From assembly GCA_017553205.1 (NCBI GenBank), contig JAFZMV010000085.1, forward strand, positions 1-35,258: a DNA stretch of 35,258 nt, read 5' to 3'. The DNA is from Selenomonadaceae bacterium. Lineage in GTDB: Bacteria; Bacillota; Negativicutes; Selenomonadales; Selenomonadaceae. Shown in pieces: positions 1 to 35,258 of the stretch. Each line of letters starts with the position of its first letter. The first letter of the stretch is position 1. The position numbers were made by a program, and so were the translations under genes. The notes beneath the pieces were generated by a model. That model saw nothing but the letters and a program-made list of their open reading frames with translations. It made no database searches and was not told the DNA's origin.

Positions 1-74
1 AATACGTCTGTCAATTTATGTTTCACATAACCTGCATGACGCGGATCTTCTATTTCGGAAAAATATTCTTGCAT
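1..74 (-). CDS. ISAs1-family transposase, N-terminal fragment (runs off left edge)
   Basis: The minus strand from ATG at 74 encodes about 24 residues beginning MQEYFSEIEDPRHAGYVKHK, which resembles the conserved N-terminal DDE_Tnp_1-associated segment of ISAs1 (H-repeat) transposases (phenylalanine-S-x-I-x-D-x-R, then V-x-H-K-L). An in-frame TGA lies two codons upstream of the ATG, fixing the start. The gene continues beyond the window, so completeness cannot be judged. Upstream of it, at 127-141, is a sequence matching the ends of a short inverted-repeat element elsewhere in the window; this may be the outer end of this insertion sequence. Confidence 0.72.
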   Translation of the reverse strand, partial: MQEYFSEIEDPRHAGYVKHKLTDV

Positions 75-160
75 TTTCAGTCACTACCTATTTTTTTCAG
101 AGTGTATCATTTTTATCCGAAATTTTTATGAAACGCCCGTGAAGAGTTTTTTTTATTCGG

Positions 161-188
161 TTGATATTTTTTTCTTTTGTGTTAAAAT
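161..188 (+). promoter_or_regulatory. Sigma-70-type promoter for pssA
   Basis: TTGATA at 161-166 and TAAAAT at 183-188 are separated by 16 bases, 47 bases before the pssA start. It lies just outside the putative insertion-sequence end at 127-141. Confidence 0.5.
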
Positions 189-234
189 TTACCGCGTTGA
201 TTTTGACTACAAAAAATTTTTGGGAGTTTGAAAA

Positions 235-939
235 TTGAAAAGAATTTTGCCAAATACATGCACTGCCGCAAATTTGTTTTTCGGAATGTGTTCGATTCTT
301 TCGACTTACGAAGGAAATTTTTTTTACGGCTCAGTTTTTATTTTGCTTGCATTAGTTGCCGACGGACTTGACGGAAGAATTGCAAGAGCTTTTGGAGTCG
401 CATCAGAATTTGGAAAAGAAATGGATTCTCTTTGCGATTTGGGATCTTTTGGAATTGCTCCGGCTTTTTTGGCGTATGCTTTTTGCTTGCATAATTTCGG
501 AGAACTCGGACAGGCTGCGGCGATAATTTTTGCACTCTGCGGAATGTGGAGGCTTGCAAGATTCAACGTCAGCACAAATGATGTTCATGGATATTTCATG
601 GGCTTGGCAATTCCTGCAGGCGGTTGTATTGTTGCAACTACTACAATGTTACTTTCTGCTATGGAAATTCACCCCGAAGATTTTGGAATGGTTTATCCTA
701 TTACGGTGATTATTGTGGCTTATTTGATGGTCAGTCATGTACATTATCCGAACTTCAAAGGCGACGGAGCAGAAAAAATTTTTCTTCCTGCCAAAATTTT
801 TGCGGGCGTAATGTTTGTGGCGATAATTTTTTTGACGAAAGATTTTATTATTCAAGGAATTTTGACAGCAGTTTTTTCGACTTATGCAGTTTTCGGAATT
901 GTAAATTCTCTGCTGGCTTTGATGACTCGTGAAGTTTAA
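235..939 (+). CDS. pssA: CDP-diacylglycerol--serine O-phosphatidyltransferase
   Basis: This integral membrane enzyme transfers phosphatidyl from CDP-diacylglycerol to serine, the first step towards phosphatidylethanolamine. The 234-residue protein carries the complete CDP-alcohol phosphotransferase signature: D43, D46-G47, A50-R51, G60, D64 and D68. The N-terminal MKRILPN and the next segment (AANLFFG) are typical of bacterial PssA. The rest is a series of hydrophobic helices ending near residue 229. Translation starts at TTG 235, with a GGGAG site at 222-226. The downstream glycosyltransferase follows after 36 bases and may be cotranscribed. The head group could in principle differ (phosphatidylglycerophosphate synthases share the motif), but length and N terminus favour PssA. 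Confidence 0.88.
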   Translation: MKRILPNTCTAANLFFGMCSILSTYEGNFFYGSVFILLALVADGLDGRIARAFGVASEFGKEMDSLCDLGSFGIAPAFLAYAFCLHNFGELGQAAAIIFALCGMWRLARFNVSTNDVHGYFMGLAIPAGGCIVATTTMLLSAMEIHPEDFGMVYPITVIIVAYLMVSHVHYPNFKGDGAEKIFLPAKIFAGVMFVAIIFLTKDFIIQGILTAVFSTYAVFGIVNSLLALMTREV

Positions 940-975
940 ATTTTGTGATTAAATCGTGAACGGGAGAGTGTATTT

Positions 976-2232
976 TTGTTTAATTATCCATTCGATTTAT
1001 TTATGGTTCCTTTGCAGGTGATACTTTTCCTGTTCACCATGTATTTTTTTATAATCGGATTTTGCGGAATGTGGAGGAGAGGAGAAAAGAAAGTTACCAC
1101 TCCTCAAAAAAAATTCGCCGTAATTGTTGCGGCTCATAATGAAAGTGCAGTAGTCGGTCAGCTTATAGAAAATCTTCATGACTTGAAATATCCTGAAGAA
1201 CTCTACGATATTTTTGTTATTGCCGATAACTGCACCGATAATACTGCGGAAGTTGCGGAAAAATTCGGAGCGGAAGTTTTTAAACGTATCGACCTTGAGA
1301 AAAAAAGCAAAGGTTTTGCACTTGAGTGGATGTTTGAAAAACTTTTTGAAATGGAAAAGACGGGAAGAATTTATGACGCGGTTGCAATTTTCGACGCTGA
1401 TAATTTAGTTCACCCGAATTTTTTAATGGAAATGAATAACAGACTTTGCAAGGGAGATAAAATTATTCAAGGTTTTCTCGACGCAAAAAATCCTTATGAT
1501 ACATGGGTTTCGGGAACATTCGCCATTGCTTTTTGGGTTATAGATTACATTTCCCACCTTGCAAAAACTAATATCGGACTTTCTGCAGTTCTCGGCGGTA
1601 CGGGAATGTGCATAACTATAGACGTTTTGAAAAAATACGGCTGGCGTGCGACTTGTTTGACGGAGGACATGGAATTTACCATGAAATCTTTGGCGGAAGG
1701 TTTAAAAACTACTTGGGCTCATGATGCTATTGTTTACGATGAAAAGCCCTTAACTTTCGCACAGTCATGGACGCAAAGAAAACGTTGGGCTCAAGGTCAA
1801 TTTGACGTTGCTCACAGATTTATCCCAAAAATGTTAGTTGAAGGCTGGAGAAGAAAAGACATAAGAATTTGGGACGGCTGTATTTATTTACTGCAACCTC
1901 ATTTCTTGATGTTGTCGGCATTTTTCTTGACGATGGGTTATATTCAAATGGCAGTCGGTCCGATGTACACAAATATTTATTCCGTCATGCCTTCGCAAAT
2001 TTTAACGGCAATCATGATTGGACAATATATTTTGCCGATGATAATTTTGATAAAAGTCCGTGCAAAATTAAAATCTTGGTTTTACATGCTGTTATATCCG
2101 CTTTTCATTTACAGCTGGATACCGATAATTTTTTTGGGATTCATTCACCGCAACGAACATGAATGGGCCCACACTCAACATACAAGGTCTATGAGTTACG
2201 AACAGTTAAAAAGAAAAGAAGGCAGAGGCTGA
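976..2232 (+). CDS. Membrane family 2 glycosyltransferase (processive type)
   Basis: The 418-residue protein has one N-terminal membrane helix (about 10-30), a cytosolic GT-A domain and about three C-terminal helices (about 308-395). This is the arrangement of polysaccharide synthases such as PgaC/IcaA and of membrane-anchored glycosyltransferases. Visible motifs are the nucleotide-binding strand AVIVAAHNES (48-57), DNCTDNT (84-90), the metal-binding FDADN with D140 and D142, the acceptor-side TED (229-231) and QRKRW (267-271, the Q-x-x-R-W motif). All catalytic motifs of a processive inverting GT2 are present. The sugar and polymer cannot be told from sequence. It starts with TTG at 976 after a GGGAG site and is followed by a clear terminator. 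Confidence 0.82.
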   Translation: MFNYPFDLFMVPLQVILFLFTMYFFIIGFCGMWRRGEKKVTTPQKKFAVIVAAHNESAVVGQLIENLHDLKYPEELYDIFVIADNCTDNTAEVAEKFGAEVFKRIDLEKKSKGFALEWMFEKLFEMEKTGRIYDAVAIFDADNLVHPNFLMEMNNRLCKGDKIIQGFLDAKNPYDTWVSGTFAIAFWVIDYISHLAKTNIGLSAVLGGTGMCITIDVLKKYGWRATCLTEDMEFTMKSLAEGLKTTWAHDAIVYDEKPLTFAQSWTQRKRWAQGQFDVAHRFIPKMLVEGWRRKDIRIWDGCIYLLQPHFLMLSAFFLTMGYIQMAVGPMYTNIYSVMPSQILTAIMIGQYILPMIILIKVRAKLKSWFYMLLYPLFIYSWIPIIFLGFIHRNEHEWAHTQHTRSMSYEQLKRKEGRG

Positions 2233-2254
2233 AAAAAAATTTTTTATCGAAGAG

Positions 2255-2289
2255 CAGGCAGTTCAAAAAAAGAATTGGCTGTTTTTTTT
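2255..2289 (+). terminator. Rho-independent terminator after the glycosyltransferase gene
   Basis: Stem 2255-2264 pairs with 2272-2281 (nine of ten positions including one G-U) around a seven-A loop, followed by eight T at 2282-2289. It separates the pssA-glycosyltransferase unit from sbcD. Confidence 0.8.
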
Positions 2290-2318
2290 AAATTTAATTT
2301 TTGCGGGAGGAAATTTTC

Positions 2319-3461
2319 ATGAGATTTATTCATACAGCAGACTGGCATATCGGAAAAACTTTAAAAAATGCTCCAATGATTGACGAGCAGAATTATATTT
2401 TGAACGGAGAATTTTTAAAACTTGTCGATGACGAAAAAATTGACGCTGTTATAATTGCGGGAGATGTTTACGACAGAGCAGTCCCGCCTGTTGATGCGGT
2501 GAATCTGCTGGACGAAATTATTTTTAAGTTGACTGAAAAAAATGTTTTTGTGCTGTGTATTTCAGGAAATCATGACAGTGCACCGAGATTAAATTATTGC
2601 AGTCGTTTAATGACAAAATCAAAATTTTTTATGCAGGCAAAACCCGAAAAAATTCCCACTCCGATAATTTTGCAGGATAATTTTGGAGAGATTTATTTTT
2701 CGCTGATACCTTTTTTCAATCCGATTGAAATTGAAGAACTTTTTAAAGACGAAAATTTTTCTGAACATTTGACGAACAACGACGCTTATAAATTTTATAT
2801 CAACGAATCCAGAAAAAAAATTCCGCAAAATTCCAGAAGTATTGCGGTCGCTCATCTTTTTGCGGCGGGCGGTGAAAGTTCAGAGTCAGAAAGAAAATTT
2901 GTCGGTGGTGTTGAAAATATTGCGGTCGAAAATTTTTCTGCATATAATTACACTGCACTCGGTCACCTTCATAAACCGCAAAACATGAAAAAAACCGATT
3001 ACGTTGTAAGATACAGCGGCTCGCCTTTGAAATATTCTTTCGACGAATCCGAACATGATAAAGGCGTGACTGTCGCTGAAATTGACGGCGAAGGAAAAAT
3101 TTCTTATGAGCATATAAAATTAACTCCCCGCCGTGATGTCCGAATTGTTGAAGGAAAAATTGAGGACTTGAAAAAACTTCCGAAGTCTGATGATTACATT
3201 CATGCGAATTTGACGGACGAAAAATATTTTTTGAACGCTATGGAAAATTTGCGTGAAAATGTTTTTCCAAATATTTTGAGCTTGAAATTTACAAATATTG
3301 AAAACTCGTTGAACAATTCAACAGCAGAAAAATTTAAAGACGGCGGCTCGATTTTGGAACATTTCCAAGAATTTTTTGAGAGCAAGTCAGGAGAAAAATT
3401 TGACGAAGAATATCAAAATGCAATGAAAACTTTTTTGAAAGAATTGGACGCAGAAATTTAA
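2319..3461 (+). CDS. sbcD: Exonuclease subunit SbcD (Mre11-type nuclease)
   Basis: This is a metallophosphoesterase-family nuclease which, with the ATPase SbcC, degrades hairpins and blocked DNA ends. Motifs in order: D8-x-H10, GDVYDR with D49, GNHDS with N84-H85, AHLFA, and GHLHKPQ near residue 219. These complete the two-metal site. Length (380 residues) is normal for SbcD. I place the start at ATG 2319 rather than at the in-frame TTG 2301, because GGGAGGA at 2305-2311 lies seven bases before it and MRFIHTADWH is the usual SbcD beginning. The expected partner SbcC is not next to it: the following gene, 15 bases away, encodes an unrelated large protein. Confidence 0.9.
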   Translation: MRFIHTADWHIGKTLKNAPMIDEQNYILNGEFLKLVDDEKIDAVIIAGDVYDRAVPPVDAVNLLDEIIFKLTEKNVFVLCISGNHDSAPRLNYCSRLMTKSKFFMQAKPEKIPTPIILQDNFGEIYFSLIPFFNPIEIEELFKDENFSEHLTNNDAYKFYINESRKKIPQNSRSIAVAHLFAAGGESSESERKFVGGVENIAVENFSAYNYTALGHLHKPQNMKKTDYVVRYSGSPLKYSFDESEHDKGVTVAEIDGEGKISYEHIKLTPRRDVRIVEGKIEDLKKLPKSDDYIHANLTDEKYFLNAMENLRENVFPNILSLKFTNIENSLNNSTAEKFKDGGSILEHFQEFFESKSGEKFDEEYQNAMKTFLKELDAEI

Positions 3462-3476
3462 GGAGGGAAATTTTTT

Positions 3477-6400
3477 TTGGCACAGCGGAATATTTTTGAA
3501 ATACTCGGCTTGGAGTTTGATCCGCCCGACAATTTGAAAAAAATTCGTGCGGCTTATGACAAATGGAAGAAAAAATTAACCGCCGAAATTAATACCACTG
3601 TCGATACAAACAGATTGAGCGTCATTAAATCAGAACTGGACGCAGAAAATTATATTGAACAGATTATAGAAAATCCAAGACTTCGTTTGCATGAGGCGGA
3701 GGCTTTAAAGCAAGCACGAATTGAACAGCTACGACTTTATATTGACATTCAACGCGGAGATGTTTCCGGCACTCTGCAGGTCAATCAATCGCAAATTAAA
3801 CAAATTAAAGAAAAATTAAAATTGAGTGTGGCGACGATTGAGGCGACATATAAAGAACAGGGATTTGAAATAAAATCTGCACGGACTAACCAAAAAATTG
3901 CTGACACGCTGAATGAATTTTTTTTGGCTGATTCAGTTATGAATGAACTTCGGCAAAATTTTTTGGAATTTAATCAAGTACCTGACACGAGAAATTATTC
4001 ATGGTCGGCGAATGTTCATGATTTGTACGAGTTGGCTTTTTATATTGAGCGTCAAGAATCTTCTGCAGAATTTTATAAACGGCGTGACACTGACGGACTT
4101 TGTAAAATTTTCAGGGACGAGGCAAAAAAAGTTTCTCAGCCGATTCCCGCATGGCGTTCGATAAAAGCTATTTTGAATCTTGCACAAACTCAAGTTTTTA
4201 ACTCCGACGACAACAGATTTAAATACGATCACTCTTTGAAGTTGGAACAGTTGAGCGATTTTTTTGCGAAGTTGAAAGCGGCACCCGAAATTTTCAAGCG
4301 TGATAAATTTTTTGCGGATAACTGTATAAATCGAATCAGAAAAACTTTCCCGAATCTTTTAAATTATGAACGCAGTGCGGCTCTTTACAATAAGGCGGCG
4401 GGACTTTTAAAAGACCCTTATGAATCCTCAGATAATTCTGTTGAAAATTCTTTCTGCGTAACCTGTGCAAATTGCTGGACTTTTGAAACTTTCAGGACAA
4501 GAGAAGAGGCTGAACGTGCAGTTTGTAAAATCTGCGGAGAAAGTTTTTATATGGAGTGTCCGAAATGCGGAAAAAAAGTTCCTGCAGTTTCAGACCATTG
4601 CAGTGCATGCGATTTTTCTTTGAGTGAACTCAAGCGATATGATTACTATATTGACTACGCCAACGAACTTTTAAACGACGTTGAACGCGGTGCAAAATCC
4701 ATCGACGAAGATGTTAATAAAGTCATGGCGGAAGTCATACGAGTTAAAACAAAAGCAAAACTTGTAAAACCTGAAGCACTGGACATAAAAAAAATTGAGT
4801 GGCGTATAAATAAAATAAATGCCGAATTTAAAAAACGTACGCTGATTAAATGGGCTGAATCAAAAATGCCGAGTCTTACCACTCCGCCTGATGAAGCTGT
4901 CAGCGGCTGTATGGAAATTTTGCGGAAAATAAAAGACTACAGACCTGCCCGCGAAAGATTGAAACTGATTAAGCCGAAAAGACCTTTGAATATTTCTGTA
5001 CTTGTTAAAGAAGGAACTGCACAGAATCAAAATCAAAATTCAAATAACGCATCAATTTTGAATAAAATTTCAGTCAATGCGAAGTCTACAAGTTTAGCCG
5101 CTCCGAGTTTTAATTTGACTGCCGTTATAAGTTGGCAGCCCGATAATGATTTGGGCGTTGTTTATACTGTTATAAAAAAAGTTGACGGCGTTCCGAAAAC
5201 TTATCACGACGGGGAAATTATTGTTGAAGGAACTGAAAAACTTGAAACGATTGATACAGATATAAAACCGGGAATTTTATACGGCTATGCAGTTTTCGCC
5301 ATGCGTCTTGGTTCTATTTCGGATATTGTAACTTGCACTGTTGTTCATTACAGCGACATAGAAGAAAATAAACTTATCGCAAAAACTGAAGGCGGTTATT
5401 GTCAATTTACATGGCGGTTGCCTTCTGATAATTGTTTGGGCGTGAGAATTTTACGTTCAGACAATGACGGAAATAATGTTGTAGTGGCTGACTGCGTTCA
5501 CTCTCCTTTTGTCGATAAACTTGTTAAAAATCGCAAGCAGTATCAGTATCGTTTGCAGTGCGTTTATTATTCTGCGGAAGAAAATTCTGCAGATCGCGAA
5601 AAATTTTTAAATGAAGTCAACAACGAAAATTTTAATAAAGTCTGGAAAACAAACCGAACTTGGAAATACAGTCATGGCTTGACGGTTACTTTGACTCCTG
5701 AATTTCCTCCGCGTCTTGTGAGAAATTTAAATTTCAATATTCTTGACGGGAAAGTAAATTTTTATTGGCAGTCTACGGGAGATTTTGATATTTGGTTTAA
5801 AGAAATTTCTGCCGACAAAAAATTTTCTTCAACTCAAATCGGAAAAATTTTCAGTCTTGATAAACTTGATGAACTTTTGGGCAGCGGAGTTGTTTTGAAA
5901 AGTGCGGAAAGCTCTGAACAACATTGCAGATTTTCAATGCAGGGCGATGTTATGAAAATTGCCGTCATCAGTTCGACAAAAGATTTATGGCTGGTAAATG
6001 AAATTTGTACTGCCGCGAATGTTGAACCCTGCGAAATTGACGAGAGCAAAACTCAAATTGATACAAACGGCTTGAAGTTGGTTTTGAAATCTCTGCCGAA
6101 AAATTTATATCTGATTCACTACAAAATTAAAACTGAAGACTCCGAAGAATTTTTTGCAGACGTTGAGGACGCAAAGTCACGGCATTTAAACAGAATTTAC
6201 GCGACGAAATATGCACAGGATACTTTTATTTCTCAAACTCATCTTCCTCAGAAAGAACTTTATATAACTGTCATCGGCGAATATAAATTATCTGACGGCT
6301 CAACTATTTATTCAGTGCCGAGCAAAATGATTTTGAATAATCGCCCAAAGTCTGTAATTTCTTATCATCTTGAATGGGGGACAAGCGGACTTTTCAACAA

Positions 6401-6713
6401 AAAAGCTCAGGCGAAAAATTGCAGACTGATTATTGAGAGCGAATCAAACGAAACTCCGAGATTATTTTTAGTCTGCAGAAAAGACGGCAGAATGAATATT
6501 GAATTAAAAGATTCTTCTACACAGATTTTGGAAAATATCAAAGAATATAAAAAAGGTTTTCCGGGAGGAAGACTGGAAATTTCTTTATCAGATGAAACTT
6601 GGGAAGATGTTTCGCCCGGTACGGTGGTAAAACTTTTGACATCAGAAGAAGACGAAAAATATTTTGAATTGAAAGTTTCAAGACCGGACAGTTTAACCGT
6701 GCCTAAAAAATAA
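3477..6713 (+). CDS. Large unrecognised protein: J-like N terminus, two zinc ribbons, beta-sandwich repeats
   Basis: I do not recognise this 1078-residue protein as a named family. Residues 1-50 (NIFEILGLEF... then a helix rich in K and R) resemble the start of a J domain but lack the HPD motif. Residues 50-320 look helical. Four Cys pairs, C330-C333, C350-C353, C361-C364 and C375-C378, form two zinc-ribbon units. From about 538 on there are several segments with alternating hydrophobic residues and W/Y signatures of fibronectin III-like beta domains (starting near 538, 640, 742, 877 and 980). There is no signal peptide or membrane helix, so it is probably cytoplasmic. It starts at TTG 3477 after AGGAGGG (3461-3467), 15 bases after sbcD, so the two are probably cotranscribed. 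Function unknown; a chaperone- or DNA-end-related scaffold is speculation. Confidence 0.7.
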   Translation: MAQRNIFEILGLEFDPPDNLKKIRAAYDKWKKKLTAEINTTVDTNRLSVIKSELDAENYIEQIIENPRLRLHEAEALKQARIEQLRLYIDIQRGDVSGTLQVNQSQIKQIKEKLKLSVATIEATYKEQGFEIKSARTNQKIADTLNEFFLADSVMNELRQNFLEFNQVPDTRNYSWSANVHDLYELAFYIERQESSAEFYKRRDTDGLCKIFRDEAKKVSQPIPAWRSIKAILNLAQTQVFNSDDNRFKYDHSLKLEQLSDFFAKLKAAPEIFKRDKFFADNCINRIRKTFPNLLNYERSAALYNKAAGLLKDPYESSDNSVENSFCVTCANCWTFETFRTREEAERAVCKICGESFYMECPKCGKKVPAVSDHCSACDFSLSELKRYDYYIDYANELLNDVERGAKSIDEDVNKVMAEVIRVKTKAKLVKPEALDIKKIEWRINKINAEFKKRTLIKWAESKMPSLTTPPDEAVSGCMEILRKIKDYRPARERLKLIKPKRPLNISVLVKEGTAQNQNQNSNNASILNKISVNAKSTSLAAPSFNLTAVISWQPDNDLGVVYTVIKKVDGVPKTYHDGEIIVEGTEKLETIDTDIKPGILYGYAVFAMRLGSISDIVTCTVVHYSDIEENKLIAKTEGGYCQFTWRLPSDNCLGVRILRSDNDGNNVVVADCVHSPFVDKLVKNRKQYQYRLQCVYYSAEENSADREKFLNEVNNENFNKVWKTNRTWKYSHGLTVTLTPEFPPRLVRNLNFNILDGKVNFYWQSTGDFDIWFKEISADKKFSSTQIGKIFSLDKLDELLGSGVVLKSAESSEQHCRFSMQGDVMKIAVISSTKDLWLVNEICTAANVEPCEIDESKTQIDTNGLKLVLKSLPKNLYLIHYKIKTEDSEEFFADVEDAKSRHLNRIYATKYAQDTFISQTHLPQKELYITVIGEYKLSDGSTIYSVPSKMILNNRPKSVISYHLEWGTSGLFNKKAQAKNCRLIIESESNETPRLFLVCRKDGRMNIELKDSSTQILENIKEYKKGFPGGRLEISLSDETWEDVSPGTVVKLLTSEEDEKYFELKVSRPDSLTVPKK

Positions 6714-6745
6714 ATTATTTTTAGAAAAATTTTTTTATTATCGTT

Positions 6746-6772
6746 TAATGCCCTTAAATTTTTTTCCGATAA
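6746..6772 (+). promoter_or_regulatory. Sigma-28 (FliA/SigD)-type flagellin promoter
   Basis: TAAT at 6746-6749 and CCGATAA at 6766-6772 are separated by 16 bases. This matches the flagellar sigma consensus (TAAA, then CCGATAA at this spacing) with one mismatch in the -35 region. It lies 56 bases before the flagellin start, so flagellin is likely made as a late flagellar gene. Confidence 0.65.
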
Positions 6773-6799
6773 AAACTTTGAGGGTTGTTTTATTTTTTT
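6751..6799 (+). terminator. Terminator of the sbcD operon, overlapping the flagellin promoter
   Basis: CCCTTAAA (6751-6758) can pair with TTTGAGGG (6777-6784), with T and A runs extending the stem inwards. A T-rich run follows at 6785-6799. The stem covers the sigma-28 -10 element. Confidence 0.5.
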
Positions 6800-6828
6800 C
6801 GGATTAGTTATCTCAAGGAGGGATTTCT

Positions 6829-8640
6829 ATGTCTATGGTTGTCAAGAATAACATGTCGGCTGTTCACACGCTAAACACGCTGAATAACAACAGCTCTGCT
6901 TTGCAGAAAAGTTTGGCAAAAGTTTCCAGCGGCATGAAAATCAACAGTGCACAAGATGACGCGTCGGGTTATGCAATTTCCGAGCGTATGCGTGTGCAAA
7001 TTCGTTCACTCGATCAGGCTAACAGCAATGCTCAAAATGCATCGTCTTTGATTAAGACGGCAGAAGGTGCTGTCGGTTCAACTTTGGATATTGTTAGAAC
7101 CATGAAGGAAAAGGCTATTAACGCAGCGACTGACACAAACACAGATCAAGACCGTTTAACCATTCAAAAAGAAATGGATCAGTATATTGATCAGGTAGAC
7201 GATAATTCTCTTGTTACATTTAACGGACAGATTTTACTTGACGGAAGTTCAATGCCTTTCAATAACGAAGAGTACACCAATGAGCAGAATATTGTACGCG
7301 GTCTCAATTCTGCTTGGATTCAAGACGCTATTGATCTTATCAGCGAAAGTTACGGCTTGGATTTTACTCAAAACGGCAATCAGGCAAAATCGCTCAAAGT
7401 AGTCTTGGATACAGATACTGCCGCTTCAGGTACCTTAGCTTCATGTGGCGGTTCATTTTATTCGGACGGTACTCTTAAAGACGGTCAGCTTACATTAACA
7501 ATTTACATGAACAGTATCGGCGATGTTGATAAATACAGTCAAGACGGTAAAACTACAGGTTCCAGCCTGTATCTTGACCGTACTATTGCTCATGAATTAA
7601 CTCACGGCGTTATGTATTCAAAATTCGCTAAGAGAATGTTGAGCGGAACAGACAGTCTGCCAAGTTGGATTATTGAAGGCGGTACGGCTGAACTTGTTCA
7701 CGGTGCAGATACTCGTGATTTAACAGCCTCATTGACAAATTCTAACACGTTTAAAACCAATGTTTTTGACGCTACAGGTACGGGAGCGGCTGCAGGTGAT
7801 GCATATGCGGGCGGTTTTGTTGCCATGCGGTATATGGCAAAAAATGCCAATGCAAATCATCAAGAAGTTATTAAAAATTTCATGAATGCTTTGGACAGAG
7901 GCGGAACAGTTGATCAGGCTTTTAGTGCTGCTTCAGGTGGTAAATGGGCAACACGTGCAGACTTTGAAAATGCTATGCTTGCCGATATTGACAGATATGC
8001 AGGCAATGCGACGGCTTTTCTTAAAGAAAAATGCGGTATTGATACCTCCAACGATGATACAGGCTCAATCACAGGTTCTGACGCAGGTACAAAACTTACA
8101 AAAACTGCAAAAAGCGTTGTTCATGAAGTCGGCTCTACAACAAACTGGCGGTTACCTTCTTCTACTTCCACATTGATCGGAGGTCTTGAAGTTATCTGGC
8201 CTGCAGGCATGTCCGTTACAAACGGTGCGGGCGGCGGTATGGCTTTTCATATTGGTCCTAAAGCAAATGATACATTTAAAGTCGGCTTTAACGATATGAG
8301 AGCAAAAGCTATCGGACTTTACGACGAAGAAGGCGAAAAACTTAATATCACAACTCAAGCAAAAGCAAGAGCCGCTATCAGTACGCTTGATAAAGTTGTA
8401 AATATTGTTGTAGATCAACAGGCAAATATCGGTGCAATGCTCCAGCGTTTGGATTATACTTCAGCTAACTTAACAACTTCTTCCGAAAATGTTCAGGCGG
8501 CAGAATCCACAATCCGCGACGCTGACATGGCAAAAGAAATGACAAACTACACGAAAAATAATGTTCTTCTTCAAGCTGCTCAATCTATGCTTGCACAAGC
8601 TAACCAAAATTCTTCGGCAGTTTTGAGTTTGCTCCAGTAA
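6829..8640 (+). CDS. Flagellin with inserted metallopeptidase domain (flagellinolysin)
   Basis: This structural flagellin is 603 residues long. Its N-terminal D0/D1 region (1-140; SSGMKINSAQDDASGYAI at 33-50) and C-terminal D1/D0 region (about 490-603, ending in SAVLSLLQ) are fully conserved. The surface-exposed variable region contains a zinc peptidase: HELTH at 255-259 (H255, E256, H259), then WIIEGGTAE, where E283 or E288 would be the third zinc ligand of a gluzincin. This is the arrangement described for flagellinolysins, which make proteolytically active filaments. Flagellin-type sequence (MAFHIGPKAND, MRAKAIGLYDE) resumes after about residue 440. The start ATG has AAGGAGG at 6815-6821; a second in-frame ATG two codons on is less well spaced. 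The gene is monocistronic behind a sigma-28-type promoter, and no other flagellar gene is in the window. Confidence 0.92.
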   Translation: MSMVVKNNMSAVHTLNTLNNNSSALQKSLAKVSSGMKINSAQDDASGYAISERMRVQIRSLDQANSNAQNASSLIKTAEGAVGSTLDIVRTMKEKAINAATDTNTDQDRLTIQKEMDQYIDQVDDNSLVTFNGQILLDGSSMPFNNEEYTNEQNIVRGLNSAWIQDAIDLISESYGLDFTQNGNQAKSLKVVLDTDTAASGTLASCGGSFYSDGTLKDGQLTLTIYMNSIGDVDKYSQDGKTTGSSLYLDRTIAHELTHGVMYSKFAKRMLSGTDSLPSWIIEGGTAELVHGADTRDLTASLTNSNTFKTNVFDATGTGAAAGDAYAGGFVAMRYMAKNANANHQEVIKNFMNALDRGGTVDQAFSAASGGKWATRADFENAMLADIDRYAGNATAFLKEKCGIDTSNDDTGSITGSDAGTKLTKTAKSVVHEVGSTTNWRLPSSTSTLIGGLEVIWPAGMSVTNGAGGGMAFHIGPKANDTFKVGFNDMRAKAIGLYDEEGEKLNITTQAKARAAISTLDKVVNIVVDQQANIGAMLQRLDYTSANLTTSSENVQAAESTIRDADMAKEMTNYTKNNVLLQAAQSMLAQANQNSSAVLSLLQ

Positions 8641-8727
8641 TTTTTAGGAATTAGAGATTAGTTTTTTCTTAATTTTACTCGTTGTGCTAAAAAAAATTAA
8701 AACACCAAAAATTTAGCAGTAGAAAAA

Positions 8728-8822
8728 ACACGGGCGTTTCACAAATTGGTCAAAGTGATTTGCTTTTGAAAATACAAGTTTTTCCGATTCGAGGAGAAAA
8801 AAAATTTATGAAACGCTCGTGT
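8728..8822. mobile_element. 95-bp MITE-like element with 20-bp terminal inverted repeats
   Basis: Bases 8728-8747 and the reverse complement of 8803-8822 agree at 18 of 20 positions (core CACGGGCGTTTCA). The same core occurs at 127-141, upstream of the ISAs1-type transposase, and at 22521-22539. The interior has no coding capacity. I see no clear target-site duplication. A non-autonomous element moved by the ISAs1 transposase is the simplest reading. Confidence 0.6.
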
Positions 8823-8867
8823 ATTCTATTGTCTTAATATTGTTTCTTCTCGGAGTTAATTTCTTCT

Positions 8868-8959
8868 ATAGCGGGTTAAGAAAATAATGTCATCTAATAT
8901 AATTTATTTAGCTTGATTTAACGCCATTTTCTTATGAAAACAAGATGTAAAACCGCTAT
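8868..8959. repeat. Nested inverted repeat of unknown role
   Basis: ATAGCGGGTT (8868-8877) pairs with AAACCGCTAT (8950-8959) at nine of ten positions. Inside it CATCT (8891-8895) pairs with AGATG (8943-8947), and a small TTTTC/GAAAA hairpin sits near 8927-8940. It could be a small RNA, a structured 3' region of the minus-strand gene, or another small mobile repeat. Confidence 0.35.
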
Positions 8960-8993
8960 GAGTCCTATTTCCTGAAACTATGAATACAGTTTC

Positions 8994-9341
8994 TCAAATC
9001 ATTGTTTCTAAAATTATCGCAGAATCTTCAACACAGCCGATACACGGACGAAGATTTTTGCTGCGAATATCTCGGCAGTTAATCGCACCGACTTTTTCTG
9101 AAAATTTTTTATCGAACTCGGAAATTTTTTCTGAATCCTCTCCGAATTTTTTCGACAAAATAATTTCAGCCGCACAAACTGCCCCGCATTTAATTTTTCT
9201 GCCGCCTGAATAAGGTTCGGCAATTTTTTTTGCCTCGTCGTGAGAAATTCCGACATCATCAGCAAAAGCACACATTACCGACTGTGAACAACTGTAGGGA
9301 CCTTTCATATATTCAACGGCTTTTAAAGTTTTTTCTGCCAT
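8994..9341 (-). CDS. C_GCAxxG_C_C family putative redox protein
   Basis: This 115-residue protein has the spaced cysteines of the C_GCAxxG_C_C family: CSQSV near residue 18, KCGAVCAA near 51, NC near 89 and CIGC near 100. Helical segments lie between them. The family is found mostly in anaerobes and is presumed to bind a metal or cofactor, but its function is not established. The usual G-C-A-x-x-G core is CGAVCAA here, with an extra Cys and the final Gly replaced by Ala. The start ATG at 9341 has AAGGAG eight or nine bases upstream. It stands alone, downstream of tadC on the same strand with a 32-base gap, so it may be the last gene read from the tad operon. Confidence 0.75.
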   Translation of the reverse strand: MAEKTLKAVEYMKGPYSCSQSVMCAFADDVGISHDEAKKIAEPYSGGRKIKCGAVCAAEIILSKKFGEDSEKISEFDKKFSEKVGAINCRDIRSKNLRPCIGCVEDSAIILETMI

Positions 9342-9373
9342 AAATTCACAACTCCTTACAAAATATTTTTTTA

Positions 9374-10348
9374 TCAGCCCAAGTTTTTCATCAGCGAAAT
9401 TATTGCTGGGAAAAGCAGTACAACGAATACTGACGGGAAAATAAATAAAACCATCGGGAAAATAATTTTTACGGGAGCTTTCATGGCTTCGGCTTTTACA
9501 AATTGGCGGTGGCGTTCTCTCATGTTGTCCGCCTGCACTCTCAAAGTCTGTGACATATTTGTACCGAGTTTTTCAGCTTGTATTATTGAAGTCGTGAACA
9601 AATAAATTGCCTCAACGTCGCAACGTTTTGCAAGCTGTGTCAACGCATATTGTTTTGTCATTCCGAATCTTATATCGTCCTGCATGTGTTTAAATTCGTC
9701 CGTCAATGTACATTTCATTCTTGCGACGATTTTTGAAACTGCTCCGTCAAATGATAATCCCGCTCGAACACTTACGCAGAGCAAATCTAAAAATTCTGGG
9801 AGTTCTTTTTTCAGTTGTTTTTTCCGCTGATTGATTTTTGAATTTAAGACGGCAAAAGGAAAAATTCCGCCTAATAAAGCCCCTGCCAGCACAACTACAA
9901 TTTGTTGCGTGAAAAATAAATTCGTTTTTTGTATGACGAATACCGCACCCAAAATTCCGATAATGATTGACGTAACCCAAGCCGCTCCAAGACTTTGAAT
10001 ACTCCAAACTCCATTTTTTCCAGCACGGAAAATATAATCTTCCAGCATGATAACGATTGCAGACGGCGTAAATTGGTGGAGAGTTTTTATCACCTTTGCT
10101 ATCATCGGCTGAATTACACGTTCCGAAAAAGTCATGTCATCAAAATCTTTTTGATCTGCAATTTTTATTGTAGTCACGACTTTTGGAGGATTTCTCTTTT
10201 CTTCTTCCGCACGTTCTGCCTCTGCCTGTGCTATCATTAAATCAATTTTTTTGTGAACTTTTGCCTGATCAGTCTGCTTGATGCGGATAATATAAACGAC
10301 GAAAAACGCACAGACTGCCACAGAAATTGCCGCAGATATTAAAATCAT
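9374..10348 (-). CDS. tadC: Tad pilus inner-membrane platform protein TadC
   Basis: This 324-residue type II secretion F-domain protein has an N-terminal helix (about 3-22), two central helices (about 119-165), a cytoplasmic T2SSF domain (LPEFLDLLCVSVRAGLSFDGA, then GTNMSQTLRVQAD) and a C-terminal helix pair. The end, KAPVKIIFPMVLFIFPSVFV, is diagnostic of TadC rather than TadB. With TadB it forms the membrane platform through which the CpaF ATPase drives pilin assembly. It starts 15 bases after cpaF ends and is the last clear tad gene of the operon. Confidence 0.88.
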   Translation of the reverse strand: MILISAAISVAVCAFFVVYIIRIKQTDQAKVHKKIDLMIAQAEAERAEEEKRNPPKVVTTIKIADQKDFDDMTFSERVIQPMIAKVIKTLHQFTPSAIVIMLEDYIFRAGKNGVWSIQSLGAAWVTSIIIGILGAVFVIQKTNLFFTQQIVVVLAGALLGGIFPFAVLNSKINQRKKQLKKELPEFLDLLCVSVRAGLSFDGAVSKIVARMKCTLTDEFKHMQDDIRFGMTKQYALTQLAKRCDVEAIYLFTTSIIQAEKLGTNMSQTLRVQADNMRERHRQFVKAEAMKAPVKIIFPMVLFIFPSVFVVLLFPAIISLMKNLG

Positions 10349-10363
10349 TTTAATTCCCTGCCT

Positions 10364-11818
10364 TTAGAACATTGACGGCAGTTCAACGCCGTTCATCTTA
10401 AATTTGTCGAGGAAGGAAGGTTGCAAGCCTGATGCCTCATAATGTCCGACTGATTTTCCGTTGCTGTCAATATAATCTTGAACATATCTGAAAAGGTCTT
10501 GCAAAATTATTGTATCGCCTTCCATTCCCTGCACTTCAGTTATATAAGTTATTTTTCTTGTGCCGTCGCGTATACGGGACTGTTGAAGAATTAAATCAAT
10601 AGCCGAAGAAACTTGAGTACGAATAGCACGGACAGGCAAATCCATTCCAGCCATCAAAACCATTGTTTCAAGACGTGCCAAAACGTCGCGGGGAGTATTT
10701 GCGTGAGCTGTTGTCAATGAACCGTCATGACCTGTATTCATCGCCTGCAACATGTCCAACGCCTCACCCGCACGAACCTCTCCGACAATAATTCTATCGG
10801 GACGCATACGAAGAGCATTTCGGACTAAATCGCGAATTGTAATTGCACCTTTTCCCTCAAGGTTTGCGGGACGAGCCTCCAAAGTTACAACATGTCTTTG
10901 CTGTAGTCTTAATTCCGCCGCGTCCTCAATAGTTACAATTCGATCTGTTTCCGGAATAAATGAAGAAAGAACATTCAATGTTGTAGTTTTTCCTGAACCT
11001 GTACCGCCTGAAACCAAAATATTTAAACGTGCACGAACACAGGCATCAAGAAATTCAGCCATTTCACTGCTCATTGTTCCGAATCTTACAAGGTCATGGT
11101 ATGACATAGCTTTTTTGGAAAACTTTCTTATAGTAACCGTCGCACCGTTCAAAGCAAGCGGAGGGATAATAATATTTACGCGGGAACCGTCAGAAAGTCG
11201 AGCGTCAACCAACGGCGAAGACTCATCAACACGGCGACCGAGAGGAGTTAAAATTCTTTCGATAATACTCATTAAATGTGCTTCGCTGTCAAAATTTGTA
11301 TCAGTCAGCATGAGTTTACCTTTTTGCTCAACGAAAATTGTATCCGGGCCGTTTACCATAATTTCCGTGATGTTTTCATCTTTCAAAAGCGGTTCAAGCG
11401 GTCCGAGTCCCAAAAGTTCGTCGCAAATATCTTCGACCAGCTGAAAACGTTCACTACGCGACAAAGTTATTTTTGAATGTTCGCTGATTTCTCTTTCAGC
11501 ATAAGCCGCAATAATATTTTTAATCTGATCTCTGGCATTTTCTCCCCTTGCGACCATTGCTTGTTCGTCAGATGACATTTCGTTGATAATTCTGCGGTGA
11601 ACTGCAGACCTTAAATCTTGAATCTTATCCGCCGAAGATGCTATAGCCGAATGTCTGCCCGCAAATGCCGATGCCTCAGTCGTTATATTTGAATCGGAAG
11701 CAGTTTGAGTTCTTGTGCTGTATGTTGCTATCGTTTGTTTTTTCTCAACCTTTTTCGGCTGTTCGATTTCTTCTTTACTTCCGCCAAGACGTTCCAGCAG
11801 TGAAAGCGATTTTGCCAT
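10364..11818 (-). CDS. cpaF: Tad pilus assembly ATPase CpaF/TadA
   Basis: This 484-residue secretion ATPase powers Flp pilus assembly. Walker A is GGTGSGKTT at 271-279, the Walker B region is RPDRIIVGEVRA at 339-350, the Asp box is TIEDAAEL at 296-303, and the His box GHDGSLTTAHANTPRD spans 363-378. All are intact. The N-terminal 120 residues are a variable, low-conservation extension usual for CpaF. ATG at 11818 is preceded by GAGGAGGG. It lies between tadE and tadC; in many tad loci it precedes tadB directly, so the gene order here is rearranged. Confidence 0.93.
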   Translation of the reverse strand: MAKSLSLLERLGGSKEEIEQPKKVEKKQTIATYSTRTQTASDSNITTEASAFAGRHSAIASSADKIQDLRSAVHRRIINEMSSDEQAMVARGENARDQIKNIIAAYAEREISEHSKITLSRSERFQLVEDICDELLGLGPLEPLLKDENITEIMVNGPDTIFVEQKGKLMLTDTNFDSEAHLMSIIERILTPLGRRVDESSPLVDARLSDGSRVNIIIPPLALNGATVTIRKFSKKAMSYHDLVRFGTMSSEMAEFLDACVRARLNILVSGGTGSGKTTTLNVLSSFIPETDRIVTIEDAAELRLQQRHVVTLEARPANLEGKGAITIRDLVRNALRMRPDRIIVGEVRAGEALDMLQAMNTGHDGSLTTAHANTPRDVLARLETMVLMAGMDLPVRAIRTQVSSAIDLILQQSRIRDGTRKITYITEVQGMEGDTIILQDLFRYVQDYIDSNGKSVGHYEASGLQPSFLDKFKMNGVELPSMF

Positions 11819-11866
11819 GAAAATTTCCCTCCTCTTTTGAGAATTAAAGATTAAAATTTCTAAATC

Positions 11867-12346
11867 CTAGTTACTTTTATATATAATCGTAGATGTTTCT
11901 AATCTCATTTTATAATTTATGGTTTTCAATTCTTTCGGCAGAACATTTAAACTTTCCAGAGCAGGCGGCATTTCTTCGCGTTTCAAAGCAATAGAAATTT
12001 GAATGTCAGAGGCTTTTTCTGCGGAGACTTCATCGCCGTCCGAATCCATAAAAGTTGCCGTCCAAGTCGGAGTATATAAACTTGTCAACTGTACGGCGTA
12101 TCTGTCGAGGACTTCAGAATTTTGGGCGTTGATACTTGACGCAAGACTTTTTCTGAGAGCAGCCGCGTCGGAAGTAGTTCCCGCCTGTAAAGAAATATCT
12201 CTTGCCGCATCTCTTGCCGCGTTGCTGTATTGAATATAATCCATAAAAGCTATTCCGATATAAATAATGCTGACAAACAGATAAATCAGTATCGGAATGA
12301 CAAGTGCAAATTCTACTGTCGCCTGTCCTCTTTGTCGATTGTTCAT
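11867..12346 (-). CDS. tadE: TadE-like pseudopilin
   Basis: The 159-residue protein begins with a short positive leader ending in Gly7, followed by QATVEFALVIPILIYLF. This is the class III prepilin motif, with Glu at +5 of the mature protein and a single hydrophobic helix. The remaining globular part has the ANAAR-D-AAR stretch (SNAARDAARD) typical of TadE/TadF/TadG. It is a minor pilin-like component needed for Flp pilus biogenesis, to be processed by a TadV peptidase that is not in the window. The ribosome binding site GGAGGTGA lies within a small palindrome (near 12349-12359). A terminator stands between it and flp. Confidence 0.85.
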   Translation of the reverse strand: MNNRQRGQATVEFALVIPILIYLFVSIIYIGIAFMDYIQYSNAARDAARDISLQAGTTSDAAALRKSLASSINAQNSEVLDRYAVQLTSLYTPTWTATFMDSDGDEVSAEKASDIQISIALKREEMPPALESLNVLPKELKTINYKMRLETSTIIYKSN

Positions 12347-12368
12347 GGTGAGGTCACCTCCTTGTTAA

Positions 12369-12400
12369 AAAAGCTCCCCGCAAAAAATTAGGGAGCTTTT
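12369..12400 (-). terminator. Internal terminator between flp and tadE
   Basis: A perfect 10-bp stem, AAAAGCTCCC (12369-12378) with GGGAGCTTTT (12391-12400), is followed by a T run on the minus strand. It should end most flp transcripts while letting some continue into tadE-cpaF-tadC, giving excess major pilin. Confidence 0.85.
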
Positions 12401-12430
12401 CATCAAGAAAAATAATTCAGTTAGTGAGTA

Positions 12431-12664
12431 TTAGTTGCCGCTGTTGCCGGTTTTATTAGTGCTGATGGAATCAGTAGCAGCATCAATCTTGCTGTCCGCT
12501 TTGGTGAAAGCGTTGCTGATAGAATCGGAAAGGCTGGTATTCAAAACAACCGCCGCGATAACAGCGACAACAGCGATAATCAACGCATACTCAACCATGC
12601 CCTGACCTTTCTCCGAAATCATCTCGCGAATCTTAGCGGAGATCTTCTCAATGAACATTAACAA
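12431..12664 (-). CDS. flp: Flp major pilin subunit
   Basis: This is a 77-residue Flp/Fap pilin. The leader ends at Gly20; cleavage would leave QGMVEYALIIAVVAVIAAVV, with Glu25 at +5 followed by Tyr26, the Flp signature. A Ser/Thr/Asn-rich hydrophilic tail follows. I keep the TTG start at 12664 because AAAGGAG ends nine bases upstream. The in-frame ATG at 12658 would be 15 bases away. A possible promoter (TTGTTG, 17 bases, TAATTT on the minus strand, about 12682-12710) lies in the gap to tadB. Strong expression is expected, since a terminator follows at once. Confidence 0.9.
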   Translation of the reverse strand: MLMFIEKISAKIREMISEKGQGMVEYALIIAVVAVIAAVVLNTSLSDSISNAFTKADSKIDAATDSISTNKTGNSGN

Positions 12665-12712
12665 AATAACCCACTCCTTTGAAATGGTAAATTATGAAAA
12701 AAACATATATCC

Positions 12713-12732
12713 AACAATCCTATCAGATTGTT
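12713..12732 (-). promoter_or_regulatory. Small hairpin between tadB and flp
   Basis: AACAATC (12713-12719) and GATTGTT (12726-12732) form a perfect 7-bp inverted repeat with a 6-base loop, touching the tadB stop codon. A T run follows on the minus strand. It may be a weak attenuator or a protein site beside the putative flp promoter. Confidence 0.35.
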
Positions 12733-13693
12733 AAACGTCAATATCAACAATGCGGCGAATTACGAAATAACCGATAATTTCAAGAATGAATGAAACCAGC
12801 ATTGCCATTTGTCCCATCGGATCATGCAACATTTGTACAAAATCATCATGGTTGACAACGTACATCGCAGAACCTGCCGCAAAAGGAAGAAGGAGAAGAA
12901 CTATCGCCGAAAATCTTCCCTGTGCAGTTAAAGCAGAAATTTCACGTTTCATTCTGATTCTTTCCGCTATAGTATAACTGATACTGTCAAGTATCTGTGC
13001 CAAATTTCCGCCGACTTCGTGCTGAATTAAAACGGCTGTGACAACAAGTTCAAAGTCAGGACTGCCGACTCTGTGATTGGCATTTTCTAAAGCCTCTTCA
13101 AGTGGCATGCCCATGACAATGTCATGAGTCATTCTCGCAAATTCGTCACTGATAGGCGGCTCCATTTCGTTAGCAATAATTTCAACTGCCTGCTGAAAAC
13201 TGTATCCCGCACGGAGAGCATTTGCGATTGTTATAAGACAGTCGCCGAGCTGTTCAGTAAACGACTCCAAACGACGTTGAATTAAAATCAGCACGATAAA
13301 CCAAAGCACAAGCGAAACACCGACCGCCGCCGCGAAAGCTATCATAAAACTTAAGGTCAAAAACCAAATTATAATTCCTGTTATCAAAGATGCTGAAATG
13401 GATATTACTATATATTCGCCGCCAAGTAAAGATAATCCCGCTTGTTGCAATTTATATTCCAAAGATTGTGCAATATTTCTGTCGACGAGCGGTTTTGCGA
13501 CTTTTTGAACAAACTGATAAATCTGTTTGATTAAAATATTTACGTCGCCTTCAGTTCTTGAAACAGGTCTTACGCCGTAACGCCGCAATTTTCTAACAAT
13601 GTCTTTGTTTTTTCTTTTCTGCAGGAATATAGAAAGCAGAATCACCAGACCGAAAAAAGCCAGTGCGACTACAAGTGAAAAAAGTATAATCAT
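12731..13693 (-). CDS. tadB: Tad pilus inner-membrane platform protein TadB
   Basis: The 320-residue protein has an N-terminal helix, two central helices (about 95-140), a T2SSF domain with LRAGYSFQQAVEIIANE and GGNLAQILDSISYTIAERIR, and a C-terminal helix pair. The ERIRMKREISALTAQGR block is typical of TadB. It partners TadC in the assembly platform. Its ATG overlaps the stop of the upstream TadZ-type gene in an ATGA arrangement (13690-13693), indicating translational coupling. Confidence 0.9.
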   Translation of the reverse strand: MIILFSLVVALAFFGLVILLSIFLQKRKNKDIVRKLRRYGVRPVSRTEGDVNILIKQIYQFVQKVAKPLVDRNIAQSLEYKLQQAGLSLLGGEYIVISISASLITGIIIWFLTLSFMIAFAAAVGVSLVLWFIVLILIQRRLESFTEQLGDCLITIANALRAGYSFQQAVEIIANEMEPPISDEFARMTHDIVMGMPLEEALENANHRVGSPDFELVVTAVLIQHEVGGNLAQILDSISYTIAERIRMKREISALTAQGRFSAIVLLLLPFAAGSAMYVVNHDDFVQMLHDPMGQMAMLVSFILEIIGYFVIRRIVDIDV

Positions 13694-14802
13694 ATTTCTC
13701 TGCGGATAATTTTCTCCGCCAAATCATCAATAGTTCTGGTCATCACAGTATTTTGAGCAAGTCCGTTTACAATATTTCCGCTGTTTGCCATTGAAACTAA
13801 AGTATACTCGCTCGGGAAAATTGCCACAACTTGAAATCCCAATTTCATTTCAATTTGAAGTTTTGTAACAGAATCGCAAGGCACAACACGAGTAAACATC
13901 GGGAAAAATTTTGAGTTCGGAGTTTTTTTCATGTTGAAAATTTCCATGCTCCTTCTTACATGAGAAATTTCTGCACCCGTATTAAGCATGCTGATTACAA
14001 AATTTAAATTTGCGTAATTTGTAACGCCGATTGAAATAGGATTAAAATTTGCAGGCAAATCAATCAAAATGTATTTAAAAAGATTTTCTGACATTTTTAT
14101 AACGTCGAGTAAACCTTCAGCGTCAACAAGTTCAGCATATTCGGGACGTTCGGGACTTGCAAGCAACCACACATTATCAGTAATTTTGTGGTAGTAAGGA
14201 GCAAGCCTCATCGGAGTTAATGCCTTTGAATCATGAACCGCATCAACAACTGTGTGTGACGGTTCTGCGTCAAAAAATAACGGTAAGTCGCCAAACTGCA
14301 AATCTGCATCAATCAAAGCAACCGCACAGTTAGTTTTTTTTGCGATAGACAAAGCCATAAGCGATGCTAAAGTTGTACGACCTGAACGACCTTTGGGACT
14401 GAAAAAAGCTATCGTACGAGCAGGTCCCGTCGCTCCCCTCATCTTATAAAGATTTATAGCCTCAATAATTTTATCGGGACTGCGGGGAGGTTTTAAAATA
14501 CACCCTGTCGCACCGCTGTCAATAACTTCCGCAGAAATATCAGTATTCCATTCGGACATGGTGCAAAGAACTGTCTGTTTAGGAAAAATTTCGACGAGTT
14601 CAGGAAGTCTGCGTAAAAATTCTTCATTCTCAACATCGACGAGGAATAAAGACGGATTATAAATTCCGCTCTGTCCCAATGCCGCCCGCATGTCGTCATA
14701 AATCGCAACAACCTTAAAATTCTGCGAAGTTTTTAATACGTCATTTATTGCGGCTGCCATGCCTTTACGAGTTTCAATAATTACAACGCGATAAACAAAC
14801 AA
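13690..14802 (-). CDS. tadZ: CpaE/TadZ-type ATPase with receiver-like N terminus and Arg in the P-loop
   Basis: Residues 1-120 form a receiver-like domain (candidate D56 in FLVDVEN and K104 in ILKPP, but no typical acidic pair at the N terminus). Residues 128-370 are a ParA/MinD-type ATPase domain. TadZ/CpaE proteins place the Tad apparatus at its cellular site. The Walker A region is SPKGRSGRTT: the signature lysine K137 is kept, but the P-loop lysine is Arg142. The switch region ALIDADLQFGD and ILIDLPANF are present. It starts at TTG 14802, six bases after the paralogue ends, and is coupled to tadB. It may bind nucleotide poorly on its own. Confidence 0.85.
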   Translation of the reverse strand: MFVYRVVIIETRKGMAAAINDVLKTSQNFKVVAIYDDMRAALGQSGIYNPSLFLVDVENEEFLRRLPELVEIFPKQTVLCTMSEWNTDISAEVIDSGATGCILKPPRSPDKIIEAINLYKMRGATGPARTIAFFSPKGRSGRTTLASLMALSIAKKTNCAVALIDADLQFGDLPLFFDAEPSHTVVDAVHDSKALTPMRLAPYYHKITDNVWLLASPERPEYAELVDAEGLLDVIKMSENLFKYILIDLPANFNPISIGVTNYANLNFVISMLNTGAEISHVRRSMEIFNMKKTPNSKFFPMFTRVVPCDSVTKLQIEMKLGFQVVAIFPSEYTLVSMANSGNIVNGLAQNTVMTRTIDDLAEKIIRREI

Positions 14803-14808
14803 TCCTAA

Positions 14809-15669
14809 TCACCTGCCTTTGTCGTTGCGGCGAAATTTTCCGATAAGCCTTGAGAAAAAACCCTGAATTTCTTCAACAGTGTCCTGTTGTTGCGGTTCGT
14901 CAATTCCCCTCTGTCGTCTTGCATATTTCGCCGCAAGTTCCGCGAAACTTTTTGTCAAAGGAGAATTAGGAGCGGCAAACATCAGCGGACAACCCTCAAC
15001 AATAGATTTTCTCGTTGCTATGAAATCATTCGGCAATTTGTGGAAAAAATCAGTACCGACTATTCTTTGAACGTCATCGCCATGAATAAGTTTTTCTGCG
15101 GTTGAGCGGTTTTCAATCAGCCAAATTTTACTGTCCTCGTATTCAAAACGAATCAAGGTATCATAACCGATTTTAAAATTTTTGACTGACGGCAGATAAT
15201 CAATTACGCCTATAAAATTTATAACCGTACTCAAATCCAGCATCGCCAAATTCAACGCACTGAAAACCGCACTTAAATCCAAAATTACAAATTCAAAGTC
15301 GTAAAGCTGTTTTATAATACGCTCAATAAATTCAACGTCGATAATATAAGCGTCGAAAATCATTCGCGGAGATGCCAGAACTGAAAATTTTACTTCGCCT
15401 GCACTGCCGCTGTAGCGGTATTCGCTCAGGAAATTTACTATATTAAAATCCTCTGAATCTTTCTGCAAATGTGCACTGGTGATTGTATATCTCGGTTCCA
15501 TTTTCAAATAGTTAGCAATATCACCGAACTGCAAATCTAAATCTACAAGACAAACATTGTAACCTTCTTTTGTCAATCCTGCCGCTAAATTTATGGCAGT
15601 TATCGTTTTACCTATGCCGGAACTTGTGCCGAAAATGCTGATAATAATATTGCTCCGCCCGTTTGCCAA
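14809..15669 (-). CDS. CpaE/TadZ-type ATPase lacking the signature lysine
   Basis: The 286-residue MinD/ParA-like protein belongs to the TadZ/CpaE group. Walker A is GTSSGIGKT (14-22) with P-loop lysine K21 intact. The signature (deviant) lysine position is Ser16. VCLVDLDLQFGDIANYL is the switch region shared with the downstream paralogue. The C terminus (about 255-286) is basic and hydrophilic. It has no receiver-like domain. It starts at TTG 15669 after GGAGGG. Its residues complement those missing from the next gene, so the two may work as a heterodimer (see findings). Confidence 0.82.
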   Translation of the reverse strand: MANGRSNIIISIFGTSSGIGKTITAINLAAGLTKEGYNVCLVDLDLQFGDIANYLKMEPRYTITSAHLQKDSEDFNIVNFLSEYRYSGSAGEVKFSVLASPRMIFDAYIIDVEFIERIIKQLYDFEFVILDLSAVFSALNLAMLDLSTVINFIGVIDYLPSVKNFKIGYDTLIRFEYEDSKIWLIENRSTAEKLIHGDDVQRIVGTDFFHKLPNDFIATRKSIVEGCPLMFAAPNSPLTKSFAELAAKYARRQRGIDEPQQQDTVEEIQGFFSRLIGKFRRNDKGR

Positions 15670-15692
15670 TTTAACTGCCCTCCTTCTTTTTT

Positions 15693-15741
15693 AATGAGGA
15701 ACTAGGAGTTAAAATTCCCCATTCCTCATTCCACACTCCTA
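15693..15741. repeat. Interlocking inverted repeats between secretin and tadZ genes
   Basis: AATGAGGAA (15693-15701) pairs with TTCCTCATT (15722-15730), and TAGGAGT (15703-15709) pairs with ACTCCTA (15735-15741). Both are perfect. The two stems cross, which is pseudoknot topology, in the 73-base gap of the tad operon. Confidence 0.6.
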
Positions 15742-15742
15742 A

Positions 15743-17242
15743 TTATTCAAACGGTTCGTTTACAGGCTGAGTGCTTGAACCTTTCCGCTTATTTTTTTTG
15801 TCTGGAAGTGGAGGAGGCGGTGCATTTAAGTCTACATTTTCATAACTGTTTTTTTCGCGTTGACCTGCATGGTAATGCTCTCTCAATGATTCTGACATTC
15901 CCGCTTGTGAAGTTTCTTCCTGATCCATAATGTAAGGAGTCATCAAAATTATCAACTCCTGTTTCTTTTTGCTTTTTGAAGTGTATTTGAAAAATTCTCC
16001 GAGTATCGGAATATCTCCGAGCAAGGGAATTTTGCTGACAGCTTTTGTTTCAGAAGAATCCATCAAACCGCCGACAACCATAGTAGAACCAGATTTTAAA
16101 TTGACAACTGCATCTGCACGACGTGTTGTGATTATCGGTTGACCGTCGACGCTTTGTCCGCTCAAATTACTGACTTCTGTATAAACCGTCGCAACAATAT
16201 TATTTTGAGAATCTACAATGGGCTTGAACTGTAAAATTATTCCGTAGTCTTTGAAGTTTACCGTCGTTCCGTTTGCATTTGAAACCGTATAAGGAACTTC
16301 ACCGCCAATTTGAATGGTGGCTTGTTCGCCGCTCAAAGTCATAATACTTGGACGAGATAAAATTTTTGCGTTACTATTGGTAATAAGTGCATTTATTGAC
16401 ATATTTATATCGGCATGCCTTTCCATTAACCAACTCCAAGGATTACTTTTAAAGGATCGGCTACTCATATCATTTCTTGTATTTGATTCTCCAAGATAGA
16501 AAATTCCCTGATTGCCGGGAGCCCTTGTATCACCGCTATAACTGCTTGTTCCGTAGAGGATACCGAGATTTTTGGAATCTTCCGGATTAATTGCCAAAAC
16601 TTGTGCCTCAAGTCTGATTTGAGTCGGCTTAAGCATTTGAAGAAGGTCTATAACTTTTCCGCCATCCTCAACTTTATCTGTATTTGTGAGAGTTGTATTT
16701 GAGTCATCAGCTTTTGATGATTGAGTACTTAACGAAGGATTAACAGTACTTCCAAAATTTAAACTTGCTTTACTTCCGCCACCAACATAAAGGCGGGCAG
16801 TTTGTATTGCGTAATTTCTTTCGTACTGATTTTTGACAGTGCCTGTAAGTAAAACTCTGTCATCAACTTTTCTGACATGAACGTCAGGCAATCCGATAGC
16901 TTTTTCAATTACAGCTGCCGCTCCCGCCTGTTCTTTTGAAACGTTTATAATGTATTCGTATTTCGTGCCTCCTGTTGTCCAGATAAAAAGAGTAGTAGAA
17001 CCTTCTACACCTTTGGCAGTTATAACGAATTCATTTTTTGTAGGCGGTATTTGAACAACAGTAGCAATTTCCGCACTGCCTATAAAAATTTTTTCAATGC
17101 TGTTATTCAACTTGAAATGTTTGGAGGAGTGAAAACTCAATTCGAGAGTTTCAACATTGGAAACTTCCTCCGCCGCGAAAACTACGGAAAAACACGCAGC
17201 CCACAGCATAATCAATGCCGTTAAAAATCTCCCGTACTTCAT
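15743..17242 (-). CDS. cpaC: Tad pilus outer-membrane secretin CpaC/RcpA
   Basis: The 499-residue protein starts with a signal peptide (cleavage near VFAA-EEV, residue 24). A CpaC N-terminal domain follows (KIFIGSAEIATVVQIPPTKN), then a BON-like segment (about 110-145, VRKVDDRVLLTGTVKN). The secretin domain (about 210-440) ends in GGLMDSSETKAVSKIPLLGD and KKKQELIILMTPYI. It forms the outer-membrane pore for Flp pili, which implies a double-membrane envelope. The C-terminal tail (about 470-499) is Pro- and Lys-rich. ATG at 17242 overlaps the cpaB stop by four bases. Confidence 0.93.
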   Translation of the reverse strand: MKYGRFLTALIMLWAACFSVVFAAEEVSNVETLELSFHSSKHFKLNNSIEKIFIGSAEIATVVQIPPTKNEFVITAKGVEGSTTLFIWTTGGTKYEYIINVSKEQAGAAAVIEKAIGLPDVHVRKVDDRVLLTGTVKNQYERNYAIQTARLYVGGGSKASLNFGSTVNPSLSTQSSKADDSNTTLTNTDKVEDGGKVIDLLQMLKPTQIRLEAQVLAINPEDSKNLGILYGTSSYSGDTRAPGNQGIFYLGESNTRNDMSSRSFKSNPWSWLMERHADINMSINALITNSNAKILSRPSIMTLSGEQATIQIGGEVPYTVSNANGTTVNFKDYGIILQFKPIVDSQNNIVATVYTEVSNLSGQSVDGQPIITTRRADAVVNLKSGSTMVVGGLMDSSETKAVSKIPLLGDIPILGEFFKYTSKSKKKQELIILMTPYIMDQEETSQAGMSESLREHYHAGQREKNSYENVDLNAPPPPLPDKKNKRKGSSTQPVNEPFE

Positions 17243-18285
17243 TTTTTAGCCGCCTCACTTTTACTGCTTGAACCGTCATCACCGTAAAGAATTTCAATTT
17301 TATTCGGGTCGTGTTTGGAAGTTTCGTTTTCGGTCTTGAACGGAACAACATTTTGATTTGCATTTGGATTTAACACGGCATTCAAATTTGGATTATTCTG
17401 AATTGCGGCTTGAACGGCATTTTTCGGCGGCTCAACAATTTTTGCATTTTGAACCGACATTTGATCGTTGGGAACGTACATATTTTTCGGTTTATCGGGC
17501 CTGAGCATTAAATAAACTTCGCCGAGTTTTGACGCTGAAACAAGTTCCAAAACTTCATCAGGTTTTAAAGCCAAAGTCGCTATGGTAGGATTGGCAATAG
17601 CTTGAGAGGGAGAAGTTGCGGCAGCGTTGTTGTCTTTGCCCTTCTTTTTTTTGGCATTCTTGTCATTTTTTTCGTTTTTGTCTTCCTTGCCTTCTTCTTC
17701 ACTTTCCTCAACTTTTTCTTCTCCGCCCATAACGTCATTGATACTTAAGAGAAGAACATTTTGAAGAAGAAGACTGCTGACGGCTGTATTTTCAGCTTTT
17801 TCTACAAGCATGACATCTACATAATCGCCCGGCTTTGCGAAACCTGCAACGCCTGTCACGTCGTTTATGCTGATTGAAACCGCTCTGCAGTCAGGAGGAA
17901 TCGAACCTATAAAACCGCCCTTTTCAGCCGCACTGTAAACTTTTTGTTCAGTAAAAACATCTCCTGCAAAAATTGCGGTTTTTGTCATTCTGTTCGCCAG
18001 TTTGTCAATGTCGGTTATGGCATTAGGCGGAACCATGCTTTCGGGAACTGCTTTTACTTGGAGCATTTCTCTTTTCAGCACGGTTTTTTGTGAAATATTC
18101 GACTTGGCAACGACGACATTTTTTGTAATAATTGCTGGAGCATCATTTTTAGTCTGATCTGCTCCTGTAACAGATGAAAGCACGGTATAAACTACCGCGA
18201 AAACTATAAGTGCAACAGCGGTGGCGAGCATAGCCAGCTGTCGGGGAGGCAAGCCGCTCAACCAATTTACTAACCTCTTATGCAA
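17239..18285 (-). CDS. cpaB: Tad pilus assembly protein CpaB/RcpC
   Basis: The 348-residue protein has one membrane helix (about 18-38) and a SAF domain (about 48-110: SQKTVLKREMLQVKAVPE, then AGDVFTEQKV). An RcpC-type domain (about 118-260) is interrupted near residues 175-215 by a highly charged Glu/Lys/Asn stretch. CpaB is the periplasmic partner of the secretin. It starts at TTG 18285 with GGAGGTGG at 18293-18300 just upstream, and is the first gene of the tad operon behind a consensus promoter. The charged insert is unlike the rest of the protein and probably a flexible linker. Confidence 0.88.
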   Translation of the reverse strand: MHKRLVNWLSGLPPRQLAMLATAVALIVFAVVYTVLSSVTGADQTKNDAPAIITKNVVVAKSNISQKTVLKREMLQVKAVPESMVPPNAITDIDKLANRMTKTAIFAGDVFTEQKVYSAAEKGGFIGSIPPDCRAVSISINDVTGVAGFAKPGDYVDVMLVEKAENTAVSSLLLQNVLLLSINDVMGGEEKVEESEEEGKEDKNEKNDKNAKKKKGKDNNAAATSPSQAIANPTIATLALKPDEVLELVSASKLGEVYLMLRPDKPKNMYVPNDQMSVQNAKIVEPPKNAVQAAIQNNPNLNAVLNPNANQNVVPFKTENETSKHDPNKIEILYGDDGSSSKSEAAKK

Positions 18286-18339
18286 TCTCTTTCCACCTCC
18301 ACAAAAAAATTTAGGAATAGTAAGAATAAAATTGACTGA

Positions 18340-18368
18340 ATTTTAAAATTTTACTGCCGGAATGTCAA
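18340..18368 (-). promoter_or_regulatory. Sigma-70-type promoter of the tad operon
   Basis: On the minus strand TTGACA (18363-18368) and TAAAAT (18340-18345) are exactly 17 bases apart, 55 bases before the cpaB start. A second TTGACA at 18375-18380 has no matching -10. Confidence 0.75.
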
Positions 18369-18399
18369 TAATTTTGTCAACAAAAAAGGAGGAATTTTT

Positions 18400-18753
18400 T
18401 TGATAAAAAACTTTGAAATTGAAACATCAGACGGCTTGAAAAAATTACAAATTGAAATCGCCGAAACTTTTTTCAGCAGACTTCGCGGACTAATGGGCAG
18501 AAAAAAACTGCCGCAAGGTCATGGGCTTTTGCTTTCGCCTTGCAGCAGTGTTCATATGTTGTTTATGAAATTTTCTATTGATGTAGTTTACGTCGATAAA
18601 AATTTTGTTGTGAAAAAAATTGTCAAAAATCTTCCTGCATGGTCGGGAGTTTCAATTTGTTTGGGAGCGGAGTCGGCTTTTGAATTTTCTGCAGGAGAAT
18701 CGGATCGTTTAAATTTGAAAATCGGAGATAAATTTATTTTTCCGAGTAAGTGA
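18400..18753 (+). CDS. DUF192 family protein
   Basis: This 117-residue protein is a near-complete DUF192 domain: FFSRLRGLMGRK near residue 24, GLLLSPCSSVHMLFMKFSID at 42-61, then VYVDKNFVV and GAESAFEFSAGE. The family's function is not established. It has no signal peptide, whereas many relatives are exported. It starts at TTG 18400 after AGGAGG (18387-18392), diverging from cpaB. Its last 20 bases overlap the 3' end of the convergent RTX-like gene. Confidence 0.85.
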   Translation: MIKNFEIETSDGLKKLQIEIAETFFSRLRGLMGRKKLPQGHGLLLSPCSSVHMLFMKFSIDVVYVDKNFVVKKIVKNLPAWSGVSICLGAESAFEFSAGESDRLNLKIGDKFIFPSK

Positions 18754-20587
18754 CAAAATTATTTTCCTGCGTAAGATTTTCAAAATTTTGATTCTCGATT
18801 TTTTCAAGTGAAGTCGGAGTCAAATTATTTGACGTAATTTCGGAAAGATTATCGGAAGTTGCAAAATTATTTTCTTCCGCAAACCAGAGGTCTGACGAAG
18901 TTGAAGAAATATTTGCACTGCCAGATTTTGTGTATTTTTTGGTAACTTCTTCTCCGTCCTCGTCAACTATTGTAATATTTCTGCCCTTGCCGTTTTTCAC
19001 GGTCAAATTTCCTTCGTTTGTCTTGAAGATAACATTTTTGCCCTTGATTTTCCAACTTTTTATTTTTACGTCGTCATCAAGCATAATGACATCTTTGCCA
19101 GCCTGATAATCTGTTATAACGTCATTTCCTTCAGAATAAACGAAAATATCTTCACCTTTTCCGCCTGTCAAAGTATCGTTTCCTTTTTCTCCCGCCAAAG
19201 TGTCATCACCTTTACCGCCGACAAGAGAATTGCTCAATTTATCTCCGGTAATTTCAACGCCTTCAGTAAGAGCCTTTGCGTTGACAATTTTTACTGTTGC
19301 CGCAAAGTCATCAAGATCAATTTCATCTTCCTTGAATTTTTTACTTGCTGTCAAAACTGTATTTTTCTTGCTGTAACTCAAGCCTAAAGGCATTGTAGAG
19401 CCGTAAACTTTTGATTTTTCGTCACCGTCTTCATCAATGACTGTAATTTTTTTGCCTTTGGCTTTTTTGACTGTGATTGTTCCGTTTGTTGTCTTGAGAA
19501 TAATGTCGTTTCCGCTGATTTTGGAACTTGTAATTTCAACATCTTCATCAAGCTGAATTTTATCTTTATTCGGAGTGTAATCTAAAATCGTGTCATTTCC
19601 TTCAGTGTGGACAAAAATATCGTTTCCGTTGCCACCTTTTATGGTGTCTTTTCCGTCTTTTGCCCAAATTATATCGTCGCCCTTACCGCCGACTAAAGAA
19701 TTATTTTTTCCGTTGCCGATAATTTCGATATTGTCAGAAACTTTTGAGGCATCAATATTTCTCAACTTTGAAGAATAATCTGAAAGATCAACAGAATCTT
19801 CATCATATTTTGAGCCGACGAAAATTGTTTTGCCTTTTACGGTTAATCCCTTTGTATTTCCGCCGTCATCAGTTCCGCCGTCATCAGTTCCGCCGTTATC
19901 AGTTCCATCGTCGTCAGTTCCGCTGTTATCAGTTCCGCCGTCGTCAGTTCCGCCGTCATCAGTTCCACCGTCGTCACTTGTGTTTCCAGATAAGCCTAAT
20001 AATTTACCGAGCGTAGAAGTCTTACTTCCCATGTAATACTGAACTTTGACATCTTTCAGTTTTGAAATTTTAGAAACGCCTTCAAATGTCAATTCAAAAC
20101 TATTTTCACTATCACTTAAAACTATACTTCCGTCTACAATCTTATAAGTAAATTTTTTGGCAGTAGAATCAATATAGAGCGAATCATTTTTAGTCATGTC
20201 CATAATCGTCGCCGAAATACTACCATTCTGTGGCTGAATCGAAAATGTATCTGCTCCGTCGCCGCCGTAAACAATTACATTACTCGCAGATTTTAAAATA
20301 ACGTAGTCGTCACCCGTGCCACCGTTTGCAAAAATATCACTTCCACCAATAACTATTGTATCGTCGCCACTGTCGCCATACATTTTGCCAGCGGTCGTCA
20401 TTGAAATATGGTCTTTTCCATCTCCACCGAAAAAAACGTTTTTGGTGTAATAATATGAATGATTATAAGGTTCAATAGTGTCATTTCCACCATTTCCGTA
20501 AACAGTTGAATTACTGGCCAATACTTCTATCTTTTCACCGTCACCAGTACCTTGATACGTTGAGTAATCATCGTAAACAGCTGCCAT
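18734..20587 (-). CDS. RTX-like calcium-binding repeat protein
   Basis: The 617-residue protein is acidic. Three regions carry glycine/aspartate nonapeptides of the hemolysin-type (GGxGxDxxx): about 30-130, 290-330 and 430-470 (for example GGKGDDIIWAKDGKD). The last two belong to a duplicated module of about 125 residues (EGNDTILDY / EGNDVITDY, TVIDEDGDE / TIVDEDGEE). A (DDGGT)n linker lies between the halves. There is no N-terminal signal peptide, as expected for type I secretion, but no exporter is in the window. I start it at ATG 20587: AGGAG abuts the ATG at 20596, leaving nine bases to the second one. It is probably a surface or secreted protein stabilised by calcium. Confidence 0.82.
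   Translation of the reverse strand: MAAVYDDYSTYQGTGDGEKIEVLASNSTVYGNGGNDTIEPYNHSYYYTKNVFFGGDGKDHISMTTAGKMYGDSGDDTIVIGGSDIFANGGTGDDYVILKSASNVIVYGGDGADTFSIQPQNGSISATIMDMTKNDSLYIDSTAKKFTYKIVDGSIVLSDSENSFELTFEGVSKISKLKDVKVQYYMGSKTSTLGKLLGLSGNTSDDGGTDDGGTDDGGTDNSGTDDDGTDNGGTDDGGTDDGGNTKGLTVKGKTIFVGSKYDEDSVDLSDYSSKLRNIDASKVSDNIEIIGNGKNNSLVGGKGDDIIWAKDGKDTIKGGNGNDIFVHTEGNDTILDYTPNKDKIQLDEDVEITSSKISGNDIILKTTNGTITVKKAKGKKITVIDEDGDEKSKVYGSTMPLGLSYSKKNTVLTASKKFKEDEIDLDDFAATVKIVNAKALTEGVEITGDKLSNSLVGGKGDDTLAGEKGNDTLTGGKGEDIFVYSEGNDVITDYQAGKDVIMLDDDVKIKSWKIKGKNVIFKTNEGNLTVKNGKGRNITIVDEDGEEVTKKYTKSGSANISSTSSDLWFAEENNFATSDNLSEITSNNLTPTSLEKIENQNFENLTQENNFVTYSEK
19861..19980. repeat. 15-bp minisatellite, eight units, inside the RTX-like gene
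   Basis: Eight tandem copies of a 15-bp unit (consensus CGCCGTCATCAGTTC on the plus strand) fill exactly 120 bases in frame. They encode pentads of the type T-D-D-G-G. The copies differ at one to four positions. Copy number could change without a frameshift. Confidence 0.9.
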
Positions 20588-20887
20588 AAAAACCATCTCC
20601 TAAATTAAAAATTCTACAAAACAACCTAAAAATTTTTCCAAGAATTTGAAACAAAAATTCTGAATGTATTATTATTTTTTCCAGAGATTTTGTCAAACGT
20701 TTCCGAGAATTTTAATCAAATTTTAACGTTAGAGAATTTAATATGTTTTCTGATTTCACTGAACCGCATTATATTTTTTTATGACAAGGGCTATGTTGAC
20801 AAAAATTTAGAGAGCGAAATGAATTTGATTGGACAAAAACTTCTTACATTGAAACGCGATTTCTATCGTTAAATCTTTGGTATTTTT
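20588..20887. other. Interval upstream of the RTX-like gene
   Basis: These 300 bases hold the RTX gene's ribosome binding site and promoter (20669-20696). The rest is AT-rich. A 60-codon frame at 20690-20872 has no ribosome binding site and is not accepted as a gene. Confidence 0.5.
20669..20696 (-). promoter_or_regulatory. Promoter of the RTX-like gene
   Basis: On the minus strand TTGACA (20691-20696) is followed after 16 bases by TAATAA (20669-20674), or after 17 by AATAAT. The start codon is about 80 bases downstream. Confidence 0.5.
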
Positions 20888-21460
20888 TTATTGAAAATCC
20901 GGAACAGTAATTTTTGGGTCTTTAAAATTTTTGTCGAGCTGTAAAATTTTATTTTCTACGACATTATATCTGACATGAGCATAAGCACCTTTGCCGAGTT
21001 TTAAATTTTTATCGACTTTGAAATTTTTGTCAGGTTTAATTTTAACTTTTCCGTAGAAATCGGCAATTTTTTCTTTCCAGTTGAAAGTTGCAGTATCTGC
21101 CGTAATGGTAACATTTCCTTTGCTCTTAAAATTTATTTTTCCGACAATATCCGCAGATTCAGTTTCCCATCTTGCAAAAGCCTTGTCACAAGTAAAAAGA
21201 ATTTCGTCATGTGTCAAAGTAACTTTTCCTGTTGCAAGACAATTTTTTTCTTTGATATTAATTTTTGCATCGTCAGCAGTCAAAACCAATTTTACGCCGT
21301 GATTGTCCACAGCAAGTCTTACATTGTCCATTAAATGGTAATAACCTGTTAATAAATTAACTTCTGAACGACCGTAAGAAATATCGGGGGCATCGGCAAA
21401 AGTTTTTACGGGCAACAAGAACAAAATTAAAACTATCGGGAAAATTTTCAGTAATCTCAT
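20888..21460 (-). CDS. LptA/OstA-like lipopolysaccharide transport protein
   Basis: The 190-residue protein has a signal peptide (hydrophobic 5-20, cleavage near TFA-DAP, residue 22). An OstA/LptA-type beta-jellyroll follows, made of repeated short strands (LVLTADDAKINIKEKNCLAT, VTITADTATFNWKEK, ADFYGKVKI). Such proteins bridge the periplasm and carry lipopolysaccharide to the outer membrane, which supports a diderm host. No other lpt gene is adjacent, so it could be an LptA paralogue rather than the main one. ATG at 21460 has GGAG nine bases upstream. A terminator separates it from the gene upstream. Confidence 0.68.
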   Translation of the reverse strand: MRLLKIFPIVLILFLLPVKTFADAPDISYGRSEVNLLTGYYHLMDNVRLAVDNHGVKLVLTADDAKINIKEKNCLATGKVTLTHDEILFTCDKAFARWETESADIVGKINFKSKGNVTITADTATFNWKEKIADFYGKVKIKPDKNFKVDKNLKLGKGAYAHVRYNVVENKILQLDKNFKDPKITVPDFQ

Positions 21461-21507
21461 TAAAAATCACTCCTAAAAAAAATCTACTGCACTATTCGCC
21501 GACAAAT

Positions 21508-21547
21508 AAAAAATTCCCGCCGATTTTTTTCAGCGAGAATTTTTTTT
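21508..21547 (-). terminator. Terminator after the aldose-epimerase-like gene
   Basis: AAAAATTCCCGC (to 21520) pairs with GCGAGAATTTTT (from 21533) with one mismatch, and A/T runs lie on both sides. It works best for the minus-strand gene ending at 21565. Confidence 0.75.
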
Positions 21548-21564
21548 ATGTTCTTCAAAAAATT

Positions 21565-22287
21565 TTATTTGCGGTTTTTAAAAATATAAACTGTCTGTGC
21601 TTGAATTTTTCCGTCAGAAATTTTTGTTTCGGAAGTTTTAATTGCAAAATCTCCACCAATTTCAGAAACGTGAAATTTATTTTGACTTGCATAAGCCTGA
21701 ATCAAAATCCCCGCCGACTCCGAAAAAATATCCGCCGCATTTTTCAAACCCGCATCATAATAATCAATCGGACAACCGAAATCATAACCGAACATTCCTT
21801 CAACAAATTCAACTTCCGCAGGCTTGTCGATAATGTCATAAATTTTTTCGCCGGAAATTTTTTCTTTCTGCACGCCTTCAGCATAAGGAGAAATTTCCGC
21901 ACCTTCCAAAATTCCTCCGTCAAAAACAAGTTCCGCAGAAATATCTTGAACACCTTCCGCAGAATATTTTATGCTGAGTTCGTTGTCGTTTGAAATGCTG
22001 TAAACAATCTCAACTTTTTTTCCGTCTTTTTCTGCGGTAAATCTTACGCCCTGTTGAAAGTCTTCAGAGTTCCAAATAATTTCGTCAAAATCTGTTCTGC
22101 CGTCAACAAAAATTTTTCCTGCAGTTTCATCAGTTTTCAAAATAAATTTGTTGACAAATTTTTTGTCGCGGAATCTGAATGAAATAATTTTTGCTCCCGC
22201 GTCCGTAACTTTCAATTCATTGCCCTTGTTATTTCTGAGCGTGTAAACAAGGCGACTGCCTTCAGACTCTTTTTTGATTGTCGGCAT
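21565..22287 (-). CDS. Aldose 1-epimerase-like protein, short and without the catalytic His motifs
   Basis: The 240-residue protein follows the galactose-mutarotase fold pattern: LKVTDAGAKIISFRFRDKKF near 25-44, then GVRFTAEKDGKKVEIVYSIS and NDNELSIKYSAEG. Where active enzymes have N-H-x-Y/F-x-N-L after the last strand, this one reads ISAELVFDGG, and no equivalent of the second histidine is seen. Family members are about 300-340 residues, so it is also about 80-100 shorter. It may bind sugar without epimerising it. No frameshift is evident, so it appears to be an intact divergent gene. Its start has a purine-rich site (GAGGGGGA) upstream. Confidence 0.6.
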   Translation of the reverse strand: MPTIKKESEGSRLVYTLRNNKGNELKVTDAGAKIISFRFRDKKFVNKFILKTDETAGKIFVDGRTDFDEIIWNSEDFQQGVRFTAEKDGKKVEIVYSISNDNELSIKYSAEGVQDISAELVFDGGILEGAEISPYAEGVQKEKISGEKIYDIIDKPAEVEFVEGMFGYDFGCPIDYYDAGLKNAADIFSESAGILIQAYASQNKFHVSEIGGDFAIKTSETKISDGKIQAQTVYIFKNRK

Positions 22288-22645
22288 AAAACTTCCCCCT
22301 CTAAATAAAACGAAACAAATTAAAAAATTTTCTGCTTAATTCAGCACAGTTTTTCTGATTCCTTTTAACTGCTAAATATTTTTCAGGTATTTTTCGCGGA
22401 GAGTAATTTTTACTCAAAAATTTTTCTTTCCATCAGTCTTTTTCTGTTTTGTAGTAAAAAATTAATTCAACCCGTTGTGCCAGCAGATAAATAAAGAAAC
22501 TTCAACTCAAATGTGTTATACATGGGCGTTTCATGAAATTATTTCTCATATAACAGGAAAAATTTTTTAGAAAATTAATTTTCGTGCCACAAATTTTCAC
22601 GATGCTTGACATTTTAAATTCTGAGTGATATTATACGCGGGCAGT
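22288..22645. other. Gene-free interval before tRNA-Leu
   Basis: These 358 AT-rich bases contain no reading frame with support. A copy of the insertion-sequence-end core sits at 22521-22539 (CATGGGCGTTTCATGAAAT), without an inverted partner nearby. The tRNA promoter is at 22606-22634. Confidence 0.5.
22606..22634 (+). promoter_or_regulatory. Promoter of tRNA-Leu
   Basis: TTGACA (22606-22611), 17 bases, TATTAT (22629-22634). The mature tRNA 5' end is 12 bases further on. Confidence 0.85.
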
Positions 22646-22732
22646 GCCGAAGTGGCGGAATTGGCAGACGCAGCAGACTCAAAATCTGCCGTTGGCAACA
22701 ACGTGCCGGTTCGAGTCCGGCCTTCGGCACCA
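22646..22732 (+). tRNA. tRNA-Leu (anticodon CAA)
   Basis: Acceptor stem GCCGAAG (22646-22652) pairs with CTTCGGC (22722-22728), followed by A and an encoded CCA. The anticodon stem GCAGA/TCTGC encloses the loop CTCAAAA, giving anticodon CAA, which reads UUG. A long variable arm (CGTTGGCAACAACG) marks it as class II, and GGTTCGAGTCC forms the T arm. Confidence 0.97.
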
Positions 22733-22843
22733 TTTAAATTTGTAAACAGTTTAACGAGTTATAAATAGAAGATGGAAAGTTCGTAAGTTGTTTTCTTATG
22801 TACTTTCTTTTTTTTTGCCGAATATTTTTTAGGAGTGAAAAAT

Positions 22844-23596
22844 TTGAAAACTTTTCAAGAAAATTCTGACGAAGATTTAATTTTCGGAAGAAATTCTGTA
22901 ACCGAACTTATAAAATCGGGACGCAGTGTAAATAAAATTTTTTTTGCGGAAGGAAGTCATGACGGTTCAATAAAAAAAATTCTTGCACTTGCAAAAGATG
23001 CGAAAATTATTTGCGAATTTGTGAACCGCTCAAAACTTGATAAAATGTCAAACGGCGGTCGTCATCAGGGAGTTATCGCAATGGCGGCGGCTGTTCAATA
23101 TTCCACCGTCGAAGAAATTTTAAATTTTGCCGCGTCGAAAAATGAAGAGCCTTTTATAATTGTTTTGGACGAGTTGGAAGACCCGCATAATTTTGGAGCA
23201 ATTTTGAGAACTGCGGACGCTGTCGGAGTTCACGGCGTAATCATTCCAAAGCGTCGGAGCGTTTCATTAAATTCCACTGTCGCAAAAACTTCAGCGGGAG
23301 CGATTGAATATGTAAAGGTTGCCCAAGTTGTAAATATTGCTCAGACTTTGAAAAAATTTCATGATCTTGGTTTAAAAATTGTCGGCTCCGATATGGACGC
23401 AGAAAAAAATTTTTCTGAAACTGATTTAAGTGGTGGAATTGTTTTAATAATCGGCAGTGAAGGAAAAGGTATGCGTCGCCTTACAAAAGAAAACTGCGAT
23501 CTTCTCGTAAAAATTCCGATGATCGGGAAAATAAATTCTCTTAACGCCTCTGTTGCGGGAGCGGTTTTGATGTATGAAATTTTCCGACAAAGATAA
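22844..23596 (+). CDS. rlmB: TrmH/SpoU-family 23S rRNA 2'-O-methyltransferase (RlmB type)
   Basis: This SPOUT methyltransferase most likely methylates the ribose of a 23S rRNA guanosine. The N terminus (FGRNSVTELIKSGRSVNKIF) is the RNA-binding substrate domain. The three SPOUT motifs follow: LDELEDPHNFGAILRTADAV near 115-134, GSEGKGMRRL near 204, and IPMIGKINSLNASVAGAVLM near 225-244. Length (250 residues) is normal. I choose TTG 22844 rather than GTG 22835, because AGGAG (22831-22835) overlaps the GTG and is correctly spaced for the TTG. It faces the calcium ATPase gene across a shared terminator. Confidence 0.9.
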   Translation: MKTFQENSDEDLIFGRNSVTELIKSGRSVNKIFFAEGSHDGSIKKILALAKDAKIICEFVNRSKLDKMSNGGRHQGVIAMAAAVQYSTVEEILNFAASKNEEPFIIVLDELEDPHNFGAILRTADAVGVHGVIIPKRRSVSLNSTVAKTSAGAIEYVKVAQVVNIAQTLKKFHDLGLKIVGSDMDAEKNFSETDLSGGIVLIIGSEGKGMRRLTKENCDLLVKIPMIGKINSLNASVAGAVLMYEIFRQR

Positions 23597-23617
23597 AAAT
23601 TTTTTTCAATAAAAAAA

Positions 23618-23657
23618 TCTCCTGTGAAGAAATTTTTCACGGGAGATAATTTTTTTT
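23618..23657. terminator. Bidirectional terminator between rlmB and the calcium ATPase gene
   Basis: TCTCCTGTGAA (23618-23628) pairs with TTCACGGGAGA (23636-23646), with a single G-T position. A run of A precedes it and a run of T follows, so it can act on both strands. Confidence 0.85.
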
Positions 23658-23667
23658 GTAGAATTTT

Positions 23668-26340
23668 TTATTTTGAACTGCCGATAACTGCTTTTCTTAT
23701 TAAGTCAATCGGAATAATTGTAAATGCCATTACGAGTACAAAAGCCCATTCAGTCGCCGTTAATCCGAAACAACGAAGAATCACTCCGCCGAAATAAGTC
23801 ATGATAACTTGAACTACAACGATAAGCCCCATAACTCTTAAAAATCCGATATTTCCGCCGATATTGTCAAATACATTCATTCTGTCAGTTCGTGAGTTAA
23901 ACGCATTGAAAACTGCCATGAAAATGAAGAAAGCGAAATATCCTGTCAAAACATAAACGCTGTCCCCGCCGAATGTGAAAGAAATTCCTTCGGGATTTAC
24001 GTCGCGGAAATGATCTCTTGAAAAATCTGTAAGCAAGAAAACCAAACTCATCAAGAAACACCAGACAGAACCTGTTCCAATCGCACTGAACATATATTTG
24101 TTGATAATTTTTTCGTCGCGTTTTTTCGGCTGTTCTTCCATGTATCTGTCGAGGGCAGGTTCGCCGCCGAATGCCAACGCCGCCAAAGTATCCATGACCA
24201 AGTTGACCCAGAGAATTTGAGTAATTGACAGCGGATTTTCCAAACCTAAAAGCGGACAGACAAAAGAAATTAAAACCGCTCCGACATTTATAGTCAGCTG
24301 GAAGATGATAAATTTTCTGATACTGTTGAAAATTGTTCTGCCGTACAAAATCGCCTTGCCGATTGAACTGAAATTATTATCAAGGATAACAATTTCGCTT
24401 GCCTCTTTAGCAACTTCCGTGCCGTCGCCCATAGCAAAACCGACATCAGCTTTTTTGAGTGCGGGAGAATCATTAACGCCGTCGCCTGTCATACCGACAA
24501 CCAAATTTAATTCCTGTGCAATTCTTACAAGACGGCTTTTATCAGTTGGCAAAGCACGAGCAATAACACGAATATTTTTCAGTTTAGATTTAACTTCTTC
24601 GTCGCTCATCGCGTTGAGTTCGGGAGAAGTCATAACAATATCTGTAGGATTTTTAATCAAGCCCGCCTCAGTAGCAATAGCCACAGCAGTTTCTTTTCTG
24701 TCGCCGGTTATCATGATAACTTGAACGCCCGCCTCTTGAACCTGTGCAAGTGCTTTTGGAGATTCTGCACGGACTTCGTCGCGAATACCGACTGCACCGA
24801 CAAAAATTAAACCGCTGTCAGGAAGTTCACCATTTTTGACTTCGCCTTCATAAGTTGCCAACGCCAAAACACGAATCGCACGAACTGCCAACTCATCAAT
24901 TTTTTTGTTGATATGGTCAACGCCGTTTAATTTTTGTTTTTGTCCGTTTTCATCGTAGTAAAAACTGCAACGGTCAAGAAGTCTTTCGGGAGCACCTTTT
25001 GCCAAAGTCAAATTATAATCTCCAGTGACTTTTGCGAGAGAATATTTATTTTTGCTGTTAAAAGGAACAGTTTCACCGACAGAAATATTTAAATCTCTGT
25101 CTTTGCCGAGAACAAAACCCAGCAAAGCTCTTTCAGTCGCATTTCCGCCGACAGCTTTATTTCCGTTGACGACGGCTGAAGTATTATAACGAACTGACAA
25201 ACTCATTAAATCCTGTAAATTTTTTCCGAGTTCGTCGAAGGTTGAATAACTTTTTGCAGCACCGTCAAGAAAAGTTACCGCCTCAAGTTGTCCTTTAGTA
25301 ATTGTTCCAGTTTTATCGCTGAAAAGCAAATTTAAACTTCCTGCAGTTTCAATTCCCGAAATTTTTCTGACAAGAACGTTATCTTTTAACATCTTGCCCA
25401 TATTTTGAGCAGAAACTATTGCTATCATCAGCGGCAGACCTTCAGGAACAGCCATAACAATAATTATAACAGCCAACATAACCGCTTCAACTGCACTGTT
25501 CAAAATATTCCAGTAGTCGGAGCAGTAAAGAGAAATTGCCGCCCAGTCAAAACCATTCTGAATGAAAATTCTTTCAAACATGAAAGCAACGGCAATTGCA
25601 ACACCGCCGATATAACCGAATTTTGAAATTTGATTTGCAAGATCGCCGAGTTTTAATTTCAGCGGAGTATCTCTGTCTTCATCAATCTGCAATTCTTCAG
25701 CAATTTTTCCGTAGAAAGTTTTATCGCCGAGAGTAACGGTACGCATGACAGCATTTCCGCCTGCAACAACTGCTCCGCGAAAAACTTTGTGCGGATTTAA
25801 TAAATCTTCGCTTGCGGCGGATTCTTCGTCAGTTTTTGCGTCGGGTGCGGGATTTTTAGCCTCTTCCTTCGCCTCACCGTTTAAAATTGATTGGTCAACA
25901 GTAATTGAGCCGTCAATAATCACGCCGTCAGCAGGAATTTTATCACCGCTCTGAAGTAAAACGCAGTCGCCCATTGTAATATCATTTATAGGAATTTCTA
26001 CAACTGCTCCGTTGCGGTAGACTTTACATTTTATTAAGGACGCTTCTCCCTGTAATTTTTGGAAAGCACTTTCGTTTTTAAATTCCGAAAACGTCGAAAC
26101 AAAAGTCGCCAGCAAAACCGCCATCGCAATTCCGACTGATTCATACCACTCCGCTTTGCCCATGAACGCAAAAAAAACATTCAAGGCAAGTGCAAATATT
26201 AAAATTTTTATAATCGGGTCGTCAAAGTTTCCTTTGAGTTTGTCCCAAAAACCTTCCCTTGCTTGTTCAGTTATTGAGTTGTCGCCGAACTGAGCTTTCA
26301 TCTCCTGAACTTGTGCATCTGTTAATCCTGTAATTTTCAA
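23668..26340 (-). CDS. Calcium-transporting P-type ATPase, PMCA (type IIB)-like
   Basis: The 890-residue pump exports Ca2+ from the cytoplasm using ATP. In order: an N-terminal cation-ATPase segment (LTDAQVQEMKAQFGDNSI), the actuator loop with LNGEA where most pumps have TGES, the transmembrane M4 motif PEGLPL, the phosphorylation site DKTGTITKG, KGAPERLL in the nucleotide domain, MTGDGVNDSPALKKADVGFA, and the C-terminal cation-ATPase helices (LWVNLVMDTLAALAFG). The PEGLPL and DTLAALA motifs place it with plasma-membrane calcium ATPases. It starts at TTG 26340 after GGAGGG, 18 bases after the nucleosidase gene, so it is probably in the same operon. Confidence 0.9.
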   Translation of the reverse strand: MKITGLTDAQVQEMKAQFGDNSITEQAREGFWDKLKGNFDDPIIKILIFALALNVFFAFMGKAEWYESVGIAMAVLLATFVSTFSEFKNESAFQKLQGEASLIKCKVYRNGAVVEIPINDITMGDCVLLQSGDKIPADGVIIDGSITVDQSILNGEAKEEAKNPAPDAKTDEESAASEDLLNPHKVFRGAVVAGGNAVMRTVTLGDKTFYGKIAEELQIDEDRDTPLKLKLGDLANQISKFGYIGGVAIAVAFMFERIFIQNGFDWAAISLYCSDYWNILNSAVEAVMLAVIIIVMAVPEGLPLMIAIVSAQNMGKMLKDNVLVRKISGIETAGSLNLLFSDKTGTITKGQLEAVTFLDGAAKSYSTFDELGKNLQDLMSLSVRYNTSAVVNGNKAVGGNATERALLGFVLGKDRDLNISVGETVPFNSKNKYSLAKVTGDYNLTLAKGAPERLLDRCSFYYDENGQKQKLNGVDHINKKIDELAVRAIRVLALATYEGEVKNGELPDSGLIFVGAVGIRDEVRAESPKALAQVQEAGVQVIMITGDRKETAVAIATEAGLIKNPTDIVMTSPELNAMSDEEVKSKLKNIRVIARALPTDKSRLVRIAQELNLVVGMTGDGVNDSPALKKADVGFAMGDGTEVAKEASEIVILDNNFSSIGKAILYGRTIFNSIRKFIIFQLTINVGAVLISFVCPLLGLENPLSITQILWVNLVMDTLAALAFGGEPALDRYMEEQPKKRDEKIINKYMFSAIGTGSVWCFLMSLVFLLTDFSRDHFRDVNPEGISFTFGGDSVYVLTGYFAFFIFMAVFNAFNSRTDRMNVFDNIGGNIGFLRVMGLIVVVQVIMTYFGGVILRCFGLTATEWAFVLVMAFTIIPIDLIRKAVIGSSK

Positions 26341-26358
26341 CTAAAATTTTCCCTCCAA

Positions 26359-27312
26359 TTATTTTTTTGAAAGTTCGTCAATATATTTTCCAACCACCAG
26401 CAAAACAAAACTTTGTGAAGAAAGTGATGATGCCGGAGAATGTTGTTCGCCGTTTGTAATATTGTTAGAAATTGCACGAATACCTATAAACGGAACATTA
26501 GAACTTTTGCACATTTGAGCGGCGGCGGCTTCTTCCATTTCTTCGCAGACGCTGCCATATTTTTCATGCAAAAATTTCATATGATCTATTCCGCTCAACC
26601 AAGTATCTGAACTGCTTATAGTTCCTTTCACAACAGTATATTTTTTGTTAGTGTCCGCAACATTTTCGGCAATTCTTAAAAGGTTTTTGTCAGGTAAATA
26701 TTCTTGGTTAATGGTAAAAGTTTTTTCTTTGTCATTGTAGGCAAAAGTTCCACGCATTTCCTGACTTGTTAAATTTATTCCGGCACCTGCAGGAGCGTAT
26801 TCTGTTTTATAAGCGGCGGCATTGATAATTTTTTCACCGATAACAATATCTCCAATATGTAAGCTGGGAATATGAGCACCGGCAGTTCCCTGATTTATGA
26901 CGGCAATCGGATTAAATTTTTGTATTCCGACTGCAGTCACTACCGCAGCATTTCCCACGCCTTGTTCAGTTCGTGCAACGATCACAGGATAATTTTTGTA
27001 AGTTCCTGCGAAATAAACATAATTTAAAAATTTATAGATAACGGGTTTTTCCAGCGATTTGACAAAATTGTCAATTTCAATATTCATCGCACCTTCAATC
27101 ATTATCGGACGCTGACTGCTTTTATAATCTCCGCTTTTTTGCGGAAGTGAATCCATAAATTTTTTAAAATTTTCGTCGCCTTCAAAGTTTGAAAAAATAA
27201 CCTCGTCAGACGGTGTTTTAACTTCGTTGGCAGCAGAAACTGAACTGAATGAAAAAGACAGCGAAAAAAAAGTAGCCGCTAAAGCACAAGATAAAAATTT
27301 TTTAAATTTCAG
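26359..27312 (-). CDS. Exported nucleosidase/phosphorylase-superfamily protein (MTA/SAH nucleosidase-like), probable CTG start
   Basis: This is a PNP/UDP phosphorylase-superfamily protein of 317 residues with a signal peptide (KFKKFLSCALAATFF through SSVSA). Motifs include ARTEQGVGNAAVVTAVGIQK, NQGTAGA, GDIVIGE, and CEEMEEAAAAQ, which contributes the substrate-binding Met-Glu. The segment that in cytosolic MTA/SAH nucleosidases reads R-x-x-S-D is RAISNN here, so the general-acid Asp is Asn. The start is unusual: no ATG, GTG or TTG precedes the signal peptide at a usable distance, but CTG at 27312 lies eight bases after AAGGAG. The frame remains open upstream, but only by overlapping the glycosyltransferase gene. 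It may salvage or process nucleosides in the periplasm. Confidence 0.78.
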   Translation of the reverse strand: MKFKKFLSCALAATFFSLSFSFSSVSAANEVKTPSDEVIFSNFEGDENFKKFMDSLPQKSGDYKSSQRPIMIEGAMNIEIDNFVKSLEKPVIYKFLNYVYFAGTYKNYPVIVARTEQGVGNAAVVTAVGIQKFNPIAVINQGTAGAHIPSLHIGDIVIGEKIINAAAYKTEYAPAGAGINLTSQEMRGTFAYNDKEKTFTINQEYLPDKNLLRIAENVADTNKKYTVVKGTISSSDTWLSGIDHMKFLHEKYGSVCEEMEEAAAAQMCKSSNVPFIGIRAISNNITNGEQHSPASSLSSQSFVLLVVGKYIDELSKK

Positions 27313-27337
27313 GGTAAATACTCCTTCAAACAAATTT

Positions 27338-28426
27338 TTATTCAAGTTTGTTTTTTTGCTCCTCCAGTTGTTTTTGCAAATCTTGTATCTGTTGTCCCTG
27401 TTTTTGCAAGTTATATCGGAGAATATTTGCCAGAACGAAAAGATAAGCTGTGAACGCAATATTTTCTTGCGGTTTCTGTGTAAAAATTTTTTGAGAAAGC
27501 CACAAATAAACTTTGCCCAAATCTTGATTATCTCTCTGCAAAATATTATTTGAAAAAACATCAAGTCTTTCCTGTGCGAAAAAGTCCATAGACTTATACA
27601 TTAAAGCAGGATTATCAAGGAAAAATTTTTGAGTGACCATGAAATTATTTAAACTTCTGAGATTATCTAGCATATTTTCCATGAACTTTTCGACTTCAAT
27701 TACTCTGTGCGAAAGAGAATCCATTCTGATTCTGTAATGATAATGCGTCAAAGGCACACGGACATAATTTTTCGCGGCGGCAACACAACAGAACATAAAA
27801 ACCATATCTTCAAAACTTGTTGTATTGGGATATTGAATTTTGTTTTCTATGAGAAATTTTCTGCGAAGAAATTTATTGCAGCCCCACCACAAAAATTTTT
27901 TCTCCGTGAATCTTATAATTCTGTCGGAAATATTTTCAGTTTCAAGTGTAGTTTCTTTTACCGGTTCTCCAAACTGCCAAGTAAAAATTTCATCTGTAAC
28001 TTGACCGTCTTTTTCAATGTACTGAAAATATTTTTCGCAGTGAACAACATCAGCAGAATATTCTTCCGCAACTTTGTACAAATCCTCGAAAGCTGTTTTG
28101 TCAATAAAGTCGTCGCTGTCAAGGAAATAAATATATTTTCCTCGTGCAGATTTTAAAGCCGAATTTCTTGGAATACCTGCACAGCCGCTATTTTTTTTCA
28201 TTCTTAAAAGAATCAGCCGCGAGCCTTCCTCTTCGGTTTCAAATTTCGGAATCATTTTCTTAACGACATCAACGGAATTATCAGTACTGCAGTCGTCAAT
28301 AACAATGACTTCAAAATTTGTCATAGTCTGATTTAAAACGCTGTTCAAACATTCTTCAATATATTTTTCAGCGTTGTACATCGCAATTATCACAGAAACA
28401 TCGGGATTAAATTTTGGTTTCTTCAT
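27338..28426 (-). CDS. Family 2 glycosyltransferase
   Basis: The 362-residue protein has a GT-A domain: VSVIIAMYNAEKYIEECLNS at 10-29, IDDCSTDNS near 43-51, and the metal-binding FLDSDDF with D103 and D105. There are no membrane helices. The last about 25 residues are Gln/Lys/Glu-rich and probably coiled coil. Similar enzymes add sugars to cell-surface polysaccharide, lipopolysaccharide or proteins. AAAGGAG is about 15 bases before the ATG, further than usual, so expression may be modest. It lies between the Rpn-like and nucleosidase genes in the same direction. Confidence 0.82.
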   Translation of the reverse strand: MKKPKFNPDVSVIIAMYNAEKYIEECLNSVLNQTMTNFEVIVIDDCSTDNSVDVVKKMIPKFETEEEGSRLILLRMKKNSGCAGIPRNSALKSARGKYIYFLDSDDFIDKTAFEDLYKVAEEYSADVVHCEKYFQYIEKDGQVTDEIFTWQFGEPVKETTLETENISDRIIRFTEKKFLWWGCNKFLRRKFLIENKIQYPNTTSFEDMVFMFCCVAAAKNYVRVPLTHYHYRIRMDSLSHRVIEVEKFMENMLDNLRSLNNFMVTQKFFLDNPALMYKSMDFFAQERLDVFSNNILQRDNQDLGKVYLWLSQKIFTQKPQENIAFTAYLFVLANILRYNLQKQGQQIQDLQKQLEEQKNKLE

Positions 28427-28450
28427 TCGGATAAAAAAAATCTCCTTTCG

Positions 28451-29356
28451 TCATTTATTTTTATCGTTTAAATTTTCGGCAAGCCGTCGAATATGGTCTA
28501 AAGAAAGTTTGGTAGCATTTTGAATTTCTTTTAAGGGATTTCCGTTGTGGAGCATGGTAACGGCAACCTGCTCAATTCCTTGCGAAATTCCTTGTGAAAT
28601 CCCTTGAAGAATACCGCGTTCAAAACCTCTGCTTTCCGCCTTATCCAAAGCAATCGATGGCATCGTTATCTCTCCTTCCCGCGATTCTAAAAAGTATTCA
28701 ACGAAACGATTATCTTTGGTGAGTGCCGCAAATGCATCAAACAACGCTTGAATATGTTTGGCTTTTTTCGGCATGGGTTTCCAGTCTTGCGTTTTTCTTA
28801 TCTGGCTGAAATATTCCGCAAGAAATCTAAAATCACTTTGAAATTTTTCAATAGTTTCGTCAGGCAGCCATGCAATTTCAAAAAGATTTAATTTGTAGTC
28901 GTTTACATAGGGATCCAATTTCTGCGGAATTTTTAAACAGTCTTTAAGGGACTGCGGTTTTTTCCAGAGTCGTTCATGTCCGAAATACAAAACCATTGTC
29001 ACGACAGGAACAATTTCATTTTTTTCTGATTCTTCGTGTTTGTTCAATTCGTTTCGATAAATTGTTCCGTCATAACCGATTATGCGTAACGGCATATATT
29101 TATAAATATCCGTTTGATTTTCAATTCCGATATATGACAGCCTAATATTTTCGGACTTCCAATATTTTGCAACATCTCGTTCAAGTTTTCGGATTTTTTT
29201 ATCAGAATCATCATGATAAGCTGAAAAAGTCGGTGCGTCGATTAAATCATCGGGATCGACAACATTTTCTCCGTCAAAAAGCAAAACGTTTACAATATCG
29301 GCGAACACGTCCGAATATTCTTCAAGCTGTTTTTGTGAAATATCTTTTCCACTCAT
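28451..29356 (-). CDS. Rpn/PD-(D/E)xK nuclease-family protein (transposase-like)
   Basis: The 301-residue protein matches the Rpn/YhgA-like PD-(D/E)xK group, often annotated as PDDEXK transposase. It has DAPTFSAYHDD near residue 41, IGIENQTDIYKYMPLRIIGY (the E-x-Q catalytic strand) near 97-116, and VVTMVLYFGHERLW. A Q-G-I-S repeat (GISQGISQGIEQ) near 255 joins a C-terminal helical region, as in many relatives. Rpn proteins are DNA endonucleases that promote recombination; mobility of this group is unproven. It begins nine bases after the second TerD gene, without a convincing ribosome binding site, so it may depend on coupling. Confidence 0.82.
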   Translation of the reverse strand: MSGKDISQKQLEEYSDVFADIVNVLLFDGENVVDPDDLIDAPTFSAYHDDSDKKIRKLERDVAKYWKSENIRLSYIGIENQTDIYKYMPLRIIGYDGTIYRNELNKHEESEKNEIVPVVTMVLYFGHERLWKKPQSLKDCLKIPQKLDPYVNDYKLNLFEIAWLPDETIEKFQSDFRFLAEYFSQIRKTQDWKPMPKKAKHIQALFDAFAALTKDNRFVEYFLESREGEITMPSIALDKAESRGFERGILQGISQGISQGIEQVAVTMLHNGNPLKEIQNATKLSLDHIRRLAENLNDKNK

Positions 29357-29365
29357 GAAAAAATT

Positions 29366-29965
29366 TTACATAAAACGTCTGCTGAGTTCGGCAAGTCCCG
29401 TATCAGTCGTGCCGTTTCCAATCGCGTTGAATTTCCATTCGCCGTTTTTCTTGTAAACTTCTCCCGCAACCATTGCAAGCATATTGTCATAATTGTCGCT
29501 GAGATTATAACGGCAGAGTTCTTCATTAGTTTCGCTGTCAACGATTCTTATAAAAGCATTTTTAATCATGCCAAAATGCTGATTGCGATCAACCGCTTTA
29601 TAAATATTTACGACAAAAACCAACTTGTCATAATCTGACGGAATTTTATCGAGATCAACAAAAATTTGTTCGTCGTCACCTTCTCCGTCACCTGTCAAGT
29701 TGTCGCCCATGTGTTTGACTGCTCCGGAATTGTGCTGAAGATTTCCGAAATAAACAATGTCGGCATTATCAACAAGTTTGCCGTTTTTGCAAATAAAAAC
29801 AGAAGCATCACAGTCAATATCTTTTTTTCCGCTGAAAAGTTTTTTAAAGAAACCGCCTTCAGCTTGTGCCGCGTCCCAACCAAGACCAACCATCAATTTT
29901 GTAAGTTTTTTGCCGTTGGATTTTACAAGACTAACTTTCTGACCTTTTTGAAGATTAACAGCCAT
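29366..29965 (-). CDS. TerD-domain protein, second copy
   Basis: This 199-residue TerD/stress-protein domain shows MAVNLQKGQKVSLVK, LMVGLGWD, DCDASVFICK, the calcium-binding stretch [20 protein letters not shown], and FIRIVDSETNEELCRYNLS. An 11-residue insertion (AEGGFFKKLFSGKKD) after LGWD distinguishes it from its neighbour. I start it at ATG 29965 because GAGGAGA lies eight bases upstream; the open frame continues upstream but has no family similarity. TerD proteins bind calcium and take part in tellurite, phage or stress resistance. The membrane partner TerC is not in the window. Confidence 0.9.
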   Translation of the reverse strand: MAVNLQKGQKVSLVKSNGKKLTKLMVGLGWDAAQAEGGFFKKLFSGKKDIDCDASVFICKNGKLVDNADIVYFGNLQHNSGAVKHMGDNLTGDGEGDDEQIFVDLDKIPSDYDKLVFVVNIYKAVDRNQHFGMIKNAFIRIVDSETNEELCRYNLSDNYDNMLAMVAGEVYKKNGEWKFNAIGNGTTDTGLAELSRRFM

Positions 29966-29981
29966 TTTATTTTCTCCTCTC

Positions 29982-30016
29982 AAAAAAAAATAGGGAATAA
30001 TTTTTTCATACTCCCT
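29982..30016 (-). terminator. Terminator between the two TerD genes
   Basis: On the minus strand AGGGAGTA (30009-30016) pairs with TATTCCCT (29992-29999) with one G-T position. A run of nine T follows after one A. It would limit reading from the first TerD gene into the rest of the cluster. Confidence 0.65.
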
Positions 30017-30042
30017 GCTCAAAAAATTATTTGAAAAATCTT

Positions 30043-30621
30043 TTACAAATTTACTCCGAAATTTTTGCCGAGTGCGGCAAGTCCGCCCTGAAATCCTGAA
30101 CCGATTGCACTGAATTTCCATTCTCCGCCGTGACGGTAAAGTTCACCGACAACAACAGCCGTTTCGATTGAAAAATCTTCGCCCAAGTCATAACGGATAA
30201 GAGTTTCATTTGACGCTTCGTTTACAACACGGATAAAAGCATTTTCAACTTGTCCGAAATTCTGCTTGCGTTTATCAGCTTCATGAATTGTGACGGTAAA
30301 ATCAATTTTTTGAACGTTTTCGGGAATTTTAGAAAGATCCACTTTAATCTGTTCGTCATCGCCTTCGCCTTCGCCGGTGCGGTTATCTCCAAGATATTCC
30401 ACGCCACCTGATTTATGTTTAGGCTGATTGTAGAAAATAAATTCGTCGTCGCCGGGGACTTTGCCGTCTGCACCGAGCATGAACGCGGACGCATCGAGAT
30501 CGAAAGCCTCTCCACCGTCATAGCGTTTAATATCCCAGCCGAGACCGATTAAAATTTTGCTCAAACCGGGATTTGTTTTTGTTAAATCCACTTTCTGACC
30601 TTTTGCTAAACTGATCGCCAT
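30043..30621 (-). CDS. TerD-domain protein, first copy
   Basis: This 192-residue TerD protein is close to the classic length. It has [33 protein letters not shown], the calcium-binding [20 protein letters not shown], and [23 protein letters not shown] at 30621 is preceded by AGGAGG and by a promoter at 30670-30698. It heads the minus-strand series that continues through its paralogue, the Rpn-like protein, glycosyltransferase, nucleosidase and calcium ATPase. The exact tellurite-resistance role is not assured, as many TerD-only loci have no known phenotype. Confidence 0.92.
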
Positions 30622-30669
30622 AAAAATCTTTCCTCCTTACACATTGAGAAAATCTCTAAATTCACGCGT

Positions 30670-30698
30670 AATTTATCACAAAGTTGATTTATTTTCAA
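30670..30698 (-). promoter_or_regulatory. Promoter of the TerD genes
   Basis: On the minus strand TTGAAA (30693-30698), 17 bases, TAAATT (30670-30675), about 50 bases before the first TerD start. Confidence 0.55.
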
Positions 30699-30726
30699 GA
30701 CAGCTATAAAATGCACCGACTATTTA

Positions 30727-31383
30727 TCAACGATTGACGGCAACAGAAGAAATATTTGATTTGGATTCTTGACTGTCTACAGGAAGTTTTATGATATTTG
30801 GAGATTTTTTTTGAGGAAATTTTTTTGCGGTAACAATATGCACGGGATTTAATGCCTGTGACATACTGTATCCGCCGACATTCTGTAGCTTGTTTATCTG
30901 AATTTGCATTGCGTCATAAATATAATTCTCACTTTTTTTCAGCCAGTCGAGCATGGCGGCAAGAGATTGAATAGTAATAAAATTTGCTACAATCCTTCCG
31001 CCTGTTTTTAATTTTTCGTCGATAGCATTTAAAATTTCTACTATACGACCCCCGCTCCCTCCGATAAGTGCGATGTCAATTCGCGGAACTTGTCGAAGAG
31101 CGTCGGGAGCCTCCGAATTTATAATGATGATATTATCCACAGAAAATTTTTCTGCATTTTGAGTAATAAGGTCTATCGCCTCAGGATTTTTATCAATGGC
31201 AAAAACATATCCATGTTCAGCAATTTTTGCCGACTCAATCGAAAGTGAACCTGTTCCCGCTCCAATATCGACAACATAATCAGTAGCACATATTTGAGCC
31301 TTTGCAATTGTTAAAATTCTTATTTCCTGTTTAGTCATTGGAACTTTACCGCGTATAAATTTTTCGTCCTCTATTCCGATCAT
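30727..31383 (-). CDS. cbiT: Cobalt-precorrin-6B C15-methyltransferase (decarboxylating), CbiT
   Basis: The 218-residue SAM-dependent methyltransferase methylates C15 and decarboxylates the C12 acetate side chain in anaerobic cobalamin synthesis. It begins IEDEKFIRGKVPMTKQEIR, the CbiT N-terminal signature. Motif I is VVDIGAGTGSLSIESA near 39-54, then AIDKNPEAI and ALIGGSGGRI. The C-terminal about 30 residues (from PQKKSPN) are an extra hydrophilic tail. RBS GAGGTGA precedes ATG 31383. No other cobalamin gene is in the window, so the pathway, if complete, lies elsewhere. Confidence 0.85.
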   Translation of the reverse strand: MIGIEDEKFIRGKVPMTKQEIRILTIAKAQICATDYVVDIGAGTGSLSIESAKIAEHGYVFAIDKNPEAIDLITQNAEKFSVDNIIIINSEAPDALRQVPRIDIALIGGSGGRIVEILNAIDEKLKTGGRIVANFITIQSLAAMLDWLKKSENYIYDAMQIQINKLQNVGGYSMSQALNPVHIVTAKKFPQKKSPNIIKLPVDSQESKSNISSVAVNR

Positions 31384-31428
31384 AAAATCACCTCATATTA
31401 TAAAAGTGGGATTTTCAGTAAAAAAAAA

Positions 31429-32352
31429 TCAAGTCAAAAATCCGTTTATAATTTGTTCTTCAGCTTCTTTTTCAGTCAAGCCCAAAGTCATCAATTTTAT
31501 AAGCTGGTCGCCCGCAATTTTTCCGATAGCCGCTTCATGTACTAACATTGCATCAACATTATTTGCTTGAAGAGAAGGAACAGCCAAAATTTTTCCGTCG
31601 TCCATGATTATGGAATCACATTCAGTATGACCATGACAAGCTGAATTTCCCACAATGCACAAATCTAATTTTTGGAAAGATTTTTCTTTTGCAACGGAAC
31701 GACTTACAACATCAGCACTTGAATTTTCTCCGTCAAGAGAAACGTTATAAGTACTCAAAGCCTGTTGAACTCCATGCGTCATCAATCTTTCACGAACAAA
31801 TAATTTTGCATTTGCTTTTAAATTCGCTGAAGTTTTTCTGTCAGTAGAGTCCACGCCTTTTATTTGAACCATTTCCATTTCCATGACAGAATTTTCTTCA
31901 AGTGTAACTTCGGTTACGGGATTTAAAATTCTTTTTCCTTCGCCGTCACCTGATCCGAAATGTTTTTCAACGTATTTGACTTTAGAATTTTTCCCGACAA
32001 AAAATCTGTGAACTCCGTCATGCTGAGCGTCCTGCCGTCCGCAGTTGTCAATACCGCAACCCGCAACAATTACCACGTCGCAATTTTCTCCGACAAAAAA
32101 ATCATTGTAGACAACTTCTTTCAAACCGCTTGCACTCAAAACAACAGGGATATGAACACTTTCTTTAATTGTATTCGGTTTAATGTGAATATTAATTCCC
32201 GTGCCGTCCTCTTTAGAAATAATTTCAATATTCGCCGTGTTGTGTCTGCCGACTGATTCTCCGTTTGCACGAAAATTATAAGCACCTGCAGGAACTTCAT
32301 GAAGGTCTGCGATTTCAGCGAGTAGTCTTTTTTGTATTGCATCAAATTTCAT
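31429..32352 (-). CDS. Short SufB/SufD-type Fe-S assembly scaffold protein
   Basis: The 307-residue protein matches the SufB/SufD beta-helix core (ADVVSRSVAKEKSFQKLDLC, then NSACHGHTECDSIIMDDGK, then LVHEAAIGKIAGDQLIKLMT). That core includes the C-x-G-H-x-E-C-D block and the H-E-A-A-I-G-K-I block conserved in SufB. It is about 150 residues shorter than standard SufB and lacks the long N-terminal part. This length fits the SufB-like (SmsB) members of minimal Suf systems. SufC, the ATPase partner normally next to it, is absent. The upstream -10 element TATAAT (32379-32384, minus strand) and GAGGTG site suggest its own promoter. Confidence 0.82.
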   Translation of the reverse strand: MKFDAIQKRLLAEIADLHEVPAGAYNFRANGESVGRHNTANIEIISKEDGTGINIHIKPNTIKESVHIPVVLSASGLKEVVYNDFFVGENCDVVIVAGCGIDNCGRQDAQHDGVHRFFVGKNSKVKYVEKHFGSGDGEGKRILNPVTEVTLEENSVMEMEMVQIKGVDSTDRKTSANLKANAKLFVRERLMTHGVQQALSTYNVSLDGENSSADVVSRSVAKEKSFQKLDLCIVGNSACHGHTECDSIIMDDGKILAVPSLQANNVDAMLVHEAAIGKIAGDQLIKLMTLGLTEKEAEEQIINGFLT

Positions 32353-32394
32353 AATTTCACCTCGAAAAATTTTTTGACATTATATCACAAAAAT

Positions 32395-32429
32395 AAAAAA
32401 CCCTCCCAAATTTTGGAAGAGTTTTTTTT
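32395..32429 (-). terminator. Terminator after rfbD
   Basis: On the minus strand AAAAACTCTTCCAAA pairs with TTTGGGAGGGTTTTT using two G-U pairs, with an immediate T run. It abuts the promoter of the SufB-type gene. Confidence 0.7.
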
Positions 32430-32441
32430 CTAAAAAAATTT

Positions 32442-33287
32442 TTACACTTTTTTTAATTCTACTAAATATCTTTTCAGTGCATCTTCCCAAGCAGGCAGAC
32501 GTTCAAAACCTGCGTCGTCGAGAGATTTTTTACTAAGTCTGGAATTGAAAGGACGTTTTGCCGGAGTAGGATAATCAGCTGTAGAAATTTTTTCGACTTC
32601 AACTTTTTTTCCGGCTTGTTTGAAAATTTCTTCAGCAAATTCTGCCCAACTGCAAAAACCTTCATTAGTTGCATGATAATATCCGTAATTTTCAGTTTGA
32701 ACCATATCGACAAGAAGTTTTGCAAGATCAGGAGTATAAGTCGGACTTCCAATTTGATCGTTGACAACTTTTAATTTTTTATTTTTGTCGGCAAGGTTGA
32801 GCATGGTTTTTACAAAATTTTTTCCGTTACTTCCAAAGACCCAACTTGTACGCACGATAAAATATTTTTTCAAAATCATGGAAACTGCATCTTCGCCGAG
32901 AAGTTTACTTCTGCCGTAAGTGTTCACGGGATTTTTTTCGTCGGTAACTTCATACGGAGTTTTTCCGTCGCCACCGAAAACATAATCCGTGCTGACAAAA
33001 ATCATTTTTGCATCAATTTCTCTGCACGCCTCAGCAATTCTTCTTGCTCCAAGTCCGTTTACAGTAATTGCGAGTTCAGCCTCTTCTTCGGCTTTATCAA
33101 CTGCAGTATAAGCCGCACAATGAATTACTGCATCAGGTTTATTTTTCAAGATAAAATTTTTCGTGCCTTCCTCTGTAGAAAGATCTATTTCTTTTCGAGT
33201 AGTGCCGATAAATTTTTCTCCGCGTTTTTCAAGTTCGCGGGTAACGTCATAACCGAGTTGCCCGGTTATTCCTGTAACTAAAATCAT
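32442..33287 (-). CDS. rfbD: dTDP-4-dehydrorhamnose reductase
   Basis: This short-chain dehydrogenase reduces dTDP-4-keto-L-rhamnose to dTDP-L-rhamnose, the donor for rhamnose in surface polysaccharide. Evidence: the nucleotide-binding GITGQLGYD (5-13), HCAAYTAVDKAEEEAE, STDYVFGGDGKTPYEV near 99-114, catalytic Y-x-x-x-K (YGRSK) near 128, and RTSWVFG. Length 281 is normal. The other rhamnose genes (rfbA, B, C) are not in the window. Its ATG overlaps the stop of the upstream hypothetical gene (33284-33287), so the two are coupled. Confidence 0.92.
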   Translation of the reverse strand: MILVTGITGQLGYDVTRELEKRGEKFIGTTRKEIDLSTEEGTKNFILKNKPDAVIHCAAYTAVDKAEEEAELAITVNGLGARRIAEACREIDAKMIFVSTDYVFGGDGKTPYEVTDEKNPVNTYGRSKLLGEDAVSMILKKYFIVRTSWVFGSNGKNFVKTMLNLADKNKKLKVVNDQIGSPTYTPDLAKLLVDMVQTENYGYYHATNEGFCSWAEFAEEIFKQAGKKVEVEKISTADYPTPAKRPFNSRLSKKSLDDAGFERLPAWEDALKRYLVELKKV

Positions 33288-33691
33288 CTAAAATTTTTAC
33301 CTCCGTTAGAAATTTCTTCAATGTCTTCGGGGTGCTTTTGAATGTATGCGACGTATTTGTTATATTCGTCCTCAAAAGATTTATCTTCAGCCGCCGCAAG
33401 CTGGAAACTCATCATGGCAACCGCAGAAATACGAGCAATTTCATGAGCCTCAAAAGTTTCAACCAAACGCGAAACAGTTCTTGCGGTTTCGTCCAAAAGT
33501 TCTCGGTCAAAAGTTCCAAAACGATTCAACAAAAGCATGTCAAACATCTGCTGTTCCAAAGGCGACCAGCCGAGTGCACTTCCCGCATTTGAACGAGGAT
33601 ACTGACCATGTATGTCAATTTCTTCGTCAACTTCTCCAATATCAGGAATATACATTTCTTCTTCGTCGTCAAACACAGGTTTATTATTCAT
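33284..33691 (-). CDS. Hypothetical acidic protein coupled to rfbD
   Basis: I do not recognise this 135-residue protein. The first 40 residues are acidic (DDEEEMYIPDIGEVDEEIDI). The rest is a predicted helical domain (LEQQMFDMLLLNRFGTFDRE, ISAVAMMSFQLAAAEDKSFE). It has no signal peptide or membrane helix. ATG 33691 is chosen because GGAGGG lies just upstream and the longer open frame runs into the promoter at 33736-33765. Its stop overlaps the rfbD start by four bases. Confidence 0.68.
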   Translation of the reverse strand: MNNKPVFDDEEEMYIPDIGEVDEEIDIHGQYPRSNAGSALGWSPLEQQMFDMLLLNRFGTFDRELLDETARTVSRLVETFEAHEIARISAVAMMSFQLAAAEDKSFEDEYNKYVAYIQKHPEDIEEISNGGKNFR

Positions 33692-33735
33692 AGAAAATCC
33701 CTCCAAAAAGTATCTAACAAAATTTTCCCGTTTAC

Positions 33736-33765
33736 AGTATAACATTTAAACACACCTAAACGCAA
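33736..33765 (-). promoter_or_regulatory. Promoter of the hypothetical gene and rfbD
   Basis: On the minus strand TTGCGT (33760-33765), 18 bases, TATACT (33736-33741), 45 bases before the start codon. Confidence 0.5.
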
Positions 33766-33832
33766 GAAATTCATTCGCTGGCTTTTAATAAAAATTTTTA
33801 AATGTGAGATGTTTTTTGGACAATGACAAAAT

Positions 33833-35128
33833 CTATGCAAGAATTTCAGAAATAAATTTATTTTCATTCTTCAACTGCAAAACAATTTCATCAAAGCAGA
33901 CGGCAAATTTTTCCATAGCCGTTTCAGAATATCTGCTTGCGTCGTATTTGAGGACAAGTAAATATTTTCCGCTGTTAGTCAAATTAACATCAATATCAAG
34001 GGAATTTTCGGCGGCTGAAATTTCATTTTGCGGCAATTCGATAATTTTTCCTACATGATCTCCAATATTCATATTGTCGAGATTTTCGGTATTTTTTTGA
34101 AAAATGAAAGTTGCACAGTCGTCCTCAATTCCTTCTTCATAAACCGTTTTAAGGCTGCGGCGGTATTTGAGTCCTGCTTTCGTTTTCTCTGCGAGTTTTT
34201 CCAAAAATTCTCCAACTGTAATATCTTGCTCAAAGTTCCAACTTATAGGATATTGCTCAATCATAAGTCCCATTAATCGGAGTTCCATTGTAGTGTTACG
34301 CCCATTATGAATCCAACTCATAATAGAATTTTTTGATCCGGAAGATTTTGCAAGTGCAAACATTGATACGGCAAGGAAAAAAATATTTTCTTTTCGCGAA
34401 CTGTCTGAAAAATATTTGTGGTTGATATTTTGCAAAGGCACAATAAAATTTTCACTTTTCCAAGCCTGAGAAGTTTCAACATCAGGCGGCGGCAAGTGTT
34501 TTTTTGAATCAAAACCTTTTAACATTTCATGCCAAAATTTATTTCCTTCTGCCAATTCTTCAGGAGAAACTCTCAATTCTTCCAAAATATAATCTGCATA
34601 TTTCTGCGGTATGTGAGTAATTTTTTTTCCTTTATAACGCATACCTATTTCACGCCAAAAGAGAATTGATACTGCTGTACCGTCCATAATTGCATGATAA
34701 AAATCTAAATAAAAATATTTTGCTGTCGGAGTTTCAAAGATGTACATTCTATACAGCGGTTTATTTATAAGCGGATAAGGCATTCTCAAATTTTCTTTGC
34801 GTTTTTCAAATTCTTCATCGGAAATTTTTTCAACTGTGACCGGTTCAATTTCGCCGTCAAAACGCTGACAAAAATCATCTGTATCAGGGTGAAATACTAA
34901 GCGGCAACGGAAAATATCAAAATTTTTCAAAGTGTCAGTTACAGCCTGTGCAAGGCGGTTCAGATCTATTTCTTTCGGAAATTTAATCAACGCACCAATG
35001 TTCATCATTGTTGAATTGGCTTTGTTAAAGTGAGTATCTACAAGCCAGCGTTGAATAGCTCTAAGCGGATAATATCCGCAAGTTTTTAATGCATGATTTA
35101 TTATTCTAATCTCGTAAGTAGAGTCCAC
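33833..35128 (-). CDS. Stand-alone condensation-domain (acyltransferase-like) protein
   Basis: The 431-residue protein has the nonribosomal-peptide condensation/acyltransferase fold. The catalytic motif reads YHAIMDG (144-150): the active His145 and the D149-G150 pair are kept, while the first His of HHxxxDG is Tyr. Further on, SWIHNGRNT and LMGLMIEQYPI correspond to the GRN-type floor loop and the latch region. There are no adenylation or carrier domains. Such free-standing proteins join acyl or aminoacyl groups to alcohols or amines, so an ester- or lipid-forming role is possible; the substrate is unknown. GTG start at 35128 with AAGGAG eight bases upstream. Confidence 0.72.
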   Translation of the reverse strand: MDSTYEIRIINHALKTCGYYPLRAIQRWLVDTHFNKANSTMMNIGALIKFPKEIDLNRLAQAVTDTLKNFDIFRCRLVFHPDTDDFCQRFDGEIEPVTVEKISDEEFEKRKENLRMPYPLINKPLYRMYIFETPTAKYFYLDFYHAIMDGTAVSILFWREIGMRYKGKKITHIPQKYADYILEELRVSPEELAEGNKFWHEMLKGFDSKKHLPPPDVETSQAWKSENFIVPLQNINHKYFSDSSRKENIFFLAVSMFALAKSSGSKNSIMSWIHNGRNTTMELRLMGLMIEQYPISWNFEQDITVGEFLEKLAEKTKAGLKYRRSLKTVYEEGIEDDCATFIFQKNTENLDNMNIGDHVGKIIELPQNEISAAENSLDIDVNLTNSGKYLLVLKYDASRYSETAMEKFAVCFDEIVLQLKNENKFISEILA

Positions 35129-35176
35129 GTTTTTTACTCCTTTTTGAATTTTATTTTTCTCGAATCCTAAATCCAG

Positions 35177-35195
35177 TTTTTAGAACCTGTCTAAA
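35177..35195. repeat. Inverted repeat at the right edge (possible insertion-sequence end or hairpin)
   Basis: TTTTAGA and TCTAAAA flank a 5-base loop (ACCTG) at 35177-35195. It overlaps the stop codon of the possible transposase tail. Confidence 0.4.
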
Positions 35196-35258
35196 ATCTT
35201 TTGAGAATAAGAGTAAGTAAAGCAAGAACAGTCATCTGCATTGAAGTGTGAAGTTTAC
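35191..35258 (-). CDS. Possible transposase C-terminal tail (runs in from right edge)
   Basis: The minus strand from the edge to a TAG at 35191-35193 encodes 21 residues ending LALLTLILKRF. The hydrophobic-basic ending and a stop lying inside an inverted repeat resemble the 3' end of an insertion-sequence transposase. The piece is too short to be sure. Confidence 0.25.
   Translation of the reverse strand, partial: KLHTSMQMTVLALLTLILKRF

Follow-up and report, generated by a model that had tools for sequence, protein, structure and literature searches.

The closest described relatives of the protein considered here are the flagellinolysins, or FlaMP, of Clostridium haemolyticum and Hylemonella gracilis, in which an insert with an HExxH motif and a downstream Glu lies between the two ends of a flagellin. 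The recombinant inserts of both species are reported to be active, metal-dependent proteases of broad specificity, and C. haemolyticum filaments are described as proteolytically active too (PMC5595980, PMC7643111); in those filaments the structural flagellin forms the main band and the flagellinolysin the second (PMC5595980). The describers called the biological function of flagellinolysins unclear (PMC7643111). Genomes of Quinella, an uncultured rumen bacterium, are described as holding nearly all flagellar genes, in a report whose main text mentions neither peptidase nor protease (PMC9585023).

The window analysed here is a whole contig of 35,258 nucleotides (JAFZMV010000085.1, our C59) from a Selenomonadaceae assembly of 2.39 Mb in 171 contigs, 92% complete. 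(C, L, G and f numbers are our handles for contigs or their proteins, loci, genomes and families.) Its flagellin gene with a peptidase insert (Table 1) is a further member of the published flagellinolysin family, sharing with the two described proteins the flagellin ends, the type of insert and the block order of the NCBI model. It lies outside a flagellar cluster, unlike the gene described for C. haemolyticum and like that described for H. gracilis. It also differs from the published proteins in reading EGGTAE where most of the relatives collected here read EGxAE, and in that its genome holds five permuted non-flagellin relatives. The bacterial collagenases (MEROPS M9, PF01752) match the window protein weakly by profile, over HExxH and the following helices; in contrast to a collagenase, its peptidase falls under the Pfam cut-off and is embedded in a flagellin. 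RTX proteins, which are exported by type I systems, share their repeats with some of the permuted relatives, whose peptidase is nevertheless of the flagellinolysin type.

We consider it probable that the window protein is an M9-like zinc peptidase displayed on the filament, and that this peptidase is a module which exists in Selenomonadaceae as two circular permutants, the catalytic-helper order probably being the older. The permutation and the non-flagellin branch are the new part, which literature searches did not find in print among the matches listed: the string "permut" is absent from both flagellinolysin papers (PMC5595980, PMC7643111), no paper among those searched has both flagellinolysin and Selenomonas, and a search for flagellin with circular permutation gave nothing on flagellinolysin permutants among the matches listed.

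The window gene and its neighbourhood

An earlier note, made from the letters alone, had described an intact flagellin frame with an HELTH zinc-peptidase site and a Glu downstream of it, and both were borne out. Flagellin_N covers residues 5-140 (117.7 bits) and Flagellin_C residues 519-602 (76.1 bits) in the Pfam scan, with filament-core regions flanking the insert on both sides, and the Glu is E283, within WIIEGGTAE, followed by E288. The NCBIfam equivalog model for flagellinolysin, NF033876, matches residues 112-534 with 279.8 bits, against a curated NCBI cut-off of 205 bits; together with the catalytic motifs and the modelling of the ends as a flagellin fold, this score supports the flagellinolysin identity that the note had proposed. 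The comparison of the insert with M9 domains, also proposed there, gave a weak match of Peptidase_M9 (PF01752) to residues 255-351 (17.7 bits, E 0.0024), under the Pfam cut-off of 26.

The nearest long same-strand frame upstream stops 115 bp before the gene, and the long frame that follows the gene runs on the opposite strand, a layout that agrees with the gene being monocistronic, as had been suggested. The sigma-28-like site, read against the sigma-28 consensus, has its CCGATA separated by 57 bases from the start codon, and a stand-alone gene with a sigma-28-type promoter is plausible on these signals. Scans for sigma-70 promoters and terminators gave matches no more numerous than in shuffled sequence. 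A Pfam scan of 20 window frames places genes of CDP-alcohol phosphatidyltransferase, glycosyltransferase and SbcD type and a 1078-aa frame with no Pfam match upstream. The Tad pilus genes and the RTX-like protein that had been reported nearby were found again, the Tad-type genes at 9374-18285 on the minus strand and the RTX-repeat protein beyond them. The last 170 residues of that protein are 55% identical to those of an RTX protease encoded elsewhere in the genome (C132, see below), which suggests a common export signal.

Table 1. Features of the flagellinolysin gene and its surroundings (window coordinates)
Feature	Position	Strand	Basis or remark
Sigma-28-like site, TTAA-N17-CCGATAA	6745..6772	+	1 of 10 positions off consensus
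Ribosome-binding site, AAGGAGGG	6815..6822	+	Read from sequence
Flagellinolysin gene, intact frame, 603 aa	6829..8640	+	Frame translation, NF033876 match
Flagellin N-terminal core, residues 3-140	6835..7248	+	Pfam and block profiles
Catalytic block, residues 152-339	7282..7845	+	Block profile; matches C132 145-352
HELTH, residues 255-259	7591..7605	+	Motif; at least 90% of 39 rows keep H255, E256 and H259
EGGTAE, residues 283-288	7675..7692	+	E283 probable third zinc ligand
Helper block, residues 346-458	7864..8202	+	Block profiles; before the catalytic block in permuted relatives
NDDTGSITGSDAG, residues 408-420	8050..8088	+	Top-conserved helper motif; D410, G412 and G416 invariant
Flagellin C-terminal core, residues 516-603	8374..8637	+	Pfam and block profiles
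RTX-repeat protein, no peptidase match	18734..20596	-	Pfam scan of window frames

A second, ordinary flagellin had been named as something to look for in the genome, and eight further flagellin-type proteins were found. The genome gives ten Flagellin_N matches: the window gene, one protein that we read as FlgL, since it adjoins a FlgK-like frame, and these eight, which range from 299 to 903 aa and, with the exception of L114, also have Flagellin_C. They lie on contigs C46, C107, C4, C42, C10, C45 and C81 of the window genome (G000), and several have long middle regions with no Pfam match. Pfam finds no enzyme domain in the genome's other flagellins. With several flagellins in the genome, the window protein probably shares the filament with other subunits, as is reported for C. 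haemolyticum (PMC5595980).

Active site and predicted structure

In an alignment of the window protein with 38 relatives, H255, E256, H259, E283, A287 and E288 are each conserved in at least 90% of the rows. The HExxH, the third-ligand Glu and the conserved Ala of flagellinolysins are thus all present; E283 and A287 stand one residue further apart than in most relatives. Of the 116 modules of the tree set described below, 113 have both HExxH and the EG of the Glu motif; both are lost in L037 and in the second L122 module, and L046, which lies outside that set, also lacks HExxH. The form EGGxAE is found in the window protein, L009, L010 and L020 (4 of 54 catalytic-helper modules), and two residues likewise stand at the place of insertion in one non-flagellin module; a form like EGxAE, one residue shorter, is found in 103 of the 116. 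The seven outgroup rows carry the shorter form, and the insertion is therefore probably derived. The third exception among the 116, the helper-catalytic flagellin of Selenomonas ruminantium ATCC 12561 (L015:4507-6402), has Ala in place of the expected third-ligand Glu; its catalytic-helper neighbour keeps the Glu motif.

A structure prediction, which the earlier note had recommended, gave a model of mean pLDDT 83.3 and pTM 0.76 from the 39-row alignment, the insert mostly at good confidence and the ends as a flagellin fold. The modelled insert has a helix (151-175), three strands (188-194, 204-210, 216-226), a helix holding HELTH (249-271) and a helix holding E283 and E288 (279-291). Helix, three strands, HExxH helix and Glu helix is the order expected of a gluzincin, and the predicted helix pattern fits that fold. 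Zinc binding and proteolytic activity of the window protein would follow from these motifs by analogy with the family. In a fold comparison of the whole protein all 50 matches listed are flagellins and none is a collagenase; because the whole protein was folded, the absence of collagenases there excludes nothing. A model of a helper-catalytic flagellin, from an alignment of two rows, reached pLDDT 33 and was set aside.

A two-block insert and its permuted relatives in the same genome

Beyond what the earlier note had claimed, the insert of the window flagellin consists of two blocks, a catalytic block followed by a second one that we call the helper. Collagenases have a helper subdomain, from which the name is taken; it is ours, by analogy, and a profile of the helper alone found nothing credible among solved structures (best E 0.27). 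The profile of the whole catalytic-helper module did not match collagenase, and in other profile searches collagenase was matched weakly (E 0.005 and 0.026).

When the genome was searched with NF033876 the window gene was returned together with five partial matches in non-flagellin proteins and short matches in three flagellins. In all five non-flagellin proteins (C132, C35, C135, C142 and C113a) the two blocks stand in the opposite order to the window protein, helper then catalytic. Residues 5-113 of C132 correspond to the helper at window residues 344-447 (43% identity, E 8e-16), and residues 145-352 to the catalytic region at 152-357 (33%, E 3e-19); the weakest helper match among the five is that of C113a (E 5e-4). 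A sixth relative, C113b, is a remnant without HExxH. RTX repeats exceed the cut-off in two of the five, and a serralysin model matches C132 in the repeat region only. The genome has one HlyD-type match over cut-off. L110:6801-7898 is a shortened copy of the adjoining helper-catalytic protein that has lost the HExxH part and kept both ends.

Distribution of the two block orders

Profiles built for each block and for the flagellin ends were used to classify frames of at least 150 aa in the fetched loci, exact copies removed. Both flagellin ends were found with the catalytic-helper order in 48 frames and with the helper-catalytic order in 14, a count that is no frequency since these 14 come from genomes picked for fetching; among the 62 the worst domain E-value is 1e-27 for the helper and 6e-33 for the catalytic block. 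The helper-catalytic order without flagellin ends accounts for 54 frames, of which some are pieces of the same gene, plus four array rows. In thirteen more catalytic-helper frames at least one flagellin end went unmatched; two of these are truncated and 11 belong to other families in the class. Seven rows are fragments, in which the catalytic block stands by itself or together with one end. Three rows, two of them distinct, are double flagellins whose first half carries a catalytic-helper insert: L022:7889-11218 (1109 aa) and L046:6001-9051 (1016 aa) each comprise two complete flagellin units in tandem with the peptidase insert in the first, and are possibly fused double flagellins.

In S. ruminantium ATCC 12561 a catalytic-helper and a helper-catalytic flagellin are encoded by adjacent genes 21 bases apart. 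In both, the insert starts after FNGxxLxDG and stops before a TGTK motif, and the flagellin junctions are the same in both block orders in the three frames and the window protein that were compared. The NCBI flagellinolysin model passes both helper-catalytic flagellins that were scanned (L048 and L015), each in three pieces, so that annotation hides the block order. Tandem modules also occur: the helper-catalytic module is present twice in L122, and L125:4608-10490 is a single 1960-aa frame with three such modules, each with HExxH, preceded on the contig by a frame with two more.

Counting either order, the helper-catalytic profile matches 137 of 189 Selenomonadaceae genomes and 62 of 66 in the window's genus; the genome of L046 (G388) has 27 module matches. 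Of 15 helper-catalytic non-flagellin proteins that were scanned, 6 have RTX repeats over cut-off (2 of 5 from the window genome, 4 of 10 others), and in three more the repeats score below it.

In a sample of 250 genomes of the class, 41 match the catalytic-helper profile. Outside the family 12 class genomes match, 11 of them with a single match in the catalytic-helper order; in G350 (L191, family code f15) the blocks are swapped, helper before catalytic, outside Selenomonadaceae. Seven of the extra-family class proteins (L089, L090, L196-L200) pass the flagellinolysin model with 290 to 364 bits. In these and two more (L089, L090, L196-L202) Flagellin_N is over the cut-off in three, below it in five and absent in one, and Flagellin_C is absent in all nine; with their ends eroded to this extent, they may be former flagellins that no longer build filaments. 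Among 299 genomes drawn from the phylum, the helper-catalytic profile finds matches in six, three belonging to Selenomonadaceae and three not. One of the latter, L227, from outside the class, is an intact catalytic-helper flagellin with 325.9 bits on the flagellinolysin model; the other two matches are scraps of 33 and 37 positions.

Trees and shared history of the blocks

Once near copies and modules with an incomplete block had been dropped, 116 were left: 54 catalytic-helper (47 from the family, 7 outgroup), 14 from helper-catalytic flagellins and 48 from helper-catalytic non-flagellin proteins. In the main tree (296 columns), rooted on the seven catalytic-helper outgroup proteins, which were counted as flagellins, the window gene is placed at the base of the family, paired with L009 (100/93) and with L010 as a looser companion. 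One clade (98/84) takes in all 48 non-flagellin modules, and another (100/99) takes in 12 of the 14 helper-catalytic flagellins, the other two, L097 and L185, standing apart in an unresolved fork. This tree requires three changes of block order and one of host; forcing all helper-catalytic modules into a single clade is not rejected (AU p 0.36). The trees from single blocks are poorer, with five and six changes of order and two and five of host.

When L227, a long branch, is added and used as root, L009 and L010 form one clade with the window gene (100/98), the non-flagellin modules fall into two groups and are whole in 1% of bootstrap trees, and four changes of order and two of host are needed. 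Because the best trees need three or four changes of order, repeated permutation or exchange is possible; and because the 98/84 clade is fragile, splitting once L227 is added, the non-flagellin modules may have left flagellins once or more than once. Distances between helper blocks follow those between catalytic blocks (Mantel r 0.71, a value reached in none of 500 shuffles; r 0.63 for the family alone), and transfer of the helper alone was set aside since both blocks share a history.

Discussion

On the reading that we prefer, the window gene would be expressed late, as a flagellin, and its product would leave the cell by the flagellar channel and be assembled into a filament consisting mostly of other flagellins. 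The catalytic and helper blocks would be displayed between the filament-forming ends, and the filament surface would cleave the proteins that it touches. The peptidase is a self-contained module that exists in two related forms, catalytic-helper and helper-catalytic, the latter placed in flagellins at the same insertion point as the former and also in non-flagellin proteins, some with RTX repeats. The swapped block order itself is well supported, and its occurrence in such different hosts suggests a movable protease unit. Since both orders fit one insertion point, the two ends of the module would lie close together. The catalytic-helper order is probably the older because flagellinolysins outside the family also have it (L227 and 11 proteins from the class's other families); the swapped order of L191, likewise from another family, counts against the reading. 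The other order could have arisen by tandem duplication followed by partial loss, a route for which there is source material, as tandem modules exist in L122 and L125.

The same tandem arrays contain stretches of helper-catalytic-helper, and from these one might suppose that the ancestor had two helpers and that different lines lost one or the other, with no permutation at all. We regard this as quite improbable. A second helper is seen in none of the 116 single-module proteins (14 + 48 + 54), even at E 1, the two blocks share the history described above, and helper identity averages 0.36-0.37 when the catalytic-helper flagellins are compared with the other two groups, close to the 0.41 seen among the catalytic-helper flagellins themselves. 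Somewhat less improbable, though still unlikely, is that the window protein is a structural flagellin with a peptidase that is dead or weak through the extra residue beside the third ligand. The window's clade has EGGxAE rather than EGxAE, by which the third zinc ligand could be weakened; this form is the rare one among the catalytic-helper modules, and the relatives L037 and L046 have lost HExxH entirely. Against this, HExxH and EGGxAE are kept together in all four diverged members (L004, L009, L010 and L020), and in the model of the window protein the Glu helix is predicted to be intact at 279-291.

The number of permutations and their place are less well supported. We put forward only tentatively that the flagellum was the birthplace of released proteases, the module having been permuted within a flagellin, left it in permuted form, and spread in Selenomonadaceae as RTX-type and other proteins; a single genome has up to 27 module matches, and Selenomonas flagellins still hold both permutants side by side. 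A little more doubtful is the opposite course, in which the protease left the flagellin, was permuted elsewhere and re-entered the same site, perhaps repeatedly, the helper-catalytic flagellins being re-insertions. The abundance of helper-catalytic modules outside flagellins, the separate position of L097 and L185 from the other 12 helper-catalytic flagellins and the second change of host once L227 is added would all agree with re-entry; the insertion point, which is the same as in the catalytic-helper flagellins, and the single change of host on the first tree speak against it.

Natural permutants at one insertion site, encoded by adjacent genes of a culture-collection strain, make it possible to test directly how the insert folds, whether proteolysis by the filament depends on block order, and what the role of the enzyme is.

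Expression signals across the collected genes

Sigma-28-like sites at most one of ten positions off consensus precede 9 of 63 module flagellins and 16 of 69 plain flagellins, genes with fewer than 150 bases upstream being excluded from these and the following counts. Because the remaining eight flagellin genes of the window genome have sites two or three positions off, we draw no regulon from them. Such sites, again at most one position off, precede 7 of 46 helper-catalytic non-flagellin genes vs. 6 of 260 other genes, which is suggestive that some of the non-flagellin proteases may be switched on together with the flagellum.
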